Source of the DNA: Actinomadura sp. KC345
GTDB taxonomy: Bacteria; Actinomycetota; Actinomycetes; Streptosporangiales; Streptosporangiaceae
Assembly (NCBI RefSeq): GCF_004348515.1
Contig: NZ_SMKH01000004.1
Coordinates: 1 to 64,000, forward strand
Direction of reading: 5' to 3'
DNA: 64,000 nt
This document shows positions 1 to 64,000 of the stretch, piece after piece. Each line of letters starts with the position of its first letter. The first letter of the stretch is position 1. The notes under the pieces are model-generated. The model saw nothing but the letters and a program-made list of their open reading frames with translations. It searched no databases and was not told where the DNA came from. A program made the translations under genes and the position numbers.

Positions 1-851
1 GGCAGGTACTTCGCCTGCGCCCGCTCCACCTCGGCGAACCCGATCAGGTCGACGAAGTCGTGGTGCGGCAGCGCGTCGGCGCTGACCCGCGCCGGCGGCT
101 CGCCGGACTCCAGCCGCCGCAGCGTCTCCCGCATGGCGCCGGTCGCCGAGAGCAGGATCTGGGTGGGCAGCAGCGCGAGCCGGACGCCGACCTCGCGCAG
201 CACCTCGGGCGTGAAGTCGCGCTCGACCCAGGTGGACGCGGTGAGGGTGGCCATCAGCGGGACGCCGGCCCGCTCGCCGCACTCCGCCCACTCCTCCGGA
301 GAGGCGAAGGTCTTGGTGACCGGCATGATCATCTCGGCGCCGGCGGCGGTGTAGGCCTCCGCGCGCTCCAGCGCCTCCCGGCCGGTGGTGTCGGTGCGGG
401 CGATCACGACGAGGCGCTCGCCGACCGCGTCCCGCACCGCCCGGATCTTCCCCGCGGCCTCTTCGGTACTGATCACCGGGACCGGGTCGCCGACGCAGAT
501 GGGGCAGCGCTTGGGGGACTCCTGGTCCTCCATGAACACCGCGGCCGCGCCCGCGTCGGCGAAACGGCGGGCGGTGCGGGCGGCGTTGACGGCGTTGCCG
601 TAGCCGGTGTCGATGTCGGCGATCACCGGGAGATCGCTCGCCTCGGTGATCCGGCGGACCGCGTCGAGGTTCTCCGACATCGTGTACAGCTCCGCGTCCG
701 GCAGGCCGAGCGACGCGGAGATCGCGAAGCCCGACGCGCACAGGGCCGGGAAGCCGGCCTGCTCGGCCAGCCGCGCGGTCAGCCCGTCCCAGACTCCGGG
801 GGCGAACACCACGTCGCCGGCCATCAGTTCACGCAGACGCGTCGCCGTCAT
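1..851 (-). CDS. Isocitrate lyase / PEP mutase family protein (3' end cut by window edge)
   Basis: The frame is open from an ATG at 851 to the left edge (283 residues visible), so the C-terminus is missing. The visible part has the family's TIM-barrel marks: DIDTGYG at residues 79-85 (metal ligands), MEDQ at 107-110 and a KRC loop at 114-116 where the catalytic Cys of methylisocitrate-lyase-type enzymes sits. Relatives cleave or rearrange C-C or C-P bonds of 2-oxo or 2-hydroxy acids (methylisocitrate lyase, oxaloacetate decarboxylase, carboxyphosphonoenolpyruvate mutase); the exact reaction cannot be read from sequence. It diverges from the flavoprotein gene at 1054, and the shared 200-base gap holds palindromes probably read by the nearby IclR protein. 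Confidence 0.85.
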   Translation of the reverse strand, partial: MTATRLRELMAGDVVFAPGVWDGLTARLAEQAGFPALCASGFAISASLGLPDAELYTMSENLDAVRRITEASDLPVIADIDTGYGNAVNAARTARRFADAGAAAVFMEDQESPKRCPICVGDPVPVISTEEAAGKIRAVRDAVGERLVVIARTDTTGREALERAEAYTAAGAEMIMPVTKTFASPEEWAECGERAGVPLMATLTASTWVERDFTPEVLREVGVRLALLPTQILLSATGAMRETLRRLESGEPPARVSADALPHHDFVDLIGFAEVERAQAKYL

Positions 852-862
852 CGAGAACACCT

Positions 863-887
863 TTCCGGATTGCGGAATAGATTCCGC
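863..887. promoter_or_regulatory. Overlapping inverted repeats upstream of the PEP-mutase-family gene
   Basis: Two interlocked repeats are present: TTCCG-N5-CGGAA at 863-877 and GCGGAAT-AG-ATTCCGC at 872-887, the second with perfect 7-base arms. They lie 12-36 bases before the minus-strand ATG at 851, where a repressor would block transcription. The TTCC/GGAA halves are typical of IclR-family operators, and an IclR gene lies at 2764. Assignment to that regulator is inference. Confidence 0.5.
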
Positions 888-1010
888 GTTCACCGTAGAT
901 TTGAGTCGTTCGACTGTCAATGGGTTCACATCGGCGAATCATTCTGACAGAGTTGCTGGTCAACAGGTTGCCGGCCTGGATGCCACCGAACCGGAGGCGA
1001 GCTCAGCGGT

Positions 1011-1029
1011 GTTCCACATTCCGGAACAT
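1011..1029. promoter_or_regulatory. GTTCC-N7-GGAAC inverted repeat upstream of the KstD-like gene
   Basis: GTTCC (1011-1015) and GGAAC (1023-1027) enclose TTCCGGAA. The decamer TCCGGAACAT at 1020-1029 recurs exactly at 2712-2721 upstream of the IclR gene, suggesting one regulator acts at both places. The site lies just before the Shine-Dalgarno AGGAGG (1040-1045) of the gene starting at 1054. Confidence 0.5.
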
Positions 1030-1053
1030 CTTTCAAAGCAGGAGGGTTGACCC

Positions 1054-2709
1054 ATGGACCGCGCCGCCGACCCGGCTGTCGATCCCGCCGTCGATCCGGT
1101 CGTCGACGTGCTCTGCGTCGGAGGCGGCCTCGGCGGCCTCGCCGCGGCCGTGCGGGCGCACGACCTCGGCGCCGACGTCCTGGTCGCCGAACGGTCCGGC
1201 ATGGTCGGCGGCGTCGCCGCCTACAGCGGCGGCTTCGTCTGGGTCGGCGCCGACGACGACGGCGGCGGTCAGGCGGGCGACTCGCTGAGCGCGACCGAGA
1301 GCTACCTCGACCACGTGCAGGGCGAGGGCCGTCCGGTCGACCGGGAGGCCCGCCGCGCCTACCTCCGCCGCGCGGTGGAGGCGACCCGCTACTACGGCGA
1401 GGCGGGGATCCCCTTCGAGGTGATCCGCGGCTGCCCCGACCTCTACCACCCGGCGCCCGGCTCGACCGAGGAGGGACGGCTGCTGGAATGCGTCGTCCCA
1501 GGCGAGTCCCTCGGAGCCTGGCGGGACCGGCTCCGCCCCAGCCCGTACTACGAGACGGGCGTGTCCCGGAACGACCTGTACGCGCACGCGCTCGACCGCG
1601 GGAAACTGGAGCGGCTCCGCGAGGAGGGCGCGGAACGCGACCTCCTCACCCACGGCTCCGGCCTCTCGGGAGCCTTCGTCCGGGCGGCGCTGACCGAGCG
1701 CGGCGTCCCCTGCCTGCTCGACCACCGCGCCGTCGACCTGGTGATGGACGGCGACGCCGTCGCCGGCGCCGTCCTCGAGGGGCCGGACGGCCGCGTCACC
1801 GTCCAGGCCCGGCGCGGGGTCGTCATCGCGGCGGGCGGCTACGGCGGCGCGGCGGACGCGGCCGAGCTGGAGGACGTCCCCGCGCTCGTGGAGTCGGCCC
1901 CGCCCGTGGTGGACGGCGACGGCCTGCTCCTGGCGCAGCGGGCGGGCGCGGCCACCGTGCGCGGTGCGGACCCGTTCTTCAGCGTCGGATTCCGCTTTCC
2001 CGGCGAGGTCCACCCGGGCGGAGACGTCCCCCTGCACCGGCCGCTGCTGGAGCACCTCGGCCTGCCGCACTCGATGATCGTGAACCGCGACGGGGAGCGC
2101 TTCGGCGACGAGAGCTACTACGGGGCGCTGATCGGTGCGCTGCGCCGCTACGACGGGCGCCGCAAACGCTGGGCCAACCACCCCTGCTGGTTCGTCGCCG
2201 ACGACGAGTTCCGCCGCCGTTACCGGCTCGGCCCCTACGGCCCCGGTGATCCCTGGCCGGACGAGGTCATCCGGGGCGGCTCCCCGCGGGAACTCGCCGA
2301 GGCCGCCGGCATCGACCCGGGCGGACTCCGCTCGACCCTGGACCGGTTCAACGAGCACGCGGCGCGCGGCGAGGACGTCGACTTCGGCCGCGGCACCCTG
2401 CCGTTCATCCGCCGGGCCTACGGCGACCCGGACCACGCGCCCAACCCGAACCTGGGGCCGCTCACCACTCCGCCGTACTACGCTCTCCCCCTGTCGATCG
2501 TCGGATTCGGCATGGGCACGCTCGGGCTGTGGATCGACGGCGACGGGCGGGTGCTGCGCCGCGACGGCGTCGCGGTGGCGGGGCTGTACGCCACCGGCAA
2601 CGCCGCCGCCACCAAGGAGCTCCGGGGCTACGTCACCGGTCTCGCCAACGCGCGCAACTACACCTACGCCTACGCCGCCGCGTCCCACGCCGTCGCGAGC
2701 GCCGGATAG
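1054..2709 (+). CDS. FAD-dependent oxidoreductase, 3-ketosteroid-delta1-dehydrogenase / fumarate-reductase flavoprotein type
   Basis: 551 residues starting at an ATG with AGGAGG eight bases upstream. An N-terminal dinucleotide-binding motif (GGGLGG, residues 23-28) with an acidic strand end at E46 binds the FAD ADP. The SGGFVW stretch near residue 58 and a C-terminal second FAD motif (TGNAAATKELRGY, about 510-525) follow the KstD/fumarate-reductase layout. Relatives desaturate or reduce a C=C bond next to a carbonyl, for example ketosteroid delta1-dehydrogenation. The substrate is not deducible; a second family member lies at 4038-5525. The gene is followed at 54 bases by an IclR regulator and shares an operator decamer with it. 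Confidence 0.8.
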   Translation: MDRAADPAVDPAVDPVVDVLCVGGGLGGLAAAVRAHDLGADVLVAERSGMVGGVAAYSGGFVWVGADDDGGGQAGDSLSATESYLDHVQGEGRPVDREARRAYLRRAVEATRYYGEAGIPFEVIRGCPDLYHPAPGSTEEGRLLECVVPGESLGAWRDRLRPSPYYETGVSRNDLYAHALDRGKLERLREEGAERDLLTHGSGLSGAFVRAALTERGVPCLLDHRAVDLVMDGDAVAGAVLEGPDGRVTVQARRGVVIAAGGYGGAADAAELEDVPALVESAPPVVDGDGLLLAQRAGAATVRGADPFFSVGFRFPGEVHPGGDVPLHRPLLEHLGLPHSMIVNRDGERFGDESYYGALIGALRRYDGRRKRWANHPCWFVADDEFRRRYRLGPYGPGDPWPDEVIRGGSPRELAEAAGIDPGGLRSTLDRFNEHAARGEDVDFGRGTLPFIRRAYGDPDHAPNPNLGPLTTPPYYALPLSIVGFGMGTLGLWIDGDGRVLRRDGVAVAGLYATGNAAATKELRGYVTGLANARNYTYAYAAASHAVASAG

Positions 2710-2710
2710 G

Positions 2711-2748
2711 ATCCGGAACATGTACCGGATTACGAAACACGGCGTTTC
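2711..2748. promoter_or_regulatory. Two inverted repeats upstream of the IclR gene
   Basis: ATCCGG-N8-CCGGAT occupies 2711-2730 with perfect 6-base arms; GAAAC-N5-GTTTC occupies 2734-2748. The first overlaps the decamer shared with 1020-1029. Position and form suggest autoregulation by the IclR protein encoded just downstream. Confidence 0.5.
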
Positions 2749-2763
2749 CGCTAGGGGCCCGAG

Positions 2764-3546
2764 GTGATGAACCCCGACGACCAGGAGGACATCGACCCCA
2801 AGAACCTCGTGGGCTCGGTCCTCAAGGCATGCCAGCTCATGGAGTGCTTCACCAGGGAGAACCCGTCCCTCACCCTGACCGATCTGACGTCGGCCACGGG
2901 GATGAACAAGACCACCGTCCACCGCCTGGCCGCGACGCTGATCCGGGCGGGGTGGCTGGCCCGGGGGGACGGCGCCACCTACCGGCTCACCATGCGGCCG
3001 TTCCGGGTGGGCGCGGTCGCCCTCGCGGACCTCAGCCTCCGCAACGAGGCCGAGCCGTTCCTGCGCCATCTCGCCGACCGGTTCGGCGACACCGCCTACC
3101 TCATGATCCCCGGCCTGGAGGGCGCCATCTGCGTCGACCTCAGGCAGGGCAACAACCCGGTCAGCGTCAACACGGTGGGAGTCGGGACGGTCCTGCCCTA
3201 CCACACCGCGGCCGGACCGGTCGTCCTGCTGGCCTACTCCGACGAGCTGCGCGAACGGTGGCTCGGCCGCGACCTCGACCCGTACACCTCCCACACCCTC
3301 ACCGACATCCGGGAGATAGGCGAGCGCCTCGACGGCGTGGTCCGCGACGGCTACGCGATCAGCGAGGAAGACTACCTCTACGGCGTCGGCGCCGTCGCCG
3401 CACCCGTCCGGGACGCCCAGGACGACGTCGTCGCCACGCTGAGCCTCGGCGGCGTCAACGCCGGATTCCGCGGCCGCCGCCTCCTGGAGATCATCGAGGA
3501 GGTCACCTCCGCCGCACGCGGACTGTCGACCCGCCTGGGCCACTGA
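2764..3546 (+). CDS. IclR family transcriptional regulator
   Basis: 260 residues from a GTG at 2764; an ATG one codon later (2767) is an equally possible start. An N-terminal winged helix (about residues 35-66, with the recognition helix around GMNKTTVHRLAATL) precedes the effector-binding domain typical of IclR proteins, which ends in the ISEEDYLYGVGAVAAPVRD stretch. IclR proteins bind small acids or aromatic metabolites and repress or activate adjacent catabolic genes. Its likely targets are the KstD-like gene before it, the divergent PEP-mutase-family gene and itself, all preceded by TTCC/GGAA repeats. Confidence 0.9.
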   Translation: MMNPDDQEDIDPKNLVGSVLKACQLMECFTRENPSLTLTDLTSATGMNKTTVHRLAATLIRAGWLARGDGATYRLTMRPFRVGAVALADLSLRNEAEPFLRHLADRFGDTAYLMIPGLEGAICVDLRQGNNPVSVNTVGVGTVLPYHTAAGPVVLLAYSDELRERWLGRDLDPYTSHTLTDIREIGERLDGVVRDGYAISEEDYLYGVGAVAAPVRDAQDDVVATLSLGGVNAGFRGRRLLEIIEEVTSAARGLSTRLGH

Positions 3547-3602
3547 ACCCGCGACCGACCCCGAGCCCCATCCTTGAGGAACCCATCACCAGGAGGAGAC
3601 AT

Positions 3603-4013
<411 letters not shown>

Positions 4014-4037
4014 GAGCGTGACGCGGTTGGGCCGCTC

Positions 4038-5525
4038 CTAGCGCGATGTGCGGCGCGCTCGCGCCGCGGCCGCCCGGCCGGCCCTGCGGCCGAAGAACGA
4101 GCCCTCGCCGAGCTGGGTCCCCGAGCAGTAGCCGGCGCCGTCCTGGGCGATGTTGGACGCGCAGGCTCCGGCCGCGTAGAGCCCGGGGACGACGGACCCG
4201 TCGGCGCGCCGCACCTCGCCCTCGACCGTGGTGGCCATGCCGCCGAGCGTGAAGCCGGCGTAGAGGGCGGTGCCGAGGCTCAGGTCGTAGACGCCCCAGG
4301 GGCCCTCGGTCTGCGGGGCCAGCCAGTCGGGGTGCTTGTGGAAGTCGGGGTCCTCACCGCGCGCGGCGTGCTCGTTGTAGCGCGCCATCGTCGGGGCGAG
4401 CGAGCCGCGGGGCAGCTTGAGGCCCGCCTCCATCTCCTCGATCGTCTCGTAACCGTCCTTCAGCGGCACGAGCGGCATCCGCTGCTCCCCCATGTGGGCG
4501 CTGTCGGCGATCAGGTACGCCGTCGCGCCCGGCTGCCGGAGGACGAAGTACGACGTGCGCGCGTGGTAGCCGTCCTCGGCCACGAACCGCTCGCCGCGGT
4601 CGTTGACGATCAGGCCCTTCACCAGCGACGACGGCGGGTAGAACGGCGCGGTGATGAAGGGCTCGCCCATATGCTCCAGCGCGGCGCCGGCCGACTGGCC
4701 CAGCCGGATTCCGAGCCCGTCGTCGTAGCTGCCGCCGAGCGTGAACAGCTTCCCGCCGAGGGCGGGCGTGTAGGCGGCGACCATGTCCGCGTTCATCACG
4801 AACCCGCCGGCGGCGATCACCACCCCGGCGGCGCCGACGACGCCGGTCCGGTCGAATCGCCGCCACGCGACGCCGGCGACCGTCCCGTCCTCGGCGGCCA
4901 CCAGATTGGTCGCGCCCGTCTCGTAGCGGACCTCGACCCCGGCCTCCTCGATCCGGTCCCGCAGCAGGTCCATCACCACCTTGGTGCCTTCCGTGTCGCC
5001 GGGCACGGGCACCTTGTGCCCCCTCGGCGCGGGCCGGACCTCGTCACGGAACGGCCACACCTTCTCGTTCCCGGTGAACATCAGGCCCTCGGTGCCGGGC
5101 TGGATCACCGCCTTGCCGGGGAAGTAGGACCGCTCGAACTCGAACCCCAGCGCCTCCAGCCACTGGAACTGCTCGACCGAGCCCTCGCAGTACGCCCGGA
5201 TCTTCTCCTCGTCGGGGTCCTTGGTGCTCGCCATCAGGTAGCGCACCATCGCCTCGACCGTGTCGTCGTGGCCGGTGGCCACCTGGACCGCGGTTCCCCC
5301 GCCGAGGTAGAAGTGGCCGCCCGACATGCTCGACGTCCCGCCGTGGACGGCGGCGCGCTCCAGGAGCAGCACCCGGGCCCCCGACCGCGCGGCCTCCAGC
5401 GCGGCACAGCCTCCGGCGATCCCGAAGCCCACCACGACCACGTCGAACCGCTCGGCGCCTCCGGCGAGGTCCGAAGCCGGTATCACCTCGGGGACGGCGA
5501 GTCCCGGGGCGGAGTGTGCGTCCAT
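4038..5525 (-). CDS. FAD-dependent oxidoreductase, KstD / fumarate-reductase flavoprotein type
   Basis: 495 residues from the ATG at 5525, which has GAGG about nine bases upstream; a TTG five codons earlier (5540) lacks a ribosome site. The FAD motif VVVVGFGIAGGCAALEAA lies at about residues 28-45, followed by HGGTSSMSGGHFYLGGG, and a C-terminal FAD-contact stretch AAGACASNIAQDG, as in 3-ketosteroid dehydrogenases and fumarate-reductase-like flavoproteins. It is the last gene of a three-gene minus-strand operon behind an SDR resembling 3-alpha/20-beta-hydroxysteroid dehydrogenase, which supports redox chemistry on a hydroxy/keto ring compound. The substrate is unknown. Confidence 0.8.
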   Translation of the reverse strand: MDAHSAPGLAVPEVIPASDLAGGAERFDVVVVGFGIAGGCAALEAARSGARVLLLERAAVHGGTSSMSGGHFYLGGGTAVQVATGHDDTVEAMVRYLMASTKDPDEEKIRAYCEGSVEQFQWLEALGFEFERSYFPGKAVIQPGTEGLMFTGNEKVWPFRDEVRPAPRGHKVPVPGDTEGTKVVMDLLRDRIEEAGVEVRYETGATNLVAAEDGTVAGVAWRRFDRTGVVGAAGVVIAAGGFVMNADMVAAYTPALGGKLFTLGGSYDDGLGIRLGQSAGAALEHMGEPFITAPFYPPSSLVKGLIVNDRGERFVAEDGYHARTSYFVLRQPGATAYLIADSAHMGEQRMPLVPLKDGYETIEEMEAGLKLPRGSLAPTMARYNEHAARGEDPDFHKHPDWLAPQTEGPWGVYDLSLGTALYAGFTLGGMATTVEGEVRRADGSVVPGLYAAGACASNIAQDGAGYCSGTQLGEGSFFGRRAGRAAAARARRTSR

Positions 5526-5552
5526 CGATCCTTGCCTCAATGCCGTGAGCGG

Positions 5553-6290
5553 TCAGCTCTTGTGCGGAATCTGGCTGACGGTGCCCCCGTCGATGACGAA
5601 CTCGGATCCGGTGGCGAAGGACGACTCGTCGCCGGCGAGGAACACCACGAAGGAGGCGACGTCCTCGGGCTGCCCGGGGCGTCCGAGCGGGATCGGGACC
5701 ATGTCGTCCGGGATGCCTTCGGTGATCGGGGTGCGGATCAGGCCGGGGTGCAGCGAGTTGACCCGGATACCGTGCGGGGCGAGTTCGACGGCGACCGACT
5801 TGGTCAGGCCGCGCAGGCCCCATTTCGAGGCCACGTAGCCGTGCGCCCAGGAGGTGCCGCGAAGGCCCTCGATGGACGAGTTGTTGATGATCGCGCCGCC
5901 TCCGGCCTCGATCAGCGCGTCGGTGGCCGCGCGGATGCCGAGGAACGGGCCGGTGAGGTTGACGTCGATGATCCGCTGCCACTTCTCCAGCGTGAACCGG
6001 TTGATGGACGCGCCGTTGGCGATCCCCGCGTTGTTGAAGAGCACGTTCAGGGAGCCGAACTCGGCGACGGTGGTCTGGACGGCGGCCGTCCAGTCCTCGG
6101 CGCGCGTCACGTCGAGGTGCACGTAGCGGCCCGCGTCGCCCAGCTCGTCCGCGACGGCCTCGCCGGCGTCGTCGAGGATGTCGCCGATCACGACCTTGGC
6201 GCCCTCGGCGGCCAGCGCACGCGCACTGGCCGCTCCGATGCCGCGCGCTCCCCCGCTGATCAGCGCGACCTTCCCGTCCACACGTCCCAT
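5553..6290 (-). CDS. SDR family oxidoreductase, 3-alpha(or 20-beta)-hydroxysteroid-dehydrogenase-like
   Basis: 245 residues. Cofactor motif SGGARGIG at about residues 12-19, acidic D37 after strand 2 (NAD preference), NNAG near 87, catalytic Ser in INNSSIEG and YVASK with Tyr and Lys four apart, then a C-terminal IDGG. The phrases HLDVTRAEDW and ASKWGLRGLTKSVAVELAP are close to Streptomyces 3-alpha/20-beta-hydroxysteroid dehydrogenase. It oxidises or reduces a secondary hydroxyl in the cytosol. It lies 13 bases after the DapB-like gene and 27 before the KstD-like gene, one operon. Confidence 0.85.
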   Translation of the reverse strand: MGRVDGKVALISGGARGIGAASARALAAEGAKVVIGDILDDAGEAVADELGDAGRYVHLDVTRAEDWTAAVQTTVAEFGSLNVLFNNAGIANGASINRFTLEKWQRIIDVNLTGPFLGIRAATDALIEAGGGAIINNSSIEGLRGTSWAHGYVASKWGLRGLTKSVAVELAPHGIRVNSLHPGLIRTPITEGIPDDMVPIPLGRPGQPEDVASFVVFLAGDESSFATGSEFVIDGGTVSQIPHKS

Positions 6291-6303
6291 CGCCGGTGTC
6301 CTC

Positions 6304-7407
6304 TCAGTCGGCCAGTGCCGGTCGGCCGGCCAGTGCCCGCGCGAACACGCCGCGGGCGGTGTTGAACGGCAGGTCGAGCGGCGTCCGGAGCCCCGGCGGC
6401 GCCGCGACGACGTCGGGGATCGCGTTGACGATGCGCCCGGCCCCGGCCGCGATCGCCGCGTAGTTGTGGTCCCCCTTGGCGCTGCTCGGGCAGACGTCCA
6501 CCCGGTAGGACGGCTCCCCGACGATCTCGACCCGGTAGGAGCCGCCGTCCTGCGCCGGGCGGGGCCAGTCGGGACGCAGGTCATCGCGCAGCCGGGTCGT
6601 GTGGTCGATGACGAGGACGTCCTCGCCGCCCACCACACCGCGGATCTGGAACCGCATGGCCGCCACTCCCCCGGCGGGGACGTGCCCGGCCGCCACGTCG
6701 AACGCCTCCGGCGCGGGCTCCTGCTCGAACCACTCGGTGATCTCGTCGAGCTCGAACCCGAAGCCCCGGGCCAGCATCCGGAGGCTGACGCCCCAGGACG
6801 CCGCCAGGATCCCCGGCTTGAACATCGTCGGCAGGTCCCCCACCGGCCGGCCGAACCCCATGAAGCCGAACACGACCTCGCTGCCGTCGTAGGTCGCGTA
6901 ATCCGCGATCTCCGAGCAGCGCACCTGCTCCACCCGCTGGCATGTGCTCGCGATCGCGAAGGGCAGCAGGTCGTTGACCCACCCGGGGTCCACGCCGGTG
7001 GCGAAGAGGCTCACCCCGCCCTCCCGGCAGGCGTCCTCGACCGGCTCGATCATGCGGTCCGGCAGCACGCCCCACGGGTACATCAGCGGCACCGGCGAGG
7101 AGGCGACGACGTTGCTGCCCGAGGCGAGAACCTTCCGGACGTCGTCGAGCGCCTCGAACAACCGGGTCTCGGCGAGCGCGCAGTAGACCGTGCACTCCGG
7201 CCGCGCGGCCAGCGCCGCGTCCAGATCATCGGTGGCCGCCACACCCGTCGCCACGCCGAGCCCGGCGAGCTCACCGGCGTCCCGCCCGACCTTCTCGGGG
7301 CTCGACACGACCAGCCCCACCAGCTCGAACCGAGGATCCTCGATCAACTGCGCCAAGGCGATGCGCCCGACGTTCCCGGTCGCGACATGAAGGACGCGGA
7401 TGGCCAT
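6304..7407 (-). CDS. Dihydrodipicolinate-reductase-like NAD(P)-dependent dehydrogenase
   Basis: 367 residues, ATG preceded by GAGGAGC. The N-terminal Rossmann motif ATGNVGR (residues 9-15) and overall length match the DapB-like family that includes 2,4-diaminopentanoate dehydrogenase, often annotated as NAD(P)H-dependent amine dehydrogenase family. Actinomycetes carry many copies next to steroid or terpenoid catabolic genes; none of the DapB active-site signature is obvious, so lysine synthesis is unlikely. It is the first gene of the minus-strand operon running to 4038, and its 250-base upstream gap holds palindromes. Confidence 0.75.
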   Translation of the reverse strand: MAIRVLHVATGNVGRIALAQLIEDPRFELVGLVVSSPEKVGRDAGELAGLGVATGVAATDDLDAALAARPECTVYCALAETRLFEALDDVRKVLASGSNVVASSPVPLMYPWGVLPDRMIEPVEDACREGGVSLFATGVDPGWVNDLLPFAIASTCQRVEQVRCSEIADYATYDGSEVVFGFMGFGRPVGDLPTMFKPGILAASWGVSLRMLARGFGFELDEITEWFEQEPAPEAFDVAAGHVPAGGVAAMRFQIRGVVGGEDVLVIDHTTRLRDDLRPDWPRPAQDGGSYRVEIVGEPSYRVDVCPSSAKGDHNYAAIAAGAGRIVNAIPDVVAAPPGLRTPLDLPFNTARGVFARALAGRPALAD

Positions 7408-7508
7408 GGTGCTCCTCGGGGGTGCTCCTCAGAGGGGACGACGCCGGTCACGCAGGTCATCCGGGCGAGGCCGGCGACCCGGCCGGTCACCCACGCGGAG
7501 CGCGACTG

Positions 7509-7532
7509 GTCAGCTGACTGGACACTTGTCCA
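7509..7532. promoter_or_regulatory. Paired palindromes upstream of the DapB-like operon
   Basis: GTCAGCTGAC (7509-7518) is a perfect 10-base palindrome, directly followed by TGGACA-CT-TGTCCA (7519-7532), a perfect 6-base-arm inverted repeat of the type bound by TetR proteins. They lie about 100 bases before the minus-strand start at 7407. The regulator is unknown; the TetR protein encoded immediately upstream is one candidate. Confidence 0.45.
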
Positions 7533-7617
7533 CCTTATTGGGCGCGCCGGGCGCCCCGCAATAGCCGCGTCCAAATTTCCCGAGCGGCCAGGCGTCGGAC
7601 CGCCGGGCGACGGCGGC

Positions 7618-7652
7618 GTCTCAGAAATTGTCGCGATACCGTCTCAAAATTG
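7618..7652. repeat. Two direct repeats just 3' of the TetR gene
   Basis: GTCTCAGAAATTG at 7618-7630 and GTCTCAAAATTG at 7641-7652 are AT-richer direct repeats with a 23-base period, about two helix turns. They stand out from the GC-rich background and lie between the TetR stop and the start of the minus-strand operon. They could be an activator or repressor site; no family is assigned. Confidence 0.4.
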
Positions 7653-7660
7653 ACTCACAA

Positions 7661-8434
7661 TCACCGGGATCCGGCGCGTTCGCCCAGGTGGCGGTAGACC
7701 GTGGCGCGGGAGACGCCCAGCCGTTCGGCGATCTCGGCGACGCCGTGGACGCCCTCCGCGTACATGCGCCGGGCGAGTTCTGCCTTCTCCTCGCTCATCA
7801 CGCTGGGCCGGCCGGCCCGCCGCCTGGCGGGCGGAGGGATGCGCGGGCCCAGGTCCGCCTCCTCCCGCGTGACCAGTCCGGCCGTGGTGGGCTCGTCGAG
7901 CAGGGCCCACACCCCGGCCAGGATCTCCGCGCGCAGCCGGGCGACCGGCACGTCGCGGCAGAGGAAGACCGGGTCGCCGAGCATCGCGAAGATCTGCACC
8001 GCGCGGATCCGGACGCTGATGTCCGGAGACGGGCCGGCGAAAGCGCCGTGGATCCGCTCCATCAGGGAGATGAGACGCCGGAACGTACCGTCCTGCGCCA
8101 GCATCGTCAGGTCCTGTATGAGCACGTAAAGGACCTTGCGGTTGCGGATGTAGACGTCGAGCGTGCCCTCGATCAGCTCGCGCCGGAACCGCACCAGGTC
8201 GTCGGCGGGCCGCGCGCGGGCGAGCACGTCCTCCAGGTCCTCCGACAGCGGCTCGCACAGCGTCGCCAGCAGGACGGCCTTGGACGGGAAGTGGTAGAAG
8301 ACGGTGGCCTTGGTGATGTCCAGCCGGTCGGCGATCTCCCGCATCGAGCTGCCCTGGTAGCCGCGTTCGGAGAACAGGTCCAGCGCGGTCTCCAGGATCC
8401 GCCCCCGCGTGTCCGGCGACTTCTTGTCGTTCAC
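7661..8434 (-). CDS. TetR family regulator with an extra C-terminal helix-turn-helix
   Basis: 257 residues from a GTG at 8434. An ordinary TetR DNA-binding domain occupies residues 10-55 (SSMREIADRLDITKATVFYHF), followed by a helical ligand-binding core. After about residue 195 a linker rich in Pro and Arg leads into a second helix-turn-helix at 208-252, beginning GRPSVMSEEK and containing VAEIAERLGVSRATVYRHL. This segment is of the Hin/resolvase DNA-binding type, not a normal TetR tail. The gene diverges from the ABC exporter at 8563, with a perfect TetR-style palindrome at 8490-8504 between them, so it probably represses the exporter and itself. Confidence 0.88.
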   Translation of the reverse strand: MNDKKSPDTRGRILETALDLFSERGYQGSSMREIADRLDITKATVFYHFPSKAVLLATLCEPLSEDLEDVLARARPADDLVRFRRELIEGTLDVYIRNRKVLYVLIQDLTMLAQDGTFRRLISLMERIHGAFAGPSPDISVRIRAVQIFAMLGDPVFLCRDVPVARLRAEILAGVWALLDEPTTAGLVTREEADLGPRIPPPARRRAGRPSVMSEEKAELARRMYAEGVHGVAEIAERLGVSRATVYRHLGERAGSR

Positions 8435-8489
8435 CGTTTCAACGTAACCGGATTGGCCGGGCGCGTGGGCGACCGTCTACCATCGGTAA

Positions 8490-8504
8490 CTGACCGGCGG
8501 TCAG
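8490..8504. promoter_or_regulatory. TetR-type operator between the TetR gene and the ABC exporter
   Basis: CTGACCG-G-CGGTCAG is a perfect 15-base palindrome in the 128-base divergent gap. Its form matches operators of actinomycete TetR repressors that control drug exporters. It lies 59 bases before the ATPase start and 56 bases before the TetR start. Confidence 0.65.
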
Positions 8505-8562
8505 GACAGCGACGTCCACGGGCGGGACGGCCGGTCACGACAGAGAGAGGACCCCATCGCGC

Positions 8563-9483
8563 ATGTCCGACGCGATCCGTGTAAGCGAACTGACCAAGAG
8601 CTTCGGCGACGTGCGGGCGCTCGACAAGCTGGATCTCACCGTCCGCACGGGCGAGGTCCACGGCTTCCTGGGCCCGAACGGCGCGGGGAAGTCGACCACC
8701 ATCCGGGTGCTGCTGGGCCTGCTGCGCCGCGACTCCGGCGAGGTGAGCATGCTCGGCGGCGACCCGTGGCGGGACGCGGTCGAACTGCACCGCCGGCTGG
8801 CCTACGTCCCGGGCGACGTCAACCTGTGGGGCAACCTGTCCGGCGGGGAGGCGATCGACCTGTTCGGCTCCCTGCGCGGCGGGCTCGACCACGCCCGCCG
8901 CGACGAGCTCGTCCGGCGCTTCCAGCTCGACCCGACCAAGAAGTGCCGCACCTACTCCAAGGGCAACCGGCAGAAGGTGGCGCTGGTGGCGGCGTTCTCG
9001 TCCGACGTGGAGCTGTACATCCTGGACGAGCCCACGTCCGGTCTGGACCCGCTGATGGAGTCGGTGTTCCAGGAGTGCGTGGCCGAGGTGAAGGGGCGCG
9101 GCCACACCGTGCTGCTCTCCAGCCACATCCTCGCCGAGGTGGAGAAGCTGTGCGACGGCGTGTCCATCATCCGCGACGGTCGCACGGTCGAGTCCGGCAC
9201 GCTGGCCGAGCTGCGCCACCTGACCCGGACGACGGTGTCCGTGCTGACCGCGCTGCCGCTCACCGAGCTGGACCGCTTCGAAGGCGTGCACGACCTGCGC
9301 GTCGAGGACGGCGACGGGACCAGGGCGACCTTCGAGGTGGAGACCGGCGCGCTGGCGGACGTCCACCGGTATCTCGCCGAGCACGGCGTGTGGGACCTCA
9401 CCAGCCATCCGCCCACGCTCGAAGAGCTGTTCATGCGGCACTACGACGACCAGGACCCGGCCACGGTGGAGAGCGTCCGATGA
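8563..9483 (+). CDS. ABC exporter ATP-binding protein
   Basis: 306 residues. Walker [10 protein letters not shown] at residues 37-45, Walker B YILDEP at 152-157, and H-loop in [11 protein letters not shown]. The signature motif is YSKGNRQ (131-137) instead of LSGGQ, a variant seen in DrrA-like exporters of this subfamily. It energises export of a hydrophobic or toxic compound with the membrane protein encoded next, whose start overlaps its stop (ATGA). The divergent TetR gene and its operator suggest induction by a transported compound. Confidence 0.92.
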
Positions 9484-11099
9484 CGACGTTCACCGGCACC
9501 CTCCGCCTGGCGCGCCTGGCGCTGCGCCGCGACCGTGTGCAGACGCCGCTGTGGCTGCTCGGCCTGTCCGCCGTCACGGGAGCGGTGGCCTCCAGCATCT
9601 CCGGCCTCTACCAGACCGAGGAGGAGCAGGCCGCCTACGCCCGCTCGAACGCCTCCAGCGCGGTCTCCCGGGTCTTCAACGGCGTCGTCCCGGAACCGGG
9701 CCAGGGCGGCATCATCGTCGCCGAGACCTTCTCCCTCCTCGCCATCCTCACCGGGCTGATGAGCATCCTGATGGTGGTGCGGCACACCCGGCAGAACGAG
9801 GAGACCGGACGGGCCGAGATGATCGGCTCGATGATCGTCGGACGGCACGCGGTGCTGACGGCCGCGCTGCTGGTCACGCTCGGCGCCAACGCGCTGCTGG
9901 CGGTGCTGACGGCCGCCGTGCTGGCCGCCGGCGGGCTGCCCGCCGCCGGCTCGCTGCTCCTGGGCGCCGCGATCGGCGCGACCGGCGCCGCCTTCGCGGG
10001 CGTCGCCGCCGTGACCGCGCAGGTCACCGAGAGCGCGCGGACCGCCAACGGCATCGCCGCGGCCGTCCTCGGGCTGGCCTTCCTGCTGCGCGGCGCCGGC
10101 GACGGCCTCGCGTCGGCCGAGCCCGGCGGCCTGCGGGTGACCAGCCTGTGGCCGTCCTGGCTCTCACCGCTCGGCTGGGCGCAGCGCACCGAGCCGTACG
10201 CCGCCGACCGGCTCTGGCCGCTCCTCCTGCACGCCGCGCTGGTGGCGGCGCTGGCCGTGACCGCGTACCGGCTCACCGACCACCGCGACGTGGGCACCGG
10301 GATGCTGCCGGTGAGCCGCGGCCCGGCCACCGCCCCGCGCGGTCTGCTCAGCCCGCTGGGGCTGGCCTGGCGGCTGCAGCGCGGCGTCCTGTACGGCTGG
10401 GCGGCCGGGATGCTGGTGGTGGGCGGGATGCTGGGCGCGGTCGGCGACCAGGCCGAGGAACTGCTGGGCACCAGCGACGACCTGACCGAGGTGATCGGCC
10501 GGCTCGGCGGATCGGGCGACCTGGTGGACGCCTACTTCGCCGCGATGGCGAGCCTCACCGGCGTGGTCGTCGCCGGATACACCGTCCAGGCGCTGCTGCG
10601 CATGCGGGCCGAGGAGACCGGCCCGCTGGAGGGAGTGCTGGCCACGGCGGTGAGCCGGCCGCGCTGGATGGCCGCGCACGTCGCGTGCGCGATGCTCGGC
10701 ACCGCCGCCGTGCTCGCCGTGAACGGCCTGGCCTGCGGCCTGGCGTTCGCGGCCGCGGCCGGCTCCCTCGACAGGGTGCCCGCGCTGCTCGGGGCGTCCA
10801 TGGTGCAGCTGCCCGCGACGCTGGCGCTGGCCGGGTTCGTCGTCGCGGCGATCGGACTGCTCCCGAAGTGGTCGGTGGCGATCTCCTGGACGGCGCTGGC
10901 CGGGTGCCTGCTCATCGGGCAGGTCGGCCCGATCCTGGAGCTCCCGCAGTGGGCCTCGAACCTGTCGCCGTTCACCCACACGCCGGCGCTGCCGTCGTCC
11001 GACCTGACCCTGCTGCCGCTGGCCGCGCTGGCCGCGGGCGCCGCCGCCCTGACCGCCGCCGGCCTGGCCTCCTTCCGCCGCCGGGACCTGACGTTCTGA
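9480..11099 (+). CDS. ABC exporter permease
   Basis: 539 residues with about twelve hydrophobic segments arranged as two similar halves, each starting with a Leu-rich amphipathic stretch ([20 protein letters not shown] at the N-terminus and [14 protein letters not shown] near residue 295). This duplicated architecture is usual for actinomycete ABC-2-type exporter permeases paired with a DrrA-like ATPase. It is translationally coupled to the ATPase gene (4-base overlap) and followed by a strong terminator, so the two form a complete transcription unit. The substrate is unknown. Confidence 0.88.
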
Positions 11100-11106
11100 C
11101 CCGCGC

Positions 11107-11142
11107 ACCGGCCCCCGCGGTCCGACGGAAGCGGGGGCCGGT
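11107..11142 (+). terminator. Rho-independent-type hairpin after the ABC exporter
   Basis: ACCGGCCCCCGC (11107-11118) and GCGGGGGCCGGT (11131-11142) pair perfectly over 12 bases around a 12-base loop, eight bases after the permease stop. There is no U-tract, as is common in actinomycetes. Confidence 0.75.
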
Positions 11143-11331
11143 CGCCACCGGTGAGCCGGGCTCTGGAACTCTCGCGGGCCAGGTCGAGGCGCTACCTCGC
11201 GGGCACCGCGCTGCTGCCGGTGTTCACCGGCATCCGGCCGCCACGCGGAAGGCGTGACACCGCGCGGGGGCGAAACCTCACGGGGACGGTGATCTGGATC
11301 TTGTCGAACCGGGAGTCTCATGGGAAAATTT

Positions 11332-11347
11332 AGTCAATCGATTGACT
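11332..11347. promoter_or_regulatory. LacI-type operator, site 1 (upstream of the GH95-like gene)
   Basis: AGTCAATCGATTGACT is a perfect 16-base palindrome with the central CG typical of LacI-family operators. It is followed after two bases by the Shine-Dalgarno AGGAGG. Near-identical copies, also abutting a ribosome site, lie at 25684-25699 and 21534-21549 (14/16 matches of site 2 to site 1, and of site 3 to site 2). The LacI protein encoded at 13835-14875 is the likely ligand. Confidence 0.75.
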
Positions 11348-11358
11348 CAGGAGGTCCG

Positions 11359-11397
11359 GTGACAGGACGAGGACCGTTGACAGGACCGGGAAAATGA
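11359..11397 (+). CDS. Twelve-codon leader ORF coupled to the GH95-like gene
   Basis: A GTG at 11359, preceded by a strong AGGAGG (11349-11354), opens a 12-residue frame (VTGRGPLTGPGK) whose TGA overlaps the ATG of the next gene as ATGA. The downstream gene itself has only a weak ribosome site, so ribosomes probably reach it by translational coupling through this leader. The peptide has an internal TG repeat and no recognisable function. It is too short to prove expression from sequence alone. Confidence 0.4.
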   Translation: MTGRGPLTGPGK

Positions 11398-13721
11398 GGC
11401 GGAGCCGGAAGGCCGCGCTGGCGGTGCTCGCGGCCGGGGTGCTCGTGGCGACGAGCGTCCCGGCGGCCGCGGACGCGCCCGCGGCCCGGCAGACCACGGC
11501 ATGGCGGAACGGAGCGCTTCAGGTCGACACGGCCGGAGTCGTGTCCAGGTCGGACTTCGTGCTGAAGAGCCCGGCGTGGCAGGCGTACCAGAGCATGCCG
11601 GTCGGGAACGGGACCCTGGGCGCGGCCATGTGGGCGGAGAACGGGTTCATGGCGCAGTTCAACCGCGCCGACACCTTCCCCGACCTGAAGTCGGCCGGGC
11701 AGCTGACCGTCCCCGGGCTCCGTCCGCTGATGCAGGCGTCCGACTACCGGGGACGGCTGCGGCTGTACGAGGGCGACCTGGCCCAGGAGGGGGGCGGGAT
11801 GTCCGCGCGCGGCTACGTGCGGGCCGGCCGCGACCAGTTCGTCCTGGAGGTGACCGGCGCCGACCCGGACCGGGTGCAGACCGCCGACCTGCGGCTGTGG
11901 GAGGGACGGTCGCCGACGGCCCACGCGCGCGGCGGCGTCGCGGCGCTGGCCGAGACGTTCGAGGACGAGGAGTCGGGCAGCCTCACCGGCGCCGTCGCGG
12001 CGCTGACCGCCGACGGACGCGACGTCACCGCGAAGGTGGTCGACGACAGGACGGTGCGGCTGAGCTTCAAGCCGCGGCGCGACGGCCGCTTCCGCATCGT
12101 CACCGGCGTCCCGGCCTACACCGGCGGCGACCTCGGCAGGGCCGCTGCGAAGGCGCTCCGGGACGCCTTCGGCGGCGACCGCGAGCACCGGGCCTGGTGG
12201 CACCGGTTCTGGGACGGCGCGGCGCCCATGCGGATCACCTCGCGCGACGGCGTCGGCGAGTACATGGAGCACCTGCGCGCGCAGCAGCTCTACATGACGG
12301 CCGCGACGATGCGCTCGGCGGTGCCGAGCAGCCACGGCGGCGTGATCAACATGTTCTCGCCGTGGCGGGACGAGGTGCACTGGTCGGCCGACCACTGGTG
12401 GCACTTCAACCTGCGTCAGCCCGTCTACACCAACTTCGGCGCGGACACCGAGGAGTTCAACGAGCCGTACTTCCGGCTGTACCTCGACCGGCTGGAGGAG
12501 ATGCGGGAGTGGACGCGGGCGCACTGGAAGGGCTCCGAGGGCGTCTGCGTGGCCGAGTTCCTGCGGTACGACGGCACGGCGGAGGCGTGCGACAGCGAGC
12601 GACCGCCGGACTGGCTGAACCGCATCGTCACGACCGGCCCGGAGGTCGTCCACAATCTGTGGCTCCAGTACCGCTACACCGGGGACCGCAGCATCCTGAA
12701 CAGGGCGTACCCGCTGATGCGGGACGTGGCGCGCTTCTACCTGTCGATCCTTGAGGAGGGCGACGACGGGAAGCTGCATCTCCACAACGTGAACGCCATG
12801 GAGACCCAGTGGGACGCCACCGACCCCGCCCCCGACCTCGCCGCCATGCGGGTGATCTTCCCGATGATCGCGAAGCAGGCGGACCGGCGGGGCGACCGGG
12901 GTCTGGCGCGTGAGCTGCGCGCCGCCCTGGCGAAGATCCCGGACTTCCGCACCGTCACCCGCAACGGCGAGCGGGTGATCGCCTGGTCCGCCACGGATGA
13001 GGAGGCGCGCAACACGCAGAACCCCGACACCGAGCCGCTGTTCCCCTGGGGCCTCTACGGCCGGGACTCCGGACTCATGCAGGCGACGTTCCGCAACCGG
13101 GTGTTCGTGAACACGCGGGAGTGGGCGGAGGACGCGCTGCTCGCCGCCCGGCTCGGGCTGGGCGGGGAGATGCGGAGCCTGCTCGTCAAGGGCACCGGGG
13201 ACTTCCAGATCTTCCCGAACGGGTTCGGTTCGCACAGCATCGGCGACGACCCGGCGGAGATGACGAACTACTACAACGGCTGGAACGCCGTGGTCGGGTC
13301 GTCGCTGCAGGAGTCGCTCGTCCAGTCGTACGAGGGCGTCGTCCGGATCGCGTCCGCGTGGCCGGAGGGCTGGAACGCCGCCGGGTCCGTGCAGGTCGAG
13401 GGCGGCCACCGGGTCAGCACCGAGGTGCGCGACGGCGAGCCGAACCTCGTCGGGATCGAGGCCGGGAGCGACGGCGCGCTCAAGGTCGCCAACCCCTGGC
13501 CGGGTCAGCGGATCCGGGTCGTCGACGGCGAGACCGGGCGGGGCCGGCCGGTCGCCGGGCCGACCGGCGGCGCGGTGATCGGGTTCCAGGTCCGGGAGGG
13601 ACGCTCCTACGTGCTCGAACGGGCCGACCGCCCCTACCCGTCATTCCGGTTCCAGGGCGTCGACGGAAAGCCGGGGACCGACGTCCGGCGGCTCGGCGAG
13701 CGCGCTCTCGGCGTCGAATGA
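11394..13721 (+). CDS. Secreted glycoside hydrolase, GH95-like (alpha-L-fucosidase fold)
   Basis: 775 residues. A signal peptide (MRRSRKAALAVLAAGVLVA, cleavage near AAADA, residues 24-28) sends it outside the cell. The MPVGNGTLGAAMW opening, the long alpha/alpha-barrel middle (HNLWLQYRYTGDRSI, METQWDATDPAPDLAAM) and a C-terminal beta domain match GH95 or a close six-hairpin glycosidase family; GH95 members release L-fucose or L-galactose. Exact specificity is uncertain. It would feed the sugar importer and deoxysugar enzymes of the opposite-strand operon, with which it shares the LacI operator. Other six-hairpin glycosidase families are possible. Confidence 0.6.
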   Translation: MRRSRKAALAVLAAGVLVATSVPAAADAPAARQTTAWRNGALQVDTAGVVSRSDFVLKSPAWQAYQSMPVGNGTLGAAMWAENGFMAQFNRADTFPDLKSAGQLTVPGLRPLMQASDYRGRLRLYEGDLAQEGGGMSARGYVRAGRDQFVLEVTGADPDRVQTADLRLWEGRSPTAHARGGVAALAETFEDEESGSLTGAVAALTADGRDVTAKVVDDRTVRLSFKPRRDGRFRIVTGVPAYTGGDLGRAAAKALRDAFGGDREHRAWWHRFWDGAAPMRITSRDGVGEYMEHLRAQQLYMTAATMRSAVPSSHGGVINMFSPWRDEVHWSADHWWHFNLRQPVYTNFGADTEEFNEPYFRLYLDRLEEMREWTRAHWKGSEGVCVAEFLRYDGTAEACDSERPPDWLNRIVTTGPEVVHNLWLQYRYTGDRSILNRAYPLMRDVARFYLSILEEGDDGKLHLHNVNAMETQWDATDPAPDLAAMRVIFPMIAKQADRRGDRGLARELRAALAKIPDFRTVTRNGERVIAWSATDEEARNTQNPDTEPLFPWGLYGRDSGLMQATFRNRVFVNTREWAEDALLAARLGLGGEMRSLLVKGTGDFQIFPNGFGSHSIGDDPAEMTNYYNGWNAVVGSSLQESLVQSYEGVVRIASAWPEGWNAAGSVQVEGGHRVSTEVRDGEPNLVGIEAGSDGALKVANPWPGQRIRVVDGETGRGRPVAGPTGGAVIGFQVREGRSYVLERADRPYPSFRFQGVDGKPGTDVRRLGERALGVE

Positions 13722-13741
13722 CCGCGCCGTAGACGCGGAAG

Positions 13742-13774
13742 AGGCCGCGGTGCCCGGACCGGGCACCGCGGCCT
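13742..13774. terminator. Bidirectional terminator between the GH95-like and LacI genes
   Basis: AGGCCGCGGTGCCCGG (13742-13757) is mirrored by its exact complement at 13759-13774, a 16-base perfect stem. It lies between convergent genes, with A-residues on one side and T-residues on the other, so it can serve both. Confidence 0.8.
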
Positions 13775-13834
13775 TGTTCTGCGGGGCCGTTCTGCGGGTT
13801 CGCTTCTTCCGGTCCGGCCCGGCGTCTCCGGCTT

Positions 13835-14875
13835 CTAGCCGGGCCTGGCGGTGGATTGCCTGACGACCAGCTCGATCGGCTCGCGCACGATCTCCTCGAC
13901 GGGATGGTCGGCCGGTACCGACAGCAGCAGCCTGGTCGCGCGGGCGCCGAGTGCGCGCAGCGGCATCCGCACCGTGGTCAGCGGCGGGATGAGGTGCTCG
14001 GCCAGCGGCAGGTCGTGCACCGCGATCACCGACATCTCCCCCGGCACCGTGATGCCGCGGGCGCGCAGAGCGCTGAGCACCCCGATCGCGGAGGTGACGT
14101 TGGCGACGAAGAGCGCGGTCGGCGGCTCGGGGTCGTCGAGGAGGCGGCGTGCGGCCTGCGCGCCGCCCTCGGGTCCGTAGCTGCCCTGGACGACGAGCCG
14201 CGGATCCTCCTCGACGCCGACCCGGCGCAGCGCGGTCGCGTAGCCGTCGCGGCGGCGGTGCGCGGTGTCGGCCCCTGCAGGCCCGCCGACGTGGGCGATG
14301 CGGCGATGACCGAGGTCGAGCAGGTGGTCGACGGCCATCCGGGCTCCGAGGACGTCGTCGAGGATGACGTGCCGTCCCGCCTCGGGGCCGCGGCGGTTGA
14401 CGAACAGCCACGGTAGGCCGCGGTCGGCCAGCGTGGCCTGCTCCTCGTCGGCGATCGTCCCCCCGGCCAGCAGCAGCCCGTCGACGCGGCCCTGGCCGAG
14501 CAGGTCGAGGTAGCTCTGCGCGCCGCCGCCTCCGGCGGTGGACGAACCGACCATCAGGGCGCAGCCGCGCTCCGCGGCCGCGGTCTCCGCACCGGTGATG
14601 ATCTCGGCGTAGACCGGGTTGGCGAAGTCGGGGATGAACAGCCCGATGGTCCCGGCCCGCGCCGTGCGCAGGCTGCGCGCCGCCACGTTCGGCCGGTAGT
14701 CGAGCTCCTTGAGCGCCGCCGTCACCCGGGCCCGCGTCTCGGGGCGGATGTTCAGCAGCGGATCGTCGTTGACGACGCGCGACACGACGGCCTTGTCAAC
14801 GCCCGCCCTGCGCGCGACGTCGGCGAGCGTCACCCGGCGGGTGCGCGGACGACCTCCCCCGGTCGACTGGGTCAC
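13835..14875 (-). CDS. LacI family transcriptional regulator
   Basis: 346 residues from a GTG. The N-terminal helix-turn-helix and hinge (VTLADVARRAGVDKAVVSRVVN, residues about 15-36, then RPNVAARSLRTARAGTIGLFIP) and the periplasmic-binding-protein-like sensor domain are all typical. It overlaps the preceding Gfo/Idh gene by four bases (GTGA), the last gene of the long minus-strand sugar operon. It most likely represses that operon and the divergently placed glycosidase gene through the AGTCAATCG-type palindromes, released by a sugar ligand. The ligand is unknown. Confidence 0.92.
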   Translation of the reverse strand: MTQSTGGGRPRTRRVTLADVARRAGVDKAVVSRVVNDDPLLNIRPETRARVTAALKELDYRPNVAARSLRTARAGTIGLFIPDFANPVYAEIITGAETAAAERGCALMVGSSTAGGGGAQSYLDLLGQGRVDGLLLAGGTIADEEQATLADRGLPWLFVNRRGPEAGRHVILDDVLGARMAVDHLLDLGHRRIAHVGGPAGADTAHRRRDGYATALRRVGVEEDPRLVVQGSYGPEGGAQAARRLLDDPEPPTALFVANVTSAIGVLSALRARGITVPGEMSVIAVHDLPLAEHLIPPLTTVRMPLRALGARATRLLLSVPADHPVEEIVREPIELVVRQSTARPG

Positions 14876-15948
14876 AATGCCTGCGCCTCACCGCTGTTGA
14901 TGGATTCGTACAGAGCCTCGACAAGTCCCAACGTACCGAGATTCTCACGCGCCGCGGTGGGAGACGGCTCGTCCTCGGCGATCCAGCGGAGCAGCCCGGC
15001 CATGGGGCCGGCGAAGGCGCCGGGTATCCAGCGCTCGGTCACGGGGTAGGCGGTCCATCCGTCGGTGGGCGCCGCGGAGCTGGACACCTCCAGGGTGTCG
15101 GGACGGCCGTGCGGGTAGTCGTACAGCAGCCCGAGCGTGCCGCGTATCGCCCCCTCGTCGCCGTCGATCCGGAACTCGGCGCGGGGGTCGCCGGTGCGGT
15201 TCTCGTGGTTGACGTGCAGGATCGCCCGCGCGCCGCCCTCGAACAGCAGGGTGCTCATCGTGCGGGACTCGCCCGCCTCCTTCTGCCCCGGGGTGCGGGA
15301 CGCGGCGCAGAAGACGCGGACCGGGTCGCCCAGGATGCTGCGGACCGCGTCGAGGTAGTGGATCGAGTGGTACATGATCTCGAGCCGCTCGGAGCGGACG
15401 AGCCATGACCAGCCGCTCCAGTCGGTGTCGACGTCGACGGTGAACGACATCGCGGTGGGCGTCCCGATCCAGCCGGCGCGGACCATGGCGCGGGCCGCGG
15501 CGATCCCCTCGTCCCAGCGGAGCTGCTGGTTGACCGCCAGCCGCCGGTCCCGCTCCTCCGCGAGCCCGGCGAGCCGCCGGGCCTCGGCGAGATCGGGGGC
15601 GAGCGGCTTCTGGCACAGCACGTGCTTGCCCGCCTCCAGCGCGGCGCGGGCGATCCCCGGCTGCGCGTGCGGGACGACGGCGACGTCGACCACCTCGACG
15701 TCCTCGTCCTTGAGCAGGTCGTCGAGGGAGTCGTAGACGCGGGGGACGCCGTGCCGGGCGGCGACCTCCTCCGCACGGCCCCGGTCGAGGTCATAGATAC
15801 CGCGGACGGGCAGGTCGTGCGAGCGGTAGGCGGGCAGGTGCGCGACGTCGACGATCGCGCCCGCACCGGCGACGGCGATCGGCCGGCGGTGGCCGGCCGG
15901 CACCGAGATCCGGGTCTCGTCGGCGATCGGGACGAACAGGTCGAGCAT
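14872..15948 (-). CDS. Gfo/Idh/MocA family oxidoreductase
   Basis: 358 residues from ATG. The Rossmann motif VAGAGAIVDVAHLPAY lies near residues 26-41, and the family's CQKPLAPDLAEA stretch supplies the catalytic Lys of the EKP-like motif (here QKP, Glu replaced by Gln). The second domain carries YHSIHYLDAVRSILG with the usual active-site His. Members oxidise a sugar or polyol hydroxyl with NAD(P). In this operon it could act on the imported sugar, its acid or a keto intermediate. It is coupled to the LacI gene and lies 13 bases after the lactonase-like gene. Confidence 0.87.
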   Translation of the reverse strand: MLDLFVPIADETRISVPAGHRRPIAVAGAGAIVDVAHLPAYRSHDLPVRGIYDLDRGRAEEVAARHGVPRVYDSLDDLLKDEDVEVVDVAVVPHAQPGIARAALEAGKHVLCQKPLAPDLAEARRLAGLAEERDRRLAVNQQLRWDEGIAAARAMVRAGWIGTPTAMSFTVDVDTDWSGWSWLVRSERLEIMYHSIHYLDAVRSILGDPVRVFCAASRTPGQKEAGESRTMSTLLFEGGARAILHVNHENRTGDPRAEFRIDGDEGAIRGTLGLLYDYPHGRPDTLEVSSSAAPTDGWTAYPVTERWIPGAFAGPMAGLLRWIAEDEPSPTAARENLGTLGLVEALYESINSGEAQAL

Positions 15949-15961
15949 GGGGCGGCTCCAG

Positions 15962-16813
15962 TCAGACGGGGTCGGGGATGCGGTAGAAGTCGGCGGCGGT
16001 CCCGCCGAGGAGACGGGCCCGGTCCCCCGGGGGGATCGCCAGGTCGTCGAGAAGCTTCACGGTCTCGTCCCACACCTTGCGGTAACCGCCGGCGAGGACG
16101 GATATGGGCCAGTCCCCGCCGAACATCAGCCGCCCGGCGCCGAACAGCTCCAGCGCGTGTTCGACGTAGGGGCGCAGGACGGCGGCCGTCCAGGTCTCCG
16201 GGTCGGCGGCCGTGTTCAGGCCCGACACCTTGGCGTACACGTTCGGGTGGCGGGCGGCGCGAGCGAGGAGGCCGGCCCACGGCTCGCGGCCGCGTCCGGC
16301 GATCGGCGGCTTGGCGAGGTGGTCGATCACCAGCCGCAGCTCCGGATGCCGTTCGGCGAGGAGCGGGACGTGCTCCAGGTGGCGGGGCAGGACGGCGACC
16401 ACGTCGAAGGCCAGCTCCCGCTCGGCCAGCGCGTCCAGGCCCTCCCGCACCTCGGGCCGCAGCAGCCAGTCCGGGTCCGGCTCGTCGTGGATGAGGTGCC
16501 GGACGCCGACGTAGCGGGGGTCCCGCCGGTAGCGGTCGAGCGCCGCCGCGGCCTCGTCGGGGCGGGTGAGCGGCACCCAGCCGACGACCGCCCGGACACG
16601 CGGCCAGCGGTCGGCGACCTCCAGCATGTAGTCGGTGTCGGCGTAGGAGTCGGCGGCCTGGACGAGCACCGTCCCCTCGACGCCGCAGGCGTCCATGTCG
16701 GGCTGCAGGTCGCCTTCCTCGAACGTCCGGTGGATGGGGCCCTGGTCGGGCGTCAGCCACGGGTAGGCGACCCGGTCGAGATTCCAGAAGTGCTGGTGGG
16801 CGTCGATGATCAC
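15962..16813 (-). CDS. Amidohydrolase, L-fuconolactonase-like
   Basis: 283 residues from a GTG. It opens with the metal-binding DAHQHFW (residues 4-10), has VRHLIHDEPDPDWLLRPEV in the middle and ends with FGGDWP, the pattern of COG3618 lactonases such as L-fucono-1,5-lactonase and L-rhamnono-lactonase. It would open the lactone formed when a sugar dehydrogenase oxidises a 6-deoxysugar at C1. It overlaps the VOC/mutarotase gene by four bases (GTGA), so it is cotranslated with it. The exact lactone cannot be deduced. Confidence 0.82.
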   Translation of the reverse strand: MIIDAHQHFWNLDRVAYPWLTPDQGPIHRTFEEGDLQPDMDACGVEGTVLVQAADSYADTDYMLEVADRWPRVRAVVGWVPLTRPDEAAAALDRYRRDPRYVGVRHLIHDEPDPDWLLRPEVREGLDALAERELAFDVVAVLPRHLEHVPLLAERHPELRLVIDHLAKPPIAGRGREPWAGLLARAARHPNVYAKVSGLNTAADPETWTAAVLRPYVEHALELFGAGRLMFGGDWPISVLAGGYRKVWDETVKLLDDLAIPPGDRARLLGGTAADFYRIPDPV

Positions 16814-17643
16814 GGATGGTCCTCTCCGGGGACGGGCGCCTGCTCACGCAGGGTCCACACCTTCGCCAGCGCGCCCGTCCGCTCGTCCCGCCCCGGCTCG
16901 AAGCGGTCGACGAACGCGGCCATGTGCTCCTGCCACGCCCGGTCGGCGGGGTCGCCGGCGAGGATCTCCCCGGCCCGCGCGAGGTCGTCCGCGTCGACCA
17001 GGTGGAACAGGTGGCGTCCGCTGCGCCAGATCGTCCAGTCCCGTATCCCCGCCCGGCGCAGCGCGGCGAGGAGGTCGTCCGGGACGGCGGCGTGCTCGCG
17101 CTCGTAGTCGTCTCCGCGCCCCTCGCGCAGGACGCTGTGCAGCGCGACCCGCGTGGGCGGCCTCCCGGTCGGCGGCGGCGCGCGGTGCGGCGGCGGCTGG
17201 ACGAGTTCGAGCGTGATGTCGTCGGGGTCCAGGAAGTAGCAGGCCGCGCCGCCGGTGTTGGCGCCCTCGGTGATGCGGTTGGGCGGCGAGACGAACCGGA
17301 CGCCGAGGGCGGTGAGCCGGTCGTGCTCGGCGTCGATGTCGTCGACCGCGAACGCCAGGTGGGCGGCGCCGGGATGGTGGCGGGCGGAGTCCTGGCGCTC
17401 ACCGCGCGGGACCACGTACTCCACCAGCTCCAGATCGTGGGTGCTGACGTGCGCCTCCCGCCCCGGGACCGCGAGTTGCGCCACGCGAAGGCGCGCGTCG
17501 GGGTAGCCGACGAGCGACCGCGTGTAGGCGTTGTCCTGCTCTTGGACGTGCACGAGTTCCATGCCCAGGACGTCGCGGTAGAACGCGACCGACCGGTCGA
17601 GGTCGGAGACGTGGAAGCTGAAGTGCCAGACCGCGCCGAGCAC
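16810..17643 (-). CDS. VOC-domain / L-rhamnose mutarotase fusion protein
   Basis: 277 residues from a GTG. Residues 1-150 form a glyoxalase/VOC fold (WHFSFHVSDLDRSVAFYRDVLGMELV, then HLAFAVDDIDAEHDRL and CYFLDPDDITLELVQPP). After a Pro-rich linker, residues about 163-262 match the RhaM-type mutarotase family: an N-terminal strand, EREH, GIRDWTIWRSGRHLFHLVDADD, and DPADRAWQEHMAAF. The mutarotase half would interconvert anomers of a deoxyaldose; the VOC half may be a metal-dependent isomerase or lyase. The two are normally separate proteins. The gene lies four bases after the permease. Confidence 0.82.
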   Translation of the reverse strand: MLGAVWHFSFHVSDLDRSVAFYRDVLGMELVHVQEQDNAYTRSLVGYPDARLRVAQLAVPGREAHVSTHDLELVEYVVPRGERQDSARHHPGAAHLAFAVDDIDAEHDRLTALGVRFVSPPNRITEGANTGGAACYFLDPDDITLELVQPPPHRAPPPTGRPPTRVALHSVLREGRGDDYEREHAAVPDDLLAALRRAGIRDWTIWRSGRHLFHLVDADDLARAGEILAGDPADRAWQEHMAAFVDRFEPGRDERTGALAKVWTLREQAPVPGEDHP

Positions 17644-17647
17644 CGTC

Positions 17648-18913
17648 TCACCCGTCCTTCCGGTCGGCCGCGCCTCCGTGCGCGGAGGCCGCCAGTTTCT
17701 CAGGCGGGGGCGGCGGATCGGGCTCGGCTTCGTCCGGGGCGGCCGGCTCGGCCTCCCTGATCCGCCGGGTCCGGCCGCGCCGGAGCGAGATCGTGTACAC
17801 CCCGGCGGCGACGATCAGGACGATACCCTCGACCAGGCCCTGCCAGTTCGCGCCGAGGTTGAGGATGTTGAACCCGTTGCGCAGAGTGATCAGGATGAGC
17901 GCGCCGACCAGCGACTTGCCGACGCTGCCGAGCCCGCCGAACAGCGACGTGCCGCCGAGGATCGCGGCGGCCAGCGCGGTGAGCTCGAAGCCGGTCAGGG
18001 CGCTGGGGTTGATCGAGCCGAGCCGCGCGGCGTACAGGACCCCGACCAGCGACGCGACCGTCCCGTTGAGGACGAACGCCACGACCTTGTAGCGGTCGAC
18101 CGCGATGCCCGACAGCCGGGCCGCCTCGGGGTTGCCGCCGCTGGCGTACAGCCGCCTGCCGATCGTGGTGTAGCGCAGCACCCAGGCCGCCACGGCGGCC
18201 AGCGCCAGCAGGTACAGGGTGCGCTGGGTGATCTCGATCGTGAAGATCGCGACCGGGGAGGCGGCGACCAGCCCCGCCCCCGCCAGGAGCGGCACCAGTA
18301 TCCGCGCGGGCCGCCACCGCCGGGCCCGGAAGGCCCGCCAGCCGCCGACCGCGAGGACGGCCAGGCCCGCGAGCAGGTAGAGGTTCGGGGTGATCCACGA
18401 GCCGCCGTCGATGGCGCGCAGCCCGTCGCGGACCGCGCCGTCGGATGCGCTGACGGTACGGCCGTCGGTGACGATGAGGACGATCCCGCGCACCGCCGTC
18501 ATGGTCCCCAGCGTGACGATGAACGCGTTGATGCCGAAGTACTGCACCACCACGCCGTTGAAGAGCCCGATGAGGGCGCCGGTGGCGAGCGCGGCGAAGA
18601 GCGCGGGCCAGAATCCGATCGTGCCGGCGAGGCTCAGGCAGACCGAGGCGCCCAGCGCGGCGACGGCGCCGACCGACAGGTCGAAGTTGCCGCTGATCAA
18701 CACGAGCGTGGTGGTGATCGCCATGAGGCCGATCAGCGTCGTCTGGTCGAGGATGTTCGCAACGTTCGTCGGTCCCAGGTAGAACACCCTGCCCTGCGCC
18801 TGCGCGGCGAAGGTCAGGACGAGGACCAGCAGGACGAGGGCGTACAGGACGCCGGCGTTGCCGAGCCGCAACGCCGGCGGCAGCCGCCGCCCGGATGTGG
18901 CTTCAGTGCTCAC
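17648..18913 (-). CDS. Sugar ABC transporter permease (ribose/xylose type)
   Basis: 421 residues from a GTG at 18913, which has GAGG six bases upstream inside the end of the ATPase gene (11-base overlap). About ten membrane segments; the family stretch GNFDLSVGAVAALGA near residue 75 and the EAARLSGIAVDRYK loop are those of RbsC-like inner-membrane permeases. The C-terminus ends in an unusual Pro/Glu-rich cytoplasmic tail (PDPPPPPEK). It forms the importer with the ATPase and the lipoprotein encoded directly upstream. Confidence 0.9.
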   Translation of the reverse strand: MSTEATSGRRLPPALRLGNAGVLYALVLLVLVLTFAAQAQGRVFYLGPTNVANILDQTTLIGLMAITTTLVLISGNFDLSVGAVAALGASVCLSLAGTIGFWPALFAALATGALIGLFNGVVVQYFGINAFIVTLGTMTAVRGIVLIVTDGRTVSASDGAVRDGLRAIDGGSWITPNLYLLAGLAVLAVGGWRAFRARRWRPARILVPLLAGAGLVAASPVAIFTIEITQRTLYLLALAAVAAWVLRYTTIGRRLYASGGNPEAARLSGIAVDRYKVVAFVLNGTVASLVGVLYAARLGSINPSALTGFELTALAAAILGGTSLFGGLGSVGKSLVGALILITLRNGFNILNLGANWQGLVEGIVLIVAAGVYTISLRRGRTRRIREAEPAAPDEAEPDPPPPPEKLAASAHGGAADRKDG

Positions 18914-20492
18914 GGGGCACCTCTTCTTCTTCGTTCGGGCCGGCCGGCGGCGCCGGCCGCCGCGCCCGCAGGCCATGGGCCAGCATGAGCAGTTCCTCCT
19001 CGGTGGTCTGCACCGCGCTCCGCTCGGCGACGATCCGCCCGCCCCGGACGACCAGCAGCCGGGTGGCGACCGACAGCAGCTCCTCGAACTCGCTGCACAC
19101 GAGGACGACCGCCTTGCCCTGAGCCGCGAACCGGCGGACCAGCCGCAGCAGGTCGGCCTTCGCGCCGACGTCCACGCCCGCGGTGGGCTCGTCGAGCAGC
19201 CACACGCGGGTGTCGGCGTACATCCACTTGGCGAACACCACCTTCTGGGCGTTGCCGCCGGACAGCTCGCCCGGTAGGGCGTCGACGCCGGCGGTCACGA
19301 TGCCGAGGTCGGCGACCGCCTGGGCCGCCCGGGCGCGCTCGTCGCCGGTGCGCGGGACCAGCCGCCCGCGGGACAGCCGGGCGATGTCGGGGAGGGAGAT
19401 GTTCTGCCAGAGCGGCAGACCGCCGTGCAGCCCCTGGCCGGCGCGGTCCTCCGGGACGTAGGCGACGCCCGCGGCGACGGCGGCCTTCGCCGAGTCCCCC
19501 ACCTCGGTACCGCCGACGGCGACGGTGCCGGAGGCGGACGGGTCGTCGCGGAACACGGCGCGCAGCAGCTCCGAGCGTCCCGAGCCGAGCAGGCCGGCGA
19601 TGCCGACGATCTCCCCGGCGCGGACCTCGAAGGAGACGTCGCGCACGCCTTCGGCCGAGGAGAGACCGCCGACGCGCAGGACGACGGGCGCGTCCGCGTC
19701 GGGCCCGGCGGCCCCCGCACGCTCGACGGCGAGCAGCTCGCGGCCGGTGACGGCGCGGGCGAGCATGCCCTCGGTGATCGCGTCGGTGGCCTCGTCGAGG
19801 ACGGTCCTGCCGTCGCGGATGACGGTCGTGTGGTCGGTGAGCTCGAAGATCTCCTCGAAGAAATGCGAGATGTACAGGAACGCCGTGCCCTGCGCCGACA
19901 GCCGCCGCACGGCGTCGAACACGACCCGGCGCTCCTTGTCCGACAGGGACGCGGTGGGCTCGTCCATGACGACCAGGCGGGCGCCCGCCGCCAGCGACTG
20001 GAGCACCGACACCATCTGCCGCGCGCCGATCGGCAGGTCCCCGGCCACCGCGTCCGGGTCGACCGGGTAGCCGAGCCGCTCGACGAGCGCGTCGAACTCC
20101 GCGCGCAGGCCGCGGGTCATGCGCCAGGCCCCCGACCGGTCGAGGAAGACGTTCTCGATCACGCTGAGGGTGGGTACCAGCGGCACGTGCTGGTGGATGG
20201 TCGCGATCCCGGCCCGCCGGGCGGCGCCGGGGGCGCGCCAGCGGCGGCCCCGGCCCTCCCAGCGCAGCACGCCGCCGCTCGGCGGATGGGCACCCGAAAT
20301 GATCTTGACAAGGGTGGACTTGCCCGCCCCGTTGGCGCCGACGAGCCCGTGCACGCTTCCCGGTCGCACGGTGAGGGAGACGCCGCGCAGCGCGCGCGTC
20401 CCGTTCGGGAACGTCTTGGTGACGCCGTCGAGGAGCAGCAGCGGATCGCGCTCGCCGGCGGCCGGCCCCCCGGCCGCCCACACCTCTCCCAT
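18903..20492 (-). CDS. Sugar ABC transporter ATP-binding protein (RbsA type, two ABC domains)
   Basis: 529 residues; the ATG at 20492 is set by an ideal AAGGAGGG eight bases upstream. Domain 1 (about 15-240) has Walker A GANGAGKST and Walker B VVMDEP, but its signature region reads PIGARQMV. Domain 2 (about 265-510) has the degenerate Walker A GLLGSGRSE, LSGGNAQKV and WLLDEPTAGVDVGAK. This double-ABC form is standard for ribose, xylose, galactose and rhamnose importers. It is placed between the binding-protein gene and the permease. Confidence 0.92.
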   Translation of the reverse strand: MGEVWAAGGPAAGERDPLLLLDGVTKTFPNGTRALRGVSLTVRPGSVHGLVGANGAGKSTLVKIISGAHPPSGGVLRWEGRGRRWRAPGAARRAGIATIHQHVPLVPTLSVIENVFLDRSGAWRMTRGLRAEFDALVERLGYPVDPDAVAGDLPIGARQMVSVLQSLAAGARLVVMDEPTASLSDKERRVVFDAVRRLSAQGTAFLYISHFFEEIFELTDHTTVIRDGRTVLDEATDAITEGMLARAVTGRELLAVERAGAAGPDADAPVVLRVGGLSSAEGVRDVSFEVRAGEIVGIAGLLGSGRSELLRAVFRDDPSASGTVAVGGTEVGDSAKAAVAAGVAYVPEDRAGQGLHGGLPLWQNISLPDIARLSRGRLVPRTGDERARAAQAVADLGIVTAGVDALPGELSGGNAQKVVFAKWMYADTRVWLLDEPTAGVDVGAKADLLRLVRRFAAQGKAVVLVCSEFEELLSVATRLLVVRGGRIVAERSAVQTTEEELLMLAHGLRARRPAPPAGPNEEEEVPREH

Positions 20493-20530
20493 CGGTCCCT
20501 CCTTCGCGCCCGCGCCCGCCGCGGCGGGCC

Positions 20531-21520
20531 TCACCATTGCGGCGTGCACTCGCCGACGTTGTCCTTGGTGATCGCCGGAGTGTCGTAGGTGACGAACTCG
20601 GCGTCGTGCTTCTTGGCGCCGGTGAGCTGCTCGTGCAGCACCTTCATGGCACGCGCGCCGAGGTCCTCGGGCTTGTAGCAGACGGTCCCGTACAGGTCGC
20701 CGCTCTTGACGCCGTCGATGCCGAGCTTGGAGCCGCCGACCCCGATGACGACCGCGTCCGAACCCGCCGCCTTCACCGCCTTGGCGCAGCCGACGCCCAT
20801 GTCGTCGCTCTCGGCGTAGAACAGCGTGACCTCGGGGTTGGCCGCCAGCATGTTCTGGCAGGCCGACTGGGCCTTCTCCGGCAGCCAGTCGCCGGGCTGC
20901 CGGGCGACGACCTCCAGCTCGACGCCCTTCTCCTTGGCGGGGGCCTCGAAGTCGCGGTACCGCTGGTGGGTCTCCGCGAACCCGGCCGTGCCCTCGACGA
21001 CCGCGATCGGGCCGCCCTCGGGCAGCGCCTCCAGCGCGAGCTCGCCGGCGGTGCGCCCGGCGGCGTACTCGTTCTGGGTCGCGAGGGCGACCAGGTCCGG
21101 GTAGACGTCGTCGAGCTCGCGGGACTTCGGGTCGCCGACCTGGGACGCGGCCGCGACGGTCGGGATGTCGGCGCGCTTCAGGTTGTCGACCATCCCGGTG
21201 GCCACGCTGGAGTCGACGGGCAGGAGCAGCACGCCGTCCGGTTGCTGGCCGATGAGGTCCTGGATGTCGCTGGACTGCTTCTGCGCCTTGCCCTGCGCGT
21301 CCAGCTCGATCACCTCGACGCCGAGCCGGGCGGCCTCGGCCTTGATCCCCTTGGTGACGGCGGCGGGGAACGGGAAGCTCTCCCCCAGCGTGGACACCCC
21401 GACGGTGAGGTCGTCCTTGCCGGCCGCATCCTCCGCCTCGCCGGCCTGGCCGCAGCCCGCCGCCAGCGCCACCGCCGTGAATGCGGCCGCAACGGCCGCC
21501 AGCCTGTGCCTTCGTGCCAT
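20531..21520 (-). CDS. Sugar ABC transporter substrate-binding lipoprotein
   Basis: 329 residues; the ATG at 21520 has GGAGGT eight bases upstream. A lipoprotein signal ends in LAAGC with the lipid-anchored Cys23. The mature part has the periplasmic sugar-binding fold (QSSDIQDLIGQQPDGVLLLPVDSS and a DAVVIGVGGSKLGIDGVKSG hinge region) like RbsB and rhamnose or fucose binders. It captures the sugar outside the membrane. LacI-type site 3 (21534-21549) lies just before its ribosome site, giving it a possible internal control point. Confidence 0.9.
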   Translation of the reverse strand: MARRHRLAAVAAAFTAVALAAGCGQAGEAEDAAGKDDLTVGVSTLGESFPFPAAVTKGIKAEAARLGVEVIELDAQGKAQKQSSDIQDLIGQQPDGVLLLPVDSSVATGMVDNLKRADIPTVAAASQVGDPKSRELDDVYPDLVALATQNEYAAGRTAGELALEALPEGGPIAVVEGTAGFAETHQRYRDFEAPAKEKGVELEVVARQPGDWLPEKAQSACQNMLAANPEVTLFYAESDDMGVGCAKAVKAAGSDAVVIGVGGSKLGIDGVKSGDLYGTVCYKPEDLGARAMKVLHEQLTGAKKHDAEFVTYDTPAITKDNVGECTPQW

Positions 21521-21533
21521 GCGCGGCACCTCC

Positions 21534-21549
21534 GTTCTAACGATTGACT
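21534..21549. promoter_or_regulatory. LacI-type operator, site 3 (upstream of the sugar-binding lipoprotein)
   Basis: On the minus strand AGTCAATCGTTAGAAC directly abuts the Shine-Dalgarno GGAGG. It differs from site 2 (25684-25699) at two positions, which spoil the palindrome, so binding would be weaker. It occupies the 45-base gap between E1-beta and the lipoprotein gene. Confidence 0.5.
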
Positions 21550-21565
21550 ACCGGGTGCGGCCCGG

Positions 21566-22588
21566 TCAGGCCGCCATTTCGGCGATCCGCGCCGCGATCG
21601 GCTCCGCGGCCGGCAGCAGCGCCTCCGCCAGCACCGGCGCCGCGGGGATCCGGACGTCCGGGGCGCCGATCCGCACGGGCGCGGCGTCCAGGCCGATCCC
21701 GGCCTCCGCCGCCCGCGCGACGATCTCGCCGCCGAAGCCCCCGGTCACATTGGCCTCGTGCACCACGGCGAGCCGCCGGGTGCGGGCGAGGCTCGTCAGC
21801 ACCGCGTCCATGTCGACCGGGTTCAGCCAGGTCAGCTCCACGACCTCGGCCTCGATCCCGTCCGCCGCCAGCCTCTCGGCCGCCCCGAGCGCCTGGCCGG
21901 TGACCGCGCCCCAGCTCACGACCGTGACGTCGCGGCCCGCGCGGCGCAGGTGGGACCAGCCCATCGGCCGCGGCGCGGCGCCCAACTCGACCTCGGTCTT
22001 GTCGCCGAAGTACAGCGACCGGTTCTCCACGACGATCACCGGGTCGTCGGTTTGCACGGCGGTGACCACGGCGTCGTGGGCGTCCTGCGCGGTGCGCGGC
22101 ATCACCAGCCGCAGCCCCGGGACGTGCAGGAACATCGCCTCCAGGGACTGCGAGTGCTGGGCGCAGGCGCCGGGCGCGTTGCCCTGCTGGGTGCGGACGA
22201 CGATCGGCGCCGGCGCGGCGCCGCGCGAGACGTACCGGGCGTTCGCCGCCTGGTTGACGAGCTGGTCCAGCGCGACCAGCGAGAAGTCGGCCCACATGAT
22301 CTCGACGATCGGCCGGGCGCCCATCAGCGCCGCGCCGACCGCGCTGCCGAGGATCGCGGCCTCGCTGATCGGCGTGTCGAACACGCGGTCGCCGAACCTG
22401 CGACGCAGCCCGCGCGTGACTCCGAAGACGCCGCCGGGCTTGCCGACGTCCTCGCCGTACAGGAGGGTCTCCGGCACCTCCGCCAGCACCCGGGCGAGCG
22501 CGGCGTTGACCGCCTCGCCGTACTTCAGCTTCCGGGTCTCGGCCACGGGCGTCTCGCCGGCGGGCTGATGCGTGGTGAGCTCAGGCAT
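21566..22588 (-). CDS. ThDP-dependent 2-oxoacid dehydrogenase / acetoin dehydrogenase E1 beta-type subunit
   Basis: 340 residues. The family features are clear: LLYGEDVGKPGGVFGVTRGL near residue 42, FDTPISEAAILGSAVGAALMG, WADFSLVALDQLVNQAA and the C-terminal transketolase-type domain after about residue 200. It pairs with the E1 alpha subunit, whose gene it overlaps by eight bases, to bind thiamine diphosphate and decarboxylate a 2-oxo acid or cleave an alpha-hydroxyketone. No E2 or E3 gene accompanies it here, so the acceptor is either elsewhere or not lipoamide. Confidence 0.88.
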   Translation of the reverse strand: MPELTTHQPAGETPVAETRKLKYGEAVNAALARVLAEVPETLLYGEDVGKPGGVFGVTRGLRRRFGDRVFDTPISEAAILGSAVGAALMGARPIVEIMWADFSLVALDQLVNQAANARYVSRGAAPAPIVVRTQQGNAPGACAQHSQSLEAMFLHVPGLRLVMPRTAQDAHDAVVTAVQTDDPVIVVENRSLYFGDKTEVELGAAPRPMGWSHLRRAGRDVTVVSWGAVTGQALGAAERLAADGIEAEVVELTWLNPVDMDAVLTSLARTRRLAVVHEANVTGGFGGEIVARAAEAGIGLDAAPVRIGAPDVRIPAAPVLAEALLPAAEPIAARIAEMAA

Positions 22589-23537
22589 AGACGTGGTCCT
22601 TCGCGGTCTCGGGGTCGGCGAGCGGCGCGGCCAGCGCCGCCGCGGCCGCCTCCTCCATCTCGGCGTGGGCGCGCGTCCGCGCGTCCTCGATCCCGGCGGC
22701 GGGGACGCCGGCCTCCGCCAGCTCCCTGCCCAGCCGGGCGATCGGCTCCTCCTCGCGGGCGCGGTCCAGCTCGCCCGGGGCGCGGTACTGCTCGGCGTCC
22801 CCGATGTAGTGGCCGGCGAGCCGCTGCGTCATCAGCTCCAGCAGCGCCGGCCCGCCGCCGGAGCGTGCCCGCGCGACGGCGCCGCGCACCGCGGCGCGCA
22901 CGGCGCCGGGGTCGTTGCCGTCCACCCGCTCGCCGGCCATGCCGTAGCCGGCGGCGCGGCGCCACAGCTCCGGCTCGCCGACCATCTCCTCGATGGCGGT
23001 CAGCTCGGACCAGCGGTTGTTCTCGCACACGAACACGACCGGCAGCGCGAACGCGGCGGCCATGTTGAGCGCCTCGTGGGACGCGCCCTGGTTGAGCGCG
23101 CCGTCCCCGCAGACCGTCAGCGCGACGCGCCCGCCGCCGTCGAAGCGCCCGGCCAGCGCGGCGCCCACCGCGATCGGGAGCCCGGCCCCGACGATCGAGT
23201 TCTCGCCGTGGAAGCCGTGCTCGGGCGCGGTGAAGTACGCCGACCCGCCCCGGCCCCCGTTGACGCCCGTGGCGCGCCCCGCACACTCGGCGAGGATCCC
23301 CTCGGCGGGGACACCGCGGGCGAGCGCCCACCCGTGCCCCCGGTATGTCGCGAACAGCGCGTCGTCCGGCCCGAGCTCGGTGCAGGCGCCCACCGGCCCG
23401 GCCTCCTGGCCGATGCTCAGGTGCACGGACCCCACGATCGCGCCCTCGGCGCCGACCCGCAGCTCGCGCACCTTCTCCTCCAGCGCGCGGATGCGCCACA
23501 TGGCGTGCAGGTCGGCGAGCCGCCGCTGCGTGTCCAT
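22581..23537 (-). CDS. ThDP-dependent dehydrogenase E1 alpha-type subunit
   Basis: 318 residues from the ATG at 23537 (GGAGG six bases upstream; an adjacent ATG at 23540 is an alternative start). The thiamine diphosphate motif runs from GDG (144-146) to ENN (172-174), with RGHGW and GVNGGRGGSAYF earlier, as in pyruvate, branched-chain and acetoin dehydrogenase alpha subunits. With the E1 beta product it makes an alpha2-beta2 enzyme. Its place in a deoxysugar operon suggests it acts on a keto intermediate from the sugar. It overlaps the lyase gene before it and the E1 beta gene after it. Confidence 0.88.
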   Translation of the reverse strand: MDTQRRLADLHAMWRIRALEEKVRELRVGAEGAIVGSVHLSIGQEAGPVGACTELGPDDALFATYRGHGWALARGVPAEGILAECAGRATGVNGGRGGSAYFTAPEHGFHGENSIVGAGLPIAVGAALAGRFDGGGRVALTVCGDGALNQGASHEALNMAAAFALPVVFVCENNRWSELTAIEEMVGEPELWRRAAGYGMAGERVDGNDPGAVRAAVRGAVARARSGGGPALLELMTQRLAGHYIGDAEQYRAPGELDRAREEEPIARLGRELAEAGVPAAGIEDARTRAHAEMEEAAAAALAAPLADPETAKDHVYA

Positions 23538-24895
23538 CATTCTCCTCCCTCGTCGCGTACGGTCTTCCACTCGCGCAGCGCGCCCGCGGCCGCCGACATC
23601 GCCTCGCCCACGTAGCCGGACGGGTCCAGCGGCAGCGATCCGATCCGCGCACGCACGTCCGCGGGGAGGTCGCGCACGCACGTCGCGACCAGGTCGCCGC
23701 CCTCGGCCCGGACCCGCGCCGCGGCCGCGTACACCAGGTCGTGCGCCCGCTCGCGGCCGAGCGCCGGGGCGAGCCGCATCATCAGGGCCTCGCTCATCAG
23801 CAGGCCGCCGTCGAGCGACACGTTGGCGCGCATCCGCTCCGGGAAGACCCGCAGCGAGCCCGCCGTCTCGCCGGCCAGCCGGACCGCGGCGGCGGTGTGC
23901 TCGGCGACCTGCGGCACCGCGAGCCACTCGATCTGCCACTCCCCCGCGCTGCGCTCGTGCCCGGCCTCCATCGCCCGTCCCAGCAGCGCGGCCGTCCCGG
24001 ACGCCGAGACGCCGTAGCCGATCACGGCCTCGGAGTAGATCGGGTTGACCTTCTGCGGCATCGTGGACGACGCGCCCCGGTGGTGCCCGTCCTCCTCGGC
24101 GACCTCCCCGATCTCCGTCCGGGACAGGTCGACGACCTCCCGGGCGAACCGCACGCAGGTGGCGGCGAGCAGCGAGCAGACCTGGCCGAACCGGGCGATC
24201 CGGTCCCGCGCCACATGCCACGGGACCTCGGTGTCGGCGAGCCCGAGCCGCCGCGCGACCCCGCCGCGCACCCGTGCTCCGTCCTCGCCCATGGCCGCGT
24301 TGGTGCCGCCCGCGCCGAACAGCGACACCACGCCCACCTCGGAGCGCACCCGGCGGACCTCGGCGACCTCGCGGGCCACCTCCGCGAGGAACACCGCCGT
24401 CTTGGCGCCGAACGTCGTCGGGACCGCCTGCTGCGCGTGGGTGCGCGCGGCCATCACCACCTTGGCGTGCGCGCCGGTCAGCGCGGCCAGCCCGTCCCCG
24501 AACGCCACCGCCAGCTCGATCAGCCGGTCGCAGGACCGGACGAGCTGGAGGGCCAGCGCGGTGTCCATGACGTCCTGGGTCGTGGCGCCGTAGTGCACCC
24601 GCCCGTCCGGTCCCTGCGGCAGGCGGCCGGCGATCTGGCGAACCAGCGGCAGGATCGGGTAGCCGACGGTGCGGGCCCCCTCCCACAGCCGCTCCATGTC
24701 GATCAGGTCCGGGCGGCACGCCGCGCTGATGGCCTCGGCGTCCTCCCGCGTCAGCAGGCCCGCGTCCGCCTGCGCCTGGGCCAGCGCGGACTCGGCCCGC
24801 AGCCAGGCGGCGACGGTGTCCTCCGGCGACCAGATGCCCACCATCGGGTCGTCGCGGTAGAGCGCGGACAGCAGCCGGAAGGAGTGCCCCTGCAT
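23537..24895 (-). CDS. Fumarase/aspartase-superfamily lyase (adenylosuccinate lyase or 3-carboxymuconate cycloisomerase type)
   Basis: 452 residues; the ATG overlaps the stop of the SDR gene (TGATG). The superfamily signature SSTMPQKVNP lies at 276-285, the substrate loop GATTQD at 103-108 and catalytic RTHAQQAVPTTFGAK at 151-165. Members add or remove fumarate-like groups or cycloisomerise (PcaB). Being inside the sugar operon it is probably not the purine-synthesis enzyme; the QQAVPTTFG wording is closer to the cycloisomerase branch. The actual substrate is unknown. Confidence 0.85.
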   Translation of the reverse strand: MQGHSFRLLSALYRDDPMVGIWSPEDTVAAWLRAESALAQAQADAGLLTREDAEAISAACRPDLIDMERLWEGARTVGYPILPLVRQIAGRLPQGPDGRVHYGATTQDVMDTALALQLVRSCDRLIELAVAFGDGLAALTGAHAKVVMAARTHAQQAVPTTFGAKTAVFLAEVAREVAEVRRVRSEVGVVSLFGAGGTNAAMGEDGARVRGGVARRLGLADTEVPWHVARDRIARFGQVCSLLAATCVRFAREVVDLSRTEIGEVAEEDGHHRGASSTMPQKVNPIYSEAVIGYGVSASGTAALLGRAMEAGHERSAGEWQIEWLAVPQVAEHTAAAVRLAGETAGSLRVFPERMRANVSLDGGLLMSEALMMRLAPALGRERAHDLVYAAAARVRAEGGDLVATCVRDLPADVRARIGSLPLDPSGYVGEAMSAAAGALREWKTVRDEGGE

Positions 24896-25674
24896 CAGTC
24901 CATCTCCAGTCCGCCGTCGACGTTGATCGCCTGGCCGGTCACGTACGAGGCGAGGTCGCTGAGCAGGAACGCCACCACGTCGGCCAGCTCCTCGGGGCGC
25001 CCGTCCCGCTTGAGCGCGGTCGTGGCGGTGACCCGGTCCAGGTACGCCCGGCCCGCGCCGGCGCCGAACCTGCGCTCGCGCTCGGCGATGATCCCCTCCC
25101 ACATCGATGTCATGAACACCCCCGGGCAGACCGCGTTGACCCTGATCTCCGGGCCGTACGCCAGCGCCGCCGACTTGGTCAGCGACAGCAGCGCCGCCTT
25201 GGACGCCGCGTAGTGCGCCGCGTCCGGCCGGCCCGACCGCGCGGCGACCGACGCCAGCGTGACGATCGCCCCGCCGCCGTCCATCAGCGCCGCGGACCGC
25301 TGCGTGACGTGGAACACCGAGGTCAGATTGAGATCGATGATCCGCCCCCACTCCTGCGGCGTGAGCCCGGCCAGCTCCTTGGTCTGCATGGCGCCCGCGC
25401 AGTTGACCAACCCGTCCAGCCCGCCGAGCGCCTCGGCCGCCCGTCCGGGCAGCGCGCGGGCCTGCTCGGGGTCGGCGAGGTCGGCCGCCAGCGGTACGGC
25501 CGCGCCGTCCCGGCCGGGTCCGCCGGCCGCCGCGGCGTCCTCGTCCTCGCGCAGGTCGGCCGCCGCGACCCGGGCACCGCAGGCGGCGAGGCGCTCCAGC
25601 ACCGCGCACCCGAGGCCCCCGGCCGCGCCGGTCACCAGGATCCGGCGCCCGGTGAGAGCCAGCTCCACGGTCAC
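24895..25674 (-). CDS. SDR family oxidoreductase (candidate deoxysugar or sugar-acid dehydrogenase)
   Basis: 259 residues. The GTG at 25674 is chosen because GGAG lies five bases upstream; longer reading would run through the operator. Motifs: TGAAGGLG at about 15-22, D38 at the end of strand 2, NCAG, LASVAARSG with the catalytic Ser and YAASK. The family oxidises hydroxyls with NAD(P); L-fucose, L-rhamnose and 2-keto-3-deoxy-sugar-acid dehydrogenases belong to it. It is the first gene of the minus-strand sugar operon behind LacI site 2. Confidence 0.83.
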   Translation of the reverse strand: MTVELALTGRRILVTGAAGGLGCAVLERLAACGARVAAADLREDEDAAAAGGPGRDGAAVPLAADLADPEQARALPGRAAEALGGLDGLVNCAGAMQTKELAGLTPQEWGRIIDLNLTSVFHVTQRSAALMDGGGAIVTLASVAARSGRPDAAHYAASKAALLSLTKSAALAYGPEIRVNAVCPGVFMTSMWEGIIAERERRFGAGAGRAYLDRVTATTALKRDGRPEELADVVAFLLSDLASYVTGQAINVDGGLEMD

Positions 25675-25683
25675 GTTGTCTCC

Positions 25684-25699
25684 GTTCAATCGATTGACT
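25684..25699. promoter_or_regulatory. LacI-type operator, site 2 (head of the minus-strand sugar operon)
   Basis: On the minus strand AGTCAATCGATTGAAC lies directly before the GGAG of the SDR gene at 25674. It keeps the 12-base palindrome TCAATCGATTGA of site 1 and matches it at 14 of 16 positions. The rest of the gap up to 25871 holds only this promoter region. Confidence 0.7.
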
Positions 25700-25871
25700 G
25701 CCACAGCACCGTAACCTACGGAACCACCCCGGAACAAGACCCGGGCCGGCACTGCCCGCTCGGTCGGTGGCGGCTGCGCGTGTCTCGCGCGACCGTTCGA
25801 CCTGCGGCAGCGCCGGCCCGGTCACCCGCAGGGCGGGGTGCTTCCGACGTGGGGCGGTGGGGCGTCCGTGC

Positions 25872-26969
25872 TCAGCCGACGGCGGAGTCGCAGCTGGACG
25901 CGGCTTCGGTGATCCGGGTGTCGATGAGGTCGGCGGAGTCGAGCGGCTCCTCGTACTCCAGCTCGCCCCGCTTGAGGGAGAACGCCTGCAGGTCGTCCGC
26001 GAACTTCTCCGTTCCGTCCATCGAGAACTCGGGCTGGAAGACGAGGAGCGCCGATTCCTTGATCGTGGACTCGTCGACCTCCTCGGCCGCCGCGAGCAGC
26101 CGCACCGTCTCGGGGTCCTTGCGGTAGTCGCCGTCGAGGTACTTCGCGGTGACCTGGCTGAGCACCTGGGTGAACTTGACGGCGACCTCGGGCCGGTCGA
26201 GGAGCGTCCGGCCGGCCATGATGGCGGTGCCGGTCACGCCCGGTTCGTAGCCCGCGATCGGGACGAGGTCGGGGTTCTTGGCGGCCTCGACCTCCAGCGG
26301 AGCCGAGATCCAGGCGGCCGAGACCGCGCCGTTCGCGAGTCCGTTCAGGGCGTCGGGGCCGACCAGCGGCGACGAGAGCTTGACGTCGTTGATGCCCAGG
26401 CCCGTCTTCTTCAGCGCGTTGTCGAGGATCAGGCCGCTCACGCCGGTGCCGCCGGTGGGCGTGGCGACGTCGGCGCCCTTGAGCTTGGAGAGGTCGGGGG
26501 AGGTGGCGCTGCCGACGACGTCCTTGCGGGACCAGTAGCCGGGCACCGGGGTGCCGGCCGGGATCTTCTGCTGCTTGTCCATCGGCACGATCCAGCGGAC
26601 GTCGACCCCGTCCTTCAGCGTGTTGAAGTGGGCCGAGCTCAGCGAGGTCATCTGCGCGTCGAGCTGGCCGCGGGCGACCAGCGGCAGCGATTCGGCGCTC
26701 GGGATCTTCTCGATCTCGACGTCGATGCCGGCCTTGCCGAACGCCCCGGTCTCGATCCCGAGCAGGAGCGGCGCGAACACGGCCAGCGGGGAGCTCATGC
26801 CGATCTTGATCGTGCCCTTGGTGTCCGCGGTCGGGCAGATCTCCGACGCCGACTTCTTGTCCGACCCGGTGTCGCCGCTCTGGGGGTTGGCGCAGGCGGT
26901 CAGGGTCCCCGACAGCACCAGCAGTGCGGACGCGGCGGCGGTCGCCGTACGGGCGGGAAGTCGCGACAT
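25872..26969 (-). CDS. ABC transporter substrate-binding lipoprotein (NitT/TauT/SsuA type)
   Basis: 365 residues from the ATG at 26969. A lipoprotein signal ends at LTAC with Cys26. The mature protein follows the SsuA/NMT1 pattern: IKIGMSSPLAVFAPLLLGIETGAFGKAGIDVEIEK, then QMTSLSSAHFN and NALKKTGLGINDVKL. Such proteins deliver small anionic organics (sulfonates, aromatic or aliphatic acids) to a two-component permease. The matching permease and ATPase are 15 kb away at 41.6-43.3 kb, behind an almost identical promoter-operator, so the three probably form one importer. Confidence 0.9.
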   Translation of the reverse strand: MSRLPARTATAAASALLVLSGTLTACANPQSGDTGSDKKSASEICPTADTKGTIKIGMSSPLAVFAPLLLGIETGAFGKAGIDVEIEKIPSAESLPLVARGQLDAQMTSLSSAHFNTLKDGVDVRWIVPMDKQQKIPAGTPVPGYWSRKDVVGSATSPDLSKLKGADVATPTGGTGVSGLILDNALKKTGLGINDVKLSSPLVGPDALNGLANGAVSAAWISAPLEVEAAKNPDLVPIAGYEPGVTGTAIMAGRTLLDRPEVAVKFTQVLSQVTAKYLDGDYRKDPETVRLLAAAEEVDESTIKESALLVFQPEFSMDGTEKFADDLQAFSLKRGELEYEEPLDSADLIDTRITEAASSCDSAVG

Positions 26970-27005
26970 CGTGGCACATCTCCTTGTTCCATCGTTCATT
27001 TCTTC

Positions 27006-27062
27006 CAATGGAATTTTATTCCACTGTATGCAATCCTGTGACCACGATCACTGGTCTGTCAA
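27006..27062. promoter_or_regulatory. Promoter-operator A upstream of the binding-protein gene
   Basis: TGGAAT-TTT-ATTCCA (27009-27023) is a perfect inverted repeat extended outward by CA/TG. A minus-strand -35 TTGACA lies at 27062-27057 with CAGGAT as a plausible -10, so the palindrome sits just downstream of the -10, a repressor position. The same layout occurs at 43399-43455. The form is that of IclR-family operators. Confidence 0.6.
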
Positions 27063-27109
27063 GACCTGCGCCGACGTTCGGCCCGCATTCGCCCAGGAGG
27101 AGATCACTT

Positions 27110-27925
27110 GTGAGCGACGCCCACGACACCACGCCCCCGCCCGCGGCGGCCGACGCGCACGAGGCACCCGGGGTGCTCGTCGAGGACCGGGAGGGCGTGC
27201 TGGTCATCACGCTCGACCGGCCGCACGCGAAGAACGCCATGACCCAGGCCATGGCGCGGCTCATCGCCGCCGCGCTCGACCGGCTCGACGACGAACCGGA
27301 CCTGCGCCTCGCCGTGATCACCGGCAGCGGAGGCAGCTTCTGCGCGGGCATGGACCTCAAGGGCTTCCTGCGCGGCGAGCGGCCGAGCGTCCCGGGACGC
27401 GGCTTCGGCGGCGTGACGGAGGCACCGCCCCGCAAGCCGCTCATCGCCGCGGTGGAGGGGTGGGCGCTGGCCGGCGGCTTCGAGCTCGTGCTCGCCTGCG
27501 ACCTGGTCGTGGCGGCGTCGACGGCGCGGTTCGGCATCCCCGAGGTGAAGCGCGGCCTGGTCGCCGCGGCCGGCGGCCTGCACCGCCTGCCGGACCGGCT
27601 GCCCGAGGTCGTCGCCATGGAGCTGGCGCTGACCGGCGACCCGGTGGGCGCCGAGCGGTTGCACGCCCTCGGCCTGGTCAGCACGCTGACGGACGAGGGA
27701 GGAGCGCTCGACGCCGCGCTCGGCCTCGCCCGGACGATCGCCGCCAACGGGCCGCTGGCGGTCGCCGCGAGCAAGCGGATCATCGTCGAGTCCCGCGCGT
27801 GGCCCCGCGAGGAGCGGTTCGCCCGCCAGCGTCCGTACGTCGACGAGGTGTTCGCCTCGGACGACGCGCAGGAGGGCGCCCGCGCCTTCACCGAGAAGCG
27901 GCCGGCCGACTGGACCGGCCGCTGA
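27110..27925 (+). CDS. Enoyl-CoA hydratase (crotonase family)
   Basis: 271 residues; the GTG at 27110 follows AGGAGGAG (27095-27102). The fold's oxyanion-hole stretch (SFCAGMDL) and AVEGWALAGGFELVLACDLVVA are present, and both catalytic glutamates are kept: in GGFEL and in RFGIPEVKRG. It would hydrate a 2-enoyl-CoA in the cytosol. It diverges from the importer lipoprotein gene over promoter-operator A and is followed 16 bases later by a LysR gene in the same direction. Confidence 0.9.
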   Translation: MSDAHDTTPPPAAADAHEAPGVLVEDREGVLVITLDRPHAKNAMTQAMARLIAAALDRLDDEPDLRLAVITGSGGSFCAGMDLKGFLRGERPSVPGRGFGGVTEAPPRKPLIAAVEGWALAGGFELVLACDLVVAASTARFGIPEVKRGLVAAAGGLHRLPDRLPEVVAMELALTGDPVGAERLHALGLVSTLTDEGGALDAALGLARTIAANGPLAVAASKRIIVESRAWPREERFARQRPYVDEVFASDDAQEGARAFTEKRPADWTGR

Positions 27926-27941
27926 GCGCTAGGCTGCCGCC

Positions 27942-28826
27942 GTGGAGCTCCACCAGCTGCGGGCGTTCCTGAGCGTCCGCGACACCGGCAGCGCGACGGC
28001 CGCCGCGGCGCGGCTCGGCGTCCGGCAGTCGACGGTGTCGGCCGCGGTCCGCGCCCTGGAGCAGGAGCTCGCGGCACAGCTGTTCCACCGCGTCGGCCGC
28101 GGGATGTCGCCGACGCCCGCCGGGCACGCCCTGGTCGGGCCGGCGCGCCGGATCCTGCGCGACTGCGAGCAGGCCGGGGAGACCCTGGCCGCACGCGGCA
28201 GGGGCGGCCGGCTGGAGCTCGCGGCGCTGTCGACCGTGGTCAGCGGCCCGTTCTCCTCGCTCGTCTCGGCGTGGCTCGGCACCGCGCCGGGACGCGCGAT
28301 CCGGGTGCGCGACCTCGACCGCGAGGACGCGGTGGCCGAGGTCCTGACCGGCGGCACCGTGGAGATCGTCTGCACCCGGCTGCCCGTGTCCCCGCCGGTG
28401 GACGACGCGCTGACCGTGCTGCCCATCGGCTCGTGGGGGTGGCAGGTCGCCTTCCCCCCGCGGGCCGGGGACGTCCCGGACGAGCGGGTCACGATGCGGG
28501 AGCTGTCCGCCGTGCCGACCGTGCTCGTCGCGGCGGGCCGCAACTCGGCCCTGGAGCGCGCCACGGCCCGGACCCCCCTGTCGGCCGCCGTGGTCGCCGA
28601 CCAGCGCGAGGCCCGGACCTCGCTGATGCTGGCCGGGGTGGGCGCCACGATCGTCGGCCCTCGGCTCGCCGCGGACGCGGCGGCCGCCGGCGCGCACGTG
28701 CGGCCGCTGGAGCCGCCGTTCACCCAGTCGGTCGGGCTGGTCTTCGACCCGGTCCGCCTCTCACCGGTCGCGCGGGGGTTCGTCGCGGCCGCGGGCGAGC
28801 TCGACGAGGGCGGCGCCGGCCGGTGA
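27942..28826 (+). CDS. LysR family transcriptional regulator (A-type, copy 1)
   Basis: 294 residues from a GTG. An N-terminal helix-turn-helix (residues 1-60; GSATAAAARLGVRQSTVSAAVRALE) precedes the effector domain. A close paralogue lies at 46408-47403 with the same beginning (ELxQLR) and the same GPARRILR stretch. It is probably cotranscribed with the crotonase gene before it. Its 3' end overlaps the opposing LysR gene by 66 bases on the other strand. Confidence 0.9.
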   Translation: MELHQLRAFLSVRDTGSATAAAARLGVRQSTVSAAVRALEQELAAQLFHRVGRGMSPTPAGHALVGPARRILRDCEQAGETLAARGRGGRLELAALSTVVSGPFSSLVSAWLGTAPGRAIRVRDLDREDAVAEVLTGGTVEIVCTRLPVSPPVDDALTVLPIGSWGWQVAFPPRAGDVPDERVTMRELSAVPTVLVAAGRNSALERATARTPLSAAVVADQREARTSLMLAGVGATIVGPRLAADAAAAGAHVRPLEPPFTQSVGLVFDPVRLSPVARGFVAAAGELDEGGAGR

Positions 28827-29645
28827 CAGCGCCTGCTCGCGCCAGATCAGGGAGACGTCCCGCCACAGCGGCGGGTCCAGGGAGCGGAGTGCCGCCCAGG
28901 GCATGACGGCGTTCGCCGTGTCCCGGCCGACGAACGTCGCGACCGTTCCGTCCCTGACCAGTTCCCACAGCATCGCCCGGTGGGCGCACCGGGCCCGGAC
29001 GCGGCCCGCCATCGACGCCGCGGCCGCCGCGGCGGCGCTCGCGGAGTCGAGGTCGGCGGGAACCACGCCGAGGTCGAGGCCCGCGACGCGCGCCCGCGCG
29101 ACCGGGTCCGGCAGTCCCGCGGCGAACCCGGGGCTCGCCGCCAGCACGATCTCCTCGGCGCCGAGGTCGCACCGGCCCCATCCCGCGTCCGGGGGCGGGA
29201 CGTCGGCCACGCCCAGCTCGGCCTCGCCCGAGCGCACCCGGTCGAAAATCCCGGCCGCGGTGCTCGCGTCCCGGACGTGGACTTCGAGGCCGGGATGCCG
29301 CCCGCGCAGCGCCGCGACGAGCGGGGTCAGCGGATGCACCGCGAGCGTGGTCGACGTCGCGACGACCAGCCGCCCGACCTCCAGGTCGCTGACCTGCCGG
29401 ACCCGTTCCCGGGCGCCGTCGGCCTCGGCGATCACCTGGCGCGCCAGGGAGACCAGCCGCGCGCCGTCGGCCGTGGGGACGGCGCGCCGCCCGGACCGGT
29501 CGAAGAGCCGCACGCCCAGCTCGTCCTCAAGCTGCCGCATCGCCAGGGAGAGGGACGGCTGGCTCACGAAGAGTGCCCGCGCGGCCTGGGTCATACCGCC
29601 CTCGTCGACGACCGCGACGAAGTAGCGCAGCGTCCGGAGGTCCAT
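28761..29645 (-). CDS. LysR family transcriptional regulator (B-type, copy 1)
   Basis: 294 residues from ATG. The helix-turn-helix region (GGMTQAARALFVSQPSLSLAMRQLE) and effector domain are complete. It diverges from the crotonase/ligase/dehydrogenase operon starting at 29789, the usual place for a LysR activator of that operon. The intergenic gap shares ATAGG-N27-GGTCTTTG with the gap upstream of the paralogous LysR at 48160. It converges on, and overlaps, the A-type LysR gene. Confidence 0.9.
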   Translation of the reverse strand: MDLRTLRYFVAVVDEGGMTQAARALFVSQPSLSLAMRQLEDELGVRLFDRSGRRAVPTADGARLVSLARQVIAEADGARERVRQVSDLEVGRLVVATSTTLAVHPLTPLVAALRGRHPGLEVHVRDASTAAGIFDRVRSGEAELGVADVPPPDAGWGRCDLGAEEIVLAASPGFAAGLPDPVARARVAGLDLGVVPADLDSASAAAAAAASMAGRVRARCAHRAMLWELVRDGTVATFVGRDTANAVMPWAALRSLDPPLWRDVSLIWREQALSPAGAALVELARGRDEPPRDR

Positions 29646-29666
29646 GGGCGCTCACCCTAGCCGGAC

Positions 29667-29706
29667 ATAGGAGACACCGATGGGACCTGCGAACAAGAGG
29701 TCTTTG
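29667..29706. promoter_or_regulatory. Conserved ATAGG-N27-GGTCTTTG element, copy 1
   Basis: ATAGG (29667-29671) and GGTCTTTG (29699-29706) lie in the divergent gap between the B-type LysR gene and the 29789 operon. The same two boxes with exactly the same 27-base spacing lie at 48206-48245, while the spacer sequence differs. Shared LysR binding or a conserved promoter would explain this. Confidence 0.45.
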
Positions 29707-29788
29707 CGCATATGCCTCCCGCCCGGCGAAGGTGGGAAGCCGAGACATCCCGTACCGCGCACGCGACTCGCAGAACAGCGGAGCATCC

Positions 29789-30595
29789 ATGACCGAACGT
29801 CACGTCACCGTCGAGCGGAGGGGCCGCGTCGGCCTGGCCTTCCTGGACCGCCCGGACCGCCGCAACTCCTACACCCCGCTGATGGCCCTCCAGCTCCAGG
29901 AGGCGCTGGTCGCCTTCGACGCCGACCCGGAGGTGTCGGTGATCGTGGTGAGCGGGCGCGGCGGGCACTTCGGCGTCGGCGCGGACCTCGACATGAACTG
30001 GCGCGACGAGAACACCCACGGCGTCGAGACCCTGACCGAGCCGGAGAAGGCGCCGTGGAACCTGAGCACGCCGATCATCGCGGCAATCAACGGCGACGCG
30101 ATCGGCGTGAGCCTCACCTGGGCGATGCAGGCCGACATCCGCGTCGTGGCCGACTCGGCCCGCCTGGCCTTCTCCTTCAACCGCGTCGGCATCATGCCCG
30201 ACCGCGGCTCGACCTGGCTCCTTCCCCGGCTGGCGGGGTTCGGCGTCGCGATGGACCTGCTGCTGACCGGCCGCACGATCGACGGCGCCGAGTTCGAGCG
30301 GCGCGGCCTGGCGACCCACCTCGCCGCGCCGGAGGACGTCCTCGACGTCGCCGTCGGCCTCGCGGCCGACATGGCCGAGCGCTGCGCGCCGGTGTCGATG
30401 ACGGCGACCAAGCGGCTCATGTACGAGTTCCTGGAGTCGACCGACCGGGTCGCGGCGTACAACCGCGAGCGCCGCACCCTGACCTGGATCCGCACCTGCG
30501 GCGAGACCCTGCGGGGCATCGCGGCCTTCAAGCAGAAGCGCGCGCCCGAGTGGGGCACCACCAAGCACACCCGCGTCCCGGCGGAGCTCCGATGA
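29789..30595 (+). CDS. Enoyl-CoA hydratase/isomerase family protein (PaaG-like active site)
   Basis: 268 residues from ATG. The oxyanion-hole region (GHFGVGADLD) is present. The first catalytic Glu position reads GVSLTWAM and the second FNRVGIMPDRGSTWLLPR, so both classical hydratase glutamates are missing, while an Asp is present in the MPD position used by PaaG-type isomerases. It therefore probably isomerises a double bond, or does another CoA-thioester reaction, and does not add water. It starts a four-gene operon in which every junction overlaps by ATGA. Confidence 0.87.
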   Translation: MTERHVTVERRGRVGLAFLDRPDRRNSYTPLMALQLQEALVAFDADPEVSVIVVSGRGGHFGVGADLDMNWRDENTHGVETLTEPEKAPWNLSTPIIAAINGDAIGVSLTWAMQADIRVVADSARLAFSFNRVGIMPDRGSTWLLPRLAGFGVAMDLLLTGRTIDGAEFERRGLATHLAAPEDVLDVAVGLAADMAERCAPVSMTATKRLMYEFLESTDRVAAYNRERRTLTWIRTCGETLRGIAAFKQKRAPEWGTTKHTRVPAELR

Positions 30596-32574
30596 GCGCG
30601 GACGCGCCGGGCCGGCCCGGCCCGGCGGTCCCCGACCTGCGCCCCCTGCTCTCCCCCGCCACCGTCGCCGTGATCGGCGGCACCTCGCGGGAGTCGGGTC
30701 TCGGCGCCCGCACCCTGCGGCACCTGCGCGACGCGCGGTTCGGGGGCGAGGTGCTGACGCCCGGCCCGCGGGACGGCCTCGACCGGGACGTGGACGTCGC
30801 GCTGCTCTGCGTGCCGGCCGCGGCGGCACAGGAGGTGCTCGACCGGATCGACGGGCGCGCCGCGTTCGCGGTCGTGTTCGCCTCCGGCTTCGAGGAGACC
30901 GGCGGCGGCTCGCTGACCACCATCCGGGGCACCGTCGTCCTGGGCCCGAACACCGTCGGGCTCTACCACGCGCCCGACCGCGCGCTGCTGACCTTCGCCC
31001 AGGCCTTCGACAGCCTCGTCGACTGCCGGCACGGGAGCGGCGCGTTCCTCGTGTCCCAGAGCGGCGCGTTCGGCGCCCGCGTCGTCACGGCGGCCGCCCG
31101 GTACGGCCTCCACCTCGACGGCTTCATCGGCAGCGGCAACGAGGTCCACCTGGACGCCTGCACCCTGGCCCGGGGCGTCCTCGACGCGGCCGAGCCCCGC
31201 GTCCTCATGCTGTACCTGGAGGGGGTCCGCGACGCCGGCGCGCTGCAGGCGCTGCTGGCCGACGCGGAGCGCCGCGGCGTGCCGGTCGTGTGCCTGCTCG
31301 GCGGCCTCTCCGAGGCCGGCTCCACCGCGGCCGCCTCCCACACCGCGGCGGTGAGCGCGGACGCCGCGGTGACCCGCGAGCTGTTCGAGGCGTACGGTGC
31401 CGCGCTCGCCGGCTCCGACCGCGAGCTCGTGCTCGCCGGGCTCGGCCTCTCCCTGATGGGCCGCGCGGCCGGGCGGCGTGCCGGCATCGTGACGGGCTCC
31501 GGCGGAGCCGGCGTCGTCGCCGCCGACCTGCTCAGCGGCGCCGGCCTCGAGGTCCCGGTCCTCAGCGCCGGCCTCCGGGAGCGCCTGATGGCACACCTGC
31601 CGGACATCGCCTCCCCGCGCAACCCCGTCGACGTGACCGCGCAGACGATCGGCGACGACGCGACGCTCGGGAAGGTCTGCACGACGCTGCGCGAGAGCGG
31701 CGAGGTCGATCTCGTCGTCGTGATCGGCCGCGAGGACCAGGCCGCCGCCGCGGGCGCGCACGCCGGCGCCGTGCCGCCCACGGCCGTGGCCGTGCTCGAC
31801 CGGGAACCGGCCGACGTCAGACCGCGCATCGAGGGCGGCGAGGTCGTCCTCCCCGACCTCGACTCGGCGTGCCGGGTCCTCGCGTCCTGCGCGCCGCCGA
31901 GGTGGAGCGGGACCGCCGGGCCGCGGCCGGTCGCCGCCGACCCCGGCCGCGCGGGCTCCCCCGGCTCCCTGGGCTCCGACCCGACCGCGTCCGAGAGCCT
32001 CCGGCTCGTCGCCGGCGCCGGTGTGGCGGTGGCCGGCTGGGGCGCCGCGGCCACGGCCGCCGAGGTGACGGCGCTCGGCGACGATCTCGGCTGGCCGGTC
32101 GTCCTCAAGTCCGACGTCGCGGCCGGCGTCCACAAGGCACGCGCCGGCGGGGTCCGGCTCGACGTCACCGCGGCCAATGCTCCCGAGGCCGCCGCCGAGC
32201 TCCTCGCAAGCGGTGTCCCGCTCATCGTGGCGCGCCAGCTCCGCACGTCGATGGAGCTGTTCGCCGGCGTCCGGCGCGATCCCCAGTGGGGGCTGGTCGT
32301 GTCGGCGGGCCTCGGCGGCGCCCACGTCGAGCTGCTGGACCGTACGGTCGCCATGCCGGCGGCCCTCGGAGCCGAGCACTTCGCCCGCAGGCTCGCGGCC
32401 GAGCTGTTCGGCCGCGTGCCGGGACGGTACGGCGGACTGGCGGCGGGGCTGGCCGAGGCGGCGTTCGCCCTCGCCGGCCTCGCCGGCCGCACCGGTGCCG
32501 CGCTCGTCGAGTGCAACCCGCTCGGGGTGGTCGACGGCCGGATCGTCGCCCTGGACGCCAGGGTCGTGCGATGA
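30592..32574 (+). CDS. NDP-forming acyl-CoA synthetase (acetate-CoA ligase family, fused subunits)
   Basis: 660 residues. The N-terminal part (about 1-450) has CoA-binding and ligase domains with the phospho-His in ASHTAAVSAD (about residue 248); the C-terminal part (about 470-660) is an ATP-grasp domain (WPVVLKSDVAAGVHKARAGGV, VECNPLGVVDGR). These enzymes make acyl-CoA from an acid with ATP giving ADP and phosphate, or run in reverse to gain ATP. The clients here are probably the substrates of the neighbouring dehydrogenases. It overlaps genes on both sides by four bases. Confidence 0.87.
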   Translation: MSADAPGRPGPAVPDLRPLLSPATVAVIGGTSRESGLGARTLRHLRDARFGGEVLTPGPRDGLDRDVDVALLCVPAAAAQEVLDRIDGRAAFAVVFASGFEETGGGSLTTIRGTVVLGPNTVGLYHAPDRALLTFAQAFDSLVDCRHGSGAFLVSQSGAFGARVVTAAARYGLHLDGFIGSGNEVHLDACTLARGVLDAAEPRVLMLYLEGVRDAGALQALLADAERRGVPVVCLLGGLSEAGSTAAASHTAAVSADAAVTRELFEAYGAALAGSDRELVLAGLGLSLMGRAAGRRAGIVTGSGGAGVVAADLLSGAGLEVPVLSAGLRERLMAHLPDIASPRNPVDVTAQTIGDDATLGKVCTTLRESGEVDLVVVIGREDQAAAAGAHAGAVPPTAVAVLDREPADVRPRIEGGEVVLPDLDSACRVLASCAPPRWSGTAGPRPVAADPGRAGSPGSLGSDPTASESLRLVAGAGVAVAGWGAAATAAEVTALGDDLGWPVVLKSDVAAGVHKARAGGVRLDVTAANAPEAAAELLASGVPLIVARQLRTSMELFAGVRRDPQWGLVVSAGLGGAHVELLDRTVAMPAALGAEHFARRLAAELFGRVPGRYGGLAAGLAEAAFALAGLAGRTGAALVECNPLGVVDGRIVALDARVVR

Positions 32575-33800
32575 GCGCCGCGGCGCGGCTCGAGGAGCTG
32601 CTGCGGCGGGTGCTGCCCGCGCGCTGGAGCGAGCTGGTCGACGGCGGCGACCGCGAGGGGCTGGCCGACTACCTCGCCGGGCTCGACGCCGGCCTGACCG
32701 CCGATCTCGTCCGCACCCTCGCGGCCGACGGCTGGCTCGTCCCGGAGTGGCCGGCCCGCCTGGGCGGACGCGCGCTGCCCGCGGACGAGGCGGTCGACGT
32801 CCGCCGGACCCTCGCCCGCTGGCGGGTGGGGACGGTGGACAGCGCCATCGGCACGGGCTGGGTCGGACCCGCGATCCTCAGGTTCGCCGACGACGGCGTC
32901 GCCGCCGAGCTGCTCCCCCCGATCGCCCGCAACGAGGTGCTCTGGTGCCAGCTCTTCAGCGAGCCGGAGGCCGGTTCCGACCTGGCCTCGGTCCGGACCC
33001 GCGCCCGCCGCGACGGCGACGGGTGGCGCCTCACGGGCCGCAAGACGTGGACCAGCCGCGCCGACCGGGCCGGCTGGGGCCTCGCGGTCGCCCGCACCGA
33101 CATCGACGTGCCCAAGCACGCCGGGCTGACCTGCTTCCTCGTGGACCTCTCCACGCCAGGCGTCCAGGTCCGGCCGATCCTCCAGATGACCGGCGACGCG
33201 GAGTTCTTCGAGGTCACCCTCGACGACGTCGTGGTGCCCGACCGGTACCGCCTGGGCGGACCCGGCCAGGGCTGGGAGATCGTGCGCGCGGTGCTCCAGC
33301 TGGAGCGCGTGGCCGGTTCGGGGGCGGGCGCCGCCACCCCCGGCTCCGTCGTCGGCCGCACCGTCGACGAACTCGTCGCCGAACGCCTGCCGGGAGCCGA
33401 CCCGGTGCAGGCCGACGCGGTCGTGCGCCTGTACGTCGAGTCCCAGGCGATCGCGCTGAACAACCGGCGCAACGCCCTCCACCGTTCGGAGGGGCTGCCT
33501 CCGGTGGCGAACGGCACGCCGTACAACAAGGTCCTGCAGGCCGAGCACACCAAGCGCCTCCAGCGCGGCATCCTCGGCGGCTCCGGCCTCGGCGCGGTGG
33601 CCCACGCCCCCGGCGACCGCGCCCGCTCGTACGACGCCTGGGCCTTCCTGCGCGTGCAGCCGAAGACCATCGCCGGCGGCACCTCGGAGGTGCTCCGCGA
33701 CCAGATCGCCGAGCGCGCCCTCGGCATGCCGCGCGGAGCGGACCCGAGCAGGACCGTCTCCTGGCGCGAGTTCACCGGCTCCCAGGGAGGGAACGCATGA
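32571..33800 (+). CDS. Acyl-CoA dehydrogenase, FadE29-like half of a probable heterodimer
   Basis: 409 residues. Family stretches: LFSEPEAGSDLASVRTRA (flavin and substrate contacts), GRKTWTSRADRAGWGLAVART, and the terminal IAGGTSEVLRDQIAERALG. The position usually holding the catalytic Glu reads AGGT, so the base must come from elsewhere or from the partner. It is directly coupled to a second, divergent dehydrogenase (33797), a pairing seen in the alpha2-beta2 dehydrogenases of actinomycete steroid side-chain degradation. It probably desaturates a branched or ring-linked acyl-CoA. Confidence 0.88.
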   Translation: MSAAARLEELLRRVLPARWSELVDGGDREGLADYLAGLDAGLTADLVRTLAADGWLVPEWPARLGGRALPADEAVDVRRTLARWRVGTVDSAIGTGWVGPAILRFADDGVAAELLPPIARNEVLWCQLFSEPEAGSDLASVRTRARRDGDGWRLTGRKTWTSRADRAGWGLAVARTDIDVPKHAGLTCFLVDLSTPGVQVRPILQMTGDAEFFEVTLDDVVVPDRYRLGGPGQGWEIVRAVLQLERVAGSGAGAATPGSVVGRTVDELVAERLPGADPVQADAVVRLYVESQAIALNNRRNALHRSEGLPPVANGTPYNKVLQAEHTKRLQRGILGGSGLGAVAHAPGDRARSYDAWAFLRVQPKTIAGGTSEVLRDQIAERALGMPRGADPSRTVSWREFTGSQGGNA

Positions 33801-34849
33801 AACTGGCGTCCAGCGAGCAGAGGGACTTCGCCGAGAGCGTCGGCGCCCTGCTGCGCAAGCGGGACCCGCTGGAGCGGCTGCGCCGCGCGCCGGGGCCCCG
33901 GAGGTTCGACGCCGGGCTCTGGTCCGAGCTGGTGGCCAACGGGCTCCTCGAACCGGCCGGAGCGGGGGACGTGGTCACCGCGTGCCTGGTCGCCGAGGCC
34001 CTGGGCCGGGCCGCCGCTCCCCTGCCGTTCCTGAGCGCCTCGGTCGCGGACGCCCTCGTCGTCCCGGCCGGCGGCGAGGTCACCGGCCTGGCCACCTACG
34101 GGCTGACGGCCGAGGACGGCACCTGGTCCGCCCCCGCGCTCTCGATCCGCGACGGCCTGGTCCACGGCACCCTTCCGTTCGTGCCGGACGGGGACGTCGC
34201 CGACGTCGTCGTGGCGGCCGTGGAGGCGCCGGAAGGCCGCCGGCTCGCGCTGGTACGGACGAGCGACGCCACCGTCGAGCCGCTGGAGAGCCTCGACGCC
34301 ACCCAGCCGCTCGCCCGGGTGGTCTGCCGGGCCTGCCCCGCCACGCCGCTGCCGGCCTGCGGCGCCGAGCTGGCCTCGGTGATCGCGGAGGCGCGCCTGC
34401 TCGCGCTGGCCCTGCACGGCGCGACGCTGCTGGGACTGGCGACCTGGCTGCTCGACACCACCGTCGAGTACACCGCCCAGAGGGTCCAGTTCGGCATGCC
34501 GATCGCCGGCAGGCAGGCCGTCAAGCACCGGTGCGCGAGCATGCTGGTCCAGGTCGAGTCCATGCGTTCGATGGTGCTGGAGCTGGCGGACGCCCTGGAG
34601 ACCGGCGCCGGCGACCGCGCCCTCGTCGCCGCGACCACGATGGCCTGGACGACGGAGGCGGCCGAGGAGGTCGCCGGCGGGGCCCTCCACCTGCACGGCG
34701 GCATCGGCTTCACCTGGGAGCACGACCTGCACCACTACTTCAAGCGCTGCACCGTCGGCGCCCTGCTGCTGGGCACGGCCGCCCACCACCGTGCGCAGGT
34801 CGCGGCCGCACTCACCGGGGTGACTCCGCAATCCGATTCGACTGAGTAA
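33797..34849 (+). CDS. Acyl-CoA dehydrogenase, FadE28-like half of a probable heterodimer
   Basis: 350 residues, shorter than usual, with a poorly conserved N-terminal half. The C-terminal domain is clear: TVEYTAQRVQFGMPIAGRQ, VAGGALHLHGGIGFTWEHDLHHYFKR. The TWEHD Glu matches the base found in FadE28-type subunits. It overlaps the FadE29-like gene by four bases and is the last catabolic gene before the IclR regulator. Interpretation as a heterodimer partner rests on gene order and the complementary active sites. Confidence 0.85.
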   Translation: MKLASSEQRDFAESVGALLRKRDPLERLRRAPGPRRFDAGLWSELVANGLLEPAGAGDVVTACLVAEALGRAAAPLPFLSASVADALVVPAGGEVTGLATYGLTAEDGTWSAPALSIRDGLVHGTLPFVPDGDVADVVVAAVEAPEGRRLALVRTSDATVEPLESLDATQPLARVVCRACPATPLPACGAELASVIAEARLLALALHGATLLGLATWLLDTTVEYTAQRVQFGMPIAGRQAVKHRCASMLVQVESMRSMVLELADALETGAGDRALVAATTMAWTTEAAEEVAGGALHLHGGIGFTWEHDLHHYFKRCTVGALLLGTAAHHRAQVAAALTGVTPQSDSTE

Positions 34850-34909
34850 AACCTTGGTAGGCTCTTGGGGGACCGTCCCAGAGATCCAGGAGATTCAGGA
34901 GGCCGAGCG

Positions 34910-35659
34910 GTGGCCGAGGGTTCGATCGCACGGACGCTGCGGGTGCTCGAAGCCGTCTGCGACCACGGTCCGCAGACGCTCAAGGTGCTCAGCGAGCGGA
35001 CCGAGCTGGCGCCTCCGACACTGCTGCGGATCCTCCGGCTGATGGCGGACGAGGGCTATGTCGCGCAGCAGGCCGACCGGACCTGGCGCGGGACGATGCT
35101 GGTCTGGCGGCTCGGCTGCGCGGTCAACACGTCGGTCGGCCTCTTGGCGATCTCCCGCGAGCACACCGACCGGCTGACCGCCGAGCTGGACGAGACCTCG
35201 GTCTACGCCGTGTACGAGCAGGGCTCGGTGACCTACGCGGCCCACTCGGAGCCGATCAAGCCGGTCCGGGCGCATGTGCGCCTCGGCCAGCGCTACCGGC
35301 TCCTCGCGGTCACCACCGGCCAGGCAGTGCTGGCGCAGCTCGACGAGCAGGCCGTCGAGCAGGCCCTCGCCGAGCAGGCCGAGAGCGGCGACCCCCGCGA
35401 CCCCGGGCAGGTCGAGGCCGTGCTGGCGGAGATCCGGCGGCGCGGCTACGCGGCCGGCCCGGGGGTGCGCTGGCCCGACCTGTGGGGGTGCGCCGCGCCC
35501 GTCTTCGACGCCACCGGACACGTCGTCGGCGCCCTCGGCGTGTCCATCCCGACCACGCGGGCCGAGGAGATCAGCGGCCAGGCCGCCGCAGCCCTGCTGC
35601 AGGAGGCGGAGGCGATGAGCACCCGCCTCGGCCGACCGGCCGTCGTCCGCGAGGTCTGA
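34910..35659 (+). CDS. IclR family transcriptional regulator
   Basis: 249 residues from a GTG with AGGAGG seven bases upstream (34898-34903), preferred over a TTG at 34865. Winged helix in residues 1-60 (VLSERTELAPPTLLRILRLM), then the IclR effector domain (RLGQRYRLLAVTTGQAVLA to LGVSIPTTRAEEI). It follows the dehydrogenase operon by 60 bases. It is the best candidate for the TGGAAT/ATTCCA operators at 27.0 and 43.4 kb, which have IclR form. An ACTGA-type half-site also lies at 34835-34851 before it. Confidence 0.9.
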   Translation: MAEGSIARTLRVLEAVCDHGPQTLKVLSERTELAPPTLLRILRLMADEGYVAQQADRTWRGTMLVWRLGCAVNTSVGLLAISREHTDRLTAELDETSVYAVYEQGSVTYAAHSEPIKPVRAHVRLGQRYRLLAVTTGQAVLAQLDEQAVEQALAEQAESGDPRDPGQVEAVLAEIRRRGYAAGPGVRWPDLWGCAAPVFDATGHVVGALGVSIPTTRAEEISGQAAAALLQEAEAMSTRLGRPAVVREV

Positions 35660-35676
35660 CCGGGCACGACGCACCG

Positions 35677-35716
35677 AGCCCCTGCCGCGCCGTCCGAGGA
35701 CGGCGCGGCAGGGGCT
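35677..35716. terminator. Strong bidirectional terminator
   Basis: A 19-base perfect stem (35677-35695 with 35698-35716, two-base GA between; the effective loop is larger) lies between the convergent IclR gene and the seven-gene minus-strand operon, and ends in CTTTC. It would stop transcription from both sides. Just beyond it, 35736-35755 carries two copies of CACGTCAGGT. Confidence 0.85.
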
Positions 35717-35754
35717 TTCACGTGGCGCTCTCCTCCACGTCAGGTCACGTCAGG

Positions 35755-36924
35755 TCAGGTCAGCTGGAGCGTCCGGGCGATGATGCCCTTCATCACCTCG
35801 CTGGTCCCGCCGTAGATGCGGGCGACCCTCGCGTCGGCGTACATCCGGCAGATGTCCTGCTCCCAGACGTAGCCGTAGCCGCCGTGCATCTGGAGGCAGG
35901 CATCGGCCACACGGCCGTGGAGCTCGGTGCAGAACAGCTTGACCTGGGCCGCCGCCGCCGGGGCGAGCTCGCGCCGCTCGTGCCGGGCCATGGCCTGGTC
36001 GACCAGTGCCTGGCCGGCCGCGATCTGCGCGGCGTGGTCGGCGAGGACGAACCTGGTGTTCTGGAACCCGCCGAGCTGCCGGCCGAACACCTCCCTGTCG
36101 CGCACGTAGTCGCAGGTCAGGTCCAGCGCCGCGAGGGCCTGGGCCTGCGAGTTGACCGCGATGGACAGCCGCTCCTGAGCCAGGTGGGAGGACAGGTAGC
36201 CGAACGCCCGGCCCTCCTCGCCGAGCACGTTGGCCGCGGGTACGCGCACGTCGTCGAAGAACAGCTCGGTCGTGTCCTGCGCCTTGAGGCCGAGCTTGTC
36301 GAGCTTCGCGCCGCGGGTGAAGCCCGGCATGCCCGCCTCGACCACGACGATCGTCAGCCCGGCGCGGCGGTCGTCGTCGGACGACGAGGAGCGGGCGACC
36401 ACGAGGACCAGGTCCGACTGCGCGCCGCCGGTGATGAAGGTCTTCGCACCGTTGAGGATCCAGTCGGAGCCGTCCCGGCGCAGCGTGGTGCGCATGCCGG
36501 CCAGGTCGGAGCCCGTGCCCGGCTCGGTCATGGCGATCGACGTCATCAGCTCGCCGCTCGCCATCCCGGGGAGCCAGCGGGCCCTCTGCTCATCGGTCGC
36601 GAGGGACAGCACGTACGGCGTGACCACGTCGGTGTGGACGCGCAGGGAGCCCAGGGTCACCCGCTCGTAGGCGACCCGCTCGGTCGCGACGCAGTTGAAC
36701 AGGAAGCCGTCCTGGCCGCCGCCCCCGTACTCCTCCGGGATCTGCAGGCCGGCCAGGCCGAGCCTTCCGGCGGCGCGGTAGACGTCCCGGTCCACCATCC
36801 CCGCCGCCTCGAACTCGGCGACGCGCGGCGCCACGTCGTTGCACAGGAAGGCTCCGACCATGTCGCCGAAGTCCCGGTGCTCGGCACCGTAGACCGCACG
36901 GTCCAGCTGGGGCCGCAGAGCCAT
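35755..36924 (-). CDS. Acyl-CoA dehydrogenase
   Basis: 389 residues from ATG. Full family pattern: PEEYGGGG, AMTEPGTGSDLAGMRTT, NGAKTFITGG, KLGLKAQDTTELFFDDVRVP and ARIYGGTSEVMKGIIAR. The usual C-terminal catalytic Glu position is Gly (YGGT), but a Glu stands in LAQERLSIA, the helix position used by isovaleryl-CoA-type enzymes. Its sequence is close to that at 45178 (same QERL, EEGRAF and IYGGT wording), suggesting duplication. It is the last of seven genes in the minus-strand operon, one base after the preceding gene's stop. Confidence 0.9.
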   Translation of the reverse strand: MALRPQLDRAVYGAEHRDFGDMVGAFLCNDVAPRVAEFEAAGMVDRDVYRAAGRLGLAGLQIPEEYGGGGQDGFLFNCVATERVAYERVTLGSLRVHTDVVTPYVLSLATDEQRARWLPGMASGELMTSIAMTEPGTGSDLAGMRTTLRRDGSDWILNGAKTFITGGAQSDLVLVVARSSSSDDDRRAGLTIVVVEAGMPGFTRGAKLDKLGLKAQDTTELFFDDVRVPAANVLGEEGRAFGYLSSHLAQERLSIAVNSQAQALAALDLTCDYVRDREVFGRQLGGFQNTRFVLADHAAQIAAGQALVDQAMARHERRELAPAAAAQVKLFCTELHGRVADACLQMHGGYGYVWEQDICRMYADARVARIYGGTSEVMKGIIARTLQLT

Positions 36925-36925
36925 G

Positions 36926-38236
36926 TCACTTCCTCCGCTGGCTGCCGCTGACGCCGAGCATCTGGGCGCCGAGCACGTTGCGCATCACCTCGGGCGTCCC
37001 GCCGCCCATCACGAGGCCGCGCCCGTCGCGGAAGTAGCGCTCCACCGGCCACCGGCGCGAGTAGCCGCGGGCGCCGTGGACGCCGATGGCCGTGTTGGTG
37101 ACCCGCTGCACCATCTCGCTGCTGTGGAGCTTGGCCAGGAGGGTCTCCGTCTGGTCCGGGAAGCCCCCGTCCCCGCTGCGGGCGGCCCGCCACACCAGCA
37201 TGCGCGACACGTGCACGTCCAGCGCCATGTCGGCGATCTTCCATTGAAGTCCCTGGAAATCCGCGAGCGGGCGGCCGAACTGGCGGCGGGCGTTGAGGTG
37301 GCCGATGCTCGCGTCGAGCGCGGCCTGGCCGAGACCCGTGCACATGGCGGCGTTGCCGCACCGCTCGGGGTTGAACTGGTTGACGAGGATCCCGGTGCCC
37401 CTCTTGGAGCGCTCCTCGGGCATGACCAGGACGTCCTCCGGGTCGATGCGCACGTTGTCGAAATGCACCATGCACTCGGCGACGCCCCGGATCCCCATCT
37501 TCGGGTCGATGTGGAACTCGCCCATCCCGTCGGGCCGCCCGGTGAGCACCACGGCGCCGATGCCGTAGGGGCCGGAGGTCCCGGCCAGGCGGGCGAACAC
37601 GATGATGGTGTCGGCGACGTGGCCACCGGTGATCCAGCACTTGGTGCCGGTCAACCGGAACCCGTCGCCGTCCGGAGCCAGCGTGGCCCTCATGTCGGTG
37701 CCGGCGCTGCCGGCGGCCGGCTCGCTCATGGCGATCGCGAAGTGGTTCGTGCCGTCGGCCACCCCGGGGAGCAGCCGGTTCCTCATCTCGTCGGTGCCGA
37801 GCACGTTGATCGCGCGCCACGGGCCGTTCAGGAACGGCTGGACCGACATCGCGGTGCTCAGGCAGGCGCGGGCCAGTTCCTCCACCACGATGCACCCCTC
37901 GAGCAGGCTCTCGCCCTGCCCGCCGTACCGCTTCGGAACCGTGAGGCCGACGAGGCCGGTCTCCAGGACGGCCTCGAAGGTCTTGCGCGGGAACTCCTCG
38001 GTCTCGTCCCAGTGGGCGGCCATCGGACGGAGCTCGCGGACGGCCACCTCGCGGGCCAGTTCCCGGATCTCGCGCTGACGCGGCGTGAGCTCGGCCCACA
38101 GGCCGTCATACGTCGGCTCGGGGTCGAGCGCGGCCGGGTCCCAGACGTCGCGGGCGGCGTCGAACATCGGCTCCTGCCCTGACAGGCCGTCCCCCGTCGG
38201 GGGGCCGGCTGCGGGAGTCGTGGCGTCGATGCTCAT
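36926..38236 (-). CDS. Acyl-CoA dehydrogenase
   Basis: 436 residues from an ATG at 38236 with AAGG about ten bases upstream. An N-terminal extension of about 55 residues (FDAARDVWDPAALDPEPTYD) precedes the dehydrogenase fold: VPKRYGGQGESLLEG, AMSEPAAGSAGTDMRAT, GTKCWITGGHVADT and a terminal MGGGTPEVMRNVLG. The Glu in NPERCGN is at the isovaleryl-type base position. It belongs to the minus-strand importer/beta-oxidation operon. The chain length of its substrate is not deducible. Confidence 0.9.
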   Translation of the reverse strand: MSIDATTPAAGPPTGDGLSGQEPMFDAARDVWDPAALDPEPTYDGLWAELTPRQREIRELAREVAVRELRPMAAHWDETEEFPRKTFEAVLETGLVGLTVPKRYGGQGESLLEGCIVVEELARACLSTAMSVQPFLNGPWRAINVLGTDEMRNRLLPGVADGTNHFAIAMSEPAAGSAGTDMRATLAPDGDGFRLTGTKCWITGGHVADTIIVFARLAGTSGPYGIGAVVLTGRPDGMGEFHIDPKMGIRGVAECMVHFDNVRIDPEDVLVMPEERSKRGTGILVNQFNPERCGNAAMCTGLGQAALDASIGHLNARRQFGRPLADFQGLQWKIADMALDVHVSRMLVWRAARSGDGGFPDQTETLLAKLHSSEMVQRVTNTAIGVHGARGYSRRWPVERYFRDGRGLVMGGGTPEVMRNVLGAQMLGVSGSQRRK

Positions 38237-38280
38237 GGAAGGTCGCCTTTCAGAGGGAGGGAGCGGTGACTCGTTCGGCG

Positions 38281-39060
38281 TCATCGGGGGGCCATCCGGA
38301 TCGCGCCGTCGAGCCGGATCGTCTCGCCGTTGAGCATGGGGTTGGCGAGGATGTGGGCGGCCAGGGAGGCGAAGTCCGCGGGGTCGCCCAGGCGCGCGGG
38401 GTGCGGGATCGATGCGGCCAGGCGGCCTCGGACCTCCTCCGGCACGCGGGACAGGATCGGGGTGTCGAACAGGCCCGGTGCGATCGTGTTGACGCGGACG
38501 TGGTTGCGGGCCAGATCCCGGGCTGCGACGAGGGTCATGCCGACCACGCCGGCCTTGGAGGCGGCGTACGGCAGCTGCCCGATCTGCCCCTCCCAGGCCG
38601 CGACCGAGGCGGTGAGCACGCACGCGCCGCGCTCGCCGTCGGGCAGGTCGTCGAGGGCGACCATCGCCGCCGCCGCGTGCCGCAGCACGTTGAAGGACCC
38701 GACCAGGTTGGTCTCGATCACGCTCTGGAACCGCTCCATGGAGCCCGGCGCGCCGTCCTTCTCGACCACCCGGACGGGCCCGCCGTGGCCGGCGCAGTGC
38801 ACGAGCGCGCGGAGCTCGCCGAGTTCGGCCGCGGCCGCCACGGCCGCGGCGACCTGGTCGGAGTCGGTGACGTCGGCCGCGGCGAACCGCACCTGCCCTT
38901 CGGCGGTCCCGCCGAGGTCCGCGGCGACGCGCTCGCCGTCGCCGCCCTCCAGGTCGAGGAGGACGACGTGCGCCCCGGCGGCGGCCAGCTGCCGCGCGGT
39001 CGCCCGGCCCAGGCCGGACGCCGCTCCGGTGACGAGTGCCGCCTTGCCCCGGATGTCCAT
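38281..39060 (-). CDS. SDR, 3-hydroxyacyl-CoA dehydrogenase type-2-like
   Basis: 259 residues from ATG. Cofactor motif TGAASGLG (residues 11-18), acidic LLDLEGG after strand 2, HCAGHGGP at the NAG position, TASVAAWEGQIGQLPYAASKAG with catalytic Ser, Tyr and Lys, and GETIRLDGAIRMAPR at the end. This wording matches the HSD17B10 / type-2 hydroxyacyl-CoA dehydrogenase group, which oxidises 3-hydroxyacyl-CoA, often 2-methyl-branched. It sits between the thiolase and dehydrogenase genes, giving the third beta-oxidation step of the operon. Confidence 0.87.
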   Translation of the reverse strand: MDIRGKAALVTGAASGLGRATARQLAAAGAHVVLLDLEGGDGERVAADLGGTAEGQVRFAAADVTDSDQVAAAVAAAAELGELRALVHCAGHGGPVRVVEKDGAPGSMERFQSVIETNLVGSFNVLRHAAAAMVALDDLPDGERGACVLTASVAAWEGQIGQLPYAASKAGVVGMTLVAARDLARNHVRVNTIAPGLFDTPILSRVPEEVRGRLAASIPHPARLGDPADFASLAAHILANPMLNGETIRLDGAIRMAPR

Positions 39061-39097
39061 TCGTTGTGCCCTTCGTGTCGTCGGCGGCGGTGCGCCG

Positions 39098-40285
39098 TCA
39101 GATGATCCGTTCGAGGACGGTCGCGTTCGCGAGGCCGCCGGCCTCGCACATGGTCTGGAGGCCGCGGGTGCCGCCGGTCTGCTCCAGGTGGTTCAGGAGC
39201 GTGACGAAGATGCGGCATCCGCTCGCGCCGAGCGGGTGGCCGAGCGCGATCGCGCCGCCGCGCGGGTTCAGGCGGGCGAGGTCGGCTCCGAACTCCCTGG
39301 CCCAGGCGAGCGGGACGGAGGCGAACGCCTCGTTGACCTCGAACGCGTCGAAGTCGCCGAGCCCGAGGCCGGTGCGCTCCAGGATCCGCCGGGTCGCCGG
39401 GATGGGGCCGGTCAGCATCATCGCGGGGTCGTCGCCGACGACCGACGAGCCGGTGATCCGAGCGCGCGGGGTGAGGCCGAGCCGCCCGGCCCTCTCCGCG
39501 CTCATCAGCAGCACGGCCGCCGCGCCGTCGGTGAGCTGGGAGCTGTTCCCCGCGGTGACCGACCAGGTGCGGCCCGGCAGGAGGTCGGCGTACTCCTCGG
39601 ACTCGAAGACGGCCTTGAGCCCGGCGAGCGCCTCGGCCGTCGTGGACGGGCGGATGGTCTCGTCGCCGGTCACCGTCGCGCCGCCGGGGAGGGTGACCGG
39701 GACGATCTCGTCGTCGAAGCCGCCGGACTCGGCCGTGGCCTGCGCCCGCCGGTGGGAGGCTTCGGAGAGCCGGTCCTGCTCCTCGCGGGTGATGCCCCAG
39801 GTCTCGGCGACCCTTTCGGCGGCGACGCCCTGCGGGACGAGGCGGAAGCGCTCGGCGACCCCGGGCCCCCAGGGGTCCTGCCCGATGCGGGCGCTCCCCA
39901 TCGGGACGCGGCTCATCGACTCGACCCCCGCGGCGATGACGACGTCGTGCAGGCCCGTGGCGATGCCCTGCGCGGCGAACTCGATCGCCTGCTGCCCCGA
40001 GCCGCACTTGCGCTCGACCGTGGTGGACGGGACGTGGACGGGAAGGCCCGCGGACAGCCAGGCCATCCGGCCGGGCGTCGCGGACTGCTCTCCCGCCTGG
40101 CTGACGCAGCCCACGATGACGTCGCCGACGATGCCCGGGTCGATGGACGTCCGCGAGAGGAGGTGGGTGAGGGTCTGGGCGAGGAGCTCGACGGGGTGGA
40201 GGCCGCTCAGCGCACCCCCCGGCTTGCCCTTGCCCATCGGGGTGCGGCACCCGTCGACGATGACGACGTCGCGAAGCTCGGCCAC
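39098..40285 (-). CDS. Acetyl-CoA C-acyltransferase (thiolase)
   Basis: 395 residues from a GTG. All thiolase residues are visible: nucleophilic Cys in VERKCGSGQQA (about residue 94), NEAF, the His in GHPLGASG, and the second Cys in TMCEAGG. It cleaves a 3-ketoacyl-CoA to acyl-CoA plus acetyl- or propionyl-CoA. It lies three bases after the dehydrogenase at 40289 and 37 bases before the SDR gene, in the same operon. Biosynthetic direction is possible but not suggested by context. Confidence 0.93.
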   Translation of the reverse strand: MAELRDVVIVDGCRTPMGKGKPGGALSGLHPVELLAQTLTHLLSRTSIDPGIVGDVIVGCVSQAGEQSATPGRMAWLSAGLPVHVPSTTVERKCGSGQQAIEFAAQGIATGLHDVVIAAGVESMSRVPMGSARIGQDPWGPGVAERFRLVPQGVAAERVAETWGITREEQDRLSEASHRRAQATAESGGFDDEIVPVTLPGGATVTGDETIRPSTTAEALAGLKAVFESEEYADLLPGRTWSVTAGNSSQLTDGAAAVLLMSAERAGRLGLTPRARITGSSVVGDDPAMMLTGPIPATRRILERTGLGLGDFDAFEVNEAFASVPLAWAREFGADLARLNPRGGAIALGHPLGASGCRIFVTLLNHLEQTGGTRGLQTMCEAGGLANATVLERII

Positions 40286-40288
40286 GGC

Positions 40289-41521
40289 TCAGGCCCCCCG
40301 TCCGCCGACGGCGGCCCTGCGCGCCGGGCGCTGGTCGAAGGAGCGCCCGAGCAGCTCGGAGGCGATGCGGGTGCGCTGGATGTTGGGGGTGCCGCCGGCG
40401 AGCGCCCAGCCGTGCGCGTCCCTGTGCAGCCGCTCCAGGCCGTACTCCTCGGTGTAGCCGTTCGCGCCGTGCAGCATCATCGCCATGTCGGTGACGCGCT
40501 TGGCCATCTCGTTGGCGGCGCACTTGGCGAGCGAGACGTGCAGGGTGCTCGGGGCGCCGGCGTCGAGCCCGGCCACCGCGCGGTCGCGGAGCATGCGCAC
40601 CGACTCGACCTCCAGGAGCATGTCCGCGAGGCCGACCTGGACCGACTGGAACTCCGCGATGGGCCGGCCGAACTGCTCGCGCTCCTGGACGTAGGCGATG
40701 GTCTTGTCCAGCGCGGCCTGCCCCAGGGCGAGGCTCATCGTGGTGTTGCCCAGCCGTTCGATGGAGAACATCGAGAAGAGGTCGCGGAAGCCGTCGGGGG
40801 GCCGGGCGACGATGTTCTCGACCGGGACCTGCACGTCGTCGAGGATCACGTCCGCGGACGGCAGGCCCCGGAAGCCCATCAGCCGCTCGCGGGCCCCGAA
40901 CGAGACGCCCTCGCGGTCGGCCTCGACGATCACGGCTCCGATGCCCTTGGCGCCCGGCGTGTCGTCCATCCGGCAGTAGACGAGGTAGCGGTCGGCGTCC
41001 CCGCCGTTGGAGATCCAGCGCTTCAGGCCGCGCACCACGACGGTGTCGCCTCTGATCTCCGCGCGGGTGACCATGTCGGTGGCGGCCGATCCGGCGTCCG
41101 GCTCGGAGATGCCGATGGCCATCGCGTTGTCCCCGCTGACCACGCCGGGCAGGAACCGCCGCTTCTGCTCCTCGGTGCCGAGCCGCACCAGGTGCTGCGC
41201 CGGCCCGACGTTGGCCTCGAAGACCTGGAAGGCCGCCGGGGGCCATACCTTGGCCAGCTCCTCCACCACGGCCAGGGCTTCGGCGAACGTCCCTCCGGCG
41301 CCCCCGTACTCCTCGGGGAGGGCGATGCCCAGCCATCCGAGGGACCCCAGGTAGCGCCGCTCGTCATGGGTGAGGGCGGTCCGGTCCCGGTCCCACTGCT
41401 CGGCGTGGGGGGCGTATCGCTTCTCCGCGACCTGGCGGGCGACCTCCCGCAGCTCGGACACGTCGGTCGGCTGCGCGGCGGGGGCCGGGTCGGCGGGCTT
41501 CGGCTCACGTGGTGTGGTCAT
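40289..41521 (-). CDS. Acyl-CoA dehydrogenase
   Basis: 410 residues from the ATG at 41521 (an earlier in-frame start would add 26 residues of low-complexity sequence). Pattern: LPEEYGGAGGTFAEAL, GISEPDAGSAATDMVTRA, RGLKRWISNGGDADRYLVYC, IERLGNTTMSLALGQAALD and AGGTPNIQRTRIASELLG. IERL carries the candidate base. The gene follows the ABC permease by 114 bases, and begins the enzyme part of the minus-strand operon. Confidence 0.9.
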   Translation of the reverse strand: MTTPREPKPADPAPAAQPTDVSELREVARQVAEKRYAPHAEQWDRDRTALTHDERRYLGSLGWLGIALPEEYGGAGGTFAEALAVVEELAKVWPPAAFQVFEANVGPAQHLVRLGTEEQKRRFLPGVVSGDNAMAIGISEPDAGSAATDMVTRAEIRGDTVVVRGLKRWISNGGDADRYLVYCRMDDTPGAKGIGAVIVEADREGVSFGARERLMGFRGLPSADVILDDVQVPVENIVARPPDGFRDLFSMFSIERLGNTTMSLALGQAALDKTIAYVQEREQFGRPIAEFQSVQVGLADMLLEVESVRMLRDRAVAGLDAGAPSTLHVSLAKCAANEMAKRVTDMAMMLHGANGYTEEYGLERLHRDAHGWALAGGTPNIQRTRIASELLGRSFDQRPARRAAVGGRGA

Positions 41522-41635
41522 GCGCTGTGCTGCTTTCCCGTCTGCGGGGAGCGCAGGACCTCGCCGGCGCTCGTCGCCGAGCGCCCGCGGGGCCTGCATG
41601 GTGGATGAGATGTGCGTTTGCGGTGGCCGTCCGGG

Positions 41636-42508
41636 TCAGCGGCTCTGGGCGTACTCGCTGTCCGCCCAGCGCGTCATCCGGGAGCCGAGCGCCCCGACCA
41701 GTCCGCTGAACAGGACGCCGACGATCGAGATGGTCACGATGCCGACGTACATCCGGTCGGGGACGAAGACCTGCCAGGCGTGCCAGGTGTAGTAGCCGAG
41801 TCCCTCGTGGGCGTTGACGAACTCGACGGCGATGACCAGCAGCATGGAGATGCCCGAGGCGAGTTTGAGGCTGGAGACGATCTGCGGCGTGATCGCCGGG
41901 ACGATCACCCAGCGGAACCGCCGGCCGGGCGACAGGCCGTAGGACCGCGCGACCTCGTGGAACGCGGTGGGGATCATCATCGCCGCGGACAGCGTCGTGA
42001 ACGCGACGATGTAGAACGTGCCGAGCGAGATGAAGACCAGCTTCGGCACCTCGCCGAGCCCGAAGAGGAGCAGGAACAGCGGCAGCAGCGCCAGCTTCGG
42101 GATGACGTAGAGCGCGCGGATCAGGGGTTCGAGCATCCAGCGCAGCACCTTCACCTGGCTCATCAGGAGGCCGATGAGGATTCCGGCCAGCGACCCGACG
42201 ACGTAGCCGGTCAGCAGCCGGAAGATGGTGATCTTGAGCTCGGACCAGAGCAGTCCGCTCGCCAGGTCCTCCTGCGCCTTCGCCGCCACCGCGCTCGGCT
42301 GGCTGAAGAAGCGCGCGTCGATCCAGCCCGAGCGGGCCGAGATCTCCCAGGCGGCGAGCACGCCGACCGGGAGCACGAGGCCGAGCAGCAGCCGCAGGAC
42401 GCCGTCGCGCCTCGCCTGGGACGCCGTCGACCGCTGCTTGGAGTCGGGCCGGCGCTCGACCCAGCCGCCCTCGTTCCGGGAGACGCCCCGGTCCATCTGC
42501 ACGGTCAT
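41636..42508 (-). CDS. ABC transporter permease (NitT/TauT/SsuC type)
   Basis: 290 residues from an ATG that overlaps the ATPase stop (ATGA). About six membrane segments; the EAA-type cytoplasmic loop reads FHEVARSYGLSPGRRFRWVIVPAITPQIVSSLKLASGISM. This is the inner-membrane half of a SsuABC/TauABC-like importer. It pairs with the ATPase next to it and probably with the lipoprotein encoded at 25872-26969. Confidence 0.9.
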   Translation of the reverse strand: MTVQMDRGVSRNEGGWVERRPDSKQRSTASQARRDGVLRLLLGLVLPVGVLAAWEISARSGWIDARFFSQPSAVAAKAQEDLASGLLWSELKITIFRLLTGYVVGSLAGILIGLLMSQVKVLRWMLEPLIRALYVIPKLALLPLFLLLFGLGEVPKLVFISLGTFYIVAFTTLSAAMMIPTAFHEVARSYGLSPGRRFRWVIVPAITPQIVSSLKLASGISMLLVIAVEFVNAHEGLGYYTWHAWQVFVPDRMYVGIVTISIVGVLFSGLVGALGSRMTRWADSEYAQSR

Positions 42509-43338
42509 CGGACGGCCTCCTCCATCGTCTCGACGTCGTCTTTGAGGTCGGCCCAGAGGTCCTCCTCCAGCCGGCCGAACTCCGGGTCCTTCCTCAGCCG
42601 CGCCGTCCGCGGGCGCGCGAACGGGACGTCGACGATGCGGCGCACGCGTCCCGGCCGGGCCGACATCAGGGCGATCCGGTCGGAGAGGAGGATCGCCTCG
42701 TCGAGGTTGTGGGTGACGAAGAAGACCGTGTGGTTGTGCTCGCGGACGATGGCGAGGAGCTCCTCCTGGAGCACCTTGCGCAGCTGCGCGTCGAGCGCCG
42801 CGAAGGGCTCGTCCATCAGCAGGATCTCGGGCTCGACGACGAACGCGCGCGCCAGCGCGACGCGCTGCTTCATGCCCCCGGACAGGTTGCCCGGAAGAAC
42901 CTTCTCGAACCCGGCGAGGCCGACCCGCTCGATCCACTCCTGCGAGCGGCGGCGCGCCTCGGCGCGGTCCACCCCGGCGGCGTCGAGCCCCAGGCGCACG
43001 TTCGCCTCGACCGTGCGCCAGGGAAAGATCGAGTACTCCTGGAACACCGGGGCGACGAGCGGCCGGTCCCGGTGCTCGTGGTGGATCCGGACGACTCCGT
43101 CCGTGGGCTTCTGCAACCCGGCGAGCACCCGCAGCAGCGTCGACTTCCCGCAGCCGGACGGCCCGGCGACCGAGAGGAACTCGCCGCGCGCGACGGTCAG
43201 GTCGACGTCGTCGAGGGCGACGACGTCCTCCCGTCCGCGACGGCGGTACCGGTAGGACACCCCCTCGACGCGGATCTTGTCAGCGATCGGCGCAACGTCC
43301 CCCGTCGGGGGCGACTCGGAGCGCACGGCCTCAGTCAT
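42505..43338 (-). CDS. ABC transporter ATP-binding protein (NitT/TauT/SsuB type)
   Basis: 277 residues; the ATG at 43338 follows GAGAGGGG. Walker A GPSGCGKST, Q-loop VFQEYSIFPWRT, signature LSGGMKQRVALARA, Walker B ILLMDEPFAALD and His in FFVTHNLDEA are intact. It powers import of a small organic anion. It is the first gene of the seven-gene minus-strand operon that continues through permease, dehydrogenase, thiolase, SDR and two more dehydrogenases, so uptake and beta-oxidation are transcribed together. Confidence 0.92.
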   Translation of the reverse strand: MTEAVRSESPPTGDVAPIADKIRVEGVSYRYRRRGREDVVALDDVDLTVARGEFLSVAGPSGCGKSTLLRVLAGLQKPTDGVVRIHHEHRDRPLVAPVFQEYSIFPWRTVEANVRLGLDAAGVDRAEARRRSQEWIERVGLAGFEKVLPGNLSGGMKQRVALARAFVVEPEILLMDEPFAALDAQLRKVLQEELLAIVREHNHTVFFVTHNLDEAILLSDRIALMSARPGRVRRIVDVPFARPRTARLRKDPEFGRLEEDLWADLKDDVETMEEAVR

Positions 43339-43398
43339 TGGGCCCCTCTCAGCATCGTCACGAACGGCCGGCGTCGTCACGACCACACTTGATTCTAT

Positions 43399-43455
43399 TC
43401 AGTGGAATCTAATTCCTCTGATATGAATCATGTGTGCGATCCGCGGCCGTGTCAA
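43399..43455. promoter_or_regulatory. Promoter-operator B upstream of the importer/beta-oxidation operon
   Basis: TCAG-T-GGAAT-CTA-ATTCC-T-CTGA (43399-43421) is a 23-base inverted repeat with one mismatched pair. A minus-strand -35 TTGACA lies at 43455-43450 with CATGAT 17 bases on as -10. The distance from -35 to palindrome centre (45) is nearly that of site A (46). TTCTATTCAGT at 43393-43403 overlaps it and recurs, inverted, at 53305-53315. Confidence 0.6.
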
Positions 43456-43509
43456 GGGCGACCACCCACCGGAAGGGCCGACGGAGAGGCCCGACGGAAA
43501 GGAACGCCC

Positions 43510-44457
43510 ATGCGCCTGTGCGCCAACTGGCTCCCGCTCTCCCCCGGCCTGACCCGGGAGGTGGCCGCCCGGTGCGAGTCGGCCGGCCTGTGGGGCATCG
43601 GGATCGGCGACTCCCCCAACTACGGTGAGCTCTACTCCGCCTGCACCGACGCGCTCGGCGCGACGTCCTCGCTGGTCGTGAGCACCAGTGTGACCAACCC
43701 CGTGACCCGGCACTGGTCGGTGCACGCCAGCGCCGTGCGGGCCCTGACCTCCGCCCACCCCGGCCGGTTCCGCCTCGGGTTCGGCCGAGGCGACTCGGCC
43801 GTGCGCACCTTCGGCCTCCGGCCCGCCTCCCTGGCCGGCCTGGAGGAGTTCGGGCGCTCGGTGGCCGATTCCGCGCGGGCGTCCGGCGTCGCCCCCTTCC
43901 TGCTCGTCGCGGCCAGCGGTCCCGCGACCGCGCGCACCGCGGGGCGCGTGGCCGACGGCGTCATCGCCGGCGTCGGCGCCGACCCGGTCGCCCTCCGCAC
44001 GATCCGCGACCGCGCGCACGCCGCCCGCGGCGCCGGTGCCGCTCCGCCGGAGGTCTGGGCGTCGGTGCGGATCGCCATCGGACGCGACGACGACGAGGTG
44101 CGCGGGCTTCGGCGGCGCCTCGTCCCGCGCGCGGTGAGCGCCTCGCACTTCGCCTTCGCGTCGACCTTCGAGGGGAAGAACGTGCCCGAGGAGTACGCCG
44201 GCGTGCTGGCCGAGCGCTACTCGGGCTACGACTACGGCTCGCACGGCCGTTCCGGAGCCACCTCGAACGCGACGATGTTCGCGGACCGGCCCGACATCGA
44301 GGACTACCTGCTCGACCGCTTCGCCGTCGTGGGACGCGCGGACGACTGCCGGGCCCGGCTGGAGGACCTCTCGGCGCACGTCGACGGCATCTACCTGTCC
44401 CTGCTCTTCGAGGACGCACTGCCCCAGATCGACCTGATCGGCGGGATGCTCGCATAG
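43510..44457 (+). CDS. LLM-class (F420/FMN-dependent) oxidoreductase
   Basis: 315 residues from ATG. A luciferase-like TIM barrel: RLCANWLPLSPGL start, LVVSTSVTNPVTRHWSVHASAVRALTSAHPGRFRLGFGRGDSA, and LLVAASGPATARTAGRVADGVIAGVGADP in the second half. Members are flavin- or F420-dependent monooxygenases or dehydrogenases. In this island it could oxidise the imported compound before CoA ligation. It diverges from the importer operon over promoter-operator B, mirroring the crotonase at site A. Its 3' end lies in a short tandem repeat. Confidence 0.82.
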   Translation: MRLCANWLPLSPGLTREVAARCESAGLWGIGIGDSPNYGELYSACTDALGATSSLVVSTSVTNPVTRHWSVHASAVRALTSAHPGRFRLGFGRGDSAVRTFGLRPASLAGLEEFGRSVADSARASGVAPFLLVAASGPATARTAGRVADGVIAGVGADPVALRTIRDRAHAARGAGAAPPEVWASVRIAIGRDDDEVRGLRRRLVPRAVSASHFAFASTFEGKNVPEEYAGVLAERYSGYDYGSHGRSGATSNATMFADRPDIEDYLLDRFAVVGRADDCRARLEDLSAHVDGIYLSLLFEDALPQIDLIGGMLA

Positions 44458-44487
44458 GCGTGCTCGCATAGGCGTGCTCGCATAGGC
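44447..44487. repeat. Three tandem copies of a 14-base unit
   Basis: TGCTCGCATAGGCG occurs at 44447-44460, 44461-44474 and (13 bases) 44475-44487. The first copy contains the stop codon of the LLM oxidoreductase gene, so the two extra copies are untranslated. This looks like slipped-strand duplication; copy number may vary among strains. Confidence 0.85.
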
Positions 44488-44554
44488 AGGGCGCTCCCCC
44501 GGGTTCGGCGGCAGGTCTTGGCCGGCGAGCGCCACGGCCCCCTTGAATGGCGGC

Positions 44555-45148
44555 GTGAAGCAGGAGAGCAGTCCCGGCGACGAGGTCCGGCTGGCCTTCG
44601 AGGGCTCCGTGGCCACCATCACGATCGACCGCCCGGCCGTCCGCAACGCGATGGACCGGGACGCGTGGACCGTCCTGGCCGGGCACCTGGAGGCGGTGAC
44701 CCGGTCGGAGGCGCGCGTGCTGGTGCTGACCGGAGCGGGCGGGCACTTCGGGACCGCGTTCTCCCGCCGCGGGCTCTCGCTCGACACCGGATCGTCGTGG
44801 CTGCTTCCCCGGGTGGTCGGCCTGCAGACGGCCAAGCGGCTCGCCTACCTGGCCGAGACGCTCGACGCGCGGGAGGCCCACCGGCTCGGCCTGGTGACCT
44901 GGCTCGTCCCGCCGAACGAGGCCGGCCCGCTCACCGACGACCTGGCGCTGCGCCTCGCCGCGGCCCCGCCCGTCGCCGTACGGCTCGACAAGGAACTGCT
45001 CAACCACTCCCACGAGCGGTCGTTCCGGGAGGCCGTCGCGGCCGAGAACACCGCCCAGGTGGTCAACATCGGGACCGACTCCCCGACCGCCCGGGAGGCG
45101 CTCGCCCAGGGCGAACGCCCCGCCTTCACCGGCCGCTGGCGCGGCTGA
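44555..45148 (+). CDS. Enoyl-CoA hydratase-like protein with a large internal deletion
   Basis: 197 residues from a GTG at 44555 (a TTG at 44543 is an alternative), well short of the usual 260. The crotonase N-terminal strands run to GAGGHF (about residue 70) and continue at once with GTAFSRRGLSLDTGSSWLLPR, which in the paralogue at 29789 lies 63 residues further on. The oxyanion-hole helix, the ADL motif and the first catalytic region are gone, yet the frame is intact. It is probably inactive, or a non-catalytic partner. It sits between the LLM and acyl-CoA dehydrogenase genes. Confidence 0.75.
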   Translation: MKQESSPGDEVRLAFEGSVATITIDRPAVRNAMDRDAWTVLAGHLEAVTRSEARVLVLTGAGGHFGTAFSRRGLSLDTGSSWLLPRVVGLQTAKRLAYLAETLDAREAHRLGLVTWLVPPNEAGPLTDDLALRLAAAPPVAVRLDKELLNHSHERSFREAVAAENTAQVVNIGTDSPTAREALAQGERPAFTGRWRG

Positions 45149-45177
45149 CCCCGCCCGAGCAACCAAGGAGACACGCG

Positions 45178-46368
45178 ATGCCGACGTCGGCCCAGCAAGA
45201 GTCGACCCACCACGAGTCGATCTACCACGAGTCGATCTACCACGAGGAGCACGAGGCCTTCCGGCGGTCGGTGCGGGCCTTCCTCGCGAAGGAGGTCGTC
45301 CCGCACTTCCCCGAATGGGAGGCCGCAGGGTGCGTTCCGCACGAGCTCTACCAGAGGCTCGGGGACCTCGGGATGCTCGGCCTCCGCGTGCCGGCGGAGT
45401 ACGGCGGCGGCGGGGAGGGCGGCTTCCTCTACTCGTCGGTGTGGTCGGAGGAGTGCGCCAGGGCGGGCGTCTCGCTCGGCGGCGCGGCGACGCACATGAA
45501 CCTCGTCATCCCCTACATCCTGCGCGAGGGGACCGAGGAGCAGAAGCGGCGCTGGCTGCCCGACATGGCCGCGGGACGGAGGATGGGCGCCATCGCGATG
45601 ACCGAGCCCGGCACCGGCTCGGACCTGGCCGGCATCCGCACGACGGCACGGCTCGAAGGCGGCCACTGGGTGCTGTCCGGCGGCAAGACGTTCATCACCG
45701 GCGGCATCAACGCCGACCTGGTGGTCGTCGTGGCGCGCACCAGCGAGCACGCCGACCGCCGGGCCGGCCTGTCCCTCCTCGTCGTCGACGCCGACAGCGA
45801 GGGCTTCGGCCGGGGCCGCAACCTGGAGAAGATCGGGCTCAAGGCCACCGACACGGCCGAGCTCTTCTTCGACGACGTCGCCGTCCCCGCGGACCACCTC
45901 CTCGGCGAGGAGGGCCAGGCGTTCCGCTACCTCGCGCACAACCTGGTCCAGGAGCGGCTCGGCATCGCCCTCGGCTCCCAGGTCTCGGCCGAGAAGGCAC
46001 TGCGGATCACGCTCTCCTACGTCAAGGACCGCACGGCGTTCGGTCAGCCGGTGTCGTCCTTCCAGAACACGAAGTTCAAGCTCGCCTCCTGCCATGTGGA
46101 GGTGACCGCCGGGCGCGCCCTGCTGGACCGGGCCATGCGCGCGCACGAGGCGGGCCGGCTCACCGCCGCCGAGGCGTCCGCGGTCAAGGTCTACTGCACC
46201 GAGACGCAGAACCGGGTGATCGACCGGTGCCTGCAGCTGCACGGCGGGTACGGGTTCATGCGGGAGTACGAGATCGCCCGGATGTTCACCGACGCGCGCA
46301 TCTCCCGGATCTACGGCGGCACCAACGAGGTCCAACGCGTCATCATCGCCAAGTCGCTGGGACTGTAG
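45178..46368 (+). CDS. Acyl-CoA dehydrogenase
   Basis: 396 residues; ATG preceded by AAGGAG. The first 25 residues are a repeat-rich tail (HHESIYHESIYHEEHE). Then the family fold: VPAEYGGGGEGG, AMTEPGTGSDLAGIRTT, GGKTFITGGINADL, KIGLKATDTAELFFDDVAVP and SRIYGGTNEVQRVIIAKSLGL. The Glu in VQERLGIA stands at the isovaleryl-type base position. It closely resembles the dehydrogenase at 35755-36924. It is followed by a LysR gene in the same direction. Confidence 0.91.
   Translation: MPTSAQQESTHHESIYHESIYHEEHEAFRRSVRAFLAKEVVPHFPEWEAAGCVPHELYQRLGDLGMLGLRVPAEYGGGGEGGFLYSSVWSEECARAGVSLGGAATHMNLVIPYILREGTEEQKRRWLPDMAAGRRMGAIAMTEPGTGSDLAGIRTTARLEGGHWVLSGGKTFITGGINADLVVVVARTSEHADRRAGLSLLVVDADSEGFGRGRNLEKIGLKATDTAELFFDDVAVPADHLLGEEGQAFRYLAHNLVQERLGIALGSQVSAEKALRITLSYVKDRTAFGQPVSSFQNTKFKLASCHVEVTAGRALLDRAMRAHEAGRLTAAEASAVKVYCTETQNRVIDRCLQLHGGYGFMREYEIARMFTDARISRIYGGTNEVQRVIIAKSLGL
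45211..45240 (+). repeat. Two tandem 15-base in-frame repeats
   Basis: CACGAGTCGATCTAC is repeated exactly at 45211-45225 and 45226-45240, followed by a partial CACGAG, encoding HESIY twice near the N-terminus of the acyl-CoA dehydrogenase. The family does not need this segment; it appears to be a recent in-frame expansion. Confidence 0.8.
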
Positions 46369-46407
46369 TTTCGGCCGGGTAAGCGCAGGCGGGCAGGGAG
46401 GTCGGTC

Positions 46408-47403
46408 ATCGAGCTGCAGCAGCTCCGCTACTTCGTCGCGGTCGCCGAGGCGCGGAGCATCAGCGGCGCGGGGACGGCGCTCGACGTGACCCAGTCGACC
46501 GTCTCCCAGTCGGTGCACGCACTGGAGAAGGAGCTCGGCGCGCTCCTGTTCCACCGGACCGGCCGGGGCATGACGCTGACCTCGGCCGGTCACGGCCTCC
46601 TCGGTCCCGCGCGCAGGATCCTGCGGGAGACCCGGCAGGCCGAGGCCGCGGTCTCCGCCGAACCGCGCCGCAGCGCGCCGAGGCTCGACATCGCGGTCCT
46701 GCCGCCGGCGCTCAACGGCCCGCTGGCCGAGGTCCTCGCGGCGTTCCTGCGGGCGAACCCGGAGACGGTCGCGCACGTCCGGGAACTCGGCTCGGAGCAG
46801 GAGGCCGCGGAGGTCCTCGCCTCCGGCACGGCGGAGATCGTCGCGACCCGCCTCCCGCTCGACGCCGGGCGCGCCGGCGACCGGCTCGCGACGTTGCCGC
46901 TCGGCGCGTACGACGTCTACGTCGTCCATCCCCCGGGCTCCGGGGAGGAACCGGCCGCCGCCGGCCGGGAGCCGCCGATCGGCCTCGCCGAGCTGCACGA
47001 CGTACCGCTCGTCCTGATGCCGCCGCGTCCGGTCCTGTCCGCCGGCATGGCGGCGATGGTCGAGGAGAGCGCCCCGCACCTCGTCCGGCGGGCGGTCGTC
47101 GGGCAGCAGGAGACCCGTACCGCCTGGATGCTGGAGGGCATCGCGGCGACGCTGCTCGGTTCGCGCCGGGCTGCGGAGGCGGCGCGGTCCGGAGCACGCC
47201 TGGCCCCGTTGCGCGGAGCCACCGACCTCACGGTCGGCCTGGCCTGGGATCCCCGGACGACATCGCCGGTGGCCCGCCTCTTCGTGGCCTCCGCGTACGC
47301 GGCGACAACGCGATCTCCAGCAGCGCCCGGGCCGCCGGCGTCAGCCGCTCCGGACGATGGGCCAGCCCGACCCGGCGGAACACCGGCGGATCCAGGGATC
47401 TGA
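46408..47403 (+). CDS. LysR family regulator (A-type, copy 2), apparent ATC start codon
   Basis: 331 residues if read from ATC at 46408. No ATG, GTG or TTG exists in frame between the upstream stop (46366) and a GTG at 46486, and starting there would delete half of the helix-turn-helix. The ATC stands exactly where the paralogue at 27942 has its GTG (next residues ELQQLR versus ELHQLR) and has GGGAGG about six bases upstream. CTG at 46414 is a less likely start. The body is a complete LysR protein (SISGAGTALDVTQSTVSQSVHALE). The C-terminal 58 codons overlap the opposing LysR gene. Confidence 0.78.
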   Translation: MELQQLRYFVAVAEARSISGAGTALDVTQSTVSQSVHALEKELGALLFHRTGRGMTLTSAGHGLLGPARRILRETRQAEAAVSAEPRRSAPRLDIAVLPPALNGPLAEVLAAFLRANPETVAHVRELGSEQEAAEVLASGTAEIVATRLPLDAGRAGDRLATLPLGAYDVYVVHPPGSGEEPAAAGREPPIGLAELHDVPLVLMPPRPVLSAGMAAMVEESAPHLVRRAVVGQQETRTAWMLEGIAATLLGSRRAAEAARSGARLAPLRGATDLTVGLAWDPRTTSPVARLFVASAYAATTRSPAAPGPPASAAPDDGPARPGGTPADPGI

Positions 47404-48160
47404 GCTCCGCGTCCGGGAGGAGCCGCTCGGCGACGGCGCGCGAGACGAAGGTGACCAGGACGTCCTGGGCCACGAGCTCCCACAGCAGGCGGCGCTGCGC
47501 ACTGCGCAGCCGCGGCTCCCCCAGGACCTCGGCCATGGTCCGCTCGCTGGCCGTCCGGCCGCCGGACGCCCGCGCGAGCGCCCCCGACGGCAGGTCCCGG
47601 ACCAGCGAGCGCGGCAGCGGGTCCGGGAGTCCCTCGGCCAGGCCGGGGCCGGCCGCGATGACCAGCTCCTCCCGCGCCAGCTCGACCGTCTGGAGCGAGG
47701 CCCTGTGGACGGGCAGCTCGACCAGGCCGATCTCGGCCGCGCCGTCCGTGATCTCGGCCAGCACCGCCGGGACGGAACCGGGCTCGCCGACATGCACCCG
47801 CAGGCCCGGCCGGGCGTCCAGCAGGCGCTTCACCCAGGGGCCGAGCGGGTGGATCGCCAGGGTCGAGGCCGCCGCGACGGTGAGGCGTCCGGCGTCGAGC
47901 CGCGCCACCCGGTCGACCCGGACCCGCGCCTCCTCGACCTCGGCGAGGACGGACCGGGCCCGAACCTCGAGTTCACGGCCGGCGTCGGTGAGCCGCAGGC
48001 CCCGCCCGACACGCTCGAACAGGCTGACCCCGAGGCGCTGCTCCAGGGTCCGCAGCGCCTGCGAGACCGACGGCTGCGCGACGTACAGCGCCTCCGCGGC
48101 ACGGGTGACGCCGCCGTGGTCGATGATCGCCACGAAGAACCGGAGCAGCCGCAGGTCCAC
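47228..48160 (-). CDS. LysR family transcriptional regulator (B-type, copy 2)
   Basis: 310 residues from a GTG at 48160 that begins the canonical DLRLLRFFVAIIDHGG. Helix-turn-helix GGVTRAAEALYVAQPSVSQALRTLE and effector domain are complete. It is paralogous to the LysR at 28761-29645 (DLRTLRYFVAVVDEGG; SLDPP near the end in both). It diverges from the SDR/MaoC/thiolase operon at 48338 and probably regulates it. Its 3' part overlaps the opposing A-type LysR gene by 176 bases. Confidence 0.88.
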   Translation of the reverse strand: MDLRLLRFFVAIIDHGGVTRAAEALYVAQPSVSQALRTLEQRLGVSLFERVGRGLRLTDAGRELEVRARSVLAEVEEARVRVDRVARLDAGRLTVAAASTLAIHPLGPWVKRLLDARPGLRVHVGEPGSVPAVLAEITDGAAEIGLVELPVHRASLQTVELAREELVIAAGPGLAEGLPDPLPRSLVRDLPSGALARASGGRTASERTMAEVLGEPRLRSAQRRLLWELVAQDVLVTFVSRAVAERLLPDAELRSLDPPVFRRVGLAHRPERLTPAARALLEIALSPRTRRPRRGGPPAMSSGDPRPGRP

Positions 48161-48205
48161 GCTCCCACGGTAGCCGCGTCCCCCCGGCCGACCCGCGGCC
48201 GACCC

Positions 48206-48245
48206 ATAGGCTCCGGCAATCGCGGCCACCGGGATCAGGTCTTTG
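48206..48245. promoter_or_regulatory. Conserved ATAGG-N27-GGTCTTTG element, copy 2
   Basis: ATAGG (48206-48210) and GGTCTTTG (48238-48245) keep the exact spacing of copy 1 at 29667-29706, in the equivalent divergent gap beside a B-type LysR gene. Confidence 0.45.
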
Positions 48246-48337
48246 TCACCGGTCGCGACCGGCCGGAAGAGTGCGGCCATGACCCGCGACTCCGTTGCCG
48301 CCGCGTCCCGGCACGGCGGCGAGAGGACCACTCCCTG

Positions 48338-49240
48338 ATGACCACTGCGCTCTCCACCGACGGATCCTGCTCCGGCCGGGTCGCCATCGTGACCGGCGCC
48401 GGTCGCGGCCTCGGCGCCGAGTACGCCCGCCGCCTCGCCCGCGCGGGCGCCGCCGTCGTCGTGAACGACCTGGGGGTCGCCCTCGACGGTGAGGCCGACG
48501 GCACGGCGCCCGCGGACGCGGTGGCCGCCGAGATCCGCGCGGCCGGCGGTCGGGCCGTCGCCAGCGCCCACGACGTCTCGGCCTGGGAAGGGGCGGCGCA
48601 GCTCGTCGGGCTGGCCGCCGACACCTTCGGCGACCTCGACATCCTGGTCAACAACGCCGGAGTTCTGCGCGACCGGACGATCGCCCGCATGACGGAGGCC
48701 GAGTGGGACTCGGTGATCCAGGTGCACCTCAAGGGCACCTTCGCCACCACCCACCACGCCGCGAAGCACTGGCGCGAGCGCCACGGCGAGCGTCCCGGGC
48801 GCGTCGGACGCCTGATCAACACGACCTCCGTCTCCGGCCTCTTCGGCAACGCCGGCCAGGCCAACTACGCGGCGGCCAAGGCCGGCATCGCCGCCATGAC
48901 GATCGTCGCCTCCCTCGAACTGGGCCGCTACGGCGTCACCGCGAACTGCGTCTCGCCGGGCGCCGCGACGCGGATGACCGCCGCGCTCGGCGGCGACCGC
49001 GACCCCGGCGACCCGTCCCGCTCCCCCGGCTTCCCCGCCGCGGTGGTCGAGTGGCTCGCGTCGCGGCGCTCCGACGGCGTGACCGGCCGGGTGTTCCTGA
49101 CCTCCGGCAGGCGCCTGTCGGTGGCCGCGGGCTGGGAGCACGGCACCCCCGCCGCGCCGAGCGAGGACCTCACCGAACTCGACGCGACGCTGCGCGGACT
49201 CCTCGCGACGGCCCGCCCCAACGCCGGCATGCGGGGCTGA
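48338..49240 (+). CDS. SDR family oxidoreductase (HSD17B4/MFE-2 dehydrogenase-like)
   Basis: 300 residues from ATG. TGAGRGLGAEYARRLARAGAAVVVNDLGVALDG at about 19-51 is the hallmark of the dehydrogenase domain of peroxisomal multifunctional enzyme type 2, with NNAG, SVSG and YAAAK following. It would oxidise a (3R)-hydroxyacyl-CoA to the keto form. Its partner hydratase-2 (MaoC) is encoded next, four bases later, so together they reproduce the MFE-2 pair as separate proteins. It lies at the head of a five-gene plus-strand operon. Confidence 0.87.
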   Translation: MTTALSTDGSCSGRVAIVTGAGRGLGAEYARRLARAGAAVVVNDLGVALDGEADGTAPADAVAAEIRAAGGRAVASAHDVSAWEGAAQLVGLAADTFGDLDILVNNAGVLRDRTIARMTEAEWDSVIQVHLKGTFATTHHAAKHWRERHGERPGRVGRLINTTSVSGLFGNAGQANYAAAKAGIAAMTIVASLELGRYGVTANCVSPGAATRMTAALGGDRDPGDPSRSPGFPAAVVEWLASRRSDGVTGRVFLTSGRRLSVAAGWEHGTPAAPSEDLTELDATLRGLLATARPNAGMRG

Positions 49241-49244
49241 GCCG

Positions 49245-50105
49245 ATGCTCGACCGCACCTCCGTGGGCGCCCGCTCGGCGCCGTACACCCGCGCGTGGAC
49301 GTCGGACGACGCGCTCCTCTACTCGCTCGCGCTGGGCGCCGGCCCCGACCAGCTCGATCTGGTCACCGAGAACTCCGAGGGCGTGGCCCAGCGGATGCTG
49401 CCGACGTACGCCGCCCTGCTCGCCGGCGGCAGCCGGCCGCTGCGCGACCGGCTCGGCGACTGGCCCTCCCACGCCACCGTCCACGGCGCGCAGCGGGTCG
49501 CGCTCCCCGGCCCGCTGCCCGTCGCCGGCGAGGTCGAGGTCGTCTCGACCGTGGCGCGCATCGCCGACAAGGGCTCCGGCGCCCTGGTGGAGATCGAGGC
49601 CGCCGGCACGGACCGCGCCACGGGCTCCGCGGTGTTCTCCGCGCTGACGTCGCTCTTCCTGCGCGGCCAGGGTTGGGGCGAGCCGGAGCGCGGCACGGAG
49701 GGCGACCCGGTGCCCGACCGCGAACCCGACCTCGTCGCCGAGGCGCCGACGGACCCGGGCCAGGCGCTCCTCTACCGCCTGTGCGGCGACCGCAACCCCC
49801 TGCACAGCGACCCCGCGTTCGCGCGGCGCGCCGGGTTCGAGCGGCCGATCCTGCACGGGCTGTGCACCTGGGGCGTCGCCGCCCGGATCCTGCTCCGCGA
49901 GCTGGGCGCGGCCGGTCATGCCGACCCGCTGGGCCGGGTGGCGTCGTACTCCGGGCGGTTCCGGGCGCCGGTCGTCCCGGGAGACAGGCTCACGGTCCGC
50001 GCCTGGCGGACCGGGCCGGACACCTGGGCGCACACGACCTCGGTCGGCGCGCGTACCGTCGTCGACCGCGGCGAGCTGGCGCTGCACCCGCGGGCGGCCG
50101 GATGA
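49245..50105 (+). CDS. MaoC family (R)-specific enoyl-CoA hydratase
   Basis: 286 residues from ATG, a double hot-dog protein of the hydratase-2 type. The catalytic hydratase-2 motif is in LYRLCGDRNPLHSDPAFARR (about 178-197), followed by GFERPILHGLCTWG. The N-terminal half is the degenerate, substrate-binding hot dog. It hydrates 2-enoyl-CoA to (3R)-hydroxyacyl-CoA for the SDR encoded just before. It overlaps the DUF35 gene by four bases. Confidence 0.9.
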   Translation: MLDRTSVGARSAPYTRAWTSDDALLYSLALGAGPDQLDLVTENSEGVAQRMLPTYAALLAGGSRPLRDRLGDWPSHATVHGAQRVALPGPLPVAGEVEVVSTVARIADKGSGALVEIEAAGTDRATGSAVFSALTSLFLRGQGWGEPERGTEGDPVPDREPDLVAEAPTDPGQALLYRLCGDRNPLHSDPAFARRAGFERPILHGLCTWGVAARILLRELGAAGHADPLGRVASYSGRFRAPVVPGDRLTVRAWRTGPDTWAHTTSVGARTVVDRGELALHPRAAG

Positions 50106-50521
50106 GCGGCGAGCCCAGGCCGGTCCCGCGGCCGACGCCCGAGACGCTGCCCTACTGGGAGGCGGCGCGGCGCCGCGAGCTGGTGCACCACCGCTGCGAC
50201 GGCTGCGGTACCGGTTCGCAGCACCCGCGGGCGATCTGCGCCTGCGGTTCGACGGACCTGACCTGGACCCCGTGCAGCGGGCGCGGGCGGCTGTACTCCT
50301 ACGTCATCGTGCACCGGCCCGAGCCGCCCTTCGCCGACGAGGCCCCCTTCGTCCTGGCCATCGTGGAGCTTGAGGAAGGCGTCCGGATGACCACCCGCAT
50401 CGTGGACGTGCCCGCCGACCCGTCGGCCCTCCCCCTCGACATGGACGTCGAGCTCCGCTGGATCGAGCGCGAGGACGTGAACCTTCCGGTGTTCGCGCCG
50501 GCCCGGCCGGAGGGAGCGTGA
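50102..50521 (+). CDS. Zn-ribbon / OB-fold protein (DUF35)
   Basis: 139 residues from ATG. A rubredoxin-like zinc ribbon uses CDGCG and CACGS (about residues 32-50; the second knuckle is C-x-C, not C-x2-C). An OB-fold follows (RGRLYSYVIVHRPEPPFADEAPFVLAIVELEEGVRM). DUF35 proteins are small partners of thiolase-fold enzymes, guiding CoA substrates; in steroid side-chain degradation the ChsH2 DUF35 domain binds the Ltp2 aldolase. Its stop overlaps the start of the thiolase-fold gene, fitting such a complex. Confidence 0.88.
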   Translation: MSGEPRPVPRPTPETLPYWEAARRRELVHHRCDGCGTGSQHPRAICACGSTDLTWTPCSGRGRLYSYVIVHRPEPPFADEAPFVLAIVELEEGVRMTTRIVDVPADPSALPLDMDVELRWIEREDVNLPVFAPARPEGA

Positions 50522-51648
50522 TGGACGCGATCATCGTCGGCGCCGCCGAGACCGACGTGCTCGGCCGCAACCCCGGCCAGTCCGTGCTGGGGCTGAACGT
50601 CGAAGGCGGGCTGCGGGCGCTCGCCGACGCCGGCCTGGAACCGGCCCAGATCGACGGCGTCGCCGGCGCCTACTCGCCCCACGGCGTCGCCCACGCGCTC
50701 GGGATCACGCCTCGCTGGGTCGACTCCACCAACGTGGGCGGCTGCTCCTTCCTCATGCACGTGCGCCACGCCGCCGCGGCGATCGCCGCGGGGCACGCCA
50801 CCCGGGTGCTGGTCACCCACGGCGAGTCCGGCCGGTCGCGCACCGGCACCGTGCCGCGGCCGCGGGACCCCCGGTCGTGGACCGGCCAGTTCGAGGAGCC
50901 GTACGGCGCCCGGCCGCCGTACACCCGTTTCACCCTCCCCGCCTTGCGCCACCTCCACGACAACGGTCTCGACGAGACCGCTCTGGCGCAGGTCGTCGTC
51001 GCGCAGCGCCGCTGGTCCTCCCGGGTCCCGCGGGCCGGGCGGCGGGATTTGGTGACCGTCGGCGACGTACTGGCGGCGCCGGCCCTCGCGTGGCCGTTCA
51101 CCGTCCCCATGGTCTGCATGCTGACCGACGGCGGCGGCGGACTGGTGGTCACCGCGTCCCGGCACGCCACGGCGGAGCAGCTCCGGCGGTCCGTGAGGGT
51201 GCTCGGGACGGGCGAGGGCTCCGATCCCCTCCTGGTGGCCCAGGCGCCCGACCCGGCCGGGGACTCCGCGGCCCGGCGCGCCGCCGACGACGCCTTCGCG
51301 GAGGCGCGGATCGGGCGGTCCGAGATCGGCCACGTCATGGTGTACGACGCCTTCGCGCACCTGCCGCTGATCGGGCTGGAGTGCCTCGGGCTGGCGGCGG
51401 CGGGCGAGGCGGCCGAGCTGGTCGCCGCCGGAGAGACCTCGCCGGGCGGCTCCCTCCCGCTCAACACCAACGGAGGCGGCCTCGCCTACACCCACACCGG
51501 GATGTACGGCATGTTCGCCATCCAGGAGGCCGTCCGCCAGCTGCGCCACGAGGCCGCGGCCCAGGTGCCAGGGGTGAGCACGAGCGCCGTCCTCGGGTAC
51601 GGCGGGATGTTCACGGCCTCCTCCGTCCTCCTCCTCGTGCGAGACTGA
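50521..51648 (+). CDS. Thiolase-fold protein (SCP-x/Ltp type, possible retro-aldolase)
   Basis: 375 residues; ATG overlaps the DUF35 stop (TGATG). Thiolase core: AAETDVLGRNPGQSVLGLNVEGGLRALADAGL, VGGCSFLMHVRHAAAAIAAGHATRVLVTHGES, and SLPLNTNGGGLAYTHTGMYGMFAIQEAVRQL. A Cys is present at the usual nucleophile region, and VYDAF and LGYGG carry Tyr residues like those used by Ltp2-type aldolases. Pairing with DUF35 favours either C-acyl cleavage or retro-aldol cleavage of a CoA thioester. Sequence alone does not decide. Confidence 0.83.
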   Translation: MDAIIVGAAETDVLGRNPGQSVLGLNVEGGLRALADAGLEPAQIDGVAGAYSPHGVAHALGITPRWVDSTNVGGCSFLMHVRHAAAAIAAGHATRVLVTHGESGRSRTGTVPRPRDPRSWTGQFEEPYGARPPYTRFTLPALRHLHDNGLDETALAQVVVAQRRWSSRVPRAGRRDLVTVGDVLAAPALAWPFTVPMVCMLTDGGGGLVVTASRHATAEQLRRSVRVLGTGEGSDPLLVAQAPDPAGDSAARRAADDAFAEARIGRSEIGHVMVYDAFAHLPLIGLECLGLAAAGEAAELVAAGETSPGGSLPLNTNGGGLAYTHTGMYGMFAIQEAVRQLRHEAAAQVPGVSTSAVLGYGGMFTASSVLLLVRD

Positions 51649-51666
51649 GACCACTGCGGGAGACCC

Positions 51667-53205
51667 ATGGTGCGCAACTTCTTCGAGTACGCCGACAACG
51701 ACCCGGCGCGGGTCGCCGTCGTCCACACCGACGGCCAGCAGATCACCTACGGTGAGACGCGGGACGACGCCCACCGCATCGGCAACTTCCTCTGGGGCCG
51801 CGGGCTCGCTCCCGAGGACACCGTCGCCTGCCTGCTGCCGAACTCCTACCAGCTCATGGCGCTGGTCCGCGGCGCGGCGCAGCTCCCGCTGTACCTCACC
51901 CCCGTCAACTGGCATCTCACGGCCTCGGAGATCGCCTACATCCTGGGCGACTCCGGGGCGAAGATCCTCTTCACCGCCGAACCGTTCGTCGGACTCGCCG
52001 AGGAGGCCGCCGCGGAAGCCGGGCTGCCGGACGAGGCGGTCTTCGTCCTCGCGGTCGCGCCGCGGGGCGGCCCGTCCCGGCTGGCCGGCCCCGTCGCCGC
52101 GGCGTCCGCGGCGCCCCCGCGCGACCGGGCGGCCGGCAACCGCATGCTCTACACCTCCGGCACGACCGGCCGCCCCAAGGGCGTGCGGCGCCCGCTGCGC
52201 GGGATCAGCCCGGCCGAGGCCGCCGGCGCGGCCCTGGCCCGGGCCCGCCGCTACGGCGCGGACCACGAGGACGGCGTGTTCCTCGGGCTGGCCCCGATGT
52301 ACCACGCCTCGCCGCTCGCCTACGCCGACCAGGCGCTCGACGTCGGCCACCGGGTCGTGCTGCTCGAACGGTGGAACCGCGAGCGGGCCCTCGAAGCGAT
52401 CGCCGAGCACGGCGTGACGTGGCTCTACCTCGTCCCGCTGATGATGCAGGAGCTCGTCGCCCTGCCCGAGGAGGAGCGCGCCGCGCTCCAGGTCGGGAGC
52501 ATCCGGTCCGTCGTCCACACCGCCGCGCCGTGCCCCCCGCACGTCAAGCAGGCCATGATCGACTGGCTCGGTCCGGTCCTGGTCGAGCTGTACGGCGGCA
52601 CCGAGGGCGCGGCCACCGTGATCACGTCGCAGGAGTGGCTCACCCACGTCGGCAGCGTCGGGCGCCCGTTGCCCCACGTGAGCCTGCGTATCCTGGACGA
52701 GGACCACCGGGAGGTGCCGGTCGGCCAGGTCGGCACCGTGTACTTCAGGAACGAGCAGCTCGCCTTCGTCTACCTCGGTGATCCAGAGAAGACGGCCGCG
52801 TCGCGCCTGGACGGGCACGTCACGCTCGGCGACCTCGGCCGGCTCGACGAGGACGGCTACCTCTACCTCTCGGACCGGTCGGCCGACATGATCATCAGCG
52901 GGGGCGTGAACATCTATCCCGCGGAGATCGAGCACGCGCTGCTGGAGCTCCCGGGAGTGGCGGACGCGTGCGTCGTCGGCCGGCCGGACGAGAAGTGGGG
53001 CGAGAGCGTGCACGCGGTCGTCGTCGCCGACCGCCCGGGGACCCACGACGAGGTCGCGGCGTCGCTGGACGCCGAGCTCCGCGTCCGCATCGCCGGCTAC
53101 AAGGTCCCGCGCAGTTGGGCGTTCACGGCGGCGCTGCCGCGGTCGGCGGCGGGGAAGCTGCTGCGCCGCGAGGTACGGGAGAGCGCCGCGTCCCGGATGC
53201 CGTGA
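51667..53205 (+). CDS. AMP-forming acyl-CoA ligase
   Basis: 512 residues from ATG. The AMP-binding motif TSGTTGRPKGVRRP (about 160-173), ELYGGTEGAATVIT (A5), LGDLGRLDEDGYLYLSDRSADMIISGGVNIYPAEIE (A7-A8) and the catalytic Lys in SAAGKLLRREV near the C-terminus are complete. It activates a carboxylic acid to its CoA ester with ATP giving AMP, the entry step for the dehydrogenases. It is the last gene of the 48338 operon, 18 bases after the thiolase-fold gene. Confidence 0.93.
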   Translation: MVRNFFEYADNDPARVAVVHTDGQQITYGETRDDAHRIGNFLWGRGLAPEDTVACLLPNSYQLMALVRGAAQLPLYLTPVNWHLTASEIAYILGDSGAKILFTAEPFVGLAEEAAAEAGLPDEAVFVLAVAPRGGPSRLAGPVAAASAAPPRDRAAGNRMLYTSGTTGRPKGVRRPLRGISPAEAAGAALARARRYGADHEDGVFLGLAPMYHASPLAYADQALDVGHRVVLLERWNRERALEAIAEHGVTWLYLVPLMMQELVALPEEERAALQVGSIRSVVHTAAPCPPHVKQAMIDWLGPVLVELYGGTEGAATVITSQEWLTHVGSVGRPLPHVSLRILDEDHREVPVGQVGTVYFRNEQLAFVYLGDPEKTAASRLDGHVTLGDLGRLDEDGYLYLSDRSADMIISGGVNIYPAEIEHALLELPGVADACVVGRPDEKWGESVHAVVVADRPGTHDEVAASLDAELRVRIAGYKVPRSWAFTAALPRSAAGKLLRREVRESAASRMP

Positions 53206-53284
53206 CGGCCCCGGACGGCGCGCCCTGGCGCCCGACCGCATCCGACGCCGCCTTGTGGGCAGCGGTCACGCGACGATAGATTTC

Positions 53285-53315
53285 ATTCAGTAGATGCCGA
53301 TTCGACTGAATAGAA
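53285..53315. promoter_or_regulatory. ATTCAGT-N13-ACTGAAT inverted repeat (site C) upstream of the alcohol dehydrogenase
   Basis: Perfect 7-base arms at 53285-53291 and 53305-53311, extended on the right to ACTGAATAGAA. The complement TTCTATTCAGT is found unchanged inside promoter-operator B (43393-43403). A related ACTGAGTAAAA lies at 34841-34851 before the IclR gene. This suggests the same regulator controls the alcohol/aldehyde dehydrogenase pair. Confidence 0.5.
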
Positions 53316-53335
53316 CGACGATGAGGAAGGTGCAC

Positions 53336-54412
53336 GTGCGCGCACTGGTCTGGGACGGGGACGGTCTCCAGGTCGACCCGACCGTCGAGGTCCGCCCGCC
53401 CGGTCCGGGCGAGGTCGCCGTCGACATCGCCATGGCCGGCCTGTGCCACAGCGACCTCAGCCCGATGGAGGGCCGCATCCCCCAGCCCACGCCCGCCATC
53501 CTCGGCCACGAGGCCGTCGGCACGGTCGCCGCGGCGGGCCCCGGCGCGGGCGTGCCCGTGGGGCAGCGGGTCGTGCTCACCGTTCTGCGCCGGTGCGGCG
53601 AGTGCCGGCACTGCCGCGAGGGCCGGCCGACCCTGTGCCCCGCCTCCGCCCGTCCCGTCGCCAGTCCGTTCTCCCGCGGCGGCGCCGTCGTGCACCAGTT
53701 CGTCAAGCTCGGCGCCTTCGCCGAGCGGGTCGTGGTGGCCCGGGAGCAGGTCATCGCGATGCCCGCGGAGATCTCCGACCCGGTCGCCGCCATGCTCGGG
53801 TGCGCCACGGTCACCGCGTTCGGCGCCGTGGAGGACCGCGCCCGGCTCCGGCCCGGCGAGTCCGTGCTCGTGACCGGGGCCGGCGGGATCGGCCTGAACG
53901 CGGTCCTCGCCGCCCGGTCGGCGGGCGCGGAGCGCATCGTGGTCGTCGACCGCAACCCGGCGAAGGAACGGATCGCCCGTACGTGCGGGGCGTCCGACTT
54001 CATCGTCTCGGGCGACCCGTCCGAGATCGCCCCGGCCGTGCGCGACCTGGCGCCCGGCGGCGTGGACGCCGCGTTCGAGTGCACCGGCCACACCGGCGTC
54101 CTCAACGCGGCCGTCAAGTCACTGGCCGGCGGCGGACGGGTCGTCGTGGTCGGGCTGCCGCCGACCGGCGGCACCCTCGACCTCGAAGTGCGCGACCTGT
54201 TCCACGACAAGTCCCTGCTCGGCTGCCGCATGGGCTCGGTCGACCCGCACCGCAAGCTTCCCGACCTCGCCGAACGCGTCCTCCGCGGCGAACTCGACCT
54301 GACCCCGCTCGTGTCTGCGGTCGTGCCCATGGAGGGCGCCGCACGGCTCGTCGACGACCTCCGCAACGGCCGCATCGACCGCGGCTTCCTCCGATTCGGG
54401 AGCACCTCGTGA
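53336..54412 (+). CDS. Zinc-dependent alcohol dehydrogenase (MDR family)
   Basis: 358 residues from GTG 53336, which gives the typical RALVW start and has GAGGAAGG upstream; an ATG at 53321 is an alternative. Catalytic zinc ligands in LCHSD, GHEAVG and the later GCATV; structural zinc in CGECRHCREGRPTLC; cofactor motif GAGGIG with D after strand 2, indicating NAD. The GAFAERVVVAREQ and LFHDKSLLGCRMGS wording is that of actinomycete class-III-like enzymes. It oxidises an alcohol to the aldehyde handled by the next gene, with which it overlaps by GTGA. Confidence 0.9.
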   Translation: MRALVWDGDGLQVDPTVEVRPPGPGEVAVDIAMAGLCHSDLSPMEGRIPQPTPAILGHEAVGTVAAAGPGAGVPVGQRVVLTVLRRCGECRHCREGRPTLCPASARPVASPFSRGGAVVHQFVKLGAFAERVVVAREQVIAMPAEISDPVAAMLGCATVTAFGAVEDRARLRPGESVLVTGAGGIGLNAVLAARSAGAERIVVVDRNPAKERIARTCGASDFIVSGDPSEIAPAVRDLAPGGVDAAFECTGHTGVLNAAVKSLAGGGRVVVVGLPPTGGTLDLEVRDLFHDKSLLGCRMGSVDPHRKLPDLAERVLRGELDLTPLVSAVVPMEGAARLVDDLRNGRIDRGFLRFGSTS

Positions 54413-55845
54413 CCGCGACCACCCATCACCTGATCGCCGGTGACCCGCTGAGCGGTTCGACGACGTACGACGTCACCGACCCCTACACCGAGCGGGTCAT
54501 CGCCGCGGTCGCCGACGGCGGCCGCTCCGCGGCCGACGCGGCCGCGGCCGCCGCCGCCGAGGCGCGCGACGCCTGGGCGGCGACCCCGGTCGAGACACGC
54601 CGCCGGGTGATCGGCCACGCCGGGGAGCTGCTCGAAGACCGGCGCGACGAGCTGGTCGACCTGGCCATCGCCGACACGGGCGCCCGCCGGGCCGTCGCCG
54701 AGGCGACCCAGGTCGGCGCGGCGCTGGCCCGGCTCCGGCACTGGTCCACCCTGTCCGCCGGTCTGCTCACCGTCCCGGCGGAGCCCGTGGCGGCCGGCCT
54801 CGCGGGAACGGTCACCCGCGCGCCGGTCGGCGTGGTCGGCTGCATCAGCCCCTACAACTTCCCGCTGCTCGCCATGGTCGCGAAGGTCGCGCCCGCCCTG
54901 TTCGCCGGCAACACCGTGGTGATGAAGCCGGCCCCGCAGGACCCGCTGCTCGTCATCGCGCTCGCCGAGGCGCTCAACGAGGCCCTGCGGGCGGAAGGCG
55001 CACCGGCGGGGGCGGTGAACCTGGTGACGGGCGCGGGCGCCGCGCCCGGCGCCGCGCTGGTCGACCACCCCGAGGTCGGCGCGATCAGCTTCACCGGCAG
55101 CACGCTGGTCGGCACCGAGATCTACCGGTCGGCGGCGCCCGGCATGAAGCGGCTCCTCCTCGAACTCGGCGGCAAGGGCGCGCTCGTCGTCCGGGCGGAC
55201 GCGGACCTCGACGCCGTCGTGGCCGGTGCGACCCGCGCGTGGACGGTCCACTCCGGGCAGATCTGCGTGACGCCCGCCCGCGTCATCGCCGACGCCTCGG
55301 TGCACGACGAGCTCGTCGTGCGGCTTCGCACCGCCCTGGACGGCCTCGTGCACGGCGACCCGCGGGACCCCGCGACGACCACCGTCCCGCTGATCAGCGA
55401 GGTCCAGCGGGACCGCGTCGCCGCGCTGGTGGACGGCGCCCGCGCCGAAGGGGGGACGGTCCACACCGCGGCGGACGTCCCGCATCACGGCTACTTCCAC
55501 CCCGCCACCCTGGTGACGGACGTCGGCCCGGAGGCGACGGTCATGCAGGAGGAGGCGTTCGGCCCGGTCGTCTGCGTAACTCCGGCGTCCTCGGACGACG
55601 AGGCGGTCGCCATCGCCAACGCGACGCGCTACGGCCTGACCGACCAGGTCTACTCGCGCGACCTCGACGCGGCGCGCGGCGTCGCGGCCCGGCTGGCCTC
55701 CGCGCAGGTCGGCATCAACACCTGCGCCCGGCGGGCGGACCTCCCCTTCGGCGGCACCAAGGCCAGCGGCATCGGGCGCAGCGGCGGCGCCTACGCCCTC
55801 GACTCGTACACCGAACTCCGCGCGACGGTGCATCCGACCGGCTGA
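54409..55845 (+). CDS. Aldehyde dehydrogenase
   Basis: 478 residues from a GTG. Complete family residues: catalytic Cys in SGQICVTP (about residue 284), general base Glu in LLLELGGKGA, oxyanion Asn in SPYNFPLL, cofactor FTGSTLVG and the C-terminal PFGGTKASGIGRSGG. It converts an aldehyde to the carboxylic acid, which the acyl-CoA ligases can then activate. It is coupled to the alcohol dehydrogenase gene and ends in a small hairpin. Confidence 0.93.
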   Translation: MTATTHHLIAGDPLSGSTTYDVTDPYTERVIAAVADGGRSAADAAAAAAAEARDAWAATPVETRRRVIGHAGELLEDRRDELVDLAIADTGARRAVAEATQVGAALARLRHWSTLSAGLLTVPAEPVAAGLAGTVTRAPVGVVGCISPYNFPLLAMVAKVAPALFAGNTVVMKPAPQDPLLVIALAEALNEALRAEGAPAGAVNLVTGAGAAPGAALVDHPEVGAISFTGSTLVGTEIYRSAAPGMKRLLLELGGKGALVVRADADLDAVVAGATRAWTVHSGQICVTPARVIADASVHDELVVRLRTALDGLVHGDPRDPATTTVPLISEVQRDRVAALVDGARAEGGTVHTAADVPHHGYFHPATLVTDVGPEATVMQEEAFGPVVCVTPASSDDEAVAIANATRYGLTDQVYSRDLDAARGVAARLASAQVGINTCARRADLPFGGTKASGIGRSGGAYALDSYTELRATVHPTG

Positions 55846-55865
55846 CGCCCCACCGGTCGGGCGTC
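55844..55865 (+). terminator. Possible terminator hairpin after the aldehyde dehydrogenase
   Basis: GACGCCC (55844-55850) pairs with GGGCGTC (55859-55865) around an 8-base loop overlapping the stop codon; no T-tract follows. It lies between convergent genes. Confidence 0.4.
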
Positions 55866-55912
55866 GTCAGGCCCGGCGGGCCGGGGCTCCCGCCGTCGTC
55901 GGCCCCGGTCCG

Positions 55913-57061
55913 TCAGGTGCGTCCTGCGGCGAATCCGTCCGGCAATCGGTGGCGGGCTTCCTCGAACACGCCGTGCGTGAGGTAGGTGCCGTCGCCGAAC
56001 GGTTCTATCGACGTGCTGTCGCCGCCGAGTTCCGGCGGGAGCACCGCGGATCCGCCGGTCCGCAGGTCGACGACGACGTGGACCTCCCAGTCCACCTCAT
56101 GGGGGTGCTCGACGTCGTCATCGCCCCTTTCGATCGTGACCACCAGGCGGTCATCGTCGATGAATCCGGCACCGCCGGGGTCCCCGTCCGTCGAGATGTA
56201 GGGTTCGTCCGGCTCGCCGACGTCCCGGACGAGGTCTTCGACGGTGAAGACCGAGAGGACCTCACCGTCCGGGTATCGATGCACCCGGACGTCCTGGTGG
56301 CCGTTCGCCTCCCCCGTGCTGACCATGGCCGCGCCGCTGGGCGACAAATCGCATAGGGTGCGGCCTTCCCAGGGACCGTCGAGTTCCTCGACGGTCAGCC
56401 GACCGGCGGCCATCCGTCCGTGATGCCCGGAAGTACCGCGATGCACCTCCCCGGCGGTCTGCAGCACACTCCCGTCCGGATGCGCCAGTGTGCGCCCGGC
56501 GCCGACGACCTCCACCGGAGCACGCGCCAGGACGGCGCCCGTCGCCGCGTCGAGGACGCACCACTCGTCCACGCTGGGGTGGTCCTCGTGCGCCCGCCGC
56601 CGGAAGGCCCGTAGGGCCCACACGTGGCCGGCGTCGTCATAGGCGACGGTCATGAAGATGATGCCCGCCGGGGCGTCCGCAGGATGGAGATCACGTTCCC
56701 ACACCACCGCGCCCGAGGTGTCGATGCAGCAGATGAGGCCACCACGGACGTGGTAGGCGGCGGTACCCAGGTCGGGAGCGACGTCGAACTGCCCGCGCCG
56801 GTCGTGGTTTCTGTGCTCGTACCGCCTGGGGAAGGTCGCCTGCGCGATGAGGCGCGTCCCGTCCGCCGGACTACGGGCGAGATCGGCCGCCGCGAGGGTC
56901 AGCTCGTCCTCGCGCCAGGCATGGACAACCACCGTCAACCACTCCTCACCGTCGACGCCAGGGTTTCCGTCCGGAGCCCGCTCGCACCGGTCCGCCGCTG
57001 CCCGACGACCGCCGGCACGCTCAGCGGACTCGATCATTCCGTAACTCGTTGCGTCCGGCAT
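55913..57061 (-). CDS. Hypothetical protein, beta-propeller-like
   Basis: 382 residues if started at the ATG at 57061; ATG codon 9 is an alternative and neither has a clear ribosome site. I do not recognise the family. The sequence is rich in short strand-turn units (GLICCIDTSGAVVWERDLH, VWALRAFRR, DEWCVLDAATGAVLARAPV, VRVHRYPDGEVLSVF) spaced about 40-50 residues, as in WD40- or PQQ-type propellers. There is no signal peptide, so it is cytosolic. It is strongly acidic and stands alone between the aldehyde dehydrogenase and beta-lactamase genes. Confidence 0.7.
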   Translation of the reverse strand: MPDATSYGMIESAERAGGRRAAADRCERAPDGNPGVDGEEWLTVVVHAWREDELTLAAADLARSPADGTRLIAQATFPRRYEHRNHDRRGQFDVAPDLGTAAYHVRGGLICCIDTSGAVVWERDLHPADAPAGIIFMTVAYDDAGHVWALRAFRRRAHEDHPSVDEWCVLDAATGAVLARAPVEVVGAGRTLAHPDGSVLQTAGEVHRGTSGHHGRMAAGRLTVEELDGPWEGRTLCDLSPSGAAMVSTGEANGHQDVRVHRYPDGEVLSVFTVEDLVRDVGEPDEPYISTDGDPGGAGFIDDDRLVVTIERGDDDVEHPHEVDWEVHVVVDLRTGGSAVLPPELGGDSTSIEPFGDGTYLTHGVFEEARHRLPDGFAAGRT

Positions 57062-57125
57062 GGCGTGGGCTCAAGGCGGCAGGGGCGCCGGAGCGCCGCG
57101 GGCCCACCCCGGGTCCGGCGGCCGG

Positions 57126-58085
57126 TCACCACCTCCCGAGGGCCTTGGCCAGCGCGGTCGCGGTGGAGGCGATCACCTTGTCGTCGTGGGCGGTGTCGTC
57201 GGCGTTGCGGTTGGTGAACACCGAAAGGATCATCGGCGCCTTCGATCCGGGTACCCAGACGATCGCCACGTCGTTGGCGGTGCCGTGGTTGCCGGCGCCG
57301 CCAGTGCCGGTCTTGTCGCCGACCGTCCAGTCCTTGGGCAGGCCCGCCCGGATCCGGGTGGCGCCGGTGAGGCTGGCCTTCAGCCAGCCGACCAGCCGCG
57401 TCCGGTCGCGGTGGTGGAGGGTCTCGCCGGTGGTGAGCTCGGTGAAGGTTCGTGCGGCCGCCGCGGGGGTGGTGGTGTCGCGCACTTCACCGGGCTCCCA
57501 CTCGGTCAGCCAGGGCTCCGGCCGGTCCAGGCGGCTCGTCCGGTCACCGGTGGCGCGGAAGAACTCGGTCAGCCCGCGCGGTCCGCCGATCTGCTTCAGC
57601 AGCGTGTTACCCGCGAAGCCGTCGGATTTCGTGATCCCGGCACGGCACAGTTGCGCGGGTGTCATGCCGGTGTCGGTGTATTCGGTGGTCTCTGGGGAGT
57701 TCTCGGTCAATCCAGCCATGTCGGCGGGCTTCCAGCGGAGCACCTTGTCCATCAGCCCTGGCTCGTGGGTGCGCGCCTTGCCCAGGACTGCCGCGCACGC
57801 GAACACCTTGAACATGGAGTTGAAGGGGAAGCGCTCGCCGGCCCGGTAGCCGACCTTCCGACCGGTCCCCAGGTCGATGCCCATCGCGCCGATGCGCCCG
57901 TCGTAGGACTTCTCGAGTTCCTGCAGCGTCCGGTTCAGGCCGGCGTCGGCGGGGACGCCGCTCCCCGTCCGGACGACGACACCGGAGATGCTCCTCTCAT
58001 CGGCGCCTGCACCCGTCACATAGGCGATGCCGCCCAGCATCGCGGAAGCGGTCAATGCCGCGACCCCCAGTCGCAGTCGTGTCAT
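57126..58085 (-). CDS. Class A beta-lactamase-family protein with altered SDN and Asn170 positions
   Basis: 319 residues from the ATG at 58085, giving a standard signal peptide (LRLGVAALTASAMLGGIAYV); an ATG eight codons upstream is possible. Active-site Ser and Lys are in SMFK, Glu166 in the RPEPWL omega loop, and KTG in VGDKTGTGG. The SDN motif reads SDG, and the residue after EPWL, normally the deacylation-water Asn170, is Thr. Overall length and the DTTTPAAAARTF stretch fit secreted actinomycete beta-lactamases. Activity may be weak or altered, or the protein may serve another serine-hydrolase role. Confidence 0.82.
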   Translation of the reverse strand: MTRLRLGVAALTASAMLGGIAYVTGAGADERSISGVVVRTGSGVPADAGLNRTLQELEKSYDGRIGAMGIDLGTGRKVGYRAGERFPFNSMFKVFACAAVLGKARTHEPGLMDKVLRWKPADMAGLTENSPETTEYTDTGMTPAQLCRAGITKSDGFAGNTLLKQIGGPRGLTEFFRATGDRTSRLDRPEPWLTEWEPGEVRDTTTPAAAARTFTELTTGETLHHRDRTRLVGWLKASLTGATRIRAGLPKDWTVGDKTGTGGAGNHGTANDVAIVWVPGSKAPMILSVFTNRNADDTAHDDKVIASTATALAKALGRW

Positions 58086-58125
58086 GCCGAAGAGAAGATC
58101 AGAAACCATCGGGAGATGTCCAATA

Positions 58126-58165
58126 CCGATATCGGAAATTCGGCCATATCGATATGCATATCGAT
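58126..58165. promoter_or_regulatory. AT-rich palindromes in the beta-lactamase / phytase-like divergent gap
   Basis: CCGATATCGG (58126-58135) and ATCGATATGCATATCGAT (58148-58165, an 18-base perfect palindrome) lie 41-80 bases before the beta-lactamase start and 130-170 bases before the start at 58295. They are unusually AT-rich for this DNA. They probably bind a repressor of the beta-lactamase gene; its family is unknown, and no such regulator gene is adjacent. Confidence 0.5.
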
Positions 58166-58294
58166 GATCGCGCACGACTCCAGCGAGTGCAGCCGTTCAC
58201 CTGGTGTTCGGCGAAAGCTTCGATCCTCCTCGTGCGCTGCGGTCCGCCTTTCCGTACGCTCGCGGGACGGTGCGATCTCCCGGAAGGCCGAGAC

Positions 58295-59389
58295 ATGTGG
58301 TCACGTAGGTTGCTCATCCTCGCGTCCGGGCTGACGCTCGGCGGCGCGGTCGGCGCCGTCCCCGCCGTTTCCGCCGCGGCGCCGGTGCGTCACGGGCTCG
58401 CGGCGTGCTCGCCGTCGGCGTCCCTGCTGGGCTTCTCCGACGCGCTGGACAAGACCCGGTTCAACGGGACGGCGGTCTCCGGGCTCTCCGCCCTCGCCGT
58501 CACCCGGCCCGGCCGCGCCGTCACGCTGGTCGACAACATCGGCACCAGCCCGGCCCGGATGTACGGCCTCTCGGTGCGGCTCCGTCCCGGCCGCGGGCCG
58601 CACGCCGCGACGCGCGACGTGACCACCCTCAGGCGTCCCGACGGCACCCCCTACACCGGCGCGGACCTGGACGGCGAAGGACTGGTCGCCGAGCGCGGCG
58701 GACGGACCGTGCTCGTCGCCTCCGAGACCGAGCCGTCCATCCGCCGCTTCGGTGTCCGGGACGGCCGCCAGCGCGCCGAGCTGCCCGTCCCCGGGCGGTT
58801 CCGCGTCGCCCCGGCGGGCGAGGCCGCCGGCAACCAGACCTTCGAGGCGCTGACCGCCACCGGCGATGGGCGCACCCTTTACGCCGGGATGGAGGACTCG
58901 CTGTCCAGCGACGCCGCCGGCATCACCCGCATCCTGCGCTACGACGGACGCTCCGGCCGCGGCTACCGCCCGGCCGCCCAGTACGCCTACGCGACCGACC
59001 CCGGCCTCGGCCTGGTCGAACTCGTCGCACTGCGGGACGGCGGCCTGCTCGCCCTCGAACGCGGATGGACGTCGGGGGTCGGCAACACCGTGCGCGTCTA
59101 CGAGACCTCCACGCGCCGCGCGGCCGACGTCTCGGACGTCGCCTCGCTCCCCGCCGGCGCGACCGCCGTCCTCGGCAAGAGGCTGCTCGTCGACCTGGTG
59201 GACTGCCCGCCCTCCGGCGCCACCGCCAAGCAGCCGCAGCCCAACCCGCTGCTCGACAACATCGAGGGCATGGCGCTCGGCGGCCGCACCTCACACGGAC
59301 GTCACGTCCTGTACCTGGTCTCGGACGACAACGCAGGCGCCACGCAGATCACCCGCCTCTACGCGCTGGCCGTGCGCGTCCCGGCCTGA
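58295..59389 (+). CDS. Secreted esterase-like phytase-family protein
   Basis: 364 residues from an ATG with GGAAGG upstream. A signal peptide (LLILASGLTLGGAVGAVPAVSAAAP) is followed by a beta-propeller of the family described as esterase-like activity of phytase: GFSDALDKTRFNGTAVSGLSALA, YTGADLDGEGLVAERGG, ASETEPSIRRF, NQTFEALTATGDGRTLYAGMED and LLDNIEGMALG. Members are exported and often lie near phosphatases; substrates are poorly known. The endonuclease/phosphatase gene follows 54 bases later, so both may serve extracellular phosphate scavenging. Confidence 0.82.
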   Translation: MWSRRLLILASGLTLGGAVGAVPAVSAAAPVRHGLAACSPSASLLGFSDALDKTRFNGTAVSGLSALAVTRPGRAVTLVDNIGTSPARMYGLSVRLRPGRGPHAATRDVTTLRRPDGTPYTGADLDGEGLVAERGGRTVLVASETEPSIRRFGVRDGRQRAELPVPGRFRVAPAGEAAGNQTFEALTATGDGRTLYAGMEDSLSSDAAGITRILRYDGRSGRGYRPAAQYAYATDPGLGLVELVALRDGGLLALERGWTSGVGNTVRVYETSTRRAADVSDVASLPAGATAVLGKRLLVDLVDCPPSGATAKQPQPNPLLDNIEGMALGGRTSHGRHVLYLVSDDNAGATQITRLYALAVRVPA

Positions 59390-59443
59390 CCGCCTGGCCA
59401 TACCCGTTCCGGGTGCCGCCCGGAGACACCCGAAGGAGTGCTC

Positions 59444-60697
59444 ATGATCCGTGCCGGCGCAACGATGACGGTCGCCGCGGCGGCGACCGTCGCGGCGGGC
59501 GTGGCCCTGCCCGCGACCGCCGCGTCCGCGCATGGCGGACGTCCCGGGCATTCGCCCGACGTCCGGTTCGCCACGTTCAACGCGTCGCTGAACCGGGGGA
59601 CGGAGGGCGAACTCGTCGCGGACCTGTCCACCCGGAACGACGCGCAGGCCCGTACGGTCGCGGAAATCATCCAGCGCGCCCGTCCGGACGTCCTGCTCGT
59701 CAACGAGTTCGACTATGACCGCCGGGGCAGGGCCGCCCGGCTCTTCCAGGACAACTACCTGTCGGTCGGGCACAACGGCGCGAAGCCGATCACGTACCGG
59801 TACCGCTACACCGCCCCCAGCAACACCGGCGTCGCCTCCGGCCTCGACCTCGACAACGACGGCCGGGCGGTCACCACACCCGGCTCGGACGCCTACGGCC
59901 AGGACGCGTACGGCTACGGCGTGTTCCCCGGCCAGTACGGCATGGTCGTCTACTCCCGCCACCCGATCGACCACCGGCGGATCCGCACGTTCCAGAAGTT
60001 CCTGTGGAAGGACATGCCGGACGCCGCGCTGCCGGACGACCCGTCCACTCCGGCCCCGTCCGACTGGTACAGCGACGAGGAACTGGAGTCCGTCCGGCTG
60101 TCGTCCAAGAGCCACTGGGACGTGCCCGTCAAGGTCGGGCGCCGCACCGTGCACTTCCTCGTCAGCCACCCCACGCCGCCGACCTTCGACGGAGCCGAGG
60201 ACCGCAACGGGCGCCGCAACCACGACGAGATCCGGTTCTGGGCCGACTACGTCCGTCCGCGGCAGGGCCGCTACATCCAGGACGACGATGGCCGCCGCGG
60301 CGGCCTGCGGCCGGGTGCGAGGTTCGTCATCGCCGGCGACCTGAACGCCGACCCGCATGACGGAGACAGCCACGACGGCGCGGTGCGCCGGCTCCTCGAC
60401 AACCCCCGCGTCGACGCGTCCCCCGCTCCGTCCAGCGGTGGCGCCGTCGAGGCCGCCGAGAAACAGGGCGGCGCGAACCTCGACCACGAGGGCGATCCCC
60501 GCCACGACACGGCCGACTTCGCCGACAGCGCCCCGGGCAACCTGCGGGCCGACTACGTCCTGCCGTCCCGCGGCCTCCGCACGTCCGAAAGCGGTGTGTT
60601 CTGGCCGGTGGCGTCGGACCCGCTGTCCCGGCTGACCGGGACATACCCGTTCCCCGGCTCCGACCACCGCCTGGTCTGGCTGGACGTCCGCACCTGA
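59444..60697 (+). CDS. Secreted endonuclease/exonuclease/phosphatase family protein
   Basis: 417 residues; ATG at 59444 follows AAGGAG. A signal peptide ends near AASAHGG (about residue 30). The fold's landmarks are all present: FATFNASL (metal Asn), LLVNEFDY (metal Glu), the His of LVSHPTPP, AGDLNADP (metal Asp and Asn) and GSDHRLVWLDV (catalytic Asp-His). It hydrolyses phosphodiesters or phosphomonoesters outside the cell; DNA, lipids and organophosphates are all possible substrates. Confidence 0.88.
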   Translation: MIRAGATMTVAAAATVAAGVALPATAASAHGGRPGHSPDVRFATFNASLNRGTEGELVADLSTRNDAQARTVAEIIQRARPDVLLVNEFDYDRRGRAARLFQDNYLSVGHNGAKPITYRYRYTAPSNTGVASGLDLDNDGRAVTTPGSDAYGQDAYGYGVFPGQYGMVVYSRHPIDHRRIRTFQKFLWKDMPDAALPDDPSTPAPSDWYSDEELESVRLSSKSHWDVPVKVGRRTVHFLVSHPTPPTFDGAEDRNGRRNHDEIRFWADYVRPRQGRYIQDDDGRRGGLRPGARFVIAGDLNADPHDGDSHDGAVRRLLDNPRVDASPAPSSGGAVEAAEKQGGANLDHEGDPRHDTADFADSAPGNLRADYVLPSRGLRTSESGVFWPVASDPLSRLTGTYPFPGSDHRLVWLDVRT

Positions 60698-60910
60698 CCG
60701 AACGCGCAGCACCAGCCGTGAAGGCGGGACCACACGACGCTACGACGGCGGTTCTCGGCCGGGGCACCTGCCGATGCCGCGACGTGAGCGCTGGTGAAGC
60801 GGTTATGAAGCACATGGTTGTTACCGTTCGCGCAATGGACGGACGGCGCTCCGGTCGGTTCATAGGCGTCCTTCGGCGAGCGACCGTTCCGGATCGCAAG
60901 GAGGCTCTGA

Positions 60911-61447
60911 ATGCACGATCAACGAGCGACGGGAACGGCGACGACGACAAGGCCTCGGCGGTCGATCTTAGTGAGATTGATCGCGGTATGCGCATTAGCA
61001 CTGGGCGGCATCGCGGTCGCCCCGGTGAACGCCCACGCCGACAGTGGTTGGCGGGACGGCGGCAGCGGCGGGGTCTGCTCCTTCGTCTGGGGCGGCAGTT
61101 CCCATTTCGAAATCTGGCCCCGCGACGACGGAAGGTGCGGCCTCCGCTGGTTCGGAAGAAACGCGAAAGGCTTGGCCGATGCCGAGTGGGTGGTCAGCCG
61201 CAGCAACCACTGCGGTGACGCCTTCTGCTCCATCCAGTACTCCCCGGAACGCATCGTCGTCTTCCGCGTCTTCGGATGCGACACGTTCTTCCTCCGCTTC
61301 TTCGAGCGCACCACACTGGCCCGCAACCACGGATCGCTCAAGGTCGGACTGGGCGGGTTGAACGGCGAGTATGCCGAGTTCTGGAGCGGTCGGCGAACAA
61401 AGGTGAACTGGAACACCTGGGCATCCATTCAGACCTGCAGGAGCTGA
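60911..61447 (+). CDS. Small secreted Cys-rich hypothetical protein
   Basis: 178 residues; ATG preceded by AAGGAGG. I do not recognise a family. A twin-basic signal peptide (RPRRSILVRLIAVCALALGGIAVAP) is cleaved near NAHADSG, about residue 44. The mature 135 residues hold six cysteines (in GVCSF, GRCGL, NHCGD, FCSI, FGCDT and the near-terminal QTCRS), enough for three disulphides, and much Trp, Phe and Arg. It is probably a stable extracellular protein. Its codon use is AT-richer in places than its neighbours. Confidence 0.7.
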   Translation: MHDQRATGTATTTRPRRSILVRLIAVCALALGGIAVAPVNAHADSGWRDGGSGGVCSFVWGGSSHFEIWPRDDGRCGLRWFGRNAKGLADAEWVVSRSNHCGDAFCSIQYSPERIVVFRVFGCDTFFLRFFERTTLARNHGSLKVGLGGLNGEYAEFWSGRRTKVNWNTWASIQTCRS

Positions 61448-61530
61448 GCGGCGTCGCGCGGCACAGACCGAAGCAACCGACAGCCTCGTCGGGGCGCCGG
61501 TCGGCTCCTGGGTGGTGTGAGCGGGTGTGT

Positions 61531-62343
61531 TCAGGCGCGGGGCTTTCCGCGGCGTCCTCCCTGGTCGATGGCGCGCACCTGGCCGCCCCTGGAGACGACG
61601 AACGGGGTGGCCGCCCGGAGATGGCCACGGGTGAGCCGTACCGCCTCGACATGGTCGCCGTTCTCGATCGCCCGGCTGATGCGCAGATGGGCGTTGACCA
61701 CCTCGCGGCGGAGCTTGAGCGAGGGGTAGTCGCCCTCGTCCACCGCCGACCGCGCCCAGGTGATCTCCTGCGTGCTCCAGATGCTCTCCAGGATCCCGGC
61801 GAGCACGTCGAGGGTGCTGTTGCCCGCGGCGACCACGAGCTCCTCGTGGAACCTGATCGCCAGGGCGGTGAAGGCGACGCCGTCCTCCAACTGGTCCTCG
61901 TCGGGGGTGCACAGCGACGCGAGCTTCCTGCCGATCGACACATGGCTGCGGCGCCGCGCCGCCTCTTCGGCGCAGAGCGGTTCGAGCAGGTTGCGCGCCG
62001 CGGCGAGGTCCGCCAACGGGATCTTGCGGGAGTGCAGGAGGAGACCCACGTGGTAGGCGGCGGAGTCGTGCGTCGGATGCAGCACGACCATGCCGCCGCG
62101 CTTCCCCCGCCGGACCCTCACCAGTCCTTCCGTCTCGAGGATCCGGAACGCCTCGCGGAGGCTGGGCCTGCTGACCTGGAACTCTTCGAGCAGCACCCCC
62201 TCGGTCGGGAGTTCGGAGCCGTCGGCGAGGTCCCCGTCGAGGATGCGCGCGCGCAACTGCGCCGCGACGGCCTCGGCGACGCTGAGGCTCGCCAGCGGGG
62301 GCGGGCCGCCGCTGATGCGTGGGACTTCGCGTTGCGGTGCCAC
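61531..62343 (-). CDS. GntR family regulator, FadR/FCD subfamily
   Basis: 270 residues from a GTG with AAGG upstream. Winged helix at about 20-85 (ILDGDLADGSELPTEGVLLEEFQVSRPSLREAFRILETEGLVRVRRG) and an all-helical FCD ligand domain from about 105 (LADLAAARNLLEPL to AHLRISRAIENGDH). The FCD domain usually senses a carboxylic acid through a metal held by His and Asp. It lies downstream of, and in line with, the SDR and acyl-CoA dehydrogenase genes at the right edge, and an inverted repeat precedes it. Confidence 0.9.
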   Translation of the reverse strand: MAPQREVPRISGGPPPLASLSVAEAVAAQLRARILDGDLADGSELPTEGVLLEEFQVSRPSLREAFRILETEGLVRVRRGKRGGMVVLHPTHDSAAYHVGLLLHSRKIPLADLAAARNLLEPLCAEEAARRRSHVSIGRKLASLCTPDEDQLEDGVAFTALAIRFHEELVVAAGNSTLDVLAGILESIWSTQEITWARSAVDEGDYPSLKLRREVVNAHLRISRAIENGDHVEAVRLTRGHLRAATPFVVSRGGQVRAIDQGGRRGKPRA

Positions 62344-62375
62344 TACGCTGCCTTTCGCCTGCGACCATCCGATTC

Positions 62376-62394
62376 TTGCAATATAAGATTGTAA
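62376..62394. promoter_or_regulatory. Putative GntR operator
   Basis: TTGCAAT-N5-ATTGTAA is a near-perfect inverted repeat (one mismatch) in an AT-rich stretch 33-51 bases before the GntR start at 62343. Position and symmetry suit autoregulation. Confidence 0.5.
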
Positions 62395-62467
62395 TCATTT
62401 ACCGACGGTAGGCAAACGGGCGACGGAGCGCGGCGCCGGGGGCGGCCATCGCCCGATGGCGGACGGT

Positions 62468-63253
62468 TCAGAGTGTCTCGCCGCCGTCGATGGCGATCGT
62501 CTCACCGGTGATGAAGCCGGCCTCCTCGCCGCTGAGGTACGCCACGAGCGAGGCGAGTTCCCCGGTCTCGCCGGCGCGGCCCGCCGGAACGCGGCGCAGC
62601 ATCCTTCTGACGCTCTCCTCGTTCTCGAACTGCGCCCGGCTCATCTCGGTCGGGAAGTGGCCCGCGGCGACGGCGTTCACCGTCACGCCGTACCGTCCCC
62701 ACTCGCGCGCCAGGGACCGCGTGAGCTGCACGAGCCCGCCCTTCGCGGTGTCGTACGCCGAGGTGAAGGGGACGGTACGGCGCACGACGTTCGAGACGAC
62801 GTTCACCACGCGCCCGTACCGGCGCTCGATCATGCCGGGCGCGAAGGCGCGGAGCACCCGCACGGCCCCGGTGAGGTGGACGTCGAGGACGCCGGCCCAC
62901 TCGTCGTCACTCACCGGCTCGTCGAAGCCCGGGGGTCCGGTGACGCCCGGGAGCGGCACGAACGGCTTGTAGAGGAGCACACCGGCGTTGTTGACCACGA
63001 TGTCCACGTGCCCGAACCGTGCCTGGACCTCGGCTCGCGCGCGGTCGACCTGGTCGGACGAGGTGACGTCGACGACCAGGCCGACGGCGCGGACGCCTTC
63101 CGCCGCGGCCAGCTCCGCCGTCTCACGGACGTCCGCTCCGGTGCGCGCCAGAGCGACGATCGCGGTGCCCTGGGACGCGAGGTGCAGGCAGATCGCGCGG
63201 CCCAGTCCGCGGCTGGCGCCGGTGACGACGGCGACCCGTTCCGTGCCCGTCAT
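62468..63253 (-). CDS. SDR family oxidoreductase
   Basis: 261 residues from ATG. TGASRGLGRA at about 11-20, NNAG, VVSNVV with the catalytic Ser, YDTAK and the terminal IDGGETL define a classical SDR; strand 2 ends in LART, which with the Arg at 37 suggests NADPH. A loop of about 20 residues after NNAGVLLYK (PFVPLPGVTGPPGFDEP) is longer than usual and may shape the substrate pocket. It follows the acyl-CoA dehydrogenase gene by seven bases. The substrate, perhaps a 3-hydroxyacyl-CoA, is inferred only from the neighbour. Confidence 0.86.
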   Translation of the reverse strand: MTGTERVAVVTGASRGLGRAICLHLASQGTAIVALARTGADVRETAELAAAEGVRAVGLVVDVTSSDQVDRARAEVQARFGHVDIVVNNAGVLLYKPFVPLPGVTGPPGFDEPVSDDEWAGVLDVHLTGAVRVLRAFAPGMIERRYGRVVNVVSNVVRRTVPFTSAYDTAKGGLVQLTRSLAREWGRYGVTVNAVAAGHFPTEMSRAQFENEESVRRMLRRVPAGRAGETGELASLVAYLSGEEAGFITGETIAIDGGETL

Positions 63254-63260
63254 GGCCGCC

Positions 63261-64000
63261 TCACCACAGGCCGCCTTCGCGGCGCACCACGAGCGCCCCG
63301 TGGAGTTCGCGCAGCCTGTTCGCGCGCTTCCCGCAGCGGAGCTGCATCGACTTCGCGCGGCGGAAGTGGTGGTGGAGGATGTGCTCCACGGTCGTCCCCA
63401 CTCCCCCGTGCACCTGCGCTCCGGTGAGCACTGTTTCGACGTACGACCGGCCCGCGGCGAAGAGCGCCGCGCCGGCGATCGCGGTCTCGTGGGCTCCGGG
63501 CTCCGCCCGCGTCAGCGCCTCGTCGGTCAGCAGCCGGGCGCCGTCCACGGCGATGGCCATGCGGGCCAGGTGGTGGCGGACCGCCTGGAAAGCGCCGATC
63601 GGCTGACCGAACTGGTGCCGCGTCTTGGCGTACCGCGTACTCTGCGCGAGCACCTCCTCGGCCCCGCCGACCATGACGCTCGCCCGCAGCAGGTTCGCCC
63701 GTGCCAGCGCGTACTCCGCGTCGGCGGCGGGTACGTCGTCCCGCAGCGTCGCGCCGGCGGGCAGCTCGACTCCGTCCAGGTCGAGCAGGGACTCACGCTC
63801 GTTGTCGACGCTGGGGACGGCGACGCCCCGCTCGCCCGCGACCTCCGGGGGCAGCGTCGCGAGCAGCCAGCCGCCCGAGTCGGCGCGGGGCACCAGCAGG
63901 ACCGCGGTCCCGGCCGCGGCGAGCCACTCCACGACCGCGGCGGATCCGGAGAGCAGGAACGCTCCCCCGTCGCGCGCCCGCGCGCGGACGGTCCGGTCCG
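63261..64000 (-). CDS. Acyl-CoA dehydrogenase (5' end cut by window edge)
   Basis: The frame is open to the right edge, so the N-terminal part is missing; about 246 residues are visible. They include a middle beta-domain stretch (RDGGAFLLSGSAAVVEWLAAAGTAVLLVPR) and the C-terminal helical domain (AQSTRYAKTRHQFGQPIGAFQAVRHHLARMAIAVDGARLLTDEA, TGAQVHGGVGTTVEHILHHHFRRAKSMQ). The TVEHIL Glu resembles the TWEHD base of FadE28-like subunits, so this too may work with a partner outside the window. It leads the operon with the SDR and GntR genes. Confidence 0.85.
   Translation of the reverse strand, partial: DRTVRARARDGGAFLLSGSAAVVEWLAAAGTAVLLVPRADSGGWLLATLPPEVAGERGVAVPSVDNERESLLDLDGVELPAGATLRDDVPAADAEYALARANLLRASVMVGGAEEVLAQSTRYAKTRHQFGQPIGAFQAVRHHLARMAIAVDGARLLTDEALTRAEPGAHETAIAGAALFAAGRSYVETVLTGAQVHGGVGTTVEHILHHHFRRAKSMQLRCGKRANRLRELHGALVVRREGGLW

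Follow-up and report, generated by a model that had tools for sequence, protein, structure and literature searches.

The window analysed here, a stretch of 64,000 nucleotides from the soil actinomycete Actinomadura sp. KC345, carries a gene (Table 1) that probably, with a probability of about 0.7, encodes a secreted and catalytically competent class A beta-lactamase of a distinct clade found mainly in Streptosporangiales. As judged from comparative evidence, the enzyme would have a shifted substrate spectrum and serve as a specialised second beta-lactamase within a probably inducible regulon that includes a LysR-type regulator gene and a PBP. Residues 132 and 170 are textbook substrate-binding and catalytic residues of class A enzymes; this protein has Gly132 and Thr170 and so falls outside the canonical subgroup defined by SDN and N170.

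Table 1. Features of the beta-lactamase gene and its promoter region in the window
Feature	Position	Strand	Remarks
Class A beta-lactamase gene (SDG at 130-132, Thr170)	57126..58085	-	319 aa, no internal stop
Thr170 codon, protein residue 194 (E166 is residue 190)	57504..57506	-	sequence and alignment
SDG triplet, Ambler 130-132, protein residues 154-156	57618..57626	-	sequence and alignment
Putative -10-like TGATCT	58096..58101	-	16 nt after TTGGAC, 10 nt before ATG; like spacing in relatives
Putative operator/promoter element ATATCGGTATTGGAC	58118..58132	-	last six bases TTGGAC, -35-like
18-bp perfect palindrome ATCGATATGCATATCGAT	58148..58165		recurs, with changes, in most clade promoters; putative regulatory role

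The open reading frame matches Pfam PF13354 (E 5.4e-34) and scores 269.3 bits against the NCBIfam class A model (bla_class_A, NF033103), for which the cut-off is 200. Its AlphaFold model (mean pLDDT 86.6; residues 1-44 unreliable) has a predicted class A fold and matches 5e43, the Sros_5706 beta-lactamase of Streptosporangium roseum, with Z 44.6 and an rmsd of 1.0 over 268 aligned residues at 55% identity. This is also the closest solved structure (phmmer, 294 bits); however, it has SDN and N170 where the present protein has SDG and T170, and it lacks both the 3-residue insertion before position 105 and the 2-residue insertion after KTGT. The N-terminus carries a hydrophobic stretch without a lipobox Cys that by eye resembles a Sec-type signal, and the 319-aa protein is probably secreted. 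The start at ATG 58085 is supported by comparison: almost every relative keeps an in-frame ATG at a distance of 46-47 nt, counted from where the promoter element begins.

The initial annotation had described SDG in place of SDN and Thr in place of Asn170, with the Ser, Lys, Glu166 and KTG residues remaining, and both halves of that description are borne out. In alignment with solved class A enzymes, SDG falls on SDN and EPWLT on EPELN, ungapped at both sites, which rules out a misalignment hiding a true SDN elsewhere. S70 and K73 (NSMFK; protein residues S90 and K93), S130 and D131 (KSDG; S154 and D155) and the omega-loop E166 (E190) are invariant across 32 aligned rows, and K234-T-G is intact (DKTGT). 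Further departures in the protein are Asn at 69, Asn at 105, Pro at 165 and the 2-residue insertion after KTGTG. Residues 69, 105 and 165 were weighed as additional oddities; the first two vary widely among SDN relatives too.

The two substitutions define a clade. A family-wide search of 341 GTDB-family genomes (own included) found a match at E 1e-20 or better in 271 and a close relative, at 66-87% identity with the query excluded, in 31. Below the clade there is a single 63% match, which is the SDN sister and comes from one of these 31 genomes, followed by identities of 58% or less. The family genome search and a related-loci search together gave 33 distinct clade proteins, from Actinomadura, Nonomuraea, Microtetraspora, Planomonospora and two Streptomyces. 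G132, T170 and E166 are present in all 33. Residue 105 is N in every member, residue 69 is N in 32 and D in one, and the 2-aa insertion after KTGTG is present in all except L003. Values of dN/dS in 14 within-clade pairs range from 0.12 to 0.55; the clade is under purifying selection, with values up to 0.55 in some pairs indicating moderate constraint only. Since all 33 members share both residues under these dN/dS values, the G132/T170 pair is not a chance occurrence, and the same observations rule out a pseudogene or sequencing error.

The nearest sister is a second copy in A. kijaniata (L049, the same as L094), which has SDN and N170 yet keeps N69 and the insertion; A. kijaniata carries both forms (L017/L041 with G/T, L049 with SDN/N170). 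This sister joins the clade at 100/100 in a 93-row tree from which the two trait columns had been removed, so that, most simply, both changes lie on the clade stem. The 93-row tree leaves out L134; a 101-row tree leaves out L134, the repeats L111 and L115, the odd or long L063, L065, L119, L124 and L133, and 15 of the 33 near-alike clade rows. The clade is separate from the BlaC-like subgroup, a branch of G132/N170 enzymes with C69: in the 93-row tree its 33 members stand apart on starred branches, and the BlaC-like rows of the census described below (L120, L082, L099, L102), with C69 and N170, are on another starred branch.

The gene is preceded by a regulon element, ATATCNATATTGGAC, with 1 mismatch. 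When the 8.27-Mb own genome was searched with this pattern at no more than 1 mismatch, three sites were found and none with the control, namely the G132/T170 gene, a canonical SDN/N170 class A paralogue (C360:4627) and a LysR-PBP intergenic region. In the last of these (L075; G000:C360:1-5319), the element at 549-563 lies between two divergent genes: one for a LysR-type regulator, truncated where the contig ends, and one for a 549-aa PBP that has a MecA_N domain, a transpeptidase domain and the motifs STFK/SCN/KTG. In motifs and length this PBP can be likened to PBP-R of S. clavuligerus, which has 551 aa and the same motif set according to a review (PMC9146315), and it may be a low-affinity PBP. 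The canonical paralogue is located ~3 kb from the LysR-PBP pair on the same contig; an MFS gene that looks like those noted below adjoins this paralogue. Because the element is common to the gene, the canonical paralogue and the LysR-PBP region, the G132/T170 gene is probably beta-lactam-inducible, presumably through binding of the LysR-type regulator to the element. Control by BlaI was considered and rejected: the three BlaI homologues of the genome are on contigs that contain no element site. In AmpR-ampC and in S. cacaoi BlaA/BlaB, a LysR-type regulator is linked to the beta-lactamase genes, whereas in the present system the neighbour of the regulator gene is a PBP gene, and the element precedes beta-lactamase genes of classes A and D, and other genes, at unlinked loci.

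The element is conserved in front of the clade genes. Among 34 promoters (33 clade members and the sister), 29 contain it with no more than 3 mismatches, while the control, a reversed pattern, gives 4-7 mismatches in each. In L016 and L022, two of the remaining five, the TTGGAC half is still in the same place; L018 and L046 have no element match, and placement in L020 is unreliable. The closeness of the -10-like hexamer to the ATG, together with the conserved ATG spacing, suggests that the beta-lactamase mRNA is probably leaderless.

Beyond these promoters, the element was found in 56 of 65 Actinomadura genomes (own included), at 125 sites with 0 control hits. Thirty of these sites, one from each of 30 genomes, were read as loci; class A genes account for 23 of them, class D genes for 4 (two of the four proteins were run against NCBIfam, and both passed the class D cut-off) and LysR-PBP pairs for 3. 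A further 12 genomes of other genera, chosen for carrying the G132/T170 clade, gave 29 sites and 1 control hit; 11 sites precede the G132/T170 gene, 2 a canonical class A gene, 1 an SDG class A gene and 1 a class D gene, 11 are at LysR-PBP pairs, and 1 PBP1-like and 2 MFS genes, named by eye, complete the set. The two sets together make 59 sites in 42 genomes besides the own one; each of these sites adjoins class A or class D beta-lactamase, LysR-PBP, PBP1-like or MFS genes, and the element apparently marks a compact, beta-lactam-specific regulon. The class D (OXA-like) genes with the element (L080, L084, L088, L090, L165) belong to Actinomadura and a relative, and an MFS gene of similar appearance to those above follows one of them. 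The MFS transporter genes, in two Nonomuraea-group genomes, and the PBP1-like gene (L166, L191 and L179) are possible further members of the regulon. SDG class A genes with C69 (BlaC-like) and the element upstream occur in Actinomadura and a relative (L082, L086, L099, L102, L177), and L086 seems to have undergone internal deletion or decay in the region of the omega loop.

A comparison of 19 loci (18 G/T genes and 1 sister) plus the window, based on crude gene calling, found no conserved neighbour genes; its second largest cluster consisted of antisense frames of the beta-lactamase gene itself. In the window, a divergent gene for a phytase-like esterase (58295-59389, +) starts ~210 bases from the beta-lactamase ATG, and the other clade loci showed no such conserved neighbour. 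The protein could in principle be a serine hydrolase whose substrate is some other amide or ester, with the canonical substrate-binding Asn132 missing and an esterase gene divergently upstream. This is very unlikely, as the class A residues, the fold and the promoter element all point to beta-lactams and none of the 19 loci or the window has a conserved neighbour suggesting another substrate.

Published enzymes offer partial precedents for each change. N132 and N170 are usual but not required in class A, as BlaC of Mycobacterium tuberculosis and Bla1 of S. clavuligerus are without N132 and GES-1 and GES-5 are without N170. GES enzymes keep SDN, and BlaC itself presumably keeps Asn170. BlaC, an active class A enzyme with Gly132 in its SDN loop like the G132/T170 clade, is treated among the Asn170 enzymes in a simulation paper (PMC9379904). 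Replacement of its Gly132 by Asn raises the rates with nitrocefin, imipenem and aztreonam, lowers those with cefoxitin and ceftazidime (PMC8284444), and enables clavulanate hydrolysis (PMC8284444; PMC10874438). S. clavuligerus Bla1, from the cephamycin C cluster, is an actinomycete class A enzyme with STFK, SDG and KTG; its SDG is a likeness to the present protein, but it has N170 (EPELN) and sits in a biosynthetic cluster (PMC9146315). The GES enzymes show natural variation at residue 170 (G in GES-1, N in GES-2, S in GES-5) with differing carbapenem rates, although T170 is absent from the GES variants given (PMC9379904, PMC7895804). In KPC-2, N170A leaves kcat/KM for ampicillin unchanged and lowers that for cephalothin tenfold, and imipenem deacylation becomes ~2800-fold slower (PMC7895804).

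On the basis of these precedents, acylation in the G132/T170 enzyme would proceed via S70, K73 and S130 and deacylation via E166, with the water held by Thr170 in place of Asn170. Loss of both Asn side chains would widen the pocket around the substrate side chain and the 6(7)-alpha face. Penicillins would be turned over well, as would bulky or 7-alpha-substituted (cephamycin-like) cephalosporins, while carbapenem turnover is predicted to be very slow and sensitivity to clavulanate is expected. This spectrum is drawn by analogy with KPC-2 N170A, residue 170 in GES and the BlaC Gly132 variants, the KPC-2 case having Ala, not Thr, in an SDN background. Cephamycins as the natural target are a guess, helped by the SDG of S. 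clavuligerus Bla1 and its site in the cephamycin cluster (PMC9146315). The enzyme would work as a specialised second enzyme beside the canonical SDN/N170 paralogue, both in one regulon; consistent with this role, 27 of the 31 genomes with a clade member contain one or more additional matches to the query.

That another class A gene is usually present would also suit a slow or non-deacylating class A relative, in which fast acylation and slow release would make a beta-lactam trap or a sensor feeding LysR. In favour of this, the changes affect the two positions responsible for placing the deacylating water and the side chain of the substrate, imipenem deacylation falls steeply in KPC-2 N170A, and the gene is within a regulon containing a LysR regulator. 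Such a trap or sensor is nevertheless unlikely: E166 is kept clade-wide, penicillin turnover is kept in KPC-2 N170A (PMC7895804), BlaC and GES enzymes with G132 or with G or S at 170 are active, and a stoichiometric trap would be costly. The functional suggestions of the initial annotation therefore fare unequally. The idea that the spectrum is unusual, or that some substrates are turned over slowly, gains support from BlaC Gly132 and from residue 170 in KPC-2 and GES, whereas binding without turnover and action on another amide or ester are disfavoured by E166 in 33 of 33 members, by the ampicillin kcat/KM kept in KPC-2 N170A, and by a promoter element common to canonical class A, class D and PBP genes.

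Residues 132 and 170 appear to vary together. In a census of 94 distinct class A proteins, N132/N170 was found in 55, G/T in 34, G/N in 4 and N/S in 1; one G/T row, L111 of the Streptomyces group, lies outside the clade. With L111 as the query, a match was found in 239 of 295 genomes, and 30 loci from this search, a non-random sample since they are the best matches to one query, comprise N/N 8, N/S 8, G/T 5, G/H 5 and G/N 4 (L135 and L163 among them repeat census rows L111 and L115). Across both sets, T or H at 170 occurs only with G132 and S at 170 only with N132; T170 with N132 was seen in 0 of 56 N132 rows in the census and 0 of 16 in the L111-search rows. The five Streptomyces enzymes L140, L142, L144, L156 and L160 combine SDG with His170 (EPELH or EPDLH), and eight other class A enzymes from the Streptomyces search pair SDN with Ser170. 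In the trees the G/T pair has two starred origins, the second in a Streptomyces lineage (5 of 30 rows). With 4-5 independent changes found in all, 3 independent pairs link 132 with 170 (sign test p 0.25-0.5), too few for significance, and coupling is suggestive, not proven.

The two origins also bear on whether this is an ordinary class A beta-lactamase in which both changes are nearly neutral and the spectrum is the same as that of the paralogue. BlaC and S. clavuligerus Bla1 show that SDG can be tolerated, and G, S or N occurs at 170 in GES enzymes. We regard near-neutrality as improbable, because every one of the 33 clade members has the pair, which evolved on two occasions, and single changes at either site shift substrate profiles (PMC7895804; PMC8284444). 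A shifted spectrum remains the preferred reading, and it may tentatively be extended to a coupled switch. Here, Asn132 to Gly would free Asn170 to become Thr or His, and a recurrent G132/T170 type, reached at least twice, would be dedicated to bulky or 7-alpha-methoxy beta-lactams (actinomycete cephamycins) under a LysR-type regulon co-controlling class A and class D beta-lactamases, a low-affinity PBP and an MFS pump; this wider proposal is possible rather than probable.

Searches of open-licence full texts found neither "SDG motif" with class A beta-lactamase nor an N170T beta-lactamase. The available portions of open-licence literature on Nonomuraea class A beta-lactamase gave no description of the G132/T170 clade, and none of a LysR-PBP-beta-lactamase regulon came up among the open-licence papers listed for LysR or S. 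cacaoi regulation. SDG alone is already known, in BlaC and S. clavuligerus Bla1; the clade-fixed G132/T170 pair under a LysR-PBP promoter element is new as far as these searches go. As A. kijaniata holds both forms, including a living sister with the ancestral pair, natural enzymes are enough to test whether 132 and 170 are coupled. The regulon is outlined in actinomycetes outside Streptomyces and bears on the origin of resistance genes and their control.
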